NCBI GenBank assembly: GCA_963575745.1
Contig: CAUYUJ010016059.1
Coordinates: 1,187,349-1,251,348, forward strand
Length of the DNA stretch: 64,000 nucleotides
Direction: 5' to 3'
From: Prorocentrum cordatum
Taxonomy: Eukaryota > Sar > Dinophyceae > Prorocentrales > Prorocentraceae
The translations under genes were made by a program, and so were the position numbers. The notes under the pieces are model-generated. The model saw only the letters and a list, made by a program, of their open reading frames with translations. It searched no databases and was not told where the DNA came from. Positions 1 through 64,000 of this stretch are shown one piece after another; the first letter of the stretch is position 1; each line of letters opens with the position of its first letter.

Positions 1-123
1 GGCCCCCACGGCGAGCAGCACCACCAGGCGGACCAGGGCGGCCTCCCGGCGCGCCGCGGGCGGCGCTGGGCTGGCCCGCGACGGCGTCGCGTTGGCAGCG
101 CGGAGGCGCCAGGCAACTGGACA

Positions 124-161
<38 letters not shown>

Positions 162-182
162 AACGGCGGCGGCGGCGGCGGC
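124..182. repeat. (GAC)n then (GGC)n microsatellite
   Basis: About a dozen GAC triplets followed by seven GGC triplets. Nothing else is seen in the first 290 bases. Confidence 0.9.
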
Positions 183-292
183 CACGGCGACCTGGGTGGG
201 TCGTTGGACGGGAGTTCACAAGTTCGTCTGCCATAGTCTGTGCCGACATGGGGGGGTTGTCCTGACAGCGTCCCTGCCGACGTCCCGGGGAA

Positions 293-1226
293 CTCTGCCA
301 ACGCATGGGGGGAGGTTCTGCCAGCGTAGGGGGGTGGCTCTGCCAGTGTAGGGGGCGGGGCTCTGCCAACGTAGGGGGGGGCCTCTGTCAACATTCTAGG
401 GTGGACGCTTTAGACGACATGCGCGATCCGAAACTCACCCAGGAGAGTTGCGAGAAACGCATGTTTTGTCCATCAGGTTCCGCGTTGCAAGAAGAAACAG
501 TCGGCATGCGAAACTCTGTAAATCTAACCCTCCGGCAACTGCCCGGACGTGGATTCTCGCACCCCGTCATGGGCCAGCTGCCCCCCATGGTTCACCGCGG
601 GGAGAGCTCCCCTCCTCCTCCTCCATCCCTGTCAACGCCTCTGCCTTCCTCCTGGTTCTCCTCGGCCTCCTGCTCCTCCTCCTTCTCCTCCTCCTCCTCC
701 TCCTCCTCCTCCTCCTCCTCCCCTCCCCTCCTCCCCCTGGTCCTCCTCCTTCTCCACTACCTCCTCCTCCTCCTCGCGTACTCATCTTGGCTCATCCATG
801 CACATTCCGGTCAAAACCTGTCGCCGCGCACCGCCGCGCACTCTGGGCATCGCTTGAGTCAAGGCTTGATGGAACAGCTGGCCCGAAGCAGGAGGATGAG
901 GAGGGAGGAGGAGGAGGAGGAGGAGGAGGAGGAGGAGGAGGAGGAGGATGTCGAGGAGGATGGCAGAGACGTTGACAGGACGGGGGCAGGGAGAGATTTA
1001 CAGAATTTTGCACGCCGACTTTGTTTTACAGAATTTCGCACGCCGGCACTGGTGAGGAAAAAAAGGAAAAAATGTTCAGACCTTTACCGGGTGAGACTCG
1101 GATCGCGCATGTCGCGCAAAGCGTCCGCCCCAGAGACCCCCCCCTTATTGGCAGAGCCCCGCCCCCTATGCCGGCAGAGCAACCCCCCTACGTTGGCAGA
1201 ACCTCCCCCCTACGTTGGCAGAGCCA
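293..1226. mobile_element. Foldback element with minisatellite inverted-repeat arms
   Basis: The left arm (about 293-440) and the right arm (about 1088-1226) are inverted copies. Each holds four or five units of about 25 bp built on CTCTGCCAACGTAGGGGG, followed by a shared block with GGACGCTTT and CGACATGCGCGATCCGA. Further inward, inverted matches continue: GCATGCGAAACTCTGTAAATCT-like blocks (left 505-527, right about 1000-1050) and CTGTCAACGCCTCTGCC (left about 627, right about 965). Both arms then run into a TCC tract (664-721 on plus; its complement GGA at 897-954). The centre (about 722-896) is single copy. Long open frames here only translate the repeats. No target-site duplication was recognised. 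Confidence 0.72.
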
Positions 1227-1325
1227 AGCCCTCGTACGGTGGCTGATGACTGCCCCACCACCCCAATGAAGAGGACTGGGGCGGAATTGTGACAGGACAT
1301 CAAACTACCGCTCTGCGACCCACCC

Positions 1326-1326
1326 A

Positions 1327-1401
<75 letters not shown>

Positions 1402-1418
1402 GGCGGCGGCGGCGGCGA
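1326..1418. repeat. (ACG)n / (ACAGCG)n / (GGC)n microsatellite
   Basis: A run of ACG triplets passes into an ACAGCG hexamer and then GGC triplets. Open frames here are poly-Thr or poly-Val artefacts. Confidence 0.9.
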
Positions 1419-1514
1419 CAACAGATCGAAGATCGAGGTTTGGGGGCGCCTGCTGCACATGTTTTGGCCTCCCGAAGCCTCCGAGGACCTCCAGGGACTT
1501 CAACCCTAGGGTTC

Positions 1515-1660
1515 CATTCTGAGCCCGTTGGGCGTCTGAGAGTCTGAGCCCGTTCGGCCGCCGAATGGACTCAAGACCGAGCCCGTTCGGCGGCCGAACG
1601 GGCCCAGTTCTACCATGTCGGAAAATAATACATTCGGCTGCCCATTCGGCGGCCGAAGGC
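1515..1660. repeat. Short palindromic repeat built on CCCGTTCGGC-GCCGAA
   Basis: Four variants of a palindromic word occur within about 150 bp. The best is at 1581-1603: GCCCGTTCGG, three central bases, then CCGAACGGGC, i.e. perfect 10-bp arms. Neighbours at about 1545-1566 and 1634-1660 are imperfect copies. Confidence 0.7.
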
Positions 1661-2523
1661 GCTCAGGCGCCGCCCGAGCTCCGAAGGAAACCTTGGGGTC
1701 GGGGGTCCGCTGAGATCCGGGCGTTGCATCACTCTGGACGCTTTCGCTCGATTTCGGGCCCCTGGGAACCTGGCGGATCGATCCCGCTCGAGGAATGCCG
1801 CAGAGAGTGTGATTCCTCACGATGTTTCGTTTCTTCTCGCGACGTCGCGTATCGTCGGACCTCAAGGTCGGGTTCTTTGGATGCTTTTTGGGGCGAGCTT
1901 TCCTGGTTCTCGCGTCTCTTCAAAGGGACTGGGCCCGTGCGCGGCCCCGAGGGCCCCGAGGGCCCCGTTCCCGTCCGTTCACACTTCGAAGCCCGTTTGC
2001 GGGCCCGGCGGCCCCGATCCCGTCCATCGCCACCGCCTCGGTTGCTGAATTGCGACCGCATGGCGTTGCATTCGCATTGCATATCATTGCGTTGCATGTG
2101 CATGGCTTTGCAATTGCATTGCACTGTAAGCGCGTCTTGCCGCACACTGGCTTGCACCATACAGATTGCACCACATGGATTCCACAGCGTAGGTTGCGCC
2201 GCGTTGACAGCACCAGCTGGATCGCACCTATGGATTGCAGGAATTGCTGTTTGGGGCCCGCGCCAACCAACATCGTCTTGAATATGTCGGCCCTGTCAGC
2301 CTTTCCGGGACTGGCTGGGCGCCCTCGCGGCCACAGCTGGAACCCCCTCGAGACTGCGGGCGGCACGCACCTCGCGGGGGTCCTGGGGCGCTCTGGAGAC
2401 CCAGGGCCCTAGCACCGTTCGGCACGAGAGACCCGAGCCGACACGCTCTTCATCCGGCTGGGCCTCCCCGTTGCTGGCCGTAGGCCTGTCGAATCTAACG
2501 ACCTGAGACTCAAAAAAGAAACC
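1661..2523. other. Mostly unique stretch with a GCATTGC minisatellite
   Basis: No gene is supported. At about 2058-2135 there are roughly eight imperfect copies of TTGCATTGCA-type words, and related TTGCACCA words continue to about 2240. Confidence 0.5.
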
Positions 2524-2572
2524 ATCGTCGTCGTGGTCGTTCGTCGTCGTCGTCGTCGTCGCCACTTGCCGT

Positions 2573-2613
<41 letters not shown>
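2524..2613. repeat. (TCG)n microsatellite
   Basis: Two runs of TCG triplets are separated by a short non-repeat. The flank to 2861 shows nothing recognisable. Confidence 0.9.
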
Positions 2614-2614
<1 letters not shown>

Positions 2615-2861
2615 TTGTCCGTTTTTTCCTCGCCTTGCGCTGGGCGCTGGAGAGAAGCCCTGGGATGAGGTCGAGAGGTCCAGGGGCGCACGCCACAAAA
2701 ACAAGTAGCTGGGACAGGAGGACACGCGCCAGACCCAGAGGAGCGACGCTCCACCACGGTGGGGGGGGATGGGCATGCCAGCAGCGGCGGCGAGGAGAGA
2801 CGATGCCCCAAGGTCTCACACTGCAGCCGCCCAGGCTAAATAGAAAAATAATGAACGACCA

Positions 2862-2954
2862 AGGAGGAGGAGGAGGAGGAGGAGGAGGAGGAGGAGGAGG
2901 AGGAGGAGGAGGAGGAGGAGGAGGAGGAGGAGAAGGGGGAAGAGGAGGAGGAGG
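2862..2954. repeat. (GGA)n microsatellite
   Basis: About thirty GGA triplets with a few interruptions. This class also sits at the LINE boundaries (26110-26173, 22958-23104, 32706-32735), so it could mark an old insertion tail, but no LINE coding sequence is visible beside it. Confidence 0.9.
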
Positions 2955-3047
2955 AAAGAAGCGGAGGCGGAGGAGCCTCCATCCTCTCCTCGGAAGCGGA
3001 AGTGGAAGGGGAGGGCCACAACAACGGAGTCTGCGACGACAGCGACC

Positions 3048-3480
3048 GTCGACGAGTACGGCGACGACCACCACCACCACCAAGACCACATCGACGACCA
3101 CCCCGTCGACGACGACGACGGCGACGACGTCGACGACGACGACGGCGTCGACGACGACGACAACGTCGACGACGACGACAACCACGACGTCGACGACGAC
3201 GTCGACGACGACGGCGACCAGCAGCGGCGGGCAGCGGCGGGCAGCGGCGGCGCGCCGCCGCGCTGCCCGCCGGCCACGCCGCTGCGCCGGCGCCACCCCG
3301 CCCGGCGCCGGCCGGCCTCCAGATTGGGAGGGCTGGGGCGGCCGCCCGCCAAGGCCGCCGCGGCCGTCGGCGCCGCCGCCGTGGCGTCACCGTCGCCGTC
3401 GACGTCGTCCTTGTGGTTGCCGCCGCCGTCGTGGTCGCTGCCGCCGTCGTAGTCGCTGAGGCTATCGTCGACACCGTCAT
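3048..3480. repeat. (CGA)n microsatellite and GC-rich low-complexity DNA
   Basis: CGA/GAC triplets with ACC and GTC interruptions run to about 3222. Three copies of a GCAGCGGCGG decamer and irregular GCC/GTC-rich DNA follow. Long poly-Thr, poly-Arg and poly-Ser frames are artefacts. Confidence 0.85.
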
Positions 3481-3489
3481 CGTGGTCGT

Positions 3490-3865
3490 CCCCCGTCCCG
3501 TCCCCCCGATCTCTCAACCTGCTCTCTCCCATCCGTGCTGTCTCTCCCCCTCTGTTTGCCCTCCCTCCTCGTCCTCCTCCCTCCCCTCTTCCTACCATTC
3601 ACCCGTCTGCCCTCTGCATCTCCTCGCTTTCTCCTCCTCGTCACCATCCCCTTCTCATCCCTGGGCTCCTCCTCCTTCCTCCTACCCCGCCGCCATTATG
3701 TTTGCTCCCTCCTCCTCATCATCGCCGTCCCTCCTCTTCCTCCTCATCCTCCTCGCTCGTCCCTCCTCCTCCGCCCCCTCTCCTCCTGCTCTCTCCCGCT
3801 CCTCCTCCTGCTGCTCGTCATCCTGCCCCCCTTCCTCCTCCACCCTCCCCTTTCGTTCTGGTCGC
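3490..3865. repeat. Polypyrimidine tract (CT/TCC-rich)
   Basis: The plus strand is almost purely C and T for about 370 bases, with no clear period. Similar tracts lie at 10.39-10.62, 60.24-60.61, 62.07-62.50 and 62.88-63.13 kb. The following 3866-4089 is unique and unassigned. Confidence 0.75.
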
Positions 3866-4089
3866 GCCCCTGCGGCGGGCGTTCCTGGTGAGCCTGAGGA
3901 CCTCCCAAACGATGGGCAGCCCGAAGAAGGTGAAGCCCGTTTCCTCGGGAGAATGACGAAACAAAAAGTCGGGCAGGGAGTATAATTGCGCGTGTAGAGA
4001 CATCCGCCTCCGTGCCCTTGAGGCACAGGTTGAAATATCCTCAGGTCCTTGGCCGAAGTCCTTAAGCCTCAGCCCTCGACCCTGAGGGT

Positions 4090-4510
4090 TCCTTCCAGGG
4101 GCCCAGACGGTGGGTGAACGCTTGCTTGGTTCCAGATATTCGCACATCCAAAGCAAAGAAGCATTGGAAGCATCAGTCGTTACGCTGGATGTGCGAGTAC
4201 TGGGGGCCAAGCGGGCGCTCACTTACAATCCCGAAGATCGGGAACCAAGCGGATGAACGTATGAACCGGATCCACATGTTCACCCGCTTGGTTCCCAATG
4301 CTCGGGAGGCCCAGTGCTTGGTCCTGACCCTCCCGAATATTTGGAACCAAGCGGGTGCAGATCGAAGGGGGTCAAAACGTCCACCAGCTTGGTTCCCAAT
4401 ACTCGGCAGGCTCAGGTCCAAAATGTTAACCCACCTGGTTCCAAAGGCCCCCCGAAAATCAGGAATCTAGCGGGTGAACAGTTGAGGTGGTCCGAATGTT
4501 CACCCGCCGT
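4090..4510. repeat. Tandem palindromic repeat, about 100-bp unit, array 1
   Basis: Each unit pairs TTCACCCGCTTGGTTCCCAA, then a CTCGGGAGG word, with the inverted partner CTCCCGAATATT and GGAACCAAGCGGGTG. Unit starts are recognisable near 4120, 4280, 4379 and 4427. The arms let every unit, and neighbouring units, fold into hairpins. Related arrays lie at 6110-6330 (decayed) and 6850-7150. Confidence 0.72.
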
Positions 4511-5000
4511 CATACAACTTCTCTTGGGGGAGGGCGGATGGGGGGGGGGCTGGCGAAAGAAAGAAAACGCGCGTGGCCGCAAAGACAAACAACGCCGCAC
4601 AAAAACGCAACCGCTGCAAGGCGAAGGCCACGTACACTCGCGCCCAGGATACTGTGAGTTGGCAGTCGCGCCTCGTGCCAGATCCTAAAGAGCAAGAACG
4701 CGTCGGCTTTGGCGCTGGGCTCGTGGCTGCTACCCCGAATGGTTTGAGCGACAATGCAGTTTAGTAAAAATGGCAGCCGACGACATGGGCAGGTAGAGGA
4801 AACGAGGGGGATGACAAAAAAACAGAAAACAGCAGAAACAATGATCCAGTCGAGCCTTTTCCTGCATGGCCCTGTGGGCATGGAATTCGAGGCGGGCCCC
4901 AAGTGTTGGAACAACGCCCGGGCGCGCAATGGTCCGAACCGGGCTACCCCTCCCCGCGACCGCCAGCCCCTGCCTGGCTGCGCGAGGGCGCCGCGGGGGC
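4511..5000. other. Unique stretch, nothing recognised
   Basis: No repeat, splice-flanked exon or protein similarity is visible. Confidence 0.4.
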
Positions 5001-5005
5001 ACCTA

Positions 5006-5163
5006 TTACCAGCCTCGAACGTATCCCTATCCTTAAGATTGACACGCCAAAAGGCGATGACAATCTTAGGGATTCGCCCTCAAAAAATAAGGGAATCCCC
5101 AAGATTGGCATCGTGATGAGGAGGTGCCCAGCGTAGGGATAGGGATATGTTCCAGGCTGGTAA
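5006..5163. mobile_element. MITE, 158 bp, with 5-bp target-site duplication
   Basis: The left end reads TTACCAGCCTCGAACGTATC and the complement of the right end reads TTACCAGCCTGGAACATATC. The match extends about 30 bp with three mismatches. The element is flanked by perfect direct copies of ACCTA (5001-5005 and 5164-5168), as expected for a target-site duplication. The interior folds further: AAGATTG/CAATCTT and GCC-AAAA-GGC around 5037-5070, then GGGATTC/GAATCCC around 5073-5100. There is no coding capacity, so it would be non-autonomous. The transposase family is not known; the 5-bp duplication is seen directly. Confidence 0.8.
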
Positions 5164-5364
5164 ACCTACCCCTGCAGGGCAAAGGCGGGGGAAAGCGACC
5201 CGAAGGCCCGACTCGGCCTCCCGGGCCGATTTTTTTCCAACAAAGCATCTTCTCGCAACCACACAAAGTTAATATACCCTCTGGTCTGCAAGCGCCGGAC
5301 TATAGACGCAAATGTAAAGAGGGGCTAAGCTACAGCACGTGCAGGACTTGTATCCATGTGCCGT

Positions 5365-5430
5365 CCTGGGGCGAGGCGAGGAGAGGAGAGGCGAGGCCTC
5401 CCGGGGCGAGGCGAGGAGAGGCGAGCAGAA
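5365..5430. repeat. GGCGAGGCGAGGAGA minisatellite
   Basis: Two long and several short copies of a GGCGAGGCGAGGAGA word. The following 5431-6110 is unique with no supported gene. Confidence 0.7.
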
Positions 5431-6109
5431 GGCGATCTAACGGCTGCCTGCCCCCAGAAAAAAAACACGATGGGAAAACCCGGGGGGGACTCTCCCACCA
5501 GGTGTAAGCGGCTTTCCCATGACTCTTTTGAGGATTACCCACGTGGAGCGCCCAATTGCACCCCACTCGGAGGCCCACTGAGGGCAACCTCTGGCTGATT
5601 TCTCTTCTGCTTCCCCCTCCTTTTCCCGACGGGCGGCCACCTCGCATCGCGCAGGCCCCGCGAGATGCGAGACGGCCGAGCGCGGCGGGGGGCGCGTTTG
5701 ACCGCCAGTCTGACTTAGGACACGTGTCCCCTGCAGCCCGCGCAAGCGAGGTCGTCTCGCCGCTCAGGCCGACGTTGCAAGGAAGCCTCGACCAGGAACC
5801 CAAGTTAAAGCTAGAGTTCATGTGCCATCGAGTACTTCCTTCATCTTAGACCCGTGGAGATTCACCATTGCAGGAATAATTCTTCCCTCTAGATTAAGCC
5901 CCAACTGCAGCCGGAATGCGTTGGGGAGGACGGCCTTTGCATTCATGATGGCATATGCTGTTGATGCTGGTGGCAATGCTGGCGATACCTGTCGAAGCAG
6001 AATTCTGATAATGATAAGGGCGCTTAGAATACAAAACCCCTGCCAGGGGGCGACGCCGGGACTCCCCTTGCATCACCTCCACCAGGGCTCCCCCCTAGCC
6101 GCTTCCCCC

Positions 6110-6330
6110 ACGAGAAGTTCTAGGACGCTTGGTTCCCAGTTCTCGCCAGGCTCAGGGGAGAGCATGGTGGAAGCTATGATGCTTCTTTGAGTTCTGGGCC
6201 GGCTCATGATGCCAGTCCCTGCCCACCCCGCCCCGTCTCCAGGGACTTCGCATCCCCCTGTGATGGTGGGCTGTGATGGTGGGGATGGGACCCCCCACAT
6301 GTCCACTCGCTTTGTCCCCAATTTTTTCTG
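6110..6330. repeat. Decayed copies of the palindromic 100-bp repeat
   Basis: ACGCTTGGTTCCCAGTTCTC at about 6126 and CCACTCGCTTTGTCCCCAA at about 6302 match the arm of the 4.1-4.5 kb array. Nothing recognisable lies in 6331-6849. Confidence 0.5.
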
Positions 6331-6849
6331 GCAAGGCGACAGAGATGCACCACTGGAATTCCTAAAACACTTCGGTCAGGAATCCAACTCCTATCGAGCA
6401 CAACCCTGAACTGCCGGATGTTATATATATCTGACTCTGAGCACCGTGCACTAACACGAAAACTTAAAGTCCGACATTCTGCTGGGGCGGGCCGCAAGCC
6501 ACAAGAGCAGGCTTCAAAACGCGGATGCCGCCACACACCTAAAGCCGAATTCAAAGAAAAGTAACGATTTTCCCCCCAGCACCAGGAGAAGGAAGCAGGA
6601 GGAGGGCGAACGGGAGGACGAGGAGGAGAGGAGGGGAACACTGGCCCGCGCGCATAAAACGACACTGAGAATGCCCAGCGTGGACTCGTCGTCCGAACGG
6701 CTGGCACGTCCGGCACCGACATAGTGACACCACGATGCCCAGGGGGGGGAGGAGGGAGGGAGGAGGGAGGAGGAAGAAAGGGGCGAAACAGAGGACACTA
6801 AAATAATACCATAGTCGAGAGTCCCCAATAGTCGAGAGGCCCAGGGCCG

Positions 6850-7150
6850 AGCTCTGGGCCTCCGAGTATCGGAGGCCAGGCGGGTGATCATTCAAAGGGG
6901 TCCAGATGTGCCCCCGCTTAGTCCCCAGTGCCGGGTAGGCCCCGGGCTTGGTCCCGACCCTCCCGAATATTGGGAGCCAAGCGGATGCACAGTTCAGGGG
7001 GTCCAAACGTTCACCCGTTTGGCTCCCAATGCTCGGGAGGCTCAGGGCCAAGCCCTGGGCCTCCGGAGTGTTGTCAACCAAGCGGGTCAACATTTAAGGG
7101 CGTCTGCATGTTCACCAGCTTGGCTCCCAATATTCGGGAGGCTCAGGTGG
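6850..7150. repeat. Tandem palindromic repeat, about 100-bp unit, array 2
   Basis: Three units start near 6909, 7012 and 7111 (spacing 103 and 99 bp). They carry the same CGCTTGGCTCCCAAT...CTCGGGAGG arm and inverted CCTCCCGAATATTGGGAGCC partner as the array at 4.1-4.5 kb. Confidence 0.75.
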
Positions 7151-7287
7151 GGACCACAAGACCCCAGAGGCTGCAAAACTGCCTCCAGGAGGCCCCCGAA
7201 AAGCCTCGACGAGACCCCAACAAACAGACACGAGGCCTCAGACCCACAACCAAGGCACGGTGGTGGGATGGGTCGAAGGCCGTTAGA

Positions 7288-9212
7288 CCTGGCCCGGCAC
7301 AGAAACGGAAAGAGCGCTGCAGCAACAGAAACCGAAATGACTCACACCACCGTTCGTACCGGGAGCCTTGGCGTTGAGAGCTGGTTACGTCACCCCTCGC
7401 TCTTGGGAGCCTTGGGGTTCAGAGATTGTTGCGTTGCCGCCCGTTCCTGAGCCTTGGCTGGGCCTTGGTGTCAGGAACTTGTTACGTCACCGCTCTCTGC
7501 TGGGAGCCTTGGTCTTATCAGCTTGTTTACGTCACCGTTCGCTCTTGGAAGCCTTGGTGTGAAGAGCTTTTTGCATTACCGATTGCTCTTGGCGTCTCTG
7601 GGCCTTCGTGGGAGTCCTATTGGGGCCCTTTTCGGGCTCTCCTGGTGGCCTCTTGGGGGCCTCTTGGGGGCCTCTTGGGGCTTCTTGGGGGTCTGTGGGG
7701 GCCTCCTGGGAGCGCCTTGGGGCGAAAGGCTAGACGTTCGGGTTCGTGGTCCCCCTCTTGGGGCCGTCTTGGGGCTTTCGTGGGCCGTCTTGAGCGTCTC
7801 TTGGGCTGTCTTGGGGCCCTCTTGGGCCGTTTGGAGGGCCTCTGGGGAGCCTCCTGGGCCGTCTTGAGGCGGTCTTGGGGGCCTCTTGGGCCGTCTTCAA
7901 CGCAGTGAAAGCCGAAAACCCGTGTATGCTAAAAATGCGCCTTTTCCCATAAGAAATCAATGATTTTCGCCTCCCGGCGGCCTCTTGGGACGCCTCTTGG
8001 GGGCCTCTTGGGGCTTCTTGGGGCGCTCTGAGGGCCTCCTGGGAGCGTCTTGGGGCGAAAGGCTAGACTTTTCGGTTCGTGGTCCCCCTCTTGGGGCCGT
8101 CTTGGCGCCCTCTTGGGCCGTCTTGAGCGCCTCTTGGGCAGTCTTGGGGCCCTCTTGAGCCGTTTTGGGGGCCTCTTGGGAGCCTCTTGGGCCGTCTCGG
8201 GGCGGTCTTGGGGGCCTCTTGGGCCGTCTCGTCAACGCCGTGAAAGCCGACAAAGCGCATATGCTAAAAATATACGTTTCCCGTGGAAAATCTATGATTT
8301 CGGCCTCTTGGGGGCCCTCTTGGGACGACCCTTGGACGCCTCTTGGGGGCCTCTTGGGCCGTCTTGGGCGGTCTTGGGCTCTCTTGGAGCGCTCTTGGGC
8401 CGTCTTGGGAGGAAACCCGAAAAACATGCAAAAACCCGAGGGGAAACCCGAAAACGGCCATTAACGCCCAAATGGGCACGCTACCCCCCTCCCCTGGAAC
8501 CCCTCCCTTTAGGGCTTCGCCCACACCAGAACGTCATCACTCGTACCTCGCTCTTTCCGTTACCTGGCCCGGCACAGAAACGGAAAGAGCGCTTCAGAAA
8601 GAGAAACCGAAATTACTCACACCACCGTTCGCACTGGGAGCCTTGGCGTTGAGAGCTTGTTACGTCACCCCTCGCTCTTGGGAGCCTTGGTGTGCAGAGA
8701 TTGTTGCGTTGCCGCCTGTTCCTGAGCCTTGGCTGGGCGTTGTTGTCAGGAACTTGTTACGTCACCGCTCTCTGCTGGGAGCCTTGGTCTTATCAGCTTG
8801 TTTACGTCACCGGTCGCTCTTGGGAGCCTTGGCGTGAAGAGCTTTTTGTGGTACCGATCACTCTTTATTTGGCGTCTCTGGGCCTTCTTGGGAGTCCTAT
8901 TGGGGCCTTTTCAGCCTCTTCGGCTTGGGGGGCTCGGGGGGCCTCCTGGGAGCTTCGTGGGGCGAAAGGCTAGACTTTTCGGTTCGTGGTCCCCCTCTTG
9001 GGGCCGTCTTGGCGCCGTCTTGGGCCGTCTTGGGCGCCTCTTGGGCCGTCTTGGGGCCCTCTTGGGCCGTTTTGGGGGCCTCTTGGGAGCCTCTTGGGCC
9101 GTCTCTGGGCGGTCTTTAGGGCCTCTTGGACCGTCTTCAACGCCGTGAAAGTCGAAAAACCTCGTATGCTAAAAATGTACATTTCCCAATAGGAACTCAA
9201 TGATTTTGGCCC
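7288..9212. repeat. Nested tandem duplication, about 1.28-kb unit
   Basis: The segment from 7291 (GGCCCGGCACAGAAACGGAA) recurs from 8566 with high identity for about 330 bp, an offset of 1275. Inside it is a roughly 46-bp minisatellite (GTTACGTCACCGCTC...GGGAGCCTTGG) in four or five copies per unit. It is followed by degenerate GGCCGTCTTGGGGCCTCTTGG repeats. A second sub-unit starting at GAAAGGCTAGAC occurs near 7729, 8057 and 8964. Each copy ends in an AT-rich core of about 80 bp with TATGCTAAAAAT (7891-7970, 8224-8305, 9131-9212). The long frames rich in GPSWGxLG or PKTAQEAP are translations of this repeat. Confidence 0.8.
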
Positions 9213-9306
9213 TCTCTTCCTCCTTCTCCTCCTCCTCCTCCTCCTCCTCCTCCTCCTCCTCCTCCTCCTCCTCCTCCTCCGCCTCCTCCTCCTCCTCCTC
9301 CTCCTC
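9213..9306. repeat. (TCC)n microsatellite
   Basis: About thirty TCC triplets, directly abutting an AT-rich core of the CCAAGACGG family on each side. Confidence 0.92.
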
Positions 9307-9337
9307 CCCCGTCCTCCAGGAAGGCCCGAAAGGGCCA

Positions 9338-9760
9338 AATTCATTGAATTGCCTAAGGTGTTTCAAGGATTGTGGCTTTTGCTTCTTTTCAGCTCTCCGA
9401 CGGCCCAAAACGGCCCAAGAGGCCCCGAAAATTGCCCCCAGAGCGCCCGAGAGGCCTCCAAGATGCCCCCATGACAGCCCAGGAGACCCCATGACAGCCC
9501 AAGACGGCCCAAAAGAGGCCCCAAGACGGCCCAAGAGGCCCCCAAGACGCCCAAGATGGCCTCCAGAACGGCCAAGATGGCCTCCAAGATGCTTCCAAGA
9601 CGGCGAAGGAGGCCTTCAAGACGGCGAAGGTGGCCCCAAAATGTACCCAAGACGGCCCCAGATGGCCTGAAGATGGCCTGAGACTGTCCAAAGGCCCGCC
9701 ATAGGCCTCCAACGCGGCCCAAGACCCTTCCAAGACGTTCCCCAGGAGGCCCGGAAATGT
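9338..9760. repeat. CCAAGACGG/CCAAGAGGCC repeat, plus orientation
   Basis: An AT-rich lead-in (9338-9405, ending TTGCTTCTTTTCAG) is followed by many 9-12-bp words of the types CCAAGACGGC and CCAAGAGGCC, in the opposite orientation to the 7.3-9.2 kb block. The following 9761-9996 is unique, with short repeats of GAAACCCACTCGGGG type. Confidence 0.75.
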
Positions 9761-9996
9761 GTAAACCACCTGGTCCGATAGCTCGCCCGACTCCGTGTTC
9801 CCCGAAGGTTTTCGAAACCCACTCGGGGAACGCGTGGCCCGATAGCTTGGCCAAGCTCAAACCCGACGTTCGGCCACGCATGCGATTCCAAAAAGGCAGG
9901 GGGCGGCGGTGATTCGCCGTAGGCGTCTTCGATAACGGCACAAACGTAAACTTTTTTAGAACAGGCAGAGAAATGGAACGGCAATTATGTTGTGTG

Positions 9997-10282
9997 TGAG
10001 ACGCAGAGGTGCACAGGGAGACAGAGACGCAGAAACAGAGCGAGAGAGAAAGCAGGATAGCGAGAGAAAGGGAGAGAGAAAGAGAGAGAGAGAAAGAGAG
10101 AAAGAGAAACAGTGGAAGGGAGAGCGAGATAGATAGAGAGAAACATTGGAGGGAGACAGAGACGCAGAGACAGAGAGAGAGAGAGAAAAAAAAACGATAG
10201 CGAGAGAGAGGGAGAGAGGGAGAGCGAAAGAGAGAAAGAGAGAGAGACATTGGAGGTAGACATAGACGCAGAGACACATAAC

Positions 10283-10344
<62 letters not shown>

Positions 10345-10350
10345 AACAAC
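9997..10350. repeat. (GA)n-rich microsatellite with higher-order repeats
   Basis: GA-rich DNA in which an ACATTGGAGG...GACGCAGAGACA motif recurs near 10010, 10142 and 10249, giving a loose period of about 110-120 bp. Confidence 0.85.
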
Positions 10351-10379
10351 CAAGACTCCGACGGTTGGACCCCACCTGA

Positions 10380-10625
10380 TAATCTGTTTAGCTTACCCGT
10401 TGCCCTTTCCTCCTCCCCCTGGCGGAAACCCTCTCCTCTCGCCCTCTGCACTGCCCTCTCTTCCTCATTCTATTCCTCTTCCTACTTCTCCTCCTCCTCC
10501 TCCTCCTCCTCCTCCTCCTCCTCCTCCTCCTCCTCCTCCTCTCGCGCCACCTCCTCCTCGTCGTCGCCCTCCCCCATGCCCCCCTTCCCTCCTCATCCTC
10601 CTGCTTCTTTTCCATGTGCACCTCC
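10380..10625. repeat. Polypyrimidine tract with (TCC)n core
   Basis: C/T-rich DNA with an uninterrupted TCC run at 10488-10542. It lies just past the 3' end of the helicase exon. The intervening 10626-10834 is GC-rich and unassigned. Confidence 0.85.
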
Positions 10626-10834
10626 CGTTCCCCCTGGTCGTGGCAAGGAACTCGATTTTCCTCGGCGCCGTCGCCGCGTCGGCCAGCGCGCGCGCGCGTT
10701 TGCCGACGGCTAGATCGCGAAGCCGTCGGGGCAACCCTTCGGGCCAGGCCGTTGGGGCAACCTCGCAGGCCGCAGGGGCGGGGGGGCCAGCCGTTGGAAC
10801 CGCCCCGCGGGCCTCTACGCGCGCGCCGCGGCGC

Positions 10835-11596
10835 TCAGGCGGGCGGCAGCACGAAGCCCAGCTCTGCCGCGAGCTGCTCCGCCTCAGCCCTGGAATCCAC
10901 CGCTCTCTTGTCGAACTCCTGGAGCGCCTTCCGCAGTGACGCCAGCGGCCCGCGCTCCCGGAACTCTCGCGCGGGCGGCCGCAGCATCAGCATGTTCCGC
11001 ATGCACGTGGCGCGGGGGAACATGACGTAGAGGTGCAGCCACCACATCTCGTCCGACATGCCCGTGCGGCCAGCGTCCTCATCCCTGGCGCAGTCGACGG
11101 TGACGCCCTTGCGCAGCGTCTGGCCCTGCGACAGCGTGGAGTTCAGGTAGGACGCATGCGTCAGGGTGAACCCCGAGCAGCGCACAGTGTGCGCCCCCGA
11201 GCTTTGCCACGTGAACTCCTGCTCGCTGGGCCTGAACATGAGCAAGTTCCTCGCCCGCTCTTCGGCCTCGCCGTCGTCGGCAGCGCCATCGGCGCCCTGC
11301 AGCAGCACCTCGGCGACCTCCTTGCAGACCGGGGACTCCTGGAAGCCGTGCACCTGCAGCCAGATTCCCTGCGGTAGGAAGCGGGGGCGGAAGAGCTGGC
11401 CCGGCGCGCACTCCTCGTAGTCCCGCTCGTCGTCTGCGTGAAACTCGAAGGGCACAATGGTGGCCCGTTGCTCCTGCACGAGCCCCAACTTCTTCTTCAG
11501 CTCCTCCTGCACGGCCGTGAACCGGACCTCCATGCCGACGTGTGCCGGTAAGACGCCGTGGATGTCTCCCGTCTTGTGCATGTTCGGGTCTCCCGC
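10835..11596 (-). CDS. Terminal exon of a Pif1-like helicase
   Basis: This encodes the last 253 residues of a superfamily 1 (Pif1/RecD-type) DNA helicase, which unwinds DNA 5'-3' using ATP. Counting from the first Met (11581), the segment MHKTGDIHGVLPAHVGMEVR starts the piece, helicase motif V reads SQGQTL at about 151-156, and motif VI lies in YVMFPRAT at about 185-192. It ends at a natural stop. Motif VI is usually LSR; here FPR replaces it, so the key Arg remains but its neighbours have changed. The Walker A and B motifs are absent and must lie in upstream exons. The start chosen is the splice acceptor TCTCAG|GCGGG, because an in-frame TGA lies 18-20 bases upstream of it. GC3 is very high. 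Pif1-like proteins occur both as host genes and in Helitron-type transposons; context does not decide. Confidence 0.62.
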   Translation of the reverse strand, partial: AGDPNMHKTGDIHGVLPAHVGMEVRFTAVQEELKKKLGLVQEQRATIVPFEFHADDERDYEECAPGQLFRPRFLPQGIWLQVHGFQESPVCKEVAEVLLQGADGAADDGEAEERARNLLMFRPSEQEFTWQSSGAHTVRCSGFTLTHASYLNSTLSQGQTLRKGVTVDCARDEDAGRTGMSDEMWWLHLYVMFPRATCMRNMLMLRPPAREFRERGPLASLRKALQEFDKRAVDSRAEAEQLAAELGFVLPPA

Positions 11597-12596
11597 CTGA
11601 GACTTCCTCGCAATTCACTCACAGACGAGGCTCCCGCTCGAGACTTCCTTCATACTCAAGCCTCAAAAGCCCAAAAGCGACGACAGTTACAAGGTTCCGA
11701 TGGCCCGCTCGGATTAATAACATGATCGGCGGGCCCCATAAGGAGGGCGCTCCAGCCTGAGACGTCCTCGCAATTCACTCAGAGACGACGCTCCCGCCGG
11801 ATACTTCCTCCATATTCAAGCCTCAAGAGCCCAAAAGTGACGACGGTTACAAGGTTCTGATGACCCGCTCGGATTAATAACATGATCTGCGGGCCCCATA
11901 GAGAGGGGGCTCCCGCCTGAGACTTCCTCGCAATGCACTCACAGACGAGGCTCCCGCCTGATACTTCCTTCATATTGAAGCCTCAGAGGCCCAAAGTGAC
12001 GACGGTTACAAGGTTCCGATGACCCGCTCGGATTAATAACATGATCGGCGGGCCCCATAGGGAGGGAGCTCCCGCCTGAGACGTCCTCGCAATTCACTCA
12101 CAGACGAAGCTCCCGCTCGAGACTTTCTTCATATTCAAGCCTCAAGAGCCCAAAAGTGACGACAGTTACAGGGTTCCGATGACCCGCTCGGATTAATAAC
12201 ATGATCGGCGGGCCCCATAAAAAGGGCGCTCCAGCCTGAGACGTCCTCGCAATTCACTCAGAGACGAGGCTCCCGCCGGATACTTCCTCCATATTCAAGC
12301 CTCAAGAGCCCAAAAGTGACGACAGGTACACGGTTCCGATGACCCGCTCGGATTAATAACATGATCTGCGGGCCCCATAGGGAGGGGGCTCCCGCCTGAG
12401 ACTTCCTCGCAATTCACTCACAGACGAGGCTCCCGCCTGATACTTCCTTCATATTGAAGCCTCAGAGGCCCAAAAGTGACGACAGTTACAGGGTTCCGAT
12501 GACCCGCTCGGATTAGTAACATGACCTGCGGGCCCCATAGGGAGGGGGCTCCCGCCTGAGACTTCCTCGCAATTCACTCAGAGGCTCCCGCCTGAT
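11597..12596. repeat. 160-bp satellite with trimeric higher-order period
   Basis: Units begin at 11601, 11761, 11921, 12080, 12240, 12400 and 12560 (last one partial), each 159-160 bp. Diagnostic variants repeat every third unit (1 with 4, 2 with 5, 3 with 6), giving a 479-bp higher-order repeat present twice. Every full unit carries an AT-rich word, GATTAATAACATGAT (GATTAGTAACATGAC in unit 6). On the minus strand, units 1, 3, 4 and 6 carry a GTGAGT donor-like word, and each unit carries an acceptor-like CTCAG|GCGGGAG or a close variant. The array touches the acceptor of the helicase exon, so it is probably intronic. Confidence 0.93.
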
Positions 12597-12747
12597 GACG
12601 AAATGATGCGTGAGCGAATGATGATGATGAGTGTGTGATGAATGAGTGATGATGATGACGATGATGATGATGATGAGGATGAGGATGATGATGATGATCA
12701 GGATGATGATGATGATCATGATGATGATGATGATGATGATGATGATA

Positions 12748-12795
<48 letters not shown>

Positions 12796-13100
12796 GCCAC
12801 TCAGTGGGTGATCGAGAGATTACGTTGGAGATGGTGACGATGATGTTGAGAGTGGCGGCGGTCCTACCGTCGGAGGACCACTGCCTCCGAAGCCTACTGA
12901 GGATGAATGGGTAATTGAGTGAGTGAGTGGGTGATCGAGTGGTGATGATGGTGACGATGATGATGATGATGGCGATGATGATGACTAATGATGACGGTGA
13001 TGGTGGTTGATGGTGATGATGATGGTAATGATGATGAGTGTGTGCGTGTGATGACGATGATGGTGGTTGATGGTGATGATGATGGCGATGATGGTGAGTG
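12597..13100. repeat. (GAT)n microsatellite cluster
   Basis: GAT triplets with GAC, GAG and GGT variants, longest at about 12650-12795, recur to about 13095. A short non-repeat lies at 12796-12930. Confidence 0.92.
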
Positions 13101-13280
13101 AGAGAGAAAGAGAGAGAGAGAGAGAGAGGAAAGGGGGTGTGTGAGATCCTGCGCGGCGTGTGCCGAGAAAACAAGAACCCCACTTTGGATGTGGGGAAAA
13201 AAGATAGCGATAGAGAGGGAGAGAGGGAGGGAGGGAGAGTGAGGGAGAGAGAGAGAGAGAGAGAGAGACATTGTGAATTG
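13098..13280. repeat. (GA)n microsatellite
   Basis: GA-rich DNA on plus, which is CT-rich on the strand of the neighbouring exon candidate. It is interrupted by about 70 unique bases at 13140-13205. Confidence 0.88.
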
Positions 13281-13300
13281 AACGACGCGCGAGGACTCAC

Positions 13301-13392
13301 ACGAGCCCTCCCCAAGACAGGTCGGGCCAGGGGGCCTTGCACAGGCCGGCGACCACGAACAGGGCGCACGCCACGACCAGCCGCACAAGACC
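13301..13392 (-). CDS. Candidate internal exon with one membrane segment
   Basis: This 92-nt piece is bounded by textbook splice signals. Upstream is a CT-rich tract ending GGTGCGCAG|G, and downstream is |GTGAGT. In phase 0 it reads GLVRLVVACALFVVAGLCK followed by APWPDLSWGGL. That is a hydrophobic stretch of about 17 residues, suggesting a transmembrane helix, and its codons end almost always in G or C. The protein is not recognised. It lies 1.7 kb upstream of the helicase exon on the same strand, but a membrane helix does not fit a Pif1 helicase, so it may belong to another gene. A chance frame in GC-rich DNA remains possible. Confidence 0.4.
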
Positions 13393-13591
13393 CTGCGCAC
13401 CCGCAGGCCGGGAGAGAGAGCGAGGGAGACAGAGCCGCCGCGAGCCTGCCAAAGCACGCTGCCCGCCCTGGCTGTGGCACCTGTCGGCGGCTTTTTGCCC
13501 TCGACGCTTCCTGGACACGCGCAACAATGATATTGGGCAAAAGTTAAGCAGGGAACGACCGTCCCGGTATTCCGATCAGCCTAGCACGAAT

Positions 13592-13726
13592 GTTCCTACA
13601 ACGGAAGATTGTTCTTAGAACCGAAACAATGTTCTTGGAACATCCAGCCGATGAGGTAAAGCCGGACAGTCTCAAGCAGAAATGTTCTGAGAACGTCTCG
13701 CGCAGACCACAAACGGTTCTCAGAAC
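13592..13726. promoter_or_regulatory. Cluster of GTTCTnnGAAC palindromes
   Basis: Perfect or near-perfect 11-bp palindromes lie at 13611 (GTTCTTAGAAC), 13631 (GTTCTTGGAAC), 13684 (GTTCTGAGAAC) and 13716 (GTTCTCAGAAC), with a weaker one at 13592 (GTTCCTACAAC). The first three are 19-20 bp apart, about two helical turns. This could be a protein-binding array or the arms of a decayed foldback element. Function is not known. Confidence 0.45.
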
Positions 13727-14605
13727 CAGGACGCTTCGCCACTGCTTGAAGGAGATGCCCTTCTGTGCGCGGCTTGCCGACGGCCAACCGCGGTGCGACC
13801 GTGGCGGCCTGCGCGCCTGGTCTTGCCACCCGCGCGCCCACCGAGGGCCGCGCACCGGAGGCCACCCCGGGCGACGATCCGCTCCTGCGCGCACCGGGCC
13901 TCGAGCACCGAGGGGCGAGTCTCCAGCGCCGAGTGCGCTCCGATCGGCTACACTCGGGAGCCCACAAAGGACGTACGCGCCCAGCTATGTACATGAACAC
14001 GGCCCCTCGATCTGCGAGACCGGCCGCGTGATACGAACTGTTGGGCAATGCGTACGTGTACGTCCTTCTTTCGCTCTTGATACACAGGAGTGGCCCTAGG
14101 TAAGAGTGACCTGGGGTGTGCGGCTTCTTTTAGGGGGCGCGGGGTGACCAAACACAAGCACGCAAGACGCTACCATCGCACCGCGCTCAGCGATTGGGGG
14201 GACCCCGTGAAGCCGCACCAAAGGCCGCACCAAAGGCCACCCTGGCGAAGGGTCACCCTTACGCGCAGTCGAAACCAGGCCTGGCTGGGGCGCCCTGAAG
14301 CCCGGGATCGGCGCCGTGGTGCCCGAGAGTACCGTTGGGGGTTCCATCGGGGGCGCCTCGGGCGCGCCCAGGGTACCTGAAGGCCCGGATGGATGCTCGA
14401 GCCCCGCTCATCCACACGGCTCAGTTCAGGGGAGACAGACCCGGAGTGAAGCGGACCCTGGGACCCCAGGGTCTTCCCGCGGGGACCAGCTGACGCCCTG
14501 AACTACTTTGTTGACGCCCCTGGAGCCTGTGAAGGGCCCAAGAAGCCCGAATCTGGCAAGCAGAATCTGAGGACCCGTCCCCCTCAGTTGCGATAGCGAA
14601 AATAC
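13727..14605. other. GC-rich stretch, no gene supported
   Basis: Several frames stay open because stop codons are rare at this GC content. None shows family motifs or convincing splice boundaries. Confidence 0.35.
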
Positions 14606-14738
14606 GAGGAGACGACCAGAGGACGGCGATGGCGAACGACGAGAAGATGGGAATGACAGCGACGGCGGCCGCCTCTGCCTGGCGCATCTGCTTGGCAGAG
14701 ACGCAGGGCGCGTACACCTCGGCGGACAGCAGCAGCAC
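14606..14738 (-). CDS. Possible exon with one membrane segment
   Basis: A GC3-rich frame opens directly after an in-frame GGGTAG, which would be the acceptor, and reads VLLLSAEVYAPCVSAKQMRQ. A hydrophobic run (AAAVAVIPIFSSFAIAVLW) follows, and the end is set at a possible GTATTT donor. The acceptor lacks a pyrimidine tract and the donor is a guess. The protein is not recognised. It could belong with the membrane exon at 13301-13392 on the same strand. Confidence 0.3.
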
Positions 14739-15004
14739 CTACCCGGCGCTGCCTCCCCCCCCCCTCGTGCACAGAGGCGCCTGCGCTCTCCCCGGAAGGC
14801 GCCAGATCTTCCGTCCCCCTCGTCCTGCCTACTGGACACCATGCGTGAGGGCAGAACAATGAGGGAGAGAGGGGGAGAGGACAAGTTAGGTGCGCTCGCG
14901 TCAACATCTGACATCCTACCCCTCCCTCCCATCCCTTACCATGGCGCTGATTTTCTCTATCCGCGGACGCGTGTCGTAGCGGACCTGTGGCTCCGCGCGC
15001 GTGT

Positions 15005-15271
15005 GCGTAGTGGGTGGTGGTGCGCGTGCGTGCGTGCGTGTGTGCGTGGTTGTGGTTGTTGTGGTGGTGGTGGTGGTGGTGGTGTGTGTGTATGTGTGTG
15101 TGTGTGCGTGTGTGCGCGTGTGATGTGGTGTGACGTGGTGTGGCGTCTTGGTGGTTTGGTGGTGGGCCAGGTGCGTACGTGCGTGATGGCGGTGGTGGTG
15201 GTGGCGGTGGTGGTGTGTGTGTGTGTGTGTCTGTGTGTGTGCACGTGTGTGTGTGTGTGTGCGTGTGTATG

Positions 15272-15319
<48 letters not shown>

Positions 15320-15500
15320 TGTGTGTCTGTGTGTGCGCGCGTGTGATGTGGTGTGACGCGGTGTAGCGTGGTGGTGGTGGGTGGGGTAGTGCGGTGGTGG
15401 TGGCGGTGCGCGGTGGTGGTGCGCGTGCGTGCGTGCCGTGCGTGCGTTGGTGGGTGGAAGTGGCGCTGGGTGTGCGTGCGGCGGGGCGGGGCGTGGTGCG
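15005..15500. repeat. (GT)n / (GTGC)n / (GGT)n microsatellite block
   Basis: GT-rich on plus with alternating GTGTGT, GCGTGCGT and GGTGGT runs, and a partial internal duplication: GTGTGATGTGGTGTGACG occurs near 15118 and 15340. The flanks 14739-15004 and 15501-15840 are unique and unassigned. Confidence 0.9.
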
Positions 15501-15844
15501 GCGCGGTGGTGGCGGGCGGATGGGCGCGCGAGAAAGAGGCCCGCGCTGGGGCGAGAACGCCATCCTGAATTAGGAGGCAAAACACCGATCCGAAAATGAG
15601 GCCCACGCTGCAGCGGGAGCACGATTCGGAACGATTCGGGAGCAGAAATGACGCCGGCGCCTCAGCGAGAGCAGCATTTTGAAAAATAACGCAGGTGAAA
15701 ACCCAACTCCTGGGAATCCTGCGTGTAAAAAAACCGTACGCGGGGGGGGGTCGAATATTCCCAGGCCGTCATTAGGGGAAGAGGGAGAGTAGTATTCATA
15801 TTGAGTAATTGTAGACTGAAAGAGAGATAATCAAACACATTGTG

Positions 15845-16157
15845 CATTTATGTGTATATATATACATACATACATAGAAGAGAGAGAGAGAGAGAGGGAG
15901 AGACAAACAAATGAGACTGAGAGAGGCATAAACAACTAAATGGACATATACCTATATGTATTTATGAAGTGATCTGTATATATATATATATGTATAGACG
16001 TATAAAGACAGAAAGCGAGGGACAGAGAGAGGGAGAGAGAAACAAACATAAAACAAGAGCTGAGAGAAAGTAATAGAGAGAGTGCTCGTATATCTGCTGA
16101 GTGTGAAAGAGGAGAGAAAGAAGATAGACAAGGGGGGAGAGAAAGAGACATATAGAA

Positions 16158-16188
<31 letters not shown>

Positions 16189-17031
16189 AAGAAACACAAC
16201 AAAAACACAGAGGCAGAGACACGGACAGGGGAAAAAGAGAAAGAGCGAGGGGGAGAGCAAATAGGGAGAGGAAAGTATATACATATTGGGGGAGAGGAAG
16301 GGAGGGAGAGGGAGAGGACGAGAGAGAGAGAGCAAAATAACGATGGCGATCTAGAGATGTAATAGAGAAACGGAGTCAGAGAAAGAGGACAGAGGGAGAG
16401 ATATGTATATATGTATACATAGATGTGTATATATATACATAGAGAGAGATGGAGAGGGAGGGGGAGAGGGAGGTGGAGGGGGAGGGGGAGAGGGCAAGAG
16501 GGAAGGGCAGAGAAAAAGAGAGCAAGAGAGAGAGAGCCACGCGAATGTCTATAGCGAGAAGCACAAGAAGGCGATTATACATATCAGACGGAGGGCGGGG
16601 CGGAAACGAGAGATAAGCAAGGGCGTGGGAGAAAAAAACATCACACATAGAGATAGTGAGAGAGACATAGCGCCTATGTGCATATGTATACATCTATAGA
16701 CGTATGCATCACTAGCAAAAGGGACTTCCAACGAGAGAGAGAGAGAGGAAGATGACAACGGATAACGAAACGAATCAAACTCAACAGATAATCAGAAAAT
16801 GCGCTTGCACACGAATTTACATAACTACGGATATATGACGCAAGCGACTGGTGTACCTACCAACACCAACTAAACACTGGCTGGGAAAAGGGGGTCGGTA
16901 GACATATAGAGATAGAGGCAGAGAACCAGAGGGTAAACGGGGAAAAAAAGAGAAAGTAACCCATGTGCGTATTGTATTTATACATAGAGAGAGATAGAGA
17001 GAGAGAGAGAGGGAGAGAGAGAGGAGAGAGG

Positions 17032-17073
<42 letters not shown>

Positions 17074-17230
17074 GGAAATATATATATAGAGAGAGAGAGA
17101 GCAAACCAAATGAGCGAGATACAGCGAGACTCATATGGCGAATTAGAAGAGAGGAACCCATGTGCGCATTGCGTTTTGAGATAGATAGGGAAGAGCGTAT
17201 ATATATAGAGAGAGACCAAATAAAGGAGCG
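15845..17230. repeat. Mixed (TA)n, (TACA)n and (GA)n low-complexity region
   Basis: An AT-rich island in GC-rich surroundings. TATATA/CATACATA and GAGAGA tracts alternate, with a pure TA run at about 17035-17062. GCGAGATACAGCGAGAC occurs twice (near 17116 and 17228). No gene is seen. The region 17231-17790 is unique. Confidence 0.85.
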
Positions 17231-18689
17231 AGATACAGCGAGACATGGAATGAGAGAAACATGTGCCAACCTCTCTAGGGTAACACGCGTGAGACATTTG
17301 CGCATGCATGGACAGAAAGGGAAAGGGAGAGAGCGAGATAATCAACAAACCGACATATGGCGAGTTAGAAGAGAGGCGGCAGAGGGCCAGATCAGACAAC
17401 AAACAAAGAGATAGGGCGAGGGAGAGGGCCAGAGGAATCGCGACCGTTCGACGAACCAAAGTTCGCCAGAACCCGCGGTTACGAGCGCCGCGCGGGCCAG
17501 CTTTCAGGGCTGGAAATGCCGCGAGTATGTAGCAGGGGCGGGCGCGCGACCTCACCCCTGGCACGGGCCCAGGGACTCCGTCCGGCATGAATTGCGGGCG
17601 GCAATGAACGGGCCGCCACGGGGCCCATCTGCGCACCCGCGGCGTAGGCGCTGCCTGCGCACGCGCTGTGGCTTGTGCGCTGCAGCACCGCAGGACAATG
17701 AAAGGCGCCGCCCTGGGGCGCCCCCCGCGGCGGCCAGAGAAGGGCGAAAGACGGTGCAGGCGCCAACTGCGCTCATAGCCCGCGGAAGGAGATGGGGCGC
17801 GCAGCGGCGCGCCGCCCGTTGACCGTCGAAGGCTTGGAGGTTGCCCGGGAGGGTGTAGTTGATGGAGGGAGAACGCTAGCTAGTTGGCGCGGTGATGGGG
17901 CGCCTGCGTTTGGCGGTGAATCTTCTCGCGGTCCCTTTGTTGCTGGCTGTCGCCGCCGTGAAGTGTTGCGCGAGGGGCCCCCTGCGGTGTGTGCGTCGGG
18001 CGTTCGCGCTGGCCCGGTGGCCGTGCTCCTTGGAGCAAGTGCCGGAGCGGCTTTCTGGCCCATTGCGCGGAAACTCGGGCGAAACCGCACGGTCAGCACA
18101 TCTCTTCGCATCGCCAATGCTGGAGAAAGACACTGCCCAATGACATCCTTCTTCGCCTTCGCTGGAGGGGAGCAGCTGGCGGGTCGAGGCTGGTTCTCCG
18201 ATCCACGGGTCTCCTTGGAGCGCGGCGGCGATCATGGTCTGGGCGCGCCCGAGCAGCCCGAGCAGTCGTATTCGGTCCGAGGCGCAGAAAGACGCCCAAG
18301 ACGCCAGTGCGCAGCGGGCTGGGCTGGCGTCGCTTATCCAAATGCCGCGGAAGCGAGCACTGCGAGCGCGGGCAAGCTAAAGACGTTGTCAACCTCTGAA
18401 CGACGGAAACAAAAACGCATATAGTGAGGCCCTGACCATGGCCATCACCAAACCCCTGCCCCAGCAGCAGTCGACACGGAATCACAGTCCTTCGACGCGC
18501 GCAACCTCAATGGGGCGAGGGGGGGCCTCAAGCCCCTTCAGTGCAGTCCCGGCGGCGGCGCTGGCATAGGGCGCTAGATAGCTGTTTGCTCGAGCGCCCG
18601 CCTCAGCGCCTCCTGCGCCTTGGCCCCCAAAGGGACCAGCAGGGCCGACCTCGCTGTCGGGTCCGCTTGGGGGCGGGGGGGCGACGCTG

Positions 18690-19100
18690 GTTCACGTGTC
18701 GCCTGGGGGGCCTGGGTCGCTTGGGCTCAGGCGAGCGAGACGAGAGGCGCCATTTTGTCCATGAAGGCCATCTAGTCTGTGTTCATGGATGGCTTGCTCA
18801 GATTGGGCCGCGTAGACCCCTTGCTTCGAATTGGCAGCATCGCAGAGCAAGGGTAGCCTGGCTGGTGGCCACGCCGGCGATGGCTGTTTCGAGCCTCTGA
18901 ACGGTTTCGGCATGCTGCTGCTGGTCAGCCTCAATTTCTCTGAACTTCGGGCCTGCTTGGCCGGTGATCCCTTGGACTCCAGGTTGTGGTATCCGCTCCC
19001 CATCCAAAAACTCGTCGTAGCCGTGGCCCCGTCGCTTGCTGCTCCTTGGCGGATCAACGCGGGGCGCCAATGCCTTCGGCGCGTTCGGCGCCATCCACCG
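18690..19100 (-). pseudogene. Degenerate coding remnant with a coiled coil
   Basis: A minus-strand frame (18798-19094) contains FREIEADQQQHAETVQRLET followed by AIAGVATSQATLAL, a heptad-like stretch. The frame is broken within about 100 codons, and related reading continues in another frame toward 18690. A coiled coil of this type fits an ORF1-type protein of a non-LTR retrotransposon, but no nucleic-acid-binding domain is recognised. The flank 17790-18690 has long frames on both strands with no family motifs. Confidence 0.3.
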
Positions 19101-19888
19101 CGTCGCAGTCGTCAGCGTCCCTCATGGCAAAGTGACCGCTGTACAGGTATGTGGTGGTTTCCTATTTGATGCTGCTGCCTCGGTTGCCAGTCCTGTCTGC
19201 TGCTGCTGCGCTGTTTTTTCCCCGTCGGTGGGGTGTTCGGCGGCGGCAATGGCGTTTTTTGGGCCCGGCGTGGGTTTGGCGGCGCCTGGAGGCGCGGTCT
19301 GGTGACCGCCCTCCACAAGAGGTTTCTCTACAGGGATGGTCTCTGGTGAAGCAATCGTAGCCCCCAGTGCCTTAGGGGGCTCAGCTTTGCCAGGGGCGTA
19401 CAATTCAACTTGACGGCGGTCGAAGGGATGGCGGGGAATTGCAACGTTGGGCGTGGCGTTCGGCGGGAATGTCGCCGCCTGTCGCCGCTGGTAGTTTTGT
19501 CCCGTCTTGCGCGTTGGATTTCGCAGTGCGGCTTGCTTGGCGCCAGAACATTGGCGATCTGCGTCTAAGTTGCGCTCTGCGGCCCGATGCCCGTGATGCG
19601 GTACCTGGCGTGGGCGACTGCGGCGTCAGTTCCCCGCGCGTCCAGGGCGAATTGTTTCGCCCCCATCAGTGTTGGAATTGGTGCGACTGCTCATGTCTTT
19701 TGTCCGAGCGCACGGCCCCGTATGCCTTGTGTTTGGTTGAAAAGTCGCGAGCTTCCTGCAACGTGGCCTGGTGACCACCTGGATACCGCGATGTGATGTA
19801 GTCACTGGGCGGGGGCCCTGTGGTGCCATGGTAGGTCAAGTGGCACGGGGCAGATCCTTGTCCTGAGGCGGCGAAGACCGTGGGCACG

Positions 19889-20945
19889 TCAACTTGTTTG
19901 GCCCCAAATGGTGGCCGTGAGCTTACGCTTGCCTACTGCTGTGCCATGGCGGCCTAGGAGTTCCATGGCTTCTTCGACTTGGACGGTGCGGAAGTGGGAC
20001 GTGAACACAGCTATGAACGCGTCAGCAAAGTCGTCGTCGAACTGGTTGCGCGAGACGCTCCGTGCGGCAGAAAGTTGCATGGCCATGCCATGCCAGATCC
20101 GCCTGGGCAGCGGTTGCTGTCGGTGCGCACTTCTGGAACTGGGCCGTGAACGATTCCTCAAATGCGGGTGCGACGGCAATGGCGTCTGCCTCGCAGATAG
20201 CTGCGTGGATCCAAACAACGTTGCCCGCTGGGTCGGGGGTGACTCGAACAACATGTTCGATGCACTTCGGTTTGTCCTCTCATAGCTGGCAGATGGCCCC
20301 TTCGACCTGCGTGGGCGTCGGCTTGGTGGCCTCGGACGTGCGGCGGGGGGCTGGTGTTAGATGTTTGTTCGTGGGTAGTCGGTGCTGGTGGCTCCCAGGG
20401 TGGCAAGTGCTAGAGGTTTCCCTTATGTGCGAATGTGTAGTAGGCGGTCGCCTTCCTCTAGCGTGTGAAATGAGATGCTGCTGGTGCACGACGCCCCGTC
20501 GCCCTCTCTGACGGGCGCTGTGGCAGCGGGGACGTCCCAGATTTGTACATCGAGGGGGCCATGCCTTTGCCCTGATAGGCATCGGTGTCGACCGTGACTC
20601 CTGGTGGGTCACGTGAAAAGGCCTTGTCGACCGTGAGGTAGTATCGCAGAAACAGGTGCAGCTGATGTTGTTTGTGTCGCACACTGTCATCGGCTCGCTC
20701 CTGAACCTGCGTTGGTCGGGGCGGTGTTGCTGGCCCGTGGTATTGAAAGCGGCGTAATGCTTGTCATCGGTTTCTTTGTATGCAGAGACTGTTCGGTCGA
20801 CGCCACCACTGTTCTGGAACGCAGCGACGCAAGCCTCCTTTCGGGACAAGTTGCTGTCGGGTGAGGTTGCCTTTTCGGCGGCCTTCGCCCAGTGGTTTGG
20901 GCTGCCGTTGCGCGGGGGCACGCGGGGAAGACCTTTCGGCGCCAT
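19889..20945 (-). pseudogene. Degenerate unrecognised coding region
   Basis: A frame from an ATG at 20945 reads AFQNSGGVDRTVSAYKETDD in its early part. It appears to shift to another frame (YYLTVDKAFSRDPPGVTVDT, near 20570-20640). It then returns to a frame reading EHVVRVTPDPAGNVVWIHAA and AFEESFTAQFQKCA, with one in-frame TGA near 20284, and shifts again to SVSRNQFDDDFADAFIAVFT. The patchwork of short sensible segments suggests an old protein-coding insertion. I do not recognise the family. It ends before GA-rich DNA at 21.09 kb. Confidence 0.3.
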
Positions 20946-21087
20946 GACGCGCGCGGATGCTGAAAAAGGTTCCGACGCGACTCAATCATACGCTGTGATG
21001 GCGCGTGTCCAATCTCGCAGTGTGATCAACGGAGGTGCTGAGCGTTTCGTGTCCTGGCTGCGCGCTTGGCGCCTCGGGAAAAATTGG

Positions 21088-21215
21088 GAAACAGAGAGAG
21101 AGAGAGAGAGGGAGACAGAGAGAGAGGGAAACACAGAGAGAGAGAGAGAGAGAAACAAACAAAAGACAACAACAACAACACCAACACCAACACCAACACC
21201 AACAACAACAACAAA
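21088..21215. repeat. (GA)n followed by (CAACAC)n / (CAA)n
   Basis: GA repeats to about 21155, then CAA and CCAACA units. The region 21216-21960 is unique with no recognised gene. Confidence 0.88.
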
Positions 21216-21960
21216 AAGCCAGCGACTGTCGCTGAGCGACAGACGAAGGAGTGTCGCGCGGGATGGAAAAAACTTAAGGCGGAGAAGAATCCACTGTCGG
21301 AGTCGCCGGCTTGGACTGGCCCTCGGGCACTGGCCGGGCCGGGCTGGAACGCGCTACGGATCCTGGAGGCCAGGCCCCCAACGAACAAAGGAGTGAACAA
21401 GGCAACAGTGTCTCTCTGGTCGCAGACGCACCCTTTCGGCCAGGTGGGGTTCGCGGGGGTGCACGATAGCCTGGCGCCGCTGGCGGTCACGCCGTCGACG
21501 CATTACAGATGCCTCGCGCCGTCGCGTAGTCGTCGCCTCTGTCAGCGTCGTCGTCGTCGAGGGCGAACGCTCTTGCCGCTCGCACCCAGCGCCGCCGTGC
21601 GGTATCGGTAATGCTGCTTGCGCTGATTCCTGCATGGCGGCTCTCTGCGCCTGCGCCGGACCGGATGCTGGCTGGACCTATGTCGGGCGATGCGGGGGCG
21701 CACTGCCGCAACCTGCGCCTCGTTCCAGGAATCCTGAACTCGGCTGCGTCCAAGAGATGGGCGTCCAAGAGGGGGGGTGTCGCAAGTCATGGCCCCAGGC
21801 ACGTGCGCGAACGAGGAGGGGGGGGCAGCCAAGATGTCCCGTACCCCGCATTGGCGGCACGCACCAGGGGGTTGGGAGAGGGGGCAAGGCATATTAGAAG
21901 CAGGCTGCTTCTTGGAATCGGTGTGGGCAGATGCGCGTTGGGAACCGGGCGGCTGCAAGA

Positions 21961-22290
21961 CTGCAGATGATGAGTACGCCGACGACACCGCCTTGATTTA
22001 TGCATCATCTACTTGTGCACAGGCAGCTTTGAACAGCCTGCTGGTTCGAGCAGCTCCGCACGGTCTGCTTCACAATTGGGACAGCGCCGTCGTCCTGCGC
22101 ATCGGCAGCCCGTCGCCGACCCTGGATCCGAGCGGCCGACCTATTCCTGGTGCGCGGCAGCACGTGTACCTTGGCGGCCTGGTGACGACCAGTGGATCCG
22201 CCGGACGTGCGGTCTCTCGAAGATTGGGTGAAGCGCAGGGTACGTTCACGATCTCGGAGGCGGTGCGGGGTCTTCTCTGAGCAGGAGTAG
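21961..22290 (+). pseudogene. Reverse transcriptase fragment of a non-LTR retrotransposon
   Basis: The frame reads DDEYADDTALIYASS, the catalytic motif C (YADD at 21974-21985) of reverse transcriptase. Downstream motifs in order are a GLLHNWDSAVVL segment and YLGGLVTTSGSAGRAVSRRL, the usual palm-to-thumb sequence of LINE polymerases. Everything before motif C is missing, so the copy is 5'-truncated or deleted. It differs from the two minus-strand LINEs (FADD and CADD motifs) and belongs to another family. It ends at a stop near 22280. Confidence 0.75.
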
Positions 22291-22399
22291 GAAGCAGAGG
22301 ATTGATGAGTCGTGGGTCATCTCCAAATTATTTTAGTCTAAAGACAGAAAGGCCAAACAAAGCTGAAGATTTTCGGGTTAACTCTTTCCAGGACTCTTG

Positions 22400-22760
22400 C
22401 TTAAGAACAGTCAGGGGGGATACCACAACTCATGATTTTGTGAGTGTCCAACTGACGAGTTTGGGACATTGCGGCGGCGCGCCCTCTGGCAGACCAGCTG
22501 ATTGCCAGGCAGCTGTGCCTTTTGGACGAGAAACACTTCTTCCAGACACCAGCATTGTTTGCAAATCCTTTTCTCCAACCTTCGTCAACGCAGCTGCCCC
22601 GGCCAGGCGGCGTGCGCAAGCGAGGGCGTCCCAGAGCTTCCTGGGGGCACATGGCCAAAATGCATGCTCTCAGGGCCGTGGGAGGCGACGAAGATCGTCT
22701 GCCGCTCTGGACAGAGACAACAACTGTGTCAACACGTGGGTCGGATAGCGGCTGTTCGAC
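22400..22760 (+). pseudogene. C-terminal remnant of the same retrotransposon
   Basis: A frame containing LDEKHFFQTPAL and then RKRGRPRASWGHMAKMHALR resembles the basic GRPRxxW segment near the C-terminus of many LINE polymerase proteins. It lies about 120 bases beyond the motif-C fragment in the same orientation, with the joining segment broken by stops. Confidence 0.5.
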
Positions 22761-22957
22761 AATATGCCGTTTCACTCTGACCTCTGACTGTTCGCACTGC
22801 TGCAGGCGTGCCGTCATGGCACGGCATCAGACCTGACCTGCTTCTTGGAAGGCACTGGCCCTGCATCTGTAGACATGGCCCGCGCCCTAAAATAATCAGG
22901 GCTGCTTCTAAGACCCCCCCCTTCTGAAGGGTTCCCCCCGGGGGCGAAGGCGACCCC

Positions 22958-23104
22958 AGGAGGAGGAGGAGGAGGAAAAGGAGGAGGAGAAGGAGGAGGA
23001 GAAGGAGGAGGGGTTGGAGGAGATGGATGGGGATGGAGGAGGAGGAGGAGGAGGAGGAGGAGGAGGAGGAGGAGGAGGAGGAGGAGGAGGAGGAGGGGGA
23101 GGAG
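22958..23104 (-). repeat. (TCC)n tail of LINE copy A
   Basis: GGA triplets on plus, so TCC on the element's strand. The tract starts about 30 nt after the copy A stop codon, and imperfect GGA/GGAGAAGGA DNA continues to 22958. Confidence 0.8.
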
Positions 23105-23134
23105 CGCACTAGCCCAAGAGAGGGGACGAAGCGG

Positions 23135-24265
23135 TCAAGAGCAAGACAGAGGACGAGACGAAGACTCGATGGTCCCACCCTCCAAGCGCGCCTGGGCCAG
23201 CAGCGGGCTCTGCTGGGGAGCGCTGCCGACAATCTGCTGGAGGTCAGTCTGCTTCCGACAGACCTGCTGCAGACGAGCCTGGGCTACGCCTATCAGATTA
23301 GACGACCTGCGTCGAATTGTGTGGTGCACATGAAAGCACACATCAAAATATAGGACAATCGAGATAAGCGAATTCGACGAGATGGGAAAATAACGATGCA
23401 ATTGGAACCGCTCGATACCTGTAGCCAGCAAGAGCGCACTAGGGAGCCCGGGAAGGAAACTACCAAGCAAGTCAATCCTCGGACATTCTAGTATATGGCA
23501 GAGATGATCACTTTCAGCTAAACCGCAGGCAGCGCAGGGGGCCGTGGAATTCCGAAAACGCCCCGGGGTACACCAGGCACTAAACAAATTTTTTTTTTTT
23601 TTTTTTTTTTTTTCAAAAAAAACGAAGCCAAGACAGACGGGGGAACATTCGGCGAGGCCCTCCAGAAGGCCATCAGTATACAATCTTCTTGGGCCACTAG
23701 ACAGATGCGGGCTGAACTTACGCAGGCGGCGGCTCACAGTGCCGTGGATATCGAGGGGGTCGACCATGTGCATGTACTTCTCTACTTTCTTCTGGAGTGG
23801 CATTTCATACGTGGGGATACTCGGGATATCTGAGAGAACTCTGAAGTTGTCAATCATATTCTTCAGTATCGAACTTTTCCACCAGGGCCGAAACTCCCAG
23901 GCAACGCAGCACTCTGGATCGTCGGCGAATCCGAATAACGCTTCTCGAGCATCTTGAAAGGCAGGAGAGTACATGGCAGCGCGGAACATAGCAGCTCGAC
24001 TGGTCCGTTCCAGACATCTGGCATTGAGGGGGAAACCTAACTGAGTGAGCGCGCGCATGACATTGTGGGTGGAAGCACTGTTCGGGCCAACCGTCTGCCT
24101 TTGCAAACACTCGTGCTCAATCTTGAGGGCCTGCTTCGGGGGGGCCAACATCCCAGCAACGAAGGTCAGGACCAAAAAGGCGAGCAAGTTATACTGTGCG
24201 ACCGACTTAGTAAGCCCAAGATCCAAACCCTTGACGAATGCATCTCTCCTGGAATACTGAATCAA
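23135..24265 (-). CDS. LINE copy A: reverse transcriptase C-terminal part, zinc knuckle
   Basis: The reading frame is open upstream of its first Met. Before 24265 it reads GLYVNARKKKTKVVFIGG and KYGKYLGINLGPDSAWASW, the thumb-side YLG motif of LINE polymerases. From the Met, a Cys/His cluster (CAAC at about 244-247, H254, H257, C262) resembles the zinc knuckle found near the C-terminus of many LINE ORF2 proteins. A run of 25 A residues on this strand (23589-23613 on plus) inserts a Lys stretch at about 219-225 without breaking the frame. The stop TGA is at 23137-23135. Confidence 0.72.
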   Translation of the reverse strand: MIQYSRRDAFVKGLDLGLTKSVAQYNLLAFLVLTFVAGMLAPPKQALKIEHECLQRQTVGPNSASTHNVMRALTQLGFPLNARCLERTSRAAMFRAAMYSPAFQDAREALFGFADDPECCVAWEFRPWWKSSILKNMIDNFRVLSDIPSIPTYEMPLQKKVEKYMHMVDPLDIHGTVSRRLRKFSPHLSSGPRRLYTDGLLEGLAECSPVCLGFVFFEKKKKKKKNLFSAWCTPGRFRNSTAPCAACGLAESDHLCHILECPRIDLLGSFLPGLPSALLLATGIERFQLHRYFPISSNSLISIVLYFDVCFHVHHTIRRRSSNLIGVAQARLQQVCRKQTDLQQIVGSAPQQSPLLAQARLEGGTIESSSRPLSCS

Positions 24266-24386
24266 GGCCGGCCCCCAAGATGCCCAAGCACTATCAGGCC
24301 CAAGATTGATACCTAGATACTTGCCGTACTTCGCAAACTGGAGGCCACCGACTTCGATGCCATCGTCGATCAGGGCCTTCCGAAAC

Positions 24387-25211
24387 TCAGACTCTGTGAA
24401 TCCGCCGATGAAGACAACTTTGGTTTTTTTTTTCCGCGCGTTGACGTAGAGCCCGAAAGCGGGGCCAGCATCGGCCCATAACCAAAAAACTCACAGGGAA
24501 AGCCTCGTACACCTGCCCCGAAGAGATGCCCGCATCATCGGCGAATGCACCAACACTGTGCACAAGTTGCGGGAGCAGAAGACAGATGTTGCGCAAGACC
24601 GGGTCGATCGTCAGCGCGAACAGCGACCCGCTGACTGGGCATCCCTGCTTAACTCCTCGACCGATCCAATATCCTATATCCTCATGAAAACCACCATAAG
24701 AAATCGAAACCCGAACCTTACCGTAGAGACACTGAATAGCACGGATGATATACTGCGGGATGCCCACAGCAGAAAGCGTGGCGAACGTGGCAGAATGCAG
24801 CAGGCTGGGCAACGCGGCGCATACGTCGTACAGGATGATCCCGCACCGCTGCGCACGCCGCTGTACGTGCCAATGCAGAGCTCGAAACTCTAGCTCCAGG
24901 ATATGTTCAATCATATTTCGCCCAGGGATAAAGCCACGCTGGTCACGTATACAGGTAAGCCGACATACTGAACTAAGAGGACGCTTCGCCGCTAGAGAGA
25001 CGAGCTTGTTGGCCGCACGCGACATCGCGAGGGGTCGCGTGACCTCTGGGCTCCAAGCAAACAACTTCAAATCCTCATCCTCCGAGCCTTTTTGCCAGGA
25101 AAATAGTGAGCCCGTAGTTGGAAGTCCCATGGCACGTGCCATGCTCCAAGATGTGCTCATATAGCTTGCGCAGCGGACGAAGCCCAGCATCCCCTGCCCT
25201 AGACCACCCAC
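24387..25211 (-). CDS. LINE copy A: reverse transcriptase core
   Basis: This RNA-dependent DNA polymerase would copy the element's RNA at a nicked target. Visible motifs: TRPLAMSRAANKLVSLA (about 58-74), QRGFIPGRN (91-99), motif A LYDVCAALPSL with its catalytic Asp (about 127-137), motif B GRGVKQGCPVSG (about 183-195) and motif C FADD (223-226). The first 40 residues and the last 35 are out of frame with the true protein. The true frame enters near 25086 and leaves near 24486, at homopolymers. The catalytic aspartates are intact. Confidence 0.8.
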   Translation of the reverse strand: MGGLGQGMLGFVRCASYMSTSWSMARAMGLPTTGSLFSWQKGSEDEDLKLFAWSPEVTRPLAMSRAANKLVSLAAKRPLSSVCRLTCIRDQRGFIPGRNMIEHILELEFRALHWHVQRRAQRCGIILYDVCAALPSLLHSATFATLSAVGIPQYIIRAIQCLYGKVRVSISYGGFHEDIGYWIGRGVKQGCPVSGSLFALTIDPVLRNICLLLPQLVHSVGAFADDAGISSGQVYEAFPVSFLVMGRCWPRFRALRQRAEKKNQSCLHRRIHRV

Positions 25212-26109
25212 TGTATGGAATCCCAGCAGGCCCTGGAGCAGTAGCCCGAGTCTTCGAATCCATGGCCAGAAGTTCCTCCTCGTCTAACTTCCAAAGCTGT
25301 GACCCGGGGGCCCTCTGGACATGCTCTAGAAATCCAGCAATCAAGCGACGGTCTGCAGGTGCATCAGCATGCACACGGCCCCAATGGGCGGCAAGTGCAC
25401 GAGCACCCTCACGAGGACAAAGAATCGGCACTCCAAGCGGGTCAGTAACGGCTTGTAACGGAATCCTCGCTGCTGCTGAATTCCATGCGGACCGAAAAGT
25501 AGAGAGATGGTTTATCTTGTTGCGCTGTTTCTGTTTGCTAAGTTTCCCATCATTCTGAACTTCGGCAAACTGCTGATCAATCTGCTGACGATTTAGGGCG
25601 CTGAAGTGGGTGAAGAAGCCGTTATAGTCCCGATAGGTACCGGTGTGCTGGTCGAAATAGGCACCCAACTTTGGGTAAGCCGGAAGCGCACGACGAAGCA
25701 AATATACGTCACCAGCATGCTCCGCACGCATAGCGGCGAGCGACCGCGCGATAAACTTGGGCGTCGAGGCAGCGCCCTTCTCTTCAAGACGATGCTGAAC
25801 TTGTTTCGAGGCGTGATGGATCGCGGCTCGATTCTCTTCAACCCGGGCGACTGGACAGGATGAGGGCTCTCCGGCAGCTCCAAAGAGCTCTTGGAGGACC
25901 TTAGGGTACAAGTTGTGCTTGGTGACCCAAGAGGGAACTTTAGGGATGCCACGGGGAGCCCTGGGAGCGAGTACGGCATAAACAGGTACATGATCTGTCA
26001 ACGTAGAAGTATTAGCCACACACCCCAGAGTGCCGGAACTCGGACATAGATCCAAGAGTACAGCTGCTGGAAGAGTAAAACAAATCCTGTCCAGCCTTGC
26101 CAGGGACAC
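25075..26109 (-). CDS. LINE copy A: endonuclease end and linker to reverse transcriptase
   Basis: It opens with SLARLDRICF, the last part of the (S/A)RxDR motif of LINE apurinic-type endonucleases. TDHVPV (about 38-43), the conserved SDH motif, follows. The remaining 250 residues are the linker, ending in the reverse transcriptase entry motif APGPAGIPYSGW (about 293-304) and TIFLAK. Everything upstream of the RLDR motif is missing, so this copy cannot encode an active endonuclease. The frame stops after a shift at a T5 tract. Confidence 0.75.
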   Translation of the reverse strand: MSLARLDRICFTLPAAVLLDLCPSSGTLGCVANTSTLTDHVPVYAVLAPRAPRGIPKVPSWVTKHNLYPKVLQELFGAAGEPSSCPVARVEENRAAIHHASKQVQHRLEEKGAASTPKFIARSLAAMRAEHAGDVYLLRRALPAYPKLGAYFDQHTGTYRDYNGFFTHFSALNRQQIDQQFAEVQNDGKLSKQKQRNKINHLSTFRSAWNSAAARIPLQAVTDPLGVPILCPREGARALAAHWGRVHADAPADRRLIAGFLEHVQRAPGSQLWKLDEEELLAMDSKTRATAPGPAGIPYSGWSRAGDAGLRPLRKLYEHILEHGTCHGTSNYGLTIFLAKRLGG

Positions 26110-26173
26110 CAGAGGAGGAGGAGGAGGGGGAGGAGGAGGAGGAGGAGGAGGAGGAGGAGGAGGAGGAGGAGGA
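26110..26173 (-). repeat. (TCC)n tract between LINE copies B and A
   Basis: About 20 TCC triplets on the minus strand. It is at once the 3' tail of copy B and the 5' boundary of copy A. Confidence 0.88.
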
Positions 26174-26204
26174 GCCCAGCGTACCGAGGGGTTCGTCAGC
26201 CACG

Positions 26205-29200
26205 CTAGCCGCGGGGCGACCGCGCCTTGTCGACGCCGAGGCCGACGAGAGGCGAGGCGGGTCGCGCGGGCGCGGGCCTGGATGAGGCAGCTGCGCTGGT
26301 CGGGGAAGTTGCCGACGGGGCGGCCATCGGCCGAGAAGTAGTTTCAATCAGAGGCTGGTGAGAAGTCGAGAGGACAGATTCAGAGACGGAGAGCGGCGGC
26401 GGCGGATGCCGCGGATGGCAGAGGGGGGGGGGGGGGACAGGCGAGACGGCAGAGGGCAGCAGCAAGGCAGCCTCGAGAGGGGGAGGGGGCGGGGAAGAGA
26501 TGGGGGCGGTCGAAAAGATAAAGCGGCGAGTGCGCCCAGCAGCTGGGATACGCAAAACTCGGGAGGGAGGGTCAATCCTGAGACCGTGGAGAATATTCGG
26601 AAAGGCGTGGCCACTCGATGGGTCGAGCGACGGGGTAATGGCGGGAAACAGTGAAGGCACAAACGCGGAGGGAGGGGGAGCAGGCGAGGGGCAAGCAGAG
26701 GCAGGGGCAGAGTTCAACGGAGCGAGGGGCGAGGCGAGGGAGGAGATGAAAGATCGCTCTAAGATGGGCGCAGGATGCACGTGCAGGAGAGGCGAGATGA
26801 CGGGATGAATAGAACAAATGTTCTCGACTGGGGGCTCATGACGGGAAAGCGATCCCGCCGCGGAACTGGGAGAGGCAGGAGATATCCTCTGGGAGCACGG
26901 AGACGCCGAGGACGCACAGCAGGAGGCAATCCGCGAGGAGGAGGCCGCCACCCACGGAGCGGTCGGAGCAATCGACGACGTCAGAGTAGCCGAAATCGAG
27001 GAGCAGGGCGGGTGCGGGGAAGACAAGGCCATAGGCGTCGTCGATAGAAGGCGTCCGTGCATCGAGCGCCCCACTGCAATCGACACCACAGAGCTGGATG
27101 GCGGCGCCTCGCAATTTACTCGAGCCTGGGGCAGCGGGTTCGAGGAGCACCCGCGGCCAGGACTTTGCGATCTGACACCAACAGAAGGGAAAGGCCACGC
27201 CTCGCAATTTACTCGAGGAGCCTGGGAAGGCGGGCTCGAGGAGCACCCGCCACCAGGACTTTGCGATCTGACGCCTTCAGCACCAAAGGCGGGAAGAGAC
27301 CAAGCCACCTCGTCGCAATTTACTCCAGATGCCTGCTCAGACGGGATCGAGGAGCACCCCCTGGCAGGACTTGGCGTTCTGACATCATGCACCGCCGCAA
27401 CAGGGCGGAGGTCGAGCATGACGAGGTCGTCCGAGTCGTCCGCATCCTCCGAGGAGCTGGGAGATGATGATCCAGACGTCGTCGAAAGCGGGGGCATGGT
27501 CGCGCTGCGCGAAGAGGAGGAGGAAGAACTCGACGACGAAGATGAACTTGAGGAGGAGCTGGCAGGACGGGGCACACGAGGAGGCCAGTGGGGAACAAGT
27601 GAAGCTCGTTCCTCGTCCGAAGCACGAGAGGGGTGCGCGAGACGCATCGCCCTCACCCCCGCCAGAGCGCATGCGTGGGTCTGCTGTGCAGAGAGCGGCC
27701 ACTCACGGATGGTGCGGGCCTCGTTGTACATGTTGTACGCGGCCGTGAGCAGCGAGAACGAGGAGAACGAAGGAGACGCCAGACCCCGGCGAGAAAACCA
27801 ATCGAGCGGAAAAGGGCGTGCCAAAGCCCGTCTGAGAGCACGATGCATAGGTGGGGATCTCGTATAGTGACGGAGGGGCTCGATTCGCTGCATGCATCCG
27901 AACGCGCAAGGTCTCTGGCCCAGCGGGGAGATGATCCTTGCCGAAGTCATCGAGCCGTCACACCAGGTGCGCAGCGCGGCCCATGCCCACGAGCACGGAC
28001 AGCGAGCAAGCATCGCGGCACAGCTGTCCCAGTCGATAGAGTCGAGACGGTCCCTCGCACGCCCAGCAATCTGCATCAGCCGCCGGCGGAAGAGAACCTG
28101 AATCGGCCGAGCCGAACACGCAAGTTGGCGTAGAGCAAGGTGTGCAGCACGCTGAGGCCGAGATCGCTGTCCAGGGGCAGGGGAGAGAGCGGCGCGAGCA
28201 GCAGGGAGCGCGGCATCCAGGAGGGCAGAGAGACCAGAACCCTCAGGAGCACGGCCGAGAGCAGCAGCCTCCAGGTTCTCCGCCAGCGCCGTGGACTTCC
28301 AGAAGCCAGGATACAGGCGCCCGTGCGGCAGCATGTCGAGCGTCACGTCGGTGTCCCTCGCGGCGATGTGCTCGCGCATGCGGGACAGGATGGGCTCCCA
28401 GCACGGGTAAGTGAGCAGCGCAGCGCGCGTGATGGATGCCGCAGCCACGTGCGCCCATCGGATGATCCTGGGCGCCCCCCACCTCTCCAGCTGCACCCAC
28501 ACGTCGAGACCGAAGGTGCCGAGAGGAAGACGATAAACTTGTGCCAGCACTGCAAGCTCGGGTTGAAGGACCGAGCGCGGGATCCAGGAGAACTGTGCCA
28601 CGTACGAGAGAGTAGTAACAGCGCGGGAATTGTATAACTGGGCGGACTGGCTGGCAGGAGTGGTGCCACGGCCAATAGCTTGAGCCCGCAAACGCAGCTT
28701 AGTGAGCGGGTCGGTCCACGAACGATCGGGGGCGGCCCCAGGACCCAGCGAGATGCCCAGGTAGAGCAGGCAGTCGACCACTTCAAAGGAGGACCACTCG
28801 GGGACCCAGTAGGAGATCTCCTGGAGGACGCGGGTGGCGAGCTCGGGGGAGAAGGGCCCGCAGAGAGGGACCACCTTGCACTTGCTGACCTTCAACGCGA
28901 GGTTGGCCATGCCAGAGGCCTTGGACACCGCCCCGAAGACTCGAACGAGGTCGGCGATCGCGGAGAGCGCGCCCCCAATGTCGTCCGCACAGGCCCGCAC
29001 GAGGCCAGATAAGGGAAGCTCAACCACTTGGACCAGCTCAGAGAGGAAAGCAGCCGTACTGAACGCAAATAACGATCCCGAGAGAGCGCAGCCCTGAATG
29101 ATGCCACTGTCAATCCAATATACATGTTCAAGAGTCCCCTGCACCATAGCAACCCCGCCGATCGCAGCGTACAGGAAAGCGACGAAGTCGAGGAAGCGAT

Positions 29201-29807
29201 CAGGGAGCCCGAGAGTCCGAAGAGCGAGGGTCATGAAGCCTTGGTTCAGGGACGGGAAGGCCTGGCCGAAGTCCAGGGGGTACAAGAGCGGGATATCCAG
29301 GGAACCATGGGGAATGACCGAGAGCATCCTGGCCGAAGCGTCGAGCTCGATGATATTCTCACCGAAGTTGCGGCGAGGGATGAACCCGCGCTGGCAAGAG
29401 GGGATGAGGTCCAGGGCAGGGCGAACAGCACGATTCATCGTCGCAGAGATGAGCTTGATGTCACAATTCCTAAGACCGAGGACACGAACTTTGTCTGGGG
29501 CCCGCACGAACCCCCCTGATTGCAACTCGTTGTCAGTGACATTTTTTCGGCAGGAAGATCTGAATAGTGTCCGATGCAGAGGCGAACAGGAACTGGCCAT
29601 CTCCGATCCACTCGAGAGGACCCCATAGAACCTCCACAGCAAAGGGGTGGGCCTGCCACGCAGCATATGGAAGAGCGTCGGGGCCAGGAGCGGAGTGTTG
29701 AGCGCCACGAATAGCAGCACGGAGCATAGCACGGGAAGGCGGGGGGAGATGAAGATCATCAGCACGGGGCAGGAGACGATGGAGGTAGGGGCGAGCAGCG
29801 TCTTCAT
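26205..29807 (-). CDS. LINE copy B: reverse transcriptase with zinc knuckle and Ser/Pro tail
   Basis: A 1200-codon frame whose first ~90 codons are out of phase; the true protein enters after a frameshift near 29542 (T6 on plus). Motifs: QRGFIPRRN (about 139-147), motif A LDFGQAFPSL (about 178-187), motif B GIIQGCALSG (about 235-244), motif C CADD (about 273-276; the usual Tyr/Phe is Cys), LLYLGISLGP (about 347-356), and a Cys/His knuckle CAFGCMQRIEPLRHY (about 634-648). From about 735 to the end is a disordered tail rich in Ser, Pro and Ala. It contains a poly-Ser run and three imperfect copies of a VRSQSPGxGCSSxP...VNCEA unit. Such a 450-residue tail is unusual for a LINE polymerase. Confidence 0.82.
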   Translation of the reverse strand: MKTLLAPTSIVSCPVLMIFISPRLPVLCSVLLFVALNTPLLAPTLFHMLRGRPTPLLWRFYGVLSSGSEMASSCSPLHRTLFRSSCRKNVTDNELQSGGFVRAPDKVRVLGLRNCDIKLISATMNRAVRPALDLIPSCQRGFIPRRNFGENIIELDASARMLSVIPHGSLDIPLLYPLDFGQAFPSLNQGFMTLALRTLGLPDRFLDFVAFLYAAIGGVAMVQGTLEHVYWIDSGIIQGCALSGSLFAFSTAAFLSELVQVVELPLSGLVRACADDIGGALSAIADLVRVFGAVSKASGMANLALKVSKCKVVPLCGPFSPELATRVLQEISYWVPEWSSFEVVDCLLYLGISLGPGAAPDRSWTDPLTKLRLRAQAIGRGTTPASQSAQLYNSRAVTTLSYVAQFSWIPRSVLQPELAVLAQVYRLPLGTFGLDVWVQLERWGAPRIIRWAHVAAASITRAALLTYPCWEPILSRMREHIAARDTDVTLDMLPHGRLYPGFWKSTALAENLEAAALGRAPEGSGLSALLDAALPAARAALSPAPGQRSRPQRAAHLALRQLACSARPIQVLFRRRLMQIAGRARDRLDSIDWDSCAAMLARCPCSWAWAALRTWCDGSMTSARIISPLGQRPCAFGCMQRIEPLRHYTRSPPMHRALRRALARPFPLDWFSRRGLASPSFSSFSLLTAAYNMYNEARTIREWPLSAQQTHACALAGVRAMRLAHPSRASDEERASLVPHWPPRVPRPASSSSSSSSSSSSSSSSSRSATMPPLSTTSGSSSPSSSEDADDSDDLVMLDLRPVAAVHDVRTPSPARGCSSIPSEQASGVNCDEVAWSLPAFGAEGVRSQSPGGGCSSSPPSQAPRVNCEAWPFPSVGVRSQSPGRGCSSNPLPQARVNCEAPPSSSVVSIAVGRSMHGRLLSTTPMALSSPHPPCSSISATLTSSIAPTAPWVAASSSRIASCCASSASPCSQRISPASPSSAAGSLSRHEPPVENICSIHPVISPLLHVHPAPILERSFISSLASPLAPLNSAPASACPSPAPPPSAFVPSLFPAITPSLDPSSGHAFPNILHGLRIDPPSRVLRIPAAGRTRRFIFSTAPISSPPPPPLEAALLLPSAVSPVPPPPLCHPRHPPPPLSVSESVLSTSHQPLIETTSRPMAAPSATSPTSAAASSRPAPARPASPLVGLGVDKARSPRG

Positions 29808-29904
29808 CCCAAGGCTTCTTCCTGAAAGTGGGACCCCAGTAGTCGGTGAGGGCCGTCAGCCGCTGGGACGGGTCGGAGACAATCTCGCCACTCGCAAGAC
29901 GAAC
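29533..29904 (-). pseudogene. LINE copy B: linker and reverse transcriptase entry segment
   Basis: This segment continues the endonuclease frame beyond an in-frame TGA (29907-29905). It reads LASGEIVSDPSQRLTALTDY, WGPTFRKKPW and then APGPDALPYAAW, the entry motif of LINE reverse transcriptases. It ends at a frameshift near 29542 where the long polymerase frame takes over. One stop and one shift therefore separate endonuclease and polymerase, which were probably one polyprotein. Confidence 0.65.
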
Positions 29905-32238
29905 TCACGAGAGGGAGACCCGACGATTCAGAGGTGACCACAATCTCGCTCTGCGCTCCAAAGCTCTGATCTGAAGTCTGATTTGAGCACGGCCCCCCAG
30001 ACGACGACGGCGAGCTTCCAACTCCTCCTTGGCGGCGGCCGCTGCAGCAGACTGGATCTCATCGACCCAGGCCTGGAACGAAGGAGGATGTATCAGCTCA
30101 ACCTTGCCAGCCCGCACATTGGTCATGCCCACAGCCACGGGATGCGATTCCTGAAGGCGGCGCGCAAGCGGAACGTCTTGACGCCAGACAACTCGTGCCA
30201 GTGCTCGTGCAAGCTGGAGAAGGGCGTGGGGAGGATGAGGGCGAGCACGGAAGAGACGATCCCGAACTTCGGCAGAGGCGATTTTCAGCAACTTTTTGTA
30301 GTGCTCGAGCTTGACGGGCGGGAACATCTGGGACCAGTCGGAGGCCTTGATGAGACCCTCGCGGCGCTGCTTGAACGCTGGCTCGTGGAATATGTGCTTG
30401 GGAATGGCTCGCTCGTCCTGAACCCTGGGGGCCCTGGAGGCGAAAGAGATCAGCACGGCGGCGTGGTCCGAGACGCATCTATCCGACGCTAACGCAGCCG
30501 AGTCGACAGTCGACGCCTGAACCACAAGTTGACACATCTGCCATCCCGAGAGCGAGCAAAAGAATCGATCGATGGACGATTCAGCATTCCCAGCACGCTC
30601 ATAGTGCGATGGGGCATCACTTTCAATCTCAAGCAGCGGGGCAAGAGCGCCCCGCCACTGCGGAGCGCGGGCCTGGTGCTGCCGCGCACTCCGCCGCACA
30701 GCCGCAGCGGGCATATGCAGCAGGACGGACTCGTGCGAGGAAAAGTTGAAGTCGCCATTGACCACGACCATATGCGAGTCTGGTGCTCGCCCAGACGCAG
30801 CCCGAGCAGCACGGATATCACGTGCAACGCGAGCAACTTCTGCCAAATAAAGACCATGATTGTGTACGTTGTACACCTGAAGGCATACATCTCCCAAAGA
30901 TATATCAACCCGAAGAACGCGCCCAGGGACGATAGGGGCAGGAGGATGGACGACAGCACCAGGACGAAGAGGAGGAAGTACGACTGCGACGCCCCCACGG
31001 ATGCTGCCGCCAGCATCAGCGTCACAAAAGCTAGAGCGCACAGTAAGAGCACGTGCCACTGTGCCCAAGAAAGAGACAAGTTGATGATGATCCTGGTGGA
31101 CCTCCTGGAGAGAAAGGACCGTCTCAGACAGACGGAGCTTGATGAGGTACTGGCGCTTCAGATCTGCTTTCTCTCCTCCAGCTTGCAAGAGCGCCCTGGC
31201 GTTCCAGGAGGCAAAGCGAAGCGGTCTCGCCGAAGAGGAAGAAGACGGCGAGGAGGAGCGAAAGAGGGAGCACGCGCTAAAGAGACCACTGGCTGGTCTC
31301 GACTGGGTGGGCGATCTCCTTGGTCGCCTCGCGGAGGCGGGCAACATCCATGCGGTTGTGCTCGAGCTTCGGGATGTCCCAGTAGATGACGGGGGGGGGG
31401 GGGGGGGGGGGCGCCCCCCCGAGGCGACCTCGATCTGCATGATCTTGTCCCAACCAACCAGCAGGGCGCCACGCTCGCGGTCGGTGTAGATCCGCTTCCC
31501 AGGGTAAGCCTCCTCCACCAATCTGCGCACTCTACGGAGGACGATCTCCTGCTTGATCTGCTTGGGGCTCCTGTCGGGGCCGAGGTGGATGCGGCAGCGC
31601 ACATCGCCAGGCGGGGTAATCCAAAATGCTTTCCATTCTGTGCCTTCGCGTAGGTTGGCAAGGACACGGTCGACCTTGCGGGAAGCGACCCCGACGGGGC
31701 CGTTGAACTTGATCTCGAAACGCTTGCATGGGACCGTGCCTTTGGCAGCGATCTGGCAGTCGTTGCTGGCACTCTCAAAACCGATAGAAGACAGCCAGGG
31801 AGCCAGCACCTCACGAACACTTTCCAATGAAGAGGGGCGCTGGGGGATGGCCACAACCATGGTCGTGTCAATGTCGCGATTGAAGCCAGCAGGAACTTGT
31901 GACTGGGGACGAGGACGGGCCTCAGCGAGAGCGAGTTCTTTCCTGAGCTCGGCCATCTCCCGACGGATGTCCACGAGGTCCTGGTCGTGCTTGGCGGTTG
32001 CTGGAAGAGTGGGCGTCGATGGCGCCCTTCTGCTGGTCGATCTGGGCCTGCAGCCTGCGCGACAGAGAGTCAGGCTGGGGTGTGGCGGCCTTGCGCACAT
32101 CGGCCTCGAGGGTCTCGGTGTGGGTTTGGACCAGGGCTCTGAGATTCTCCACGGCGGCGAGCAGGGGCTTGTTGCTCTCGGCGGCGGTCTTGGCAATGGA
32201 GTCACCAAAGTCCTCCTTGATGGAGTCAAACTCGGCAC
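29905..32238 (-). CDS. LINE copy B: ORF1-like domain and apurinic-type endonuclease
   Basis: The true frame enters near 32000 (about residue 80). It begins with a charged helix (LVDIRREMAELRKELALAEA, about 88-107). A mixed alpha/beta region follows (about 125-270), resembling nucleic-acid-binding ORF1 domains. After a Pro/Ser linker, the endonuclease spans about 340-602, with ASWN (344-347), QEVH (378-381), NGDFN (494-498), SSIDRF (553-558) and SDH (590-592). All catalytic positions of the family are kept. This enzyme nicks target DNA to prime reverse transcription. A run of 21 G on plus (31391-31411) encodes the Pro stretch at about 275-283. The first ~80 residues are out of frame. Confidence 0.8.
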   Translation of the reverse strand: MPSLTPSRRTLVTPLPRPPPRATSPCSPPWRISEPWSKPTPRPSRPMCARPPHPSLTLCRAGCRPRSTSRRAPSTPTLPATAKHDQDLVDIRREMAELRKELALAEARPRPQSQVPAGFNRDIDTTMVVAIPQRPSSLESVREVLAPWLSSIGFESASNDCQIAAKGTVPCKRFEIKFNGPVGVASRKVDRVLANLREGTEWKAFWITPPGDVRCRIHLGPDRSPKQIKQEIVLRRVRRLVEEAYPGKRIYTDRERGALLVGWDKIMQIEVASGGRPPPPPPPSSTGTSRSSSTTAWMLPASARRPRRSPTQSRPASGLFSACSLFRSSSPSSSSSARPLRFASWNARALLQAGGEKADLKRQYLIKLRLSETVLSLQEVHQDHHQLVSFLGTVARALTVRSSFCDADAGGSIRGGVAVVLPPLRPGAVVHPPAPIVPGRVLRVDISLGDVCLQVYNVHNHGLYLAEVARVARDIRAARAASGRAPDSHMVVVNGDFNFSSHESVLLHMPAAAVRRSARQHQARAPQWRGALAPLLEIESDAPSHYERAGNAESSIDRFFCSLSGWQMCQLVVQASTVDSAALASDRCVSDHAAVLISFASRAPRVQDERAIPKHIFHEPAFKQRREGLIKASDWSQMFPPVKLEHYKKLLKIASAEVRDRLFRARPHPPHALLQLARALARVVWRQDVPLARRLQESHPVAVGMTNVRAGKVELIHPPSFQAWVDEIQSAAAAAAKEELEARRRRLGGRAQIRLQIRALERRARLWSPLNRRVSLS

Positions 32239-32491
32239 GGCATAACTGGCGAATGAAGTCTTCGTAGCCTTCGGGCATCTCGTCGTCCAGAGCAGGGGGG
32301 CAACTCAGCGTCAGCGTCATCATGAACAGCCTCCCCAGGGAGGGCGCGACGCTTCTGCGGGTTGGGGTCGGTGAAGCGGGACGGAGCAGCTCCTTTGCCT
32401 TGAACTTTACCTTTGCCAGACTTGACCTCCTGGGACGGGAAGGTCGGTGCATCCTCCAGCTGCTCGAGCTGCGAGGTCGTGAGCTCATCAC
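31995..32491 (-). pseudogene. LINE copy B: ORF1-like coiled coil (middle frame)
   Basis: The sensible segment runs from ALDDEMPEGYEDFIRQLCRA through an SNKPLLAAVENLRALVQTHT heptad-like helix to RLQAQIDQQKGAID. The frame then shifts into the endonuclease frame near 32000. A coiled coil before a nucleic-acid-binding domain is typical of LINE ORF1 proteins, which trimerise and bind the element RNA. The entering frameshift lies near 32296-32330, possibly at a G6 run. Confidence 0.6.
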
Positions 32492-32684
32492 CGCGAGGGC
32501 TCGCCACCATCACCGCAAGTTGACTGGTCGAGGGAAGAGACGGTGCGGGGGCCCAACTCCCGCGGTAAAGGCACAAGATAACGATCAGAAGACTGATGAG
32601 CGGGCTGGAGAGTGGCCTCAAAGCGGAACCTCCCTCGCGCTCAGGTGTCGCCCCGAAAGACTCGCGGTCGTCGGGACGGTTCAT
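32226..32684 (-). CDS. LINE copy B: N-terminal ORF, first ATG after the spliced leader
   Basis: This starts at the first ATG, three bases after the spliced leader (MNRPDDRESFGATPERE). The frame is sensible to about residue 120 (QKRRALPGEAV). It includes a hydrophobic run LISLLIVILCLYRG of unknown meaning and a Lys/Gly-rich segment. After that the reading shifts to the next frame, so the last ~30 residues are spurious. Function is unknown. The leader-proximal start makes it the likely N-terminus of the element's protein. Confidence 0.55.
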   Translation of the reverse strand: MNRPDDRESFGATPEREGGSALRPLSSPLISLLIVILCLYRGSWAPAPSLPSTSQLAVMVASPRGDELTTSQLEQLEDAPTFPSQEVKSGKGKVQGKGAAPSRFTDPNPQKRRALPGEAVHDDADAELPPCSGRRDARRLRRLHSPVMPCRV

Positions 32685-32687
32685 GGC

Positions 32688-32709
32688 CTTGAGCCAAAAT
32701 GGCTACGGA
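32688..32709 (-). other. Genomic copy of the dinoflagellate spliced leader (DinoSL)
   Basis: On the minus strand the sequence is T, then CCGTAGCCATTTTGG, then CTCAAG: all 22 positions of the known spliced leader, with T at the variable first base. In dinoflagellates this leader is added to mRNAs by trans-splicing and is not normally encoded next to genes. No splice donor follows it, unlike a spliced-leader RNA gene. It is therefore a retro-copied mRNA 5' end. GCC and an ATG follow directly. Confidence 0.95.
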
Positions 32710-32735
32710 GGAGGAGGAGGAGGAGGAGGAGGAGG
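32706..32735 (-). repeat. (TCC)n tract at the 5' boundary of LINE copy B
   Basis: Nine or so TCC triplets on the minus strand merge with the TCC that begins the spliced leader, so the junction shows microhomology. The flank 32736-33190 is unique and unassigned. Confidence 0.85.
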
Positions 32736-33189
32736 ACGACGGGTCGCCTTAGCCCTTCGGAGAAACCTCCACTCCCCCCCCTCCCCCTACCCCACTGTGT
32801 GCGCGGCGGACCCTAGCCCTCACACCCCTCTAGGACACCCCAGACACCCGACGTCGTGGTCTCTTGGTCGCAGCTTGGGCCCCCCTGGAGGTCTGGGCCC
32901 TTCCGCTGGGCCCAGCTCTTCGGTCAGGAAAACGCCCCTGGAAGCCAAATCCACCGAAAAAGGCTTGTCTGTTCGAGTCGTCGTCTCCGTCAATCGTCGT
33001 CTCCGTCGTCCCCTTTCCCTGCACCCTCCTCCTCAAGCCTGTCCGCGAGAGTAGAATCTAGCAATGTCGCAATGGAGGCGGAGGGAACCCCGTTCCATTT
33101 ACGGCGGTCCGCGGGGGGAGGGGCCCCGGGGAAGGTCCCAGGGGGGGCGGTCAGATACGCATCCCCCCATGAGGGCCCCAGGGTCTCCG

Positions 33190-33770
33190 AAATGGCCCCC
33201 AAGAGTGCCCCATGAGGCCCCCGAGACCGTCTGAGAGGGCCCCGGAACGCGAAACTATCGGTCCCAAACGCATTCACGCCCTCAAGACTGCTCATGAGGC
33301 CGCCCAGACGTCCCAAGACGCCTCCAAGAGTGCAAGAGTTGTTCCGAGAAGGGCCACGCGGCAATTCAATGATTTCCCATTGGCTTTTTCAAGATTTGGG
33401 TGTGTTCGCCTTTTCCGCTCCCCGCCGCTCCAAGACGGCCCAAGAGGGCCACCACAAAATCCAAGAGGACCCCAAGACACCCCACAACGCCTCCAAGACG
33501 GCCCAAGAGGCCCCCAAGACGGCTCAAAGAACGTGCCCAGACGGGGGACCCGAACGGACATTTCGAGCTCTCGGCCCCGAGGAGGTTCCCAGGAGGTTCC
33601 CAGGACGTCCCCAAGAGGCTCCAAGAGGTTCCCAGGAAGCCCGAAGCGGCCCCAAGTGGCTCCCCAGAGGCCCCACAGAGGCTCCCAAGAGGCCACAGAA
33701 TTCCTCCCCAGAGGCCCCCGAGAGCCTTCCGAAGAGACTCAAAGAAGCACCCCCCCTGGCTCACGTCAGC
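33190..33770. repeat. CCAAGACGG/CCAAGAGGCC repeat with AT-rich core
   Basis: Short CCAAGACGGCC, CCAAGAGG and CCCAGGAGG words occupy most of the span. The core at about 33359-33441 begins ATTCAATGATTTCCCATTGG and ends GCCGCTCCAAGACGG. Open frames of PKTAQEAP or GPSWG type are repeat translations. Confidence 0.75.
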
Positions 33771-36342
33771 GTCGTCGTCGCCGCCGCCGTTGTCGTCGTC
33801 ATCCACCTTCAGGGTCGGCGGCACCGGCCGTAAGGCCTTGGCAATACACTTGGACGGTCGATCGAGACAATCACCTTTCTAACAAATCTGGGCCAGCTTC
33901 CTGGAAATTTCTGTTGTTAACACTGGAGAGACAAACGTGCTCAAGAAACTGGGACAACTGTCTGACAAGTTGGATAATAAACGCTGGCAGAGCTTTTCGA
34001 GAAGAAACTTCTGAATCAGATGCTCGGCATGGGAAGGGAATGTTCCGTCGTGATTTCTCACGGCGCGGGAAACTCTCAGACTCCCGGGAAGGCGCCTGCA
34101 AACACAGGATGTCCGCGCGGCCGACGACGTAGCAGATGCTCTCGGAGTGCACCTCGACAAAAAGAAGCTGGCGGGGCGCACTAGCACCTCCTGCCTATCG
34201 CCACACGATCTGCGTGAAACCGTGAAGCCATGCAGGATCTGTTAGCATCGAGTGGGAAAATCAGCCTCGAATATGCGCGTCGGCTCGGACTGCACTAGCG
34301 CGGATACCACCTCAAATCGGATCGGCTGCGCCAGGGTGTACAACAACGCAATGTAAACATCAGGCCGCATCGGACCGTCGGACAATGGGAATCGAATCAG
34401 ATCGGGCCGATCGACATCGATATTATCGGAACGATCGGCTCGAAATGGGTACTGGGTTGGGTAATCATGTTTGCTTGTCCCTGAGTTGTCCTGAACGAAT
34501 GCGTTCCCGACTGCTGCGTCGATCGCTACTCCCTCGCATCGCTCCTGACCTGAATGCCAGCATAAAGCCTTGGAGGTGGAGGAGGCCACTCACATCACAC
34601 CGCACTCGTAGTAACTTGAAAGGGCTTTTCCCTGCGCCTTCGCCTCCGGCGGCCCGCACAAGGGCCACCAGCATACAGAAAACTTCCGCCGACGACTGAG
34701 ACTCCCCGGCGCCATGCAAATACCGAAGCAGTCCCAGTGGGCCGAGGTCGACTACTAGCGTCTCGCATCCCCCGCCTTCTGCTGACAAATATGTTTGGAT
34801 CTCCACGTCAGATTGATGAAAATCAGTCCGACGACTCTCCATTAAACACTAAGGCGGGGACAAGACGACTCTCGCCCTCCGCCCGACGGAGGGCCCCAGA
34901 AATCAACCTCAGCTGAGCGCTGCTGGCACTAGCAGCACTGCGGGAAAGGCCTGGGCCAGGGACCGAATCGCAGCGAGGTCTGAGACGGTAGGGCCCACTT
35001 TTGGGGGGAGAGCGACTGCCGAGCGCCGAGGAGGGCCGAACGGAGGCCTGATGCTTGAAGCAAAGCGCGAAGGAGTGCGGCAGGGGTCCGAGGATCTAGG
35101 ATCGAGGTCTCGAAGCGTTTCGAAGATAGCCGAAAACACTGCGAAGAGTTTAGGCGGCCTGGGCGCTTACAACATCGACTGCTGCAGACTGCAGTACAAG
35201 CGCTGCAAACACAGTGGACACGAAGCTGAGACACCCCATGAGTGGCAGGTCCACCTTCACAACAGGGCTGTTGAGCCATATCGTGGGGCAAAACTGGCAA
35301 GTGCATCGCACAGTTCAGGAGTGCGGGAAATCCTGGGATGTCATATCCTACTCACTAGAGAACGCACATGACTGACACGCACGTGAGGTGCGCAAGGGCG
35401 TTTACCAAGGTCGCGCGTCTGTAAGAGGCCGCATACAAGTCTGCTATCATTGATCGAAGTGCGCATTCAAGTCGACTTGCGCATTCAAAGCAGACAGTGC
35501 GGTTCGTCCCACTACCCAACGTGCATGTAGATGTGCCCACACATTTGCATATTGAAAAAGGAAATTAACAACTACCCTGTTGAAGTACCTCCTACTGTCA
35601 GCTATTCTGGATGGGTCTGACATGTGACTGAGCAGAGCTAGCCCGCCCCATAACCTTACGCTTGCTGATGGCACTTCGGCGACTAAGAACCCCATCCCGC
35701 CTTCTAAAAGATTGCCCCGTTCAGGCCACTAGGTCTCTGGTAGTCTCTGGATCCCTTCGCGGGGACCTCTCGGCGGTGCGAAAGGAGGATGGGCTCTGGG
35801 GACCTCAGGCAGCGCGAGATGAGATGCTAGATGCGAGTCGTCACGGGCCGGTTCCTCTCGGCCGCTCCCTCTCTCTCTCTCTCTCTTGATATGTTCCCTC
35901 TTCTTCATGATTCGTCCCACCACTGCCATGGCTGGTCGAGCCTCGAGCGCGGACCCCACCGGCATGTGCCCGCAGGGCACCGCCAGGACCAGATGGCACG
36001 ATCCCTGTCGCATTCAGTTCTACTATCCAATCAGTTTGAGTCGGATGCGGGACGCACTCAATCTTTACATCCATTCAACGCGCAGAAGGACAAGCCAAAG
36101 TCGCCTCAGAGGCGTTGTTCTGACTCCTACAACCTACGGTCCCGAGACATACGGCTATACGAAGACAGCGGAGCATATGCTCGAAGCGAGGCCCTGCCTG
36201 ATGGCGAAGCGCGCCACGACATCGACACGCCACAGGTTATGTACCTCGGCAACCCTACCAGTACAGTCACTGCAGACAAGACCTCGGAATTATCAACCAT
36301 ACTTCTCCTGACTAGAACCGCAGCGAATTACTACTCCACCTT
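33771..36342. other. Long mostly unique stretch, no supported gene
   Basis: About 2.6 kb with normal complexity and moderate GC. Frames are short and none shows a recognisable family. A small (CT)n tract lies at 35866-35886. A minus-strand frame at 34465-34842 (LVVDLGPLGLLRYLHG) and a plus-strand one at 36010-36345 look mildly protein-like but lack support. Confidence 0.35.
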
Positions 36343-36450
36343 ATGAGGACCCCCGAGACCGCCAGTAGGCGCCCAATCAACTTCGAAGAGGTCCGAAGAG
36401 GCCCCGAGCGCAAGAGGCCCAAAAGAGGCCTCTAAGGCCATAGAAGAAAC
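36343..36450. repeat. Short CCAAGAGGCC-family patch
   Basis: GAAGAGGTCCGAAGAGGCCC and CAAGAGGCCCAAAAGAGGCC words of the dispersed family, without the AT-rich core. Confidence 0.45.
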
Positions 36451-36615
36451 CCCCCAAGGCCACACCCGTTGACTTCATCCCTCTTCTAGGGGTCGGCGGA
36501 ATGGCGTAAGCCTCTTGAATTACATCTATGGTGGGGAACATCTCCAGGGGGGGGGGACAAACGTTTGCTCCCGTTGGCTTCCACCAGCCTGCCGCCGTCA
36601 GTCAGCGAAGAGCCG

Positions 36616-36906
36616 CTCCTGGTTTGCGATCGCCGGCCTCCCGTCATAGATAAAAAGCCAACCCTTCGACCACCCGAAGCAAGGGAAGTCCATTTCTGGA
36701 GTGCCCCAATCAGAGGTCTCCAGCACGAGGCCACGCCAGACGGGGTCCGAGGATCGCGGCGCTGCCCCTGGTTTGCATTCGCCGGTCTCCCGCCGAAGAA
36801 AAGCCGACCCCTCGACCACCCGAAGCAAGGCAAGTCCCTTTCTGGAATGCCCCATCGGAGGCCTCCTGTAACTTACGGGGCCACGCCAGACGGGGTCCGA
36901 GGATCG
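36616..36906. repeat. Direct repeat, about 140 bp x 2
   Basis: Two copies start at about 36617 and 36767, both running from CTGGTTTGC through a CCACCCGAAGCAAGG block to CCACGCCAGACGGGGTCCGA (36731 and 36881), a period of 150. Confidence 0.85.
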
Positions 36907-37440
36907 TACCGCATCGCGGATGAGTTTGCGGATGGGGACGTGCATCACTGGTGCATCGGGATGGAGGACATCGGATTCCGAACCGCGCTGCTTCGCGACC
37001 CTTTCGAGCCAGACTGCTCCGGCCCTATCTGGAACGCCTGGACCCTATCTGGAACGCCTGGGCCCACATGGAAGTCTTGAGTCGACAAGAGATGTCATCT
37101 ATTCGGGGCGCCTGCCCCATTTCCGCATTTCCGCAGGCTTCCGCAGGCGAAGGCGCTGCCGTTCTACCTCTGCCGGCCTCCCGCCAGAGCCCCAGTCTCG
37201 GCTGGTTGCGCGACAATCGACCCATAACGCAGCAAAAACGTGACTGCCCATGCTGGGGACAAAAAATGGCCAATCGATGTATCGCTATAAAATGTGTTAT
37301 TCCCACGTCTACATCACAGAGCGGGGGGGGCGCTGGGAAGGGGCATGCCGCTCCTTGAAAAAGACCTTGCCTCGATTCGTGGCCGCCGCGATCGATGCTC
37401 GACCTCCCAAACCGACCCAGAATGTGGCTCGGGGGGTCGG

Positions 37441-37640
37441 ATATCACGCAACGGTCCGCCAGAAGCGAAGCACGCCGAAGGCAAGATGCCCCTCCTGGAA
37501 CGCCCGAGGAGGCACTCGGACTCCGACCCCGGAGCCGGAGGCTTGGTTCGGACTCGGACATCCTGCAAAGGTTCGCCGAAGGCGAGACGCGCCGAAGGCG
37601 AGAAGCCCTCCCTGGAACGCTCGAGGAGGTACCTGCCTGG
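37441..37640. repeat. Direct repeat, about 75 bp x 2
   Basis: The block around ACGCCGAAGGCAAGATGCCC and CTCCTGGAACGCCCGAGGAG recurs about 118 bp downstream as CGCCGAAGGCGAGAAGCCCT and CCCTGGAACGCTCGAGGAG. Nothing else is recognised between 36907 and 38711. Confidence 0.65.
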
Positions 37641-38711
37641 ACTGGTCGAATCTCTGGCGCTGCCGCGGCGGAAGGCAAGCAGGGCCGCGGCGGCGGACCG
37701 GGTGTGCCGCGAACAGCGCCGCCAGCAGCGCGCTCCAGGCCCCGGACAGGCCGAGGCAGCGCCGCCTGGCCACCCTCGCACATCGGGGATCGGCTCTGCT
37801 GCGCCGATGCCACACAGCCAGAACTATTAGTCAGGATGCGCGGGAGGGGTGCGATCCTGTCAATTACTGTAGTGGGCTCTTAAAAACGGCCAGGCCGTTC
37901 TGTTATCGGCCCCGTTCTGCAATTCTGCTTGCCGGCTCTGGCGCCCCGATCCCACAAACTTCAGGGGCAAGGAGGGTGGGGAAAGACGGGGGCTAGGGAG
38001 GGGGTAGCGGAAAGGAGGTTTGGGCGAGGGAGGTGTGAGCGTATCGGGCGGGGAGGGGCGGAGAGAGAAGAAGGGTGGTGACTAGAGGGGTGATGATGGG
38101 GAAAAGCACGCTGGCTGATTGCTGCATTGTCTGCAGCGCGAGGAGGATGAAAGGGAGAAGTCGGATGGGAAAGGGCGACAGGCCGAAAGAGAAACCAAAC
38201 GCGCCACACACCTGCACAAAAACAAGCTGCGGTCTGGTCGGCGACTCAGGAGGCGGTGATTTGCAGAGGGCGTGGTTGGCAACCCGCGCCTAGGTAGGCG
38301 GGCGAGTACATCGACAGAGATCACCGCCGCGCACCGACGAGGGCTCGTCAAACCTTTGGCGCAACGTGGAGGCCCCCTCAGCCCTTAAGCCCCAAAGGCG
38401 CCGGTCGCACACCACACCCGTTGTAGTCGCCGACCTGGGCAGAGCGCGAAGGTCAGCGAGATGGCCTGCGAACAATGCAACCCGCAGATGGGATGCTGCC
38501 GCTGCAGCAGCTGCCGCGCGGTGTGCGCTCGCGCTCCTGGGCGGCACGTCGAGAGCACGGCAGACAGGCTCCCACGACTCCTCCCTGTGCTCGCCCCCTG
38601 CCGACCATGCACGACGAGGAGTCGCCGCCCCGACCCTGCGTCCACCCGAGACGCGCTGCGCCACGGAAGGCCTTCCGCGGCGTAGCGCGCATGTACCACA
38701 ACATGGCGCAG

Positions 38712-38825
38712 GCTGGTCCTGGGACCTGCTGCGCCGGCTTTACGGGCACCTGCGGCCCTCCACGGGCCCCGGGGCCGTCAACAAATGGCCCCTCGAAATG
38801 AGGAGCCTGAGCTGGTCCCGGCAGG
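38712..38825 (+). CDS. Possible internal exon
   Basis: A 114-nt GC3-rich frame between an acceptor GGCGCAG|GC and a donor AGG|GTGGGG. It reads WSWDLLRRLYGHLRPSTGP and then GAVNKWPLEMRSLSWSRQ. The protein is not recognised. The acceptor lacks a strong pyrimidine tract, and in this GC-rich DNA open frames arise easily, so this is a candidate only. Confidence 0.28.
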
Positions 38826-38900
38826 GTGGGGGGGGGAAGGGTCAAGGACCCCTTCCCTTCTTCTTCAAGGCTTGGCGCCGTGGCGCGCCTGTCGAATCAC

Positions 38901-39015
38901 ACAGACACAGACACAAACACAGACACAGACACACAGACACAGACACACACACACACACACACACAGACACAGACACAGACACAGACACAGACACAGACAC
39001 AGACACACACACACA

Positions 39016-39046
<31 letters not shown>

Positions 39047-39144
39047 GCGCACGAACGCGCGCACACGCACACACACACACACACACGCACACACGCACAC
39101 ACGCACACACGCACACACGCACACACGCACACACGCACACACAC

Positions 39145-39205
<61 letters not shown>

Positions 39206-39306
39206 TACACCTACACCTACACATACACATACACCTACACCTACATCTACACCTACACCTACACCTACACCTACACCTACACCTACACCTACACATACAC
39301 CTACAC

Positions 39307-39337
<31 letters not shown>

Positions 39338-39371
39338 TCACATACACATACACATACACACACGCACGCAC
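38901..39371. repeat. (CA)n / (ACAG)n / (ACATAC)n / (ACACCT)n microsatellite block
   Basis: A 470-bp CA-rich block in sub-blocks: CACAGA, then CACGCA, then CACATA, then CACCTA hexamers. The poly-His/Thr and poly-Cys/Val frames are artefacts. Confidence 0.95.
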
Positions 39372-39459
39372 ATACCTGGCTGGAACGCGATTGAAGAACG
39401 AAATACTGCACGCCCACCCGTTTCCTCAGGACCCCTTTCCCTCCGCGGCGGCCAAATAC

Positions 39460-39590
39460 CCTCCCCCCGCGCGCCCCTCCCGAACAGGCCGAGCTGAAAG
39501 CTGGCGATTGCGTGGAACACCGCGTTGGTCACGTAGAACCCTCGCCGCCCCCCTCCTCTGCGGCTGCGCCGCCTCGGCGCCCCCAGCTCC
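39460..39590 (-). CDS. Possible internal exon
   Basis: A GC3-rich frame between GTGGCTCAG|G and a GTATTT donor, reading RRGFYVTNAVFHAIASFQLG and then LFGRGARGEG. It is unrecognised and low in confidence, because the preceding Arg/Gly-rich half could be chance. Confidence 0.22.
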
Positions 39591-41866
39591 CTGAGCCACC
39601 CGCCCGCCCGCCACCGCCTCCCCGCCTCCCCCATTCCGGGCCCTGCCCCTGCGATTCCGGCGCTGCCTGATGGGGGGCCACACGGTCGGACAGTTCTGCT
39701 CGGCGTGTCGCAGGGGCGGCCCTGGCCCCAGCGACGCGCCTTGCCTCGAGGCGGATGGCGTGTCGCCTCGCTCCGCGGGGCAGCAGGCTGGGAAAGGCCC
39801 GGGACGTTGACGTTCGGGGACCGGGACGTGGATAGCGTGCCGGGCCGAAGCGTTGTGTGCCAGAACCAGCGGCGTGGCACTCTGAGCCAAAGCTTTTGAC
39901 CGTAATCGGAGGGGGGGGCGAAGACAGGTGCACCTTTGGCGCACCTTCGGGGCCCCAGAGGGGGCCCTTTTGCTGCCCTTTCCTGTGAGGCCTCCTTCCA
40001 CCCTCTTCGGACAATCAGCTCCCCCCGCTTCCCTGTCCACCCAAGGCATCCGATGTCGTGAGTCGCCTCCCCATTTCACCCCGAATTGTTCTCTGACGGC
40101 TCAGTGGCATCTGGGATGCCGAAATTGAGCAAAAACCCTCACACAATGCAACGGGGAATCCAGGGCCAACCAACTAGATTGCCTCGTGCCCGCCTTACGC
40201 AGTCGAAGTAGAAAACGTGCGCCGTTAACCGACAGGCCAGGAGCGATCGGAACAAACTTGTGACACACCATGAGGACCCATAACAACGAGACCTGCCCGT
40301 GAGCGTGGAGGTGTGAACGGATGTGCTCCTTCTCTGTTTGTTTTTCTCTCTCTCTCTCTGTATACGCTCAAATGTACACGCATGTTAGTGTGCACAGGCC
40401 ATTCTCTATGCGTTACACCTTTGGACAGCTCAAGGGCACAATTGCCACCATGCATGACAAGTGCTGATGCACGCTTGCCTCCCGACTTCCAGGTCCAAAA
40501 TAGTCATGGGGATGCGAGTCCTATGTGACTGTTGTGACATCCTGCAGGTTCTCATTGATGGCTTCAGTAGGCATCTGCGCTTACGCTTCGAACTCGCCGA
40601 TGGTCGCAGCAGGTTTGCACGCTGAAATTCTGTAGACATGAGAAGAACGACCTTGACAAGATACAGCCCGACAAACGAAACGCTTTGGCAAAGGCATCCA
40701 GGGAAGCAATCGAAAGGGAAAGGACTGCTTAGCAGAAGCCAAGACCTGACTAGTCAACGCCAGTACAAGGGGGTCGGGTGATTTGCTTCTCCCTTGACTA
40801 TTCTGCTTAGTTCGAAGCTTATGGCAAATTCTCTCCTGCCCGACCGTCCCCGATGACCATTGGAGTCGAAGCCGTGCAGGAGGTAGTTCCACCGCAAGAG
40901 GGTAGTGAGGCGGTCAGATGATCGATTCAGGGGAGGAGGCACTCGGTTACGTCGCGATGGGCCAGCACTGTTCAACAGGGCGCACCAAGTGGACCAAGTA
41001 GATACAGAGTGGGAAAGAGCAAGTACCGCAGAGAGGATGAGAAGCCAAAGGGCAGAGGGAGAGTGAGAAATGTGGAAGGGCACGACTGCAGTCAGGAAGA
41101 GATGCGTGCCACAGTGGCGACACCGTCGGCGCACGACAATCAATGATCCAGTGAACTGACCCTGCCTTGATGCTCAACATCCCCGCATAGTCTGAGGCGA
41201 GGACAGGATCAGGACATCGGACACGTGCGAGCACCCTGGGGAATGTAAGCGTCGGCGGGCCCGCAGGATGCACCAGGCACCGCGGCCGTTCCGGGAGGGC
41301 CCAAGGACGCTCCGAGACGGCGCTGGAACGCTCTGGGACGAATCCCACCGGCCTTGCAGGAATGGGTGACTGAATGAAGGCCCGCAGATACATGAGCAAA
41401 GGCACGAGCGTGCGCTAGACAGTACTTGCGCATCGCTGCTTCCCAGGCTTCCGCTGGAAACGTGCCCACATCTGAAGAGCCCCAGCCAGAATCACGACGT
41501 ATCTGCTTAGCACTGCTTCGACATCCTGGAAGGCGTGAGCCAGTTAGAGCATTGCCTCTTCCCACCTCCATTATATTCTTTCGGGGCGGGGCTTATCTCT
41601 CCCCCATTCCCCCTCCCTTGGACCTGGACGGAGCGTTTTGCGAGGCGTTGGAGCGTCAGAGACGGCCTCGGCGAGAAGGCGCAAATCACTGATGTCACAC
41701 AGGCTTTTTTTTTGCAAGGCTGCGGCAAGACAGAAACGTTACCTTTGGCAGGCTGCGGTGAGACAATATCGTTACTTTTTGGTGTTATTTACACAGCCTG
41801 AATTTCACTCAGGCGTTGGAGCTATGTTGGTCTTCTGGGGGGGCCCTAATTTACTACTCCCCCCTC
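39591..41866. other. Mostly unique stretch, no supported gene
   Basis: No family motifs. A (TC)n tract lies at 40347-40360. A 33-bp direct repeat (GGCTGCGG...GACA...CGTTAC) lies at about 41720-41781, next to a T9 run. Confidence 0.35.
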
Positions 41867-41869
41867 TTT

Positions 41870-42085
41870 GATCGAAGTCCTCCAAGATGGCCCCAAGATG
41901 GTCCCCGAGGCTCCAAAGAGCGCCCCAAGAGGCGCCCAGGAGGCCCCGAGAGGCTCCAAGAGGCTCCCCCGAGGCCCCCAAGACGCTCTGAGAGGCCCCT
42001 AGGACCGCCAAGAGGCCCCCAAGACGCTCCAAGAGAACTCACAGAAGCTTTCACGGGACATTCGAAGAGACTCCGAGAGGCATCC
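41870..42085. repeat. CCAAGATGG/CCAAGAGGC repeat patch
   Basis: About 20 CCAAGA-type words, preceded at 41846-41880 by a possible truncated AT-rich core. The region 42086-43104 is unique, with a few TCC triplets at 42113-42130. Confidence 0.65.
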
Positions 42086-43104
42086 AATAGGCCTCTGGCC
42101 ACTCCGCTCGCCCTCCTCCTCCTCCTCCTCCTGATCGCTATTCTCATCAGCCTGTTCCTCCTCGTCCTTCCTCCGTCCACCTCTGTCCCTTTCATCTTTT
42201 GATTCCTCCTCCATCCTCACACTGTTGGGGCACGACGGCTTCTCCAACCCCCGATTGCACTGCGTGCTCTTCCACATCCTTTTTTGCCTCCCTCTACGCG
42301 CCCAAGCACGAGCCAAGCCGCAACAAACTCCGCGAGGCTGCATCGGCCACGCGGCCGGGACAGACAAGCGCTACATGTGACAAGTGTTGCCAGCGCACTT
42401 GTCCCAAGACGGCACGATACAGCGAAACCACGAATGACACCACACTCAGAACCTCGCACACTGAAGCCAATGAGGAGGACAACGAGGAGGAGGGAGGGAG
42501 GGCGGCGTGGTTGCCAAAAACGGCAGACACGAGCACCACCTGCTTCGCACATTGGCGGACGCCAGAAGTAAGAAAGCACCGGTGGAAAGAGGATACCTTT
42601 TTACTCATACCCCGGCAATGCAACTGCCCCCGCCGACCGACCGCCGCGCACACATCTCCGCAGCGCCCTGGAACGAGTCCGGAGTGAGAGCAAGCGGGCA
42701 ACAAAGCGGCCGCTCGCTGTCCGAAACACGAAGGCCTGAACAGCCGCGGAGAAGGAGGAGGAGGAACGCAGGAGGAGGTGGAAGCGGCTGCCAGGTCATC
42801 GGCGACGTGCGTGCATCCCCCATGGCCCAAACGACCACTCATGCAATAAGACACGACGCAGCGTCGAGCGAAGCGCGACACACCGGTGGAAAGAGGAGAC
42901 GGAGACAGAGGAGGGGCGAAGCTGCGGATGGTTATTCGCAGACGCGCCCAACGCTTGCGGTACAAAAAAGGTTGGCCACGGCCCCCCCCCCCCATGGCAG
43001 CATGTGTAGGAGAGCCTCGCCCAAGCTTCAAAAAGGGGCGGGGTACAGACCAGGCGCCCCGCAACTCACGAAGCGCCAAATCAAGGGAGGAGAGGGGGCG
43101 AGAC

Positions 43105-43416
43105 GGGGCCACCACGGGCCAACGGCGGCACAACGACGGGACGACCACGGAACAGCCACGGGACCACCGCGGAGAAACCCCGGGACAACGCCGGGACCAC
43201 CATGGGACAATGACAAAACAATCCCGGGACAAACACGGGAAAAAGCACACGACAGGCACGGGACAACCATGTAACATCTCTCTAACTATCTATGCACCCG
43301 CCGCGCTATCAACCTGTCCACAGGTCTCGCCATCAATCGGTATCACCACCGTTATCCCGACCGATACATCTACTGGTCCCATCGCTGATCGGTTCCACAA
43401 TCGGCATAGATATACC

Positions 43417-43456
<40 letters not shown>

Positions 43457-43815
43457 TATAGATGCAATGTAATTATTATGTGCGCGGACAGGCGGCCACT
43501 GGAACATCATGGGACGACCACGGGACAACCGCAGGAACACCACGGGACAACCAAGAGACAACCACAGGACGACCACGGGATACGCACAGGACAACCACGG
43601 CACAACCACGGACAAACACGGAAAAACCATGGGACAATTATGGGACACCGCAGGGAAACAACTGCGGAACAGCCACGGGGCAACCATAGGACAACCACGG
43701 GACAAGCATCGAATAATCGAAGGACAACCACGGCCCGACCACGGGACAATCACGGGACAGCCACGTGACAACCCCCTCGCAACAGCAGTGGGACAACCGC
43801 GGGACAACCATGGAA
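43105..43815. repeat. (CCACGGGACAA)n minisatellite with a (TA)n insert
   Basis: Units of about 11-13 bp (ACCACGGGACAA and variants) form two blocks, 43105-43270 and 43500-43815. Between them is unique DNA and a TA/TATG run at 43411-43460. Frames of RDNHGTTTGQ type are repeat translations. The following 43816-44244 is unassigned. Confidence 0.88.
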
Positions 43816-44244
43816 CAAGACTAAGCACGCGTTTGCGGGCGAGATCCTGATGCAGTTTGGCGCGATTTGGGTCGAACTAGTGCAGGAGCCCGCCCGGCTT
43901 CGCCTGACCGCTCGCGCACGAATCGAAACCGAGACCGATATGCACGTTGAAAGATTCCGTTTCACTTCGGTCTCTCACCCCCCAACCTCCAATCCCAAGA
44001 TGGCCTGACAATGAACAGCATAGTGATTGCGCGCCGAAAACAAATTTTCATGATCCTCCAACTCATCACCGGGCCGCCGCCAACTCCTCTGCCTCTTCCA
44101 GAAAAAAAACCTCAAAACCGCCACCGTGGAACTCTCCCTGAGCGCGTTCCGACCAGGAATTCGACGCGGAACCCTGCCGGAGGAAGTTTCCCAGTGGGGC
44201 CAACAAGGGCAAAAACCTTCAGATGCTCTTTCCCCAAGTATCAA

Positions 44245-44625
44245 AGTCAACATCATGATCACCATCATCATCATCATGATCACCATTGCTACCTCCACCA
44301 CCTTCATCATCATGATCAATATCATTACCACAATCAAAACCACTATCATCATCAAGCTCATGCTCGAGATCATGACCATGACCCCGATCAACATTAAGAT
44401 CAGCGTCGTTCGCACCGTAATCATCGTAGCAACCTTCGTCAGTATCACCGTTGTTGTTATACATACAAATATCACAAACATCGTCGTCGTCTTCGTGGTC
44501 GCCATCGTCTTGGACACCATCATCAGCATGATCTGAATCACCATACTCATATTGATCACGATCAGCATCATCATTGTCATCACCAGACGCATCAGTATAA
44601 TCCGCCGACCCCTTGGGGATCATCG
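44245..44625. repeat. (CAT)n-type microsatellite region
   Basis: CAT/ATC triplets with many substitutions over 380 bp. Frames are Ile/Met or His artefacts. Confidence 0.85.
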
Positions 44626-44679
44626 GCGTGTGAGATGTTTCCTCCTCCCCAAACCCCTCCCCCGGGAGCCCGGTCCGGT

Positions 44680-45475
44680 CGATTTGGAGGGGGGGGGGGG
44701 GGTCCGGCGCGAGCGGGGGGGGTCCGGGACGAGCGACTCACGGGGCTTGTCCGGGCCCAAGAGGGCCTCAAGACGGGCCAAGAAGCCCCCAAGAGGCCTC
44801 CAAGACGGCCCACGAAGGCTCCGAGACGCCAAACGACCGGTCCAAGACGCCCACGATGGCCCCAAGACGGGCCAAGAGGTCTCCAACACGGCCTCCGAGG
44901 TCCCAAACAAGCCTCCCAAGAGGGCCCAAAGAATCTAAAATTGTTGATTTTCCCGAGTGTTTTTTCGACGTTTCTTGCTTTCCCGCCTTTCCGGCTTCCC
45001 GACGCTCCAAGACGGCCAAAGAGGCCCCAAAGATAGCCCCAAGATGGCCCAAGAGGCCCCCAAGACGGCCTCCAGACGGCCCAAGACGGCCCCAAGACGG
45101 CCCAAGAGGTCCCCAAGACGGCCCAAGAGGGCCGATTTGGAGGGGGGGAGGGGGCCGGGACGAGCGCAGCACGGCCGGGGCGAGCGGTTCCAGGGCTTTT
45201 CCGGGCCCAAGAGGGCCTCAAGACGGGCCAAGAAGCCCCCAAGAGGCCTCCAAGACGGCCCACGAAGGCTCCGAGACGCCAAACGACCGCTCCAAGACGC
45301 CCACGATGGCCCCAAGACGGGCCAAGAGGTCTCCAAGACGGCCCCCGAGGTCCCAAACAAGCCTCCCAAGAGGGCCCAAAGAATCTAAAATTGTTGATTT
45401 TCCCGAGTGTTCTTCGACGTTTTTTGCTTCTCCGCCTTTCCGGCTTTCCGACGCTCCAAGACGGGCAAAAAGGCT
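44680..45475. repeat. CCAAGACGG family, 450-bp tandem duplication with two cores
   Basis: The block from GGGCCCAAGAGGGCCTCAAG through the core GAATCTAAAATTGTTGATTT (44932 and 45382, offset 450) to TTCCGACGCTCCAAGACGG occurs twice in tandem at high identity. The first copy begins after a G14 run near 44689. The region 45476-46029 is unique and unassigned. Confidence 0.85.
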
Positions 45476-46029
45476 GTATACGCGCGGTTCCCCGCGAACA
45501 TTGGGCACGTCCCTCATAGATTTCGTGGCTCCACGGCGCGCTCCAACCATAGCCCCAGTACCCGCGGTCCCGTAAACTTCCAACCCCAAGCGCACACACA
45601 CGTCGATCGTGTCGTGGCTCCAGAATACGTCCACCGTGGGGCCCAGTGGGAAGATTCGCATGCAAGTATACCCCATGCCGGCACACCCTTTGCACGCGCC
45701 GTGGCCTCGCACATGGCAACGTTGACCCATAATGACTCCTGGACAGTCCCCCAAAAAAACTTCCGACCGCTACCGAAACGGCTCGAAGACATTCCCGAGC
45801 CCAACCTGGCTCCATTATGCCTCTCAGATGGCCCCAGATGAGACCACGACCGCCCGCGGTGTCGCCGTCCGCTCGGACACCCCCGCGGAACTGCCCGAGA
45901 CCCTCTGGCAGTGGCGGCGAACAGACACCAAACAAATATCACTCGCCTTTTCACCCCTTCGCAGCTTCTACTGCCCCCCGATTGGCATAAACAAGGGGTC
46001 GGCGGTGTGGCGTAAGCCTAAGAATCATA

Positions 46030-46405
46030 GTTATCATCCTCACCAAAATCAGCATCAACATCACCATCATGACCATCATCCTCGTCATCATCCTCAGCAT
46101 CGTCATCGTCGTCGTCATCGGCATCGTTATCGTCATCATCAGCATCACCATCATCATAATCACCAACATCCATCAGCATCATCATCGTCATCACGAGCAT
46201 CATAATCATTACCATCATGCTCATCATTATTGTGATCATCGCCACCATCAGCATTCTTACCACCAGCATCACCACCAACAGCAACAACATCATCATCGCC
46301 ATCTGCAACATCATCATCACCACCAACATCGGCATCATCATCATCATCATCAGCGTCATCATCATCACCATCATCATCAACAACATGTATCACCATCACC
46401 ACTGT
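46030..46405. repeat. (CAT)n-type microsatellite region
   Basis: CAT/ATC triplets with interruptions over 370 bp, similar in character to 44245-44625. Confidence 0.88.
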
Positions 46406-47640
46406 CATCATGTCTAGACCCCCGACGCCGTGATCTTTTTACACCGTGGACCTCTGGTCTGGGTTATGGAGCCCTTCCTCATGACCAGCTTTTCATCCAG
46501 GGCCGCTGTTCAACGGTCCAGGGCACAGCGAGGGGCCCGCCCAAACCGAAATTGGTAAGGGTCTCCCCCGCGCTGATCTTTGCAGGATCTGGGATCTGCC
46601 CGGGTGGCCCCTGTCCTCCTCCCAATCGCGTGGACGCCGCAAGAGGGGTGGGGGAGGCAGGGCCCCCTCTCGTGAACACGTCGGCCAGAAGAAGGAAGTA
46701 AAAAAGATGAAATAGGAAGGCGAATTATGTAGACTAGGTTCAGGCCCTCCAAGGGAATACCAAAACACCGAAAAACATTGCAATTCTGAAAATAGGAAGG
46801 CACTTGAAGTAGATTGGGATCTCGGAATCCAAAAATACCTACTTTCAACGATCGGCGTGTATCCAGCCGTCCGAGCCCTTTCGACCGCCGAGCGGGTCCG
46901 AGTTCGGGCTCATCCCGCGCCCGAGCAGGGGCCCAGCCCCCCCCCACCCCGTCGGAGGCGAAACCAAGCTCGGCCGCCCGCTTGATTCGGGCGGCTGGGA
47001 GGGCTCGGCAAGGAACCCTGGAGGATAGTCGGATACACGCAAGAGTGAACCTGGGGAAGCGGCAGATTACGAAGCTAAGCGGGAACAAATGGGTACGGAT
47101 AAATCGAGGATCTCTCATATCTGGCGGCGTTGGAGGATGTCTCGGGCGCCGCGGCCTTCGCAGAGCGTTCCTGAACGCTCTGGGAGCGTTCTGGAATGCT
47201 CTGGAACGGATTCATCCTCTCCAAGCCCCGTCCGCAAGAGTGGCCCTGGGCAAGCGGCACATGAGGGGGCCGCGTGGAGACCAACGCCAAGCGCGCAGGC
47301 CAGTGCCGTAGCAACCCCTAAGGCCCGCAACAGTGGCCACTCCGCCGATCAATGGGGCACCCTCTGCGCGCAGCCAAGCCTGGGAGCTCACGAGCGGCAA
47401 CGTATCCATATGCGCGCCCTCGAGGTCTGCATTCCGGGGCGCGGTCCCGTGGATACACGGTGGGGCGAATCCGCTCCGCGCGGGGCATCCGGTAATGGCA
47501 GGGTCGCGGCCAAGGGGCCCCGCCCGCGAGGCCGCGGATACGCCTCCGAGGGCGGGGGCGGCCGGCACGGCCGCCAGGGAGAGGTGCGGAGCACGAGCCC
47601 ACCGCGCCTGAACGTGAGCACCGCCAGGGGCCGGAAGGAC
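46406..47640. other. Unique stretch with one short direct repeat
   Basis: AAATAGGAAGGC followed by a GTAGA word occurs near 46709 and 46790. A minus-strand frame at 47212-47652 stays open for 146 codons, but no family is recognised. A second minus frame at 47600-47654 follows a C-rich CCCCAG|ACG and could be a small exon. Confidence 0.35.
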
Positions 47641-47654
47641 TTGTGCGTCCACGT

Positions 47655-47702
47655 CTGGGGGGGCGGGTCGTGGTCATGGACGTCGTCGTGGTCGTCGATG
47701 TG

Positions 47703-47771
<69 letters not shown>

Positions 47772-47825
47772 TGTGTCCTCGTCGCCGTCGTTGCCATCGT
47801 GGTCGTCGTCGTCGTCGCCGTCGGC

Positions 47826-47911
<86 letters not shown>

Positions 47912-47912
47912 G

Positions 47913-47952
<40 letters not shown>

Positions 47953-47955
47953 GCC
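47655..47955. repeat. (TCG)n and (TGGTCG)n microsatellite
   Basis: TCG triplets flank a run of about fourteen TGGTCG hexamers (about 47830-47912). Poly-Val and poly-Asp/His frames are artefacts. The region 47956-49299 is unique with no supported gene. Confidence 0.95.
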
Positions 47956-49299
47956 AGCGCGCCCAGGCGGGGAGGGCGGCGCGGCGCCTGGCGGCCGCGC
48001 GGCAGGGCGGGGGCGAGGGGAGCGGCGGCGCGCTGCGGCGCCGCTGCCGCGGCGGGGCCCGCCGCTCTCTCGGGCGTCGGAGCACGCGCAGGAGCCGCTC
48101 CATGAAGGGGCCCCAGGACACACAAACCAATAGACAGAAACAACAGGATTCCCTATATTTTCCCATATGTTCTGGGTTGTCGTCTTCCCCCCCCCACTTT
48201 CCATATTTTCCCATACTTTCGGGGGAATCGGCTATTCATTGTGTCTGAATGTTTTTTCCCCTCCTGACTCCAGCCTGCGGGCCAAAGTCCCCGCCCCATT
48301 TCGACGGTAGACAAGCGCGCTTCACGACTCATAAAATAGCTCCTCGCAAACGCCCGGGATCCGCCGCGGGGGACCTGCACGCTACATACAAGTGGGGCAC
48401 GCACATGCTTTTCGGGCGTTCGCGAGTAGGCGCTCTGCGAGTAAAGGAGCGCGATCGGTTAGGGGAAACAAACTCGAGATGCTCGCCCCTGGCCGCCCTC
48501 GCGCTGTCGCCGGTGCGGCGGGCGCTTGCCAGGCCACGACGCGGCGCAGACAGGAGAGCGAGGAGGTTGAGGACGACGACGACGGGTGGGCGCGGCGCCT
48601 GGCGTTCTCCAGCGTTCGCTCGGGAGGAGGGGACCCAGACATGATGGCGTCGCGGAAAATCACGTCGGGCATGCTTTTTTGCGTTTTCGGCCTCTGCGGG
48701 CCCTCGCCGGGCCCTGAAGGAAGGGTCGGCACGTCCAGGAGACCCGTATTGAAAAATCAGGACGTCGCATGTCTGGGGAGGGCAGGGACGAGACGTGCCG
48801 ACACTCCAGCTCGAAGGTGGGGTGCAGCGTGGACCTCCTCGCGCCAGGCCAAGGCTACGCTAACAGCGATGCTGGTTGACGGCGATGTTGGGAATATGGT
48901 TTCTGCGACGCCAAGCTCGCGCAGAACAAATGGTAGGAATACATGATCAAGCCTTGGGACACGTGGATCAGCCACGAACCACCCCCACCTAGAATACCGA
49001 AACCTTCATCGCCATTGCCTACATCACCGTCAGCATGTCTACGGCCAGGGGCGGGGGTTGGCCCAGCTGGTGGTGGCATCGCCTCTGTCTCCTCCAATCG
49101 GGCGGCGCGTCCCGGCCGAGCGGCGGGACGGGGGGGGTGGGGGAGGCAGGGAGAGGCCTCGACCCGCGGGGCGTCGCGCGGAAGTCATGAGACAGCAGTA
49201 CCATTACCCAACTTTGGCGTCGGGGGGCCACGTCAATGAATGGCACGACAGGCTAATCAAAACGCGACCTGCGAGAAGAGAACACAGTTCCAGGGGTAC

Positions 49300-49690
49300 C
49301 AGGGCGTAGTGGGGGGAGTCAGGACAACGAGGAGAGGGCAAGGGATGAGCGAGCGGGGGGGGAGGAGGACGAGAAGGGCGAAAAGGATGAGGGGTGAAGG
49401 AGGCGGAGGAGGAGGAGGACGACGACGGGACAGACCATAATAATGAGGGATGATAGAAGGAAGGAGGACGACAAGGAAAGGGAAAGAGAGACGGAGGAGG
49501 AGGAGGAGGAGGAGGAGGAGGAGGAGGAGGAGGAGGAGGAGGAGGGGTGACGAGTACAAGGGAAGGGGGATGGAAGGACAAGATGGGGGAGGGGCAGGAC
49601 GAGGAGTAGTACGACGAGGATGAGGAGGAGGAGGAGGAGGCGGAGGCGGAGGAGTAGGGGGAGGACGAGTAAGAGGGGGAGATCGTGCAG
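49300..49690. repeat. Polypurine tract with (GGA)n core
   Basis: Almost all A and G on plus, with a GGA run at 49491-49547. No LINE coding sequence is seen beside it. Confidence 0.85.
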
Positions 49691-49804
49691 CGGCCTGCGG
49701 GTCGAACATCTCCAGGCCCCAGTAGTCAGTCCGCAGCAGCCGCGGGATGTCCTCTGCAGCTGCGGGGGATCTTCCGCAGGAGTCGTGACGCTGGCGTGGT
49801 AGGA

Positions 49805-49935
49805 GCGATCGAGGATCGAGGGTCTACGATCGATGGATCGAGAATCGATTCATCGAGGATCGATAGATGTGGCGGACCGGTGGGGATCGAGGATCGAAAG
49901 ATCGAGGATCGATTGAGAAAGTGAAGGATCGAGGG
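49805..49935. repeat. (GGATCGA)n minisatellite
   Basis: About twelve GATCGA/GGATCGA words in 130 bp, rich in GATC and CGATCG palindromes. Confidence 0.8.
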
Positions 49936-50239
49936 TACATGTTTATGGATGCATGTGGGCCTCTTGGGACTCCAAGAACCTGTGGTGCCTTCTGGAAGCC
50001 TCCAGAGACCTCTGGCCTCCTGGGACCTGCAGGGACCTCCAGGGACTGTCGCCGAGGCGGCAGAAGGATCGATCCAGGGTTTTTCGGCGTCCTCCACGCC
50101 GTCGTTTCGAATTGGTCAGGCAATTCTGGGGGCTCTCGCGGCAACGGTCGGAAGCAGCTCAGAACATTGGCCGGGATGGACCCTGGGAGTGGTCTGGGGG
50201 CAGGATTTGAAGGGACTTCGGATCGCAATCCCTTGGAGG

Positions 50240-50540
50240 TTGATACGAGCTCGCGCTCCCGAGGCCACAGCCCCTCCTAGATTGCAGTGGGCCGGCGTTC
50301 CCGATGCAACACCCCGTCGTACATCACTGCGCGGTCGCGTGCCCAAAGCCGCCAACACACCCCACGGCGCCTGCCCGAAAGAGCCCCCCGATCCCCCCAC
50401 CCTCTAGGGCTCGTTTCGGCTCCCCTGTCACGTCCTGAAGCTTCGGCCGTGGACCCGAGGCCGCGAACCCACTGCAATAGTGAGGGGCGCGCGCTCTCGA
50501 GGCCGCGACCACCTAGTTCAGTATAATGTGAGCGCGCCCC
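50240..50540. repeat. Degenerate minisatellite with GCGCTCCCGAGGCC
   Basis: CGCGCTCCCGAGGCCAC (50250), ACCCGAGGCCGCGA (50453), CGCGCTCTCGAGGCCGCGA (50488) and GCGCCCCCGAGGCCACC (50533) recur. Some are followed by TTGCAGTGGG or its inverse CCCACTGCAATAG. The adjoining 50541-50880 is CAGCCAACC-rich and otherwise unassigned. Confidence 0.5.
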
Positions 50541-50879
50541 CGAGGCCACCATCTCCGAACCAGCAGCTAGCCGGCCAGCAACTAGTCCAAACTCACTGCC
50601 AACCATCTAGTGAGACAACAGGCCACTCAGCCAAGTTGCCATCAGCCAACCAGCCGACAAGCCAACAGTCTAACCAATCGATCAAGCGTAGGCATGCGCA
50701 AGGCCAGAAGGGAGCCGGCGGCAGAGGGCGAAACCCTCCAGGTCTGGCCGCTCCCGCCTGCAGTGAGGACCGTGCGAGACCACTCTGTCACAGTGCCTGG
50801 CAGGATGTGCCAGGGCCTGGTCAAAACCTCCCTGAAGTCCCTCCACTGTCGGCGGTCCCTCGCAGACGCCCCTGGGATC

Positions 50880-51180
50880 AAGGTTCAAGCGGCCCCAGAG
50901 CGCCCCAAGACTACCCACGAGAACCCCAAGACGGCTCCGGAGAGACCTGAGAGGCGCCCAAGACGGTCCAAGAGAGCCCAAGACGGCTCCAGATCGCTCC
51001 CAAACAGTCCACGCTGACATGCAGACGGCCTGAGAGGCCCTCGGGACGTCCAAGAGGCCTCCAAGAGGACTCGAACGAGGGCCCCCAGAGGCCAACACCA
51101 TTGATTGGCCATTGGTTTTCGGACGACTCTAGCGTTCTCGCCCTTTTCGGCGACCGTTGCTCCAAGACGGCTCAAGAAGC
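50880..51180. repeat. CCAAGACGG family with AT-rich core
   Basis: CCAAGACGGCTCC words are followed by a core at about 51096-51172 (ACCATTGATTGGCCATTGGT to GTTGCTCCAAGACGG). Confidence 0.7.
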
Positions 51181-51374
51181 CTCCGATTTACAACTTATGC
51201 ACGGTGGCATGATGCGCCGCAGGCTACGAGATACTCCAAAGAAGCGTTCAGCCCCCCGCCCGCAGGGACAGCTCGCATGCGCGCTGCGTCACGACTCACC
51301 ATGCTGCGCGCCACGTCGCCAAACTCCCAGGGCGCGGCCGGTGTTCCCGACATGGGAAAGGATGCGTTCGTGCA

Positions 51375-51535
51375 CTCTCGCTCTCTCTCTCTCTCTCTCT
51401 CTTTTTCTGATTATCGATGGGATTCGTTGTCTCTCTCCCTTCCTCTCTTTCCGTCTTTCCCTCTCTCTCTCACGGTCGCTCTCTCTTTCTCTCTCTCCCT
51501 CCCTCTTCTTCTCCCCCTCTCCTCTGTCTCTCAAT
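51375..51535. repeat. (CT)n-rich tract
   Basis: CTCTCT with TCCC and TTT interruptions on plus. The flank 51181-51374 is unique. Confidence 0.85.
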
Positions 51536-51615
51536 ATATCAGAGTGAGGGGACCGAACGGTCATTCACTGTCCCTGGGTGCGTGGCTGAAGTGGAGTTCC
51601 GCGGTGCGGATTCTC

Positions 51616-51697
51616 GTTGTTGTTGTTGTTGTTTGTTGTTGTTGTTGTTGTTGTTTGTTGTTGTTTTTGTTGTTGTTGTTCTTGTTTGTTGTCGTCG
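51616..51697. repeat. (GTT)n microsatellite
   Basis: GTT triplets broken by GTTT steps, directly before the CACCCGCGACC minisatellite. Confidence 0.92.
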
Positions 51698-51965
51698 TCC
51701 CACCCGCAACCCGCCCCGCGACCCACCCGCGACCCAACCCACGACCCACCCCGCGACCCACCCCGCGACCCACCCGCGACCCACCCGCGACCCACCCCGC
51801 GACCCACCCCGCGACCCACCCCGCGACCCACCCGCGACCCACCCCGCGACCCACCCCGCGACCCACCCCGCGACCCACCCGCGCGCCCGCGACCCACCCG
51901 CAACCCACCCGCGACCAACCCGCGACCCACCCGCGACACACCCCGCGACCCACCCGCGACACACC
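51698..51965. repeat. (ACCCACCCGCG / ACCCACCCCGCG)n minisatellite
   Basis: More than twenty units of 11 or 12 bp. The same word ends each unit of the adjacent 100-bp repeat, so the array probably expanded from it. Confidence 0.93.
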
Positions 51966-52425
51966 TTCGACCCAAACTACGTTGAAGGTACAAACCACCA
52001 TTTTCGGCGCCTGCGGCGGGTTTTTTTGGCATTCCTTCCAGGGGGGGCGCCCGCGACCCACCCCGTGACCAACTCGCGACCAACCCGCGACCCAAACCAC
52101 GTTCAGGGTACAAGCAACATTTTTCGGCGCCTGCGGCGGGCATCTTTTGCATTCGTTTCAGGTGGAGAGCCCGCGGCCCACCCGCGACCACGTTCAGGGT
52201 ACAAGCTGCATTTTTCGGCGCCTGCGGCGGGCATCTTTTGCATTCGTTCCCGGTGGAGAACCCGCGGCCCATCCGCGACCCAAACCACGTTCAGTGTACA
52301 AACCAATTTTTGTTGGCGCCTGCGGCGGGCTGCTTTTGCATTCCTTCCAGGCGGAGGTGGGGAGCCCGCGACCCACCCGCGACCTAAACCACGTTCACTG
52401 AACAAACCAGTGCCACACAAGCGCG
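51966..52425. repeat. Tandem repeat of about 90-120 bp, five units
   Basis: Units carry AACCACGTTCAGGGTACAA, then TTTTTCGGCGCCTGCGGCGG, then CTTTTGCATTCSTTCCAGG, then a GAGCCCGCGACCCACCCGCG spacer. Starts are near 51970, 52090, 52187, 52281 and 52387 (last partial). The words are well conserved apart from spacer length. Confidence 0.88.
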
Positions 52426-52559
52426 GCGGCGGATTTTCGCATGCCGCCTGAGCCCGCAAGGACCTCTTCAAGCCCCGCGCATCCACACCAGCCCGTCCAG
52501 CAACTTTGCCCTGGCGAGTTGCCTTGATCAGAGAAGGCGGGGAGCATAAAGTGGAAAAA

Positions 52560-52970
52560 GGACTGCGTTGCAGTTATCTTGGGAAAGGAGGGGGAGGCAG
52601 GAGGAGTAAACAGGGGACGAGGAGAACGCGGAAGAAGAGAGGATGTAAGGATAATGTGGAGAGAGAAAAGGAGGAGGAGCAGGAGGACGAGGAGGGGGAG
52701 GAGGGGGAGGAGGGGAAGGAGGAGGACGAGGAGGGGGAGGAGGGGGAGGATGATGATGATGGACGAAAATGGGAGGACGGTGATGGAGGCCGATGAGGGG
52801 GAGGACGACAATCGGTGGACGATGATGAAAGGACGAGGGGGGAGAGGGAGGACGAGGAAGAAGAGGAGGAGGACGAGGAGGAGGAGGATGACGATGACGA
52901 TGAGGACGAGGACGAGGAAGAGGAGGAGGGGGAGGAGGAGGAGGAGGAGGAGGAGGAGGAGGAGATCGCC
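52560..52970. repeat. Polypurine tract with GGA/GAC repeats
   Basis: A/G-rich with GAGGAGGGG and GACGAGGAG runs and GAT triplets near 52750. A short (CT)n tract follows at 53100-53140. Confidence 0.85.
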
Positions 52971-53742
52971 ATCGACAAGGAAGGTGGGGGCCACGAGGTC
53001 CGCCGGCTCGACGACGCCCGCGTCGCCCGCGCCCGCCCCCTCACTCGTATCCGCAATTGCGAGGTGCTACGTATTATTTTGATGTTCTCTCGTTGTCGGT
53101 CTCTCTGTCTCTCTCTCTCTCTCTTTCTCGCTGTCTCCCTCTGTCCCTCCCTACTGATCTCAATATCATGGTCGCATCCTAAAGCCACCCAAGGTACGTC
53201 ATGCATCTGTGATAAATACCTTGTAAGGTCCTGCCTCAGTAGAACCTGGACCTGCTTCGCGTGAAGCTAGGTGGTCACCAATGACCTCGTCGATCGCGAC
53301 GACGCGCGGAACCTGTTAAGCGAGCCATTCGTGGATCACCAGTGGGCCATTAGGGGGTCAACATCATTAGTGGGTCTGTAGCGGGGGCAAATTCTGAGCG
53401 TGTCTTTATCTGTTAGTGGTACCATCAGTGGGGCAATTCATAAGGCCATGAGTGGGTGGTTGGTGCCCGAACTAATGGGCCCAACGCAAAACAACATATG
53501 ATATGTTATGCTGGGCACTGCGTCCGGACTGCCCATTCTGCTTTACGTGTTTGGGTTCGGGTGGAATGATCGGCGCTGGTATCCTCAGCAAGGCTGGCTG
53601 TTGACTAAATCCTGCTCGGACAATCTCGGACATCGGCGCAAGGCCATCGTGCCCTACAGCATGCAAATGTCAACCGCAGCAGCGGAACAAAAACACGTAC
53701 GTACGATGAGCCACTGTCTGACACCCTCTTTTCTATACTGAC

Positions 53743-53879
53743 CTGCCGAGACGCAATCCAACACGTCACCGACGACGAAAGGATTCTTGATGATCATTAC
53801 GTCGTCCATGAAGGCCCCGCCGACCTTGAGTGTATCGCGGGAACGCGGTGCACACATAAGTCGGATGAGACGAAGCGTT
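53743..53879 (-). CDS. Candidate internal exon, protein not recognised
   Basis: A 137-nt piece between an acceptor (TTATTTGCCAG|AA) and a textbook donor (GGCAG|GTCAGT). It reads TLRLIRLMCAPRSRDTLKVG, then GAFMDDVMIIKNPFVVGDVL, then DCVSAG. Entry is in phase 2 and exit in phase 1. It lies in one of the few non-repetitive stretches (53151-54290). Its mixed composition does not look like a chance frame of GC-rich DNA. No family is recognised, and neighbouring exons were not found. Confidence 0.42.
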
Positions 53880-54289
53880 CTGGCAAATAACCACTAAGAA
53901 CATTACGCATTACCATCACTGCCCGCTCGTTTGTGTTGCTGCTGGCTCGAGAACACACATTGGCACTCGGCAAATCATGACATCGATCCCTCTATTCCTC
54001 TCTCTCTCACTCTCTTTCTCCCTCCCTCGATCTCCCATTATGTTTCTGTCTGTCTTTGTCTACTCTCACCCCTCTGTCAACACCACCCATCTTTTTCACT
54101 TCTTGGTGCATCTCACAGCAGAGGTGCACAACTCACCGTTCTCATTGCCGTTGGCATAGCGCGTTTTTTGCTGGAGCATCCGTCACCGTGTCTTCCGGCA
54201 AGTTGAGGAACGGTGGGATGGCAAGTCCTACCTGGCAGGTTGTCTGTAACACCAGCAAGGCCCCCGCCCCCTTTCCACCAACACTGGTT

Positions 54290-54395
54290 CCAGAGGCACG
54301 CAGCAGCCCTCAAGAAAGACCCCAAGAGGGTACACATTGGCCCCCAAAGGGTTCCAAGACAGTCCCAGGACGCTCTCCAGGAACATCAAGGGCGC
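54290..54395. repeat. Short CCAAGA-family patch
   Basis: CAAGAAAGACCCCAAGAGGG, CCAAAGGGTTCCAAGACAG and similar words, without a visible core. Confidence 0.4.
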
Positions 54396-54741
54396 CCCAC
54401 TTCGCGTTCTCGCGCCTCCCCACAAGGGAGAAGGAGGAGGAGGAGGAATCGGAGCCGAAGCGCGAAGCGCACGTCGCGCCCTCGAGGGCGCCCTTGAGCA
54501 TACCAGGGAGCTCAAGCACATGGACCTCTCTTACATTTCCCCGCCTGTGCCATGGGCTTCCTACTTGCACCTCGCAGGGTTCGCCCGGTGGGCTCCGGTC
54601 GCCGCCTCGTCGCCGCCTCGTGTGCCTGCTGGCCACTCCGAGCTTCCGGCCATCGCCCGTCGCCGACTCGTCGCGCCCAATGCGCCCGCTGGCGTGTGCG
54701 AGGTTCGCATGGTGGCCGCCCGTTGTTGGGCGTCGCGCCAC

Positions 54742-54767
54742 GGGGGGGGGGGGGGGGGGGGGGGGGG
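54742..54767. repeat. G26 homopolymer
   Basis: Twenty-six consecutive G, the longest single-base run in the window, inside GC-rich unassigned DNA (54396-55259). It is prone to G-quadruplex formation and to sequencing error. Confidence 0.9.
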
Positions 54768-55259
54768 AGGGGGCAACGAAGGCTGCAGAAAAAGGGGACC
54801 TCGAGGTTCTCCGGAGGGGCCCTCCCGGGCCCGACAAGTGCACCTTTCTTCCCCCCTCTCCCCATTTCATCGCCCCCACTAGGCAACGTCCAGAGGCCGC
54901 CCGTCGTCGCCTCGTCTCCGCCCCGCACGCTCTCTGGCGTCTCCGGGCTTCCGCCAGGTAGCCGCCCGGCGCCGAGTCCCGACCCCGTCCTCGGGACCGG
55001 TTTTTTCATCCCGAGTCGGTTTTTTGACGGTCCCTCCTCCTGCGTCTCTGGAGCTTCAGCCTGCACTCCGAAGAGTGCCTGCGTGACCACGCAGACTGCA
55101 CCACGTAGACTGGATCCCATAGAATGCGCACATGACATAGCGTGGACATCGATAGCGCAAGAGCCCATACCATGGAGTCCGCGCTGGTAACCAGTATGGT
55201 GCTTTTCGATCTCCACGCTCTTCGGTTGAACATCGCACCCAGTGCGGTCGTCGAAATCC

Positions 55260-55580
55260 CTGTTGGGGCCCATTGAGAGCGCAAAGAGGGCCCCTGGACG
55301 GCCCAAGACGGCCCCAAGAGAGCCCAGCTGACTCAAAAGGGCTTTCAGAGAGAACCAAGATGTCGTATGAAGGCACGCAGACGGTCCAAGAAGGTCCCAA
55401 CACGGCTCCACGACGGCACCAAGATACACCCCAGACCAGACGGCCAAAATGGCACCAAGATGGCCCAAGAGGGTCGTGAGACGGCGAATGGGAGACACGA
55501 CGACTGAAGAGGGCCCCACGAAACTAACAATACTGCCCCACAAGATCCCAAGACAGCACCAAGACGGCCCGGATAAGCCC
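55260..55580. repeat. Diverged CCAAGACGG-family patch
   Basis: GGCCCAAGACGGCCCCAAGA at about 55300 and later CCAAGAAGG, CCAAGATGG and CAAGACAGC words. The region 55581-56928 is unique and unassigned apart from a weak minus-strand frame at 55904-56104. Confidence 0.5.
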
Positions 55581-56928
55581 CACGGCCGCTCCTCAGAAGA
55601 GGAGACGTGAAGCATCGCGTGTTCTGCTTCTTTGGAAGGTGCTTGCAGGATCGTCACACGGAGTGGTCCGCTCGCACGGCGACGTATTTACTTATCATCT
55701 CGTTGACATCATGTCCTCAAGTTCTGTATCTGCGCGCGGGAATGGATGTTCAATGTTGGGGGTGCTCGGATCGAGGAAGGCGGAGAACACGAGGGCTTCG
55801 GGACCCTCTGGAACCCCAGATCTTGCCGGAACCCGCGCGCCCCTCCGAGACGCCGACACCCACATCCTAAAGCTGACGGGACTTAGACAGCATTTTGACA
55901 GGATCATATCAACAAATTGGCAAATACCCCTGCTGACACCAACAACCAGAGCCTACAACAGCCGCGACCAATATCAGTGCGCCACATGTTCGCCGCCGCC
56001 TGAGACATGTTGGACGCAGCAGGATATGAACCCCAACAGATGGCCCATAATGTTGGATCAATCGTAATGCAGGCCGAGGCCAGCTTGAAGAATACATCGC
56101 TCATGTCTCTTAGTGCTGTTTCCCGATTGTGCTGAATGGTGACAATTCCCAGCCGTGGTTAACTACACGCTGTCATAAACAATTGCAAGCGTGATGGGGA
56201 AGCCTGGCCTCCTCCAACGCTCAATCTAGCATGCGCGGGAGGGCGGTGAACCGAACGGCGACCAACTTCGAGCACTTACTTCGACGGCACTGACACTGCA
56301 AGGTCGCACGAAGCCGTTGGCGCAAAACCTGCGGAATCTGATACAAGATTCCCTCCAATCCCAAGCGGCACCGGCCGGAACCTAGCCGAGTCTGAGCGGC
56401 ACCTGGGTGGCACCCTGGAGAGGCCCGCAGGCATCCCGAGGAGCCAGCCCATGGGGACCCAACAGCGTGCGGAGAGTCACGCGGGCCCCGCCGCCCTGAT
56501 ACCCCCGAGAAGCAAGCGGGGGGGTGGCAGGGGGGGAGGGCGAGCGAGGGAGAAGGACTTCAGGGAAGGGAGGCGCTGTGGGGATTGCCTTCGTTCGTCC
56601 CCTTCCTCCTCTGTCCCGTTTCCCTCCCCTCCTTCCCCCCTCTCCCCTTCCGGCGAATCAGATGCGCAATCCAACAAATCCTCTCCCCTTCCATAAGCCT
56701 GTGCCGCTCCTGCTAACGCATGGGGGGCGCGCCCCTGGGTGCCGCGTCTTCCGAGGAAGAGCGCCAATTCTCGAATCTCAGGGACTCGAGGGGTTCCAGT
56801 CCCCCTTTCGCCAACAGATCGGAAAGCGCCAAACGCTGGGTGCTCACAGCCGCGTGCCCCAAGAGGCCGCGTCTTCCGAGGGCGAACCGTGCTTCCCGAA
56901 TCTCGATGAATCCTGCTTGTTCGAACGG

Positions 56929-58016
56929 ACGTCTCCGACGACTTCGACGACGACAACGACGCCGACGCCGACGACGACGAAGACGACGACGACGACGCCA
57001 ACGAAGGCGACGACGAGGAAGGAGGAAGGACGACGACGGCGACAGCGACGACAACGACGAAGGAGGAGGGAGGACGGTGACGACGCGAACGACGACGAAG
57101 GAGGAAGGACGGCGACGCCGACGACGACAACGACGAGGGAGGAGGGAAGACGACGACAACGACGACGACGACGGCGACGACATAGGAGGGACGACGATGA
57201 GACGCCGACGACGGACGACGACGACGACGTGGGAGGAGGAGGAAGGACGACCACGGCGACAACGACGATGGAAACGACCACGACGCCAAAGAGGACGACG
57301 ACGACAAACAGGAGAAAAGACAGAGGACGACGTAGGCGACGACGACGACGACGCGGGAGGAGGGAGGACGGCGACGACGACGACGACGACGCAAGAGCGC
57401 GCGCGCACGCTTTTGTTGAAAATCCGTGTTGCGAAACCTTGGGTTCTTGTAGGTTTTTTGGACGCACGATTTTGAAATCCTTCCGAAACCGATGGGTTTC
57501 GAAGGTTTTCGGCATACGTCCGCGACGACGCGCGCGTCTGCACTTCGTCCCATTTTTTGCAGAGGATTCTCGCGACGGCACACGCGCAAGGGCGTTCGAC
57601 AGATTTCGACATGCGCGCGCGCGAAGCCCGTTTGGTAGCATTTTGTGAAAATCTTGAAAAAAAACCTATGGTTTTCTTAAGATTTCGCAAGAGCTCGCGC
57701 GGAAGTTGTTTTAGCAAACCAGTGTTGCGAAACCATGTGTTTTTGTATGTTTTTCGGAAACTCGATTGCGAAATCCTTCCGGCACCGAAGGTTTTTGAAG
57801 GATTTCGGCATGCGCGCGCGACGACGCGCGCGTGTGCACTTCGTCCCATTTGTTGCAAGGGATTCGCGAAAAAGTGTTATGTTGGAAAGAAAAATGTCCC
57901 CGCATAGTGTTATTTGACAGGGAACCGCAGGGGGGGGGGGAACCCGGCTTGGCTGGGATGGTATGAATTCATATATAGGATGGACATGTGGTCAAAATCA
58001 TATATGATTTACAGCA
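56929..58016. repeat. 1.1-kb direct repeat, copy 1
   Basis: This begins with a GAC-rich block (to about 57390). About 470 bp of complex DNA follows, holding two diverged 145-bp sub-units (about 57428-57573 and 57729-57870; each runs from GTTGCGAAACC through GAAATCCTTCC and a CGCGCGACGACGCGCGCG word to CACTTCGTCCCA). It ends in an AT-rich strip with TAGGATGGACATGTGGTC. Copy 2 lies 1417 bp downstream in the complex part. Confidence 0.9.
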
Positions 58017-58285
58017 CGCGCGGGGGAACCGATAAGTCCGGGGGGGGGGGGTAGAATCTATTAGTCTTTTAGAAAAGAGAATCCACTTTGACCGTCTTGA
58101 AGCTGTCCTCTCCGCTGCTCGTGCAAACGTCCCACCCTCCCACCAGCAACTTGGTCGCAAGACATCTTAAGACAAGACCGTGACGGTAGGTACCACATGG
58201 CACTTGGCCACGACACCGACGCCGACGACGACAGCGACAACGACGACGACGGCGCCGCCGACACCGACTACGACGACACCGACGA

Positions 58286-59430
58286 CGTCTCCAACGACTT
58301 CGACGACGACAACGACAACGACGACACCGACGACGACGACGCCGACGACGACGATGACGACGACGACGATGACGCCGACGCCGACGACGCCGACGACGAC
58401 GACGAAGACAACGACGACGACAACGACGACGCCAACAAAGACGACGACAAGGGAGGAGGGAGGACGACGACGGCGACAACGACGACAACGACGACAACGA
58501 CGAGGGAGGAGGGAGGACGGCGACGACGCGAACGACGAAGAAGGAGGAAGGACGGCGACGCCGACGACGACAACGACGAGGGAGGAGGGAAGACGACGAC
58601 AACGACGACGACGAGACGCCGACGACGGACGACGGCGACGACGACGAGGCAGGAGGAGGAAGGACGACCACGGCGACAACGACGACGGAAACGACCACGA
58701 CGCCAAAGAGGACGACGACGACGAACACGAGGAAAGACACAGGACGACGTAGGCGACGACGACGACGACGCGGGAGGAGGGAGGACGGCGACGACGACGA
58801 CGACGACGCAAGAGCGCGCGCGCACGCTTTTGTTGAAAATCCGTGTTGCGAAACCTTGTGTTTTTGTAGGTTTTTTTGGACACACGATTTTGAAATCCTT
58901 CCGAAACCGCTGAGTTTTGAAGGTTTTCGGCATACGCGCGCGACGACGCGCGCGTCTGCACTTCGTCCCATTTTTTGCAGAGGATTCTCGCGACGGCACA
59001 CGCGCAAGGGCGTTCGACAGATTTCGACATGCGCGCGCGCGAAGCCCGTTTGGTAGCATGTTGTGAAAATCTTGAAAAAAAAACCTATGGTTTTCTTAAG
59101 ATTTCGCAAGAGCTCGCGCGGAAGTTTTTTAGCAAACCAGTGTTGCGAAACCATGTGTTTTTGTATGTTTTTCGGAAACTCGATTGCGAAATCCTTCCGG
59201 CACCGAAGGTTTTTGAAGGATTTCGGCATGCGCGCGCGACGACGCGCGCGTGCGCACTTCGTCCCACTTTTGCAAGGGTTTCGTGAAAAAGTGCTATGTT
59301 AGAATCAAACATGTCACCGCATAGTTTTTTTTACAATGGAACCTCAGGGGGGGATACCGGTTGGCCTGGGACATTGCGATGTCACATTTAGGATGGACAT
59401 GTGGTCATAATCATATATGATTTACATACC
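58286..59430. repeat. 1.1-kb direct repeat, copy 2
   Basis: It matches copy 1 from CGTCTCCAACGACTTCGACG to ATCATATATGATTTACA with few differences in the complex part (GCAAGAGCGCGCGCGCACGC at 57391 and 58808) and indels in the GAC-rich part. The spacer 58017-58285 contains a G10 run and further GAC repeats. Confidence 0.9.
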
Positions 59431-59454
59431 CGAAAAAAGGAGAATATATGTGGT

Positions 59455-59735
59455 GCACCTTATGTTCTGCGATCTATGACGCTGGTGTACTCTACGCGGT
59501 GCATTCTACGCTTAGCTGCCCCGATACGAACACGCAACACGTAGCGTATTGATACGGAGCGCAGCACGTAGTACCCTGAAAACGTAGGTATCACGCGATA
59601 CGCTCGCCAAAACGTGGGCCAATACTCTGAGTCAAAACGTATTGACACGGACGCGTTGAGCACGGTACGTGTTGCGTATCAAAACGCGCGTATCGAGGCA
59701 GCTAAGATTCTACGTGGTCCAATCTATGATGCGCA
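59455..59735. mobile_element. Candidate foldback element rich in TACG words
   Basis: CTTAGCTGCCCCGATACG and ACGCAACACGTA (left, about 59511-59545) recur inverted as CGTATCGAGGCAGCTAAG and TACGTGTTGCGTAT (right, about 59665-59708). Outer TCTACG and ATCTATGA words are also inverted. The centre is unique. No target-site duplication was identified. Confidence 0.5.
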
Positions 59736-59744
59736 ATCTGGGCG

Positions 59745-59945
59745 GCGACGGGGCGGCGATGGCCAGCACGGGGCCGCCAGACCGCCTTCGAGGCCCAGAC
59801 GACGGGTGGCGACGGGGCGGCGACGGGGCGGCGACGGCAACCACATAGTAGCCAGACCGAAGAGACGGCCCAGACGACGCGCGGCGACGAGGCGGCGATG
59901 GGGCGGCGACGGCGGCCAGATAGCCGCTAGCCCGAAGTCACGGCC
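59745..59945. repeat. Tandem repeat of about 67 bp, three units
   Basis: Each unit has GGCGACGGGGCGGCGA, then a CCAGACCG- or AGCCCGAAG-type word, then GGCCCAG. Confidence 0.75.
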
Positions 59946-59995
59946 CAGTTCCTGAGACAGCAATAAGAACCCCTAAGTACAAACACGGTTGGGGG

Positions 59996-60085
59996 AGTGT
60001 GTGTATATATATGCATATGTATATATATTTATATATATATATATGTATGTATGTATATGTATGTATATATATACATATTGCGGAC
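59996..60085. repeat. (TATG)n / (TA)n microsatellite
   Basis: TGTGTA, TATATA and TATGTATG words over 90 bp. Confidence 0.9.
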
Positions 60086-60239
60086 AAAAGAGAGGTACAT
60101 GACGAAGGGCCGAGAAGGCGCAAACGTGTTTTACGCAGCCAGCTCGCACTGCCAAGTCACTCCGCCGGGACACTCAGAGCAACACCGCCAACAGGGCCAC
60201 TTGGAACCACCTTCCATGCCATGCGCGCCATCGAAGGGC

Positions 60240-61010
60240 TTCGTCGCATCGTCCTCAGATTCCTGCTGCTGCTCTTCCTACCCGTCCTCTGCCTCATCAA
60301 CCAATTACCCGGCCACATCCTTCTTACCCGTTTATCCCCCATCCCTCTCGTCATCTTCCACGTGTTCCTTTTCCTTCTGGTGGCCCTCGTTCCATTAGAT
60401 CCCCCCATATTCAAACTCAGTCTCATCCTCCTCCAATCTTACTTCCTGCCGCTGCTGCTCACCCTCATCGCACGCCTCATCCTCCTCCATCTCTTCATCC
60501 TTCCCTTTCTGCTTCCTCTCTTCCCCCATGGCCTCGTGTTTCTGCCAACGCTTATTCACTTTCCCCCTTCTCCTCCCACTCTCCTTCTCTCCCCCTCCCT
60601 CCCCTGACTGATGAGTCCCTCGTCCTGCTGCTGATCCTCCTAGCTCCGCTGCTCCTCCCCCTCACCCCCCCTCCCTCTTCTGCCTTCGCCCCCCCCCCAT
60701 CCATTCGATTCCCCATCCGCCAGCCCCCACTCCCCTCCTCCTGGCGACGCCAATCTTCGTCGGGAGCTGCAGGGGGGGGAGGGGGAGGAGAGGATGGAGG
60801 GAAGCAGGGCGTGGCGGGGCAGAGGGAGGAGGGAGGGAGGGGCAGGGGAGGGAGGATGGAACAAGTCCGTGGTCTCTTGATTGGGGAGGCGGCGAAGGGA
60901 AGAGAGGGAGGGGGGAGTGAAGTGCAGGTGAGGTGTGCGAGAGAGAGAGAGGATGGCGAGTGAGGGTAAGAGGGAGGAGAACGTGACGGGATGAGGGGGG
61001 AGAGGGGGCA
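60240..61010. repeat. Polypyrimidine tract followed by polypurine tract
   Basis: C/T-rich to about 60730, then G/A-rich to about 61010, so the two halves are loosely inverted. The region 61011-62090 is unique with no supported gene. Confidence 0.7.
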
Positions 61011-62094
61011 TTAGTGGGGAGAAGGAGTGGACGGTGCGACAGCAGGGAAAGGTCTTGCAGCCCATGCCCATAAGGGCACAACGTCTACGAGAAGATGCGC
61101 GCAGCCAGGGGCCTCCTCTCCAGACCGCCCGCGATAGGGCAAGGATGCCAGGAGTACTCGATGGAAGGGATATGCCATGCAGGCATCGCTGTCAGAAAGG
61201 CTGCGAGGAGGCTGCGGAGCCGACTTCCTACACACAAAGCGGGAAGTGTCAAGGGGTAGTGCTGGATTCCTCTGGCTAGCCTGCGCTGCGTTGGTAGGCC
61301 GCGCCGCGACGCCTGCTTACGCCTGAATCTCGGGTGTGCATCTGCCATGGAGCGAGAGCGGTGGGGTTCCCGCTCACGCGGACCGATTCAGGGTGCCTGC
61401 GGCGGGCTTCTGCCGAACCCATCCTACCCACGACTGTTGGGTCCGTGGCTCGCAGATGCGCAACGCTCCTGCCGTACAACGGTTTTGGTACTGCTCGGTT
61501 CCCCGCTCCCCGATATCACAAGTCGTAAGAGACCCGCGACGCAGTGAAAGGAAATAGAACTGGGCATCTCGATCGTCTCACTGATGATTTCATGCTGCTT
61601 ATCAGCCCTTGAAGGTCCCGAGGGCCAAACCCAGGCAACAACGCCCGCCATGTTGGTTCTGGTGCGCGGATTGCGAAGGCTTCCCCTGCATTGGCCTTCG
61701 ACAGTGAAAGACTGTGAGAATGTCTGGCTCTGCTCGGGCCTTCAGAAGTTTCCCGGGACGTCCAGGTCCCGACCCCACCGTGGACACCTGGATGCCTGGA
61801 CCTGTTCCACGGGTCTGTTTCCCATCCGGAGCCCATACCTTACAGTCCCGGTTCCCTGGATCTGGCTATTCACCCCGAGCCAATGGGCTCCCAAAGACCG
61901 AAAATGAGCAACACCCTCCGACATCTGAAATCGCAGCGGAAGGAAATCTGGGGATGTCCAGGGGTCGAGAATCGGGCCGGCATGCCCATGGAATGGCAGC
62001 AACACCTCCCGAAAACGCCACACGCCCCGTCGCTTTCGCAACGCGGCTCACCTCCTGCTCGCCAGTGCCGCTTCTGCCGATACACCTCCACCAT

Positions 62095-62505
62095 CACCTC
62101 CTCCTCCTCCTCCTCACCCCTCTGCTCTTTCTTCCTCCTCCTCCTCCTCCTCCTCCTCCTCCTCCTCCTCCTCCTCCTCTTCCTCGCCCTCCATTTGATG
62201 ATCACCCACATAGAACATCCTGCTGGTCCATTCTTACTCCTCCTTGTCCTACCTCTCCCGTCCTCCCTCTTCGCGCCTCTCCCTGCTCCGGACTCCCTCC
62301 TGCCTTCCCCCATTCCTCCATGCCTTTCTTTCAAGACGGATAAAAGAATCCCTCTCCCTTCCCTCCTCCGTCCTCCTCCTCCCCTCCTCTTCCTTCTCCG
62401 TCCGATCTCGTCGCTCCCCATCCTCTTTTCCTCCCTCCTCCTTGTTTCTGCCCCCTCCGTCATGCCTCCTACTCCTAAAATACTCGTCCCGTCATCCTCC
62501 CTCAC
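62095..62505. repeat. Polypyrimidine tract with (TCC)n core
   Basis: TCC triplets at about 62132-62178 within C/T-rich DNA. Confidence 0.85.
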
Positions 62506-62532
62506 CTCGGCGGCAAAAACTGTCTGTTGACA

Positions 62533-62578
62533 GACCGCGCGGTGACATTGGGATCCCAGGAGGCCTCACCGCACGGTC
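62533..62578. repeat. Imperfect hairpin with ACCGCGCGGTGA arms
   Basis: GACCGCGCGGTGA and TCACCGCACGGTC are inverted, 20 bases apart. Related GTGCGGTGAC and GGTCACCACAC words follow to 62710. Confidence 0.5.
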
Positions 62579-62879
62579 TGCCACCGCATGGTCTTGAGAC
62601 CTAGGAGGCCCCAGTCGCCCGAGATATCCTCGGAGAACTTCCAGAGCCCCAACATCGTGCGGTGACCCCGAATCCTCACTGACTCACCACACGGCGTGGT
62701 CACCACACAGTTTGGGGGCCCACGATTCGTCCTTCCCCCGCCGAAGCGACGTCATCGTGGTCGCCGCCGTCGCCGTCCTCCCAGGGCGTTGCCTCCACGC
62801 GCAGCACCGGCGACACGGTGCCCTGGCCATCCGCGGCGGCGGGCGCCTCTTGACGGGCTCGCCCGCGCCGGAGTGGAGG

Positions 62880-63130
62880 GCCTCCTGAACCCTCCCTCCT
62901 TCACCTTCTGCCTCCTCCCTCCTGCTCGCTCTGGCTCCCTCGTCGCTCTCTCATCTTTCCTGCTCGCTCTTCAACCTCCTCCTCCTCCTCCTCCTTCTCC
63001 TCCTCCTCCTGCCGCTCCCTCCTCCTCCCCTCCATCTCCTCCTCCTCCTCCATCCTCTTCTTCCATCCTCCTGAACATCCCTCCTCCCCCTCCGGCTCCT
63101 CCTCCTCCGCATGTATCTCGTGGCCCTCCC
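62880..63130. repeat. Polypyrimidine tract with TCC repeats
   Basis: CTCC/TCC-rich on plus, with short TCC runs. The region 63131-63720 is unique, with a small TATATA/GAGAGA patch at 63297-63317. Confidence 0.8.
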
Positions 63131-63724
63131 TCCCCGCGTGCGTGGGGTCAGAGGCCTCCGCAGAGGATGGCAAGAACGGGGTGGACAGCGACGGCGGCGA
63201 CAAACACGGCGAGGCCAAGAACAAAGGAAATGCATTTAGGGAAGACGAAAGGAAGGACAGGAATAGCGGACATGCATAGACATGTACGTACAACACTACA
63301 TATATATAGAGAGAGAGATAAAAAACATAAGAAACAAAAGCCATAAAGATCTACGTGGAATGTACCCGTAAAGTTGTATACAGGTTTAAAGAGGCGCACA
63401 AGTAAGGACACACACATATGTGCATTCATGTATCTATGTAAATGTACAAGACTGTATTGGCGCTACGCGCCTTGGACTTTGGTCCTGCAGTCTTGGCATG
63501 CAGGCAGGAAGGCAACAAGGTAAAACGGAACATTCATCGACAACTCGTTGTTGCCTTTTCTGGCATCGCCGTTGCAATAAAACAATGAGAATATGTCATT
63601 CGTTATGCTTCCCTCATGTTTCCACTTTCTCTCCCTCATTCTCGCCCTACCCCGCGAATTCGCCACCATCCCCAGCTCGTTTTGTGGAGTCTCATCCTAG
63701 GAGAGCCTCCTGGAAGTCTGACGA

Positions 63725-63960
63725 AGGTTTTCAAAGGCTTGTTGGGCCTTCTGGAAGCCTCCTATGTTCCTTCTGGGGTCCACTAGGGACTTCCCCGGGC
63801 CACCCTGCTTCCAACCGCGGTCTCCCCGAACTACCAGGTCACGATTTGGAATGATTCGGGAAGTGTCTTGGGGTCATCTTGGGCCGTCATAGGACTCTAG
63901 TCGGGTCATCTTGGGGCCCTGTTGGGCCGTCTTGGGGCTCCTTTTGGACTGTACAAATCT
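63725..63960. repeat. CCAAGACGG family, inverted orientation
   Basis: CTTCTGGAAGCCTCC words are followed by GTCTTGGGGTCATCTTGGGC and GGGCCGTCTTGGGGCTCC. The patch runs to within 40 bases of the window end. Confidence 0.6.
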
Positions 63961-64000
63961 ATGTGTATAAAGGGAGAGGTAGTATAGAGGGAACGGCAGA

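Follow-up and report, generated by a model that had tools for sequence, protein, structure and literature searches.

A host spliced leader as the probable heritable 5' end of two-ORF LINE retrotransposons in Prorocentrum cordatum

Introduction

In the window, i.e., the whole 64-kb stretch of Prorocentrum cordatum DNA analysed here, a dinoflagellate spliced leader (SL) stands directly before the first ORF of a LINE, raising the question of whether the leader is the regular 5' terminus of this retrotransposon and, if so, how it was acquired. Relict SLs in dinoflagellate genomes have been described as tags of retroposed genes (PMC6050394, PMC12014239, PMC7245778, PMC8045281, PMC3229502), with a new SL spliced at an internal AG of the old one (PMC3229502), and the account in PMC6050394 leaves open which retroelement drives this retroposition. 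In Symbiodinium, SLs have been described near endogenous RNA-virus genes, with LINEs nearby (PMC10235124). Within the open-licence literature, with subscription papers and supplements outside this scope, no report of an SL as the 5' end of dinoflagellate LINEs was found, so that the novelty of the arrangement is provisional.

Results

An exact spliced leader precedes a two-ORF LINE

The 22-nt SL TCCGTAGCCATTTTGGCTCAAG is matched on the minus strand (32688-32709) at 22 out of 22 positions with no mismatch, and the order on this strand is (TCC)n, SL, GCC and the ATG of ORF1 (Table 1); leader, GCC and ATG are as a sequence-only reading of this DNA had described them. As the first three bases of the SL (TCC) also fit the upstream TCC tract and may belong to the repeat, 19 bases are unambiguous. 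A chance match was rejected, since none of 100 shuffles contained an SL match at ≤3 mismatches; the window itself holds no second match at this threshold and, elsewhere within its 64 kb, no further SL stretch of ≥12 bases. An SL RNA gene was likewise rejected, because GCC stands after the leader where a GT donor would be expected and Rfam gave no match at gathering score anywhere in the 64 kb. The SL exon is joined to coding sequence as in relict-SL cDNAs, and the cargo is a LINE, not a host gene with a parent elsewhere. A possible misassembly in (TCC)n could alter the flank but not the junction between SL and ORF1, because this junction recurs in 60 copies (see below).

Table 1 Features of the window around the SL-headed LINE, listed 5' to 3' on the minus strand.
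Feature	Position	Strand	Remark
(TCC)n tract abutting the SL on its 5' side; presumed target of insertion and perhaps a pyrimidine tract	32707..32736	-	GGA run on the plus strand; last 3 bases overlap the SL start
Spliced leader, 22 nt	32688..32709	-	22/22 match
Putative 5' module, SL + ~83 nt (MNRPDDRESFGAT...)	32605..32708	-	104 nt, 96% to L014
Spacer GCC between SL and ATG, 3 nt	32685..32687	-	sequence and 60 relatives
ORF1, ATG to TAG, ending TSQWSL	31277..32684	-	three apparent frameshifts
ORF2 span, ORF1 stop to ORF2 stop	26205..31276	-	ORF2 start within span, approximate
APE endonuclease domain of ORF2	30442..31161	-	Pfam/profile match
Reverse transcriptase (RT) domain of ORF2	28746..29564	-	Pfam/profile match
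(TCC)n 3' tail after ~29-nt 3' UTR	26112..26174	-	also 5' junction of the next LINE
Second LINE, different family	23135..26109	-	RT 24468-25103
TCC-rich 3' tail of second LINE	22958..23096	-	repeat run

Downstream of the SL and on the same strand, Pfam matches to an APE endonuclease (PF03372, 2.1e-10) and an RT (PF00078, 5.4e-8) were obtained. With an upstream ORF1 and with APE followed by RT in ORF2, the window element is, as judged from its sequence, a two-ORF APE/RT LINE. Among proteins, ORF1 is closest to P0001, which is named Prorocentrum cordatum (83% over part), followed by weaker relatives, and a search with the ORF1 N-terminus returned one protein, covering 63% of the 230 residues queried. 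Altogether, 15 out of 16 protein relatives of the element are named Prorocentrum cordatum, the remaining one being a JGI protein, and a search for RT relatives among viral contigs returned none. A profile with its RT part from P. cordatum relatives had human LINE-1 ORF2p as best solved-structure match, a comparison in which the window row of the alignment covers ORF1 only. The coding path includes four frame changes, three in ORF1, which ends with its stop at 31277-31279, and one apparent frameshift in ORF2 near 29.9 kb. Homopolymer runs of C (31390-31412) and A (23590-23620) lie within LINE reading frames, the former coinciding with a frameshift, which may reflect an assembly error or a real expansion.

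Both LINEs of the window carry TCC tails, i.e., simple-repeat 3' ends, and the SL-headed element has no poly(A) at its 3' end, which was counted against a fully processed mRNA as template. Since both its ends sit in (TCC)n, a target-site duplication would be hidden. The second LINE begins directly after the (TCC)n tail of the first and seems to have lost its 5' part up to a point near the APE domain's end. All three TCC clusters in 22958-32736 lie at LINE junctions, and TCC tracts at the junctions of both elements suggest microsatellite-directed insertion. Further along, an ORF at 21777-22280 on the plus strand with a YADD-like motif and without a Pfam match is possibly the degraded RT of a third LINE on the opposite strand.

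The leader keeps its position in related copies

The first 24 coding bases (ATGAACCGTCCCGACGACCGCGAG) were found at 273 genomic places at ≤3 mismatches, compared to three for the control. Upstream DNA was examined at the first 60 of 100 listed places, all of them with zero mismatches and taken regardless of an SL. The sequence-only reading had proposed a genome search for the leader at a shared position, and it was indeed present in 60 out of 60 copies (of the 273 found) with the 3-nt spacing kept: 42 matched 21 of 21 SL bases, 13 matched 20, three matched 19 and two matched 18. The two lowest-scoring loci, L076 and L114, are tandems of SL and relic, with a truncated first SL in L076. The 60 copies have 57 distinct flanks, and their spacer reads GCA (36), GCC (13), GCT (9), GGC (1) or GCG (1).

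These copies were covered to ~100 nt past the ATG; the presence of LINE domains was confirmed in the window element and in L014, L043 and L092. The closest copy, L080, lies at another locus, also behind TCC, and differs at 4 of 100 bases after the ATG. Between the window and L014, both of which encode APE and RT, the first 104 nt are common (96%) with no further DNA match, and L034 and L043 share 78-97 nt with the window from the SL. In all four, the alignment begins at the SL and upstream similarity is absent. On this comparison of sequences, a putative 5' module of ~100 nt, composed of the SL and the N-terminus MNRPDDRESFGAT..., is common to elements with different bodies. Of the 60 copies, 57 have a variable segment of 3 or 6 nt in this module, one has 7 nt and two are unparsed, supporting the ATG 3 nt after the SL as a real start.

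Genomic leaders frequently head LINEs

The exact SL 21-mer occurs 14,218 times in the home genome (4,128,499,153 bases), about once per 290 kb, with zero hits for the reversed-pattern control. An SL in a 64-kb window is consequently not rare, and it is the position at the 5' end of a LINE that is special. We sampled 48 of the first 49 listed SL places regardless of content (C32:4919, near a contig start, was skipped), 40 of them with ~6 kb and eight with ~1.5 kb of downstream sequence. A first, narrower set of profiles built from P. cordatum proteins detected RT in 14 and APE followed by RT in 13 of the 40 deeper places, all in sense and none in antisense. After widening the set by APE from L092 (Pfam-confirmed), APE and/or RT were detected in sense at 28 out of 40 SLs and in antisense at none (binomial 7e-9; i-E-value limit 1e-3), with the antisense strand and the density of the window itself (two RTs within its 64 kb) serving as controls. 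L011 has an RT match upstream of its SL, which was not counted, L026 has RT and APE in unusual order, and L008, among the eight shorter places, also has a LINE domain. Because L042 shares the LINE of L043, the independent cases are 27 of 40 (Wilson interval 52-80%), and the genome-wide extrapolation is rough since the places were first-listed and not random.

At 12 of the 40 SLs no LINE domain was detected downstream; in three of these (L034, L037, L041) the first tens of bases match SL-headed loci with one. SL heads recur on LINEs that show no DNA-level likeness after the SL. Ten loci (L004, L008, L010, L012, L020, L026, L030, L032, L036, L045) resemble each other over the first ~70-130 nt, at about 75-91% in linked pairs, with L008 and L020 alike over 1.5 kb and LINE domains downstream in eight of the ten; by this likeness they may carry another 5' module common to several LINEs.

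Taken together, the 60 copies and the 28 LINE-headed SLs make the SL head a property of many LINEs and not an accident of the window copy, bearing out as a group property the earlier suggestion that the leader heads the retrotransposon itself. This alters the reading of genomic SL relics, since a tally that took each of them for a host retrogene would come out too high.

Leaders abut microsatellites or a conserved upstream unit

Directly upstream of the 40 sampled SLs we found TCC in 17, GA-rich tracts in nine and other sequence in 14 (some TA, CAT and CA repeats); for the 28 LINE-headed SLs the numbers were 16, six and six. Across the genome, a perfect (TCC)3 in phase precedes 1,682 exact SLs. 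Among the 60 related copies, 23 abut TCC, 30 have a conserved upstream unit and seven have other flanks. All 23 TCC-abutting copies carry non-B sequence after the ATG, like the window, and 29 of the 30 copies with the unit carry the B type.

Twelve B copies were examined ~700 nt upstream, of which ten (L094, L096, L098-L105) share the unit up to ~172 nt and two (L095, L097) do not. The match starts near one common point in most pairs, with no similarity before it, and L103 contains ~110-bp tandem copies of part of the unit. Some LINEs have monomer promoters, which the tandem monomers of L103 resemble, and by its sequence the B unit looks like a promoter 5' UTR that makes the SL an internal part of the element. 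Unit and SL are separated by 10-15 nt, which take 23 forms in the 26 copies parsed, and the unit also precedes SL+relic heads (L025, L114); varied junctions together with such heads indicate that the unit may instead have been joined repeatedly or be a preferred target.

With the conserved unit in 30 of 60 copies, the SL is internal there, and its location at the exact 5' end is not universal. A longer unrelated 5' UTR, named by the sequence-only reading as an outcome that would speak against it, was thus seen in part, as a conserved upstream unit in half of the copies, whereas in the 23 TCC-flanked copies the SL abuts the microsatellite.

Relic leaders on LINEs point to repeated rounds

An SL followed by the relic of an older one was found on the LINEs L012, L017 and L044 (15 of 15 relic bases) and L025 (14 of 15). 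Exact SL+relic 36-mers number 1,202 genome-wide, over all kinds of cargo, and the exact combination is absent from 58 of the 60 copies of the window's group. The heads on these four LINEs suggest repeated rounds of trans-splicing and retroposition, and we infer from them that trans-splicing of LINE RNA preceded its retroposition and that some lineages went through this more than once.

Discussion

From the sequence comparisons we consider it quite probable that the heritable 5' terminus of this APE-type two-ORF LINE is the host SL, gained by host trans-splicing. In the proposed cycle, a precursor LINE RNA would be trans-spliced by the host at the AG just before GC(A/C/T)ATG, yielding a capped mRNA with a 5' UTR of only SL plus 3 nt. 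The LINE proteins would then use microsatellites, mostly (TCC)n or GA-rich, as insertion sites for this RNA, and reverse transcription up to the cap would make the SL part of the new DNA copy. As such an SL contains two AGs, splicing at CAAG| in the next round would restore a single SL, while splicing at TAG| would leave SL + CCATTTTGGCTCAAG. In one subfamily the SL would now be internal, behind a promoter-like unit.

Which AG serves as acceptor, and the roles of the TCC tract as target and as pyrimidine tract, are what we infer from these arrangements. Reuse of CAAG| restoring a single SL is speculative, as is a TCC target recognised via pairing with the (TCC)n tail and doubling as pyrimidine tract. 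Exact replacement at CAAG is an assumption, because TAG splicing, as reported for relict SLs (PMC3229502), would stack relics. Dinoflagellate trans-splice acceptors have been described as AG without a simple consensus (PMC2488372), and a requirement for a pyrimidine tract is accordingly not established.

More broadly, and as a tentative proposal to which we would give slightly less than an even chance, many dinoflagellate LINE lineages may have ceded their 5' end to the host: trans-splicing would provide cap, SL and start, and insertion into (TCC)n would provide a pyrimidine tract before the CAAG acceptor of the SL, so that copies rebuild their splice site and ride read-through transcripts promoterless, one subfamily having gained an upstream promoter unit before a fossil SL.

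The sequence-only reading had gone further in concluding that the window copy must have been reverse-transcribed from a trans-spliced mRNA. This is too strong, since the SL is in the DNA of all 60 copies and is heritable, and no freshly trans-spliced RNA is required as ancestor of the window copy. This DNA-encoded state in 60 of 60 copies also favours the view that the SL was captured once or a few times and then inherited as DNA, with transcripts starting at or upstream of the genomic SL and no new trans-splicing. The ~172-nt unit of subfamily B fits such inheritance, being promoter-like, starting at one shared point in most of the copies checked and forming monomers of ~110 bp in L103, and for the Amphidinium PCP gene a message with an SL has been discussed as one that could arise without trans-splicing (PMC2488372). 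We nevertheless regard inheritance as DNA alone as rather unlikely. The SL+relic heads on LINEs require at least two additions, SL heads recur on LINEs that are unlike at the DNA level after the SL, and 42 of 60 SLs remain perfect. Moreover, the SL abuts the microsatellite in the TCC copies, so that unrelated flanks would have to set the start site of any RNA whose first base is that of the SL.

Unlikely as well, and a shade more doubtful, is that a few SL-less master loci with an ordinary outron and 3' splice site make all copies, the SL-headed ones being dead on arrival. Most SL heads are indeed single, and a non-systematic look identified no promoter before SL-headed copies in microsatellites. 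However, none of the 60 copies examined (of 273) is without an SL, and the SL+relic heads indicate a further round of expression and retroposition for some SL-headed copies.

A one-off event, whether one processed transcript of a LINE, a chimera from template switching or a host retrogene beside a truncated LINE, would agree with the SL-headed retrogenes well known in dinoflagellates (PMC6050394, PMC12014239), but is extremely improbable in view of the SL head shared by 60 of 60 relatives and of the LINEs behind 28 of 40 SLs. At the group level, these same counts refute the one-off and host-retrogene readings. LINEs targeting SL genes exist in trypanosomatids and nematodes, yet it is just as improbable that the SL belongs to the target of a LINE inserting into SL RNA genes, like SLACS/CZAR/CRE1 or NeSL, as (TCC)n lies upstream in the window, GCC and not GT follows the SL, Rfam gave no match in the window, a TCC or GA-rich tract immediately precedes 26 of the 40 sampled SLs, and an insertion inside an SL RNA gene was found neither in the window nor at the sampled loci.

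The SL-headed LINEs, with an SL probably gained by trans-splicing, have parallels in several known systems. Dinoflagellate relict-SL retrogenes likewise have a genomic SL from a trans-spliced mRNA, as a full SL or as SL plus a 15-nt relic after the internal TAG, whereas the cargo here is a LINE and the SL a recurrent LINE 5' terminus instead of a tag of host-gene copies. LINE-1-like APE-type non-LTR retrotransposons share the two ORFs with APE and RT; unlike them, the element studied here apparently has a 5' end from host trans-splicing and a (TCC)n instead of a poly(A) 3' tail. In trypanosomatids, which are also SL trans-splicing hosts, L1Tc/ingi with Pr77 show a short 5' sequence common to different elements (77 nt there, ~100 nt here), but L1Tc is described as producing unspliced transcripts from its own promoter plus ribozyme (PMC8190864), while the shared 5' sequence here begins with the SL. 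For an HDV-like ribozyme at the 5' end, the Pr77 trait, an Rfam scan of the window produced nothing at gathering score, though a divergent ribozyme could escape such a scan.

In Schistosoma mansoni, six genome-encoded SLs merged to transposable elements were reported, and the authors suggest trans-spliced, retro-transcribed elements (PMC5832876); these are a handful, with assembly chimeras possible according to the authors (PMC5832876), whereas the class found here is large, keeps its SL at a fixed position and bears traces of more than one round. The LTR retrotransposon Cer1 of C. elegans also has an mRNA with SL1 trans-splicing (PMC3315495), although in the account given there SL1 is restricted to a short spliced mRNA, which occurs with and without it, and the 8-kb RNA is not trans-spliced at that site (PMC3315495).

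If true, acquisition of the 5' end by trans-splicing would explain a full-length LINE without an internal promoter and suggest where the reverse transcriptase behind the recycling of SL-bearing mRNAs comes from, so that the driver of dinoflagellate cDNA recycling becomes directly testable by full-length cDNA.

Leaders were also seen in contigs of other collections. A bacterial MAG contig (L002, 32-52) has an SL at its end with a (TCA)n microsatellite directly before it, a further case of an SL joined to a microsatellite. The viral-collection contig IMGVR_UViG_3300045993_001077 (L001, 1936-2913; 22% GC), which has a Glyco_transf_41 gene, contains two exact SLs, the second followed 45 nt on by a 49%-GC ORF of 254 aa, and this resembles a processed cDNA of the host that a large dinoflagellate DNA virus took up together with its SL. 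The contig L003, binned as Dehalococcoidia, has an SL (4334-4354) followed by GTACGC; this is probably an SL RNA gene of a dinoflagellate, the contig having been mis-binned.
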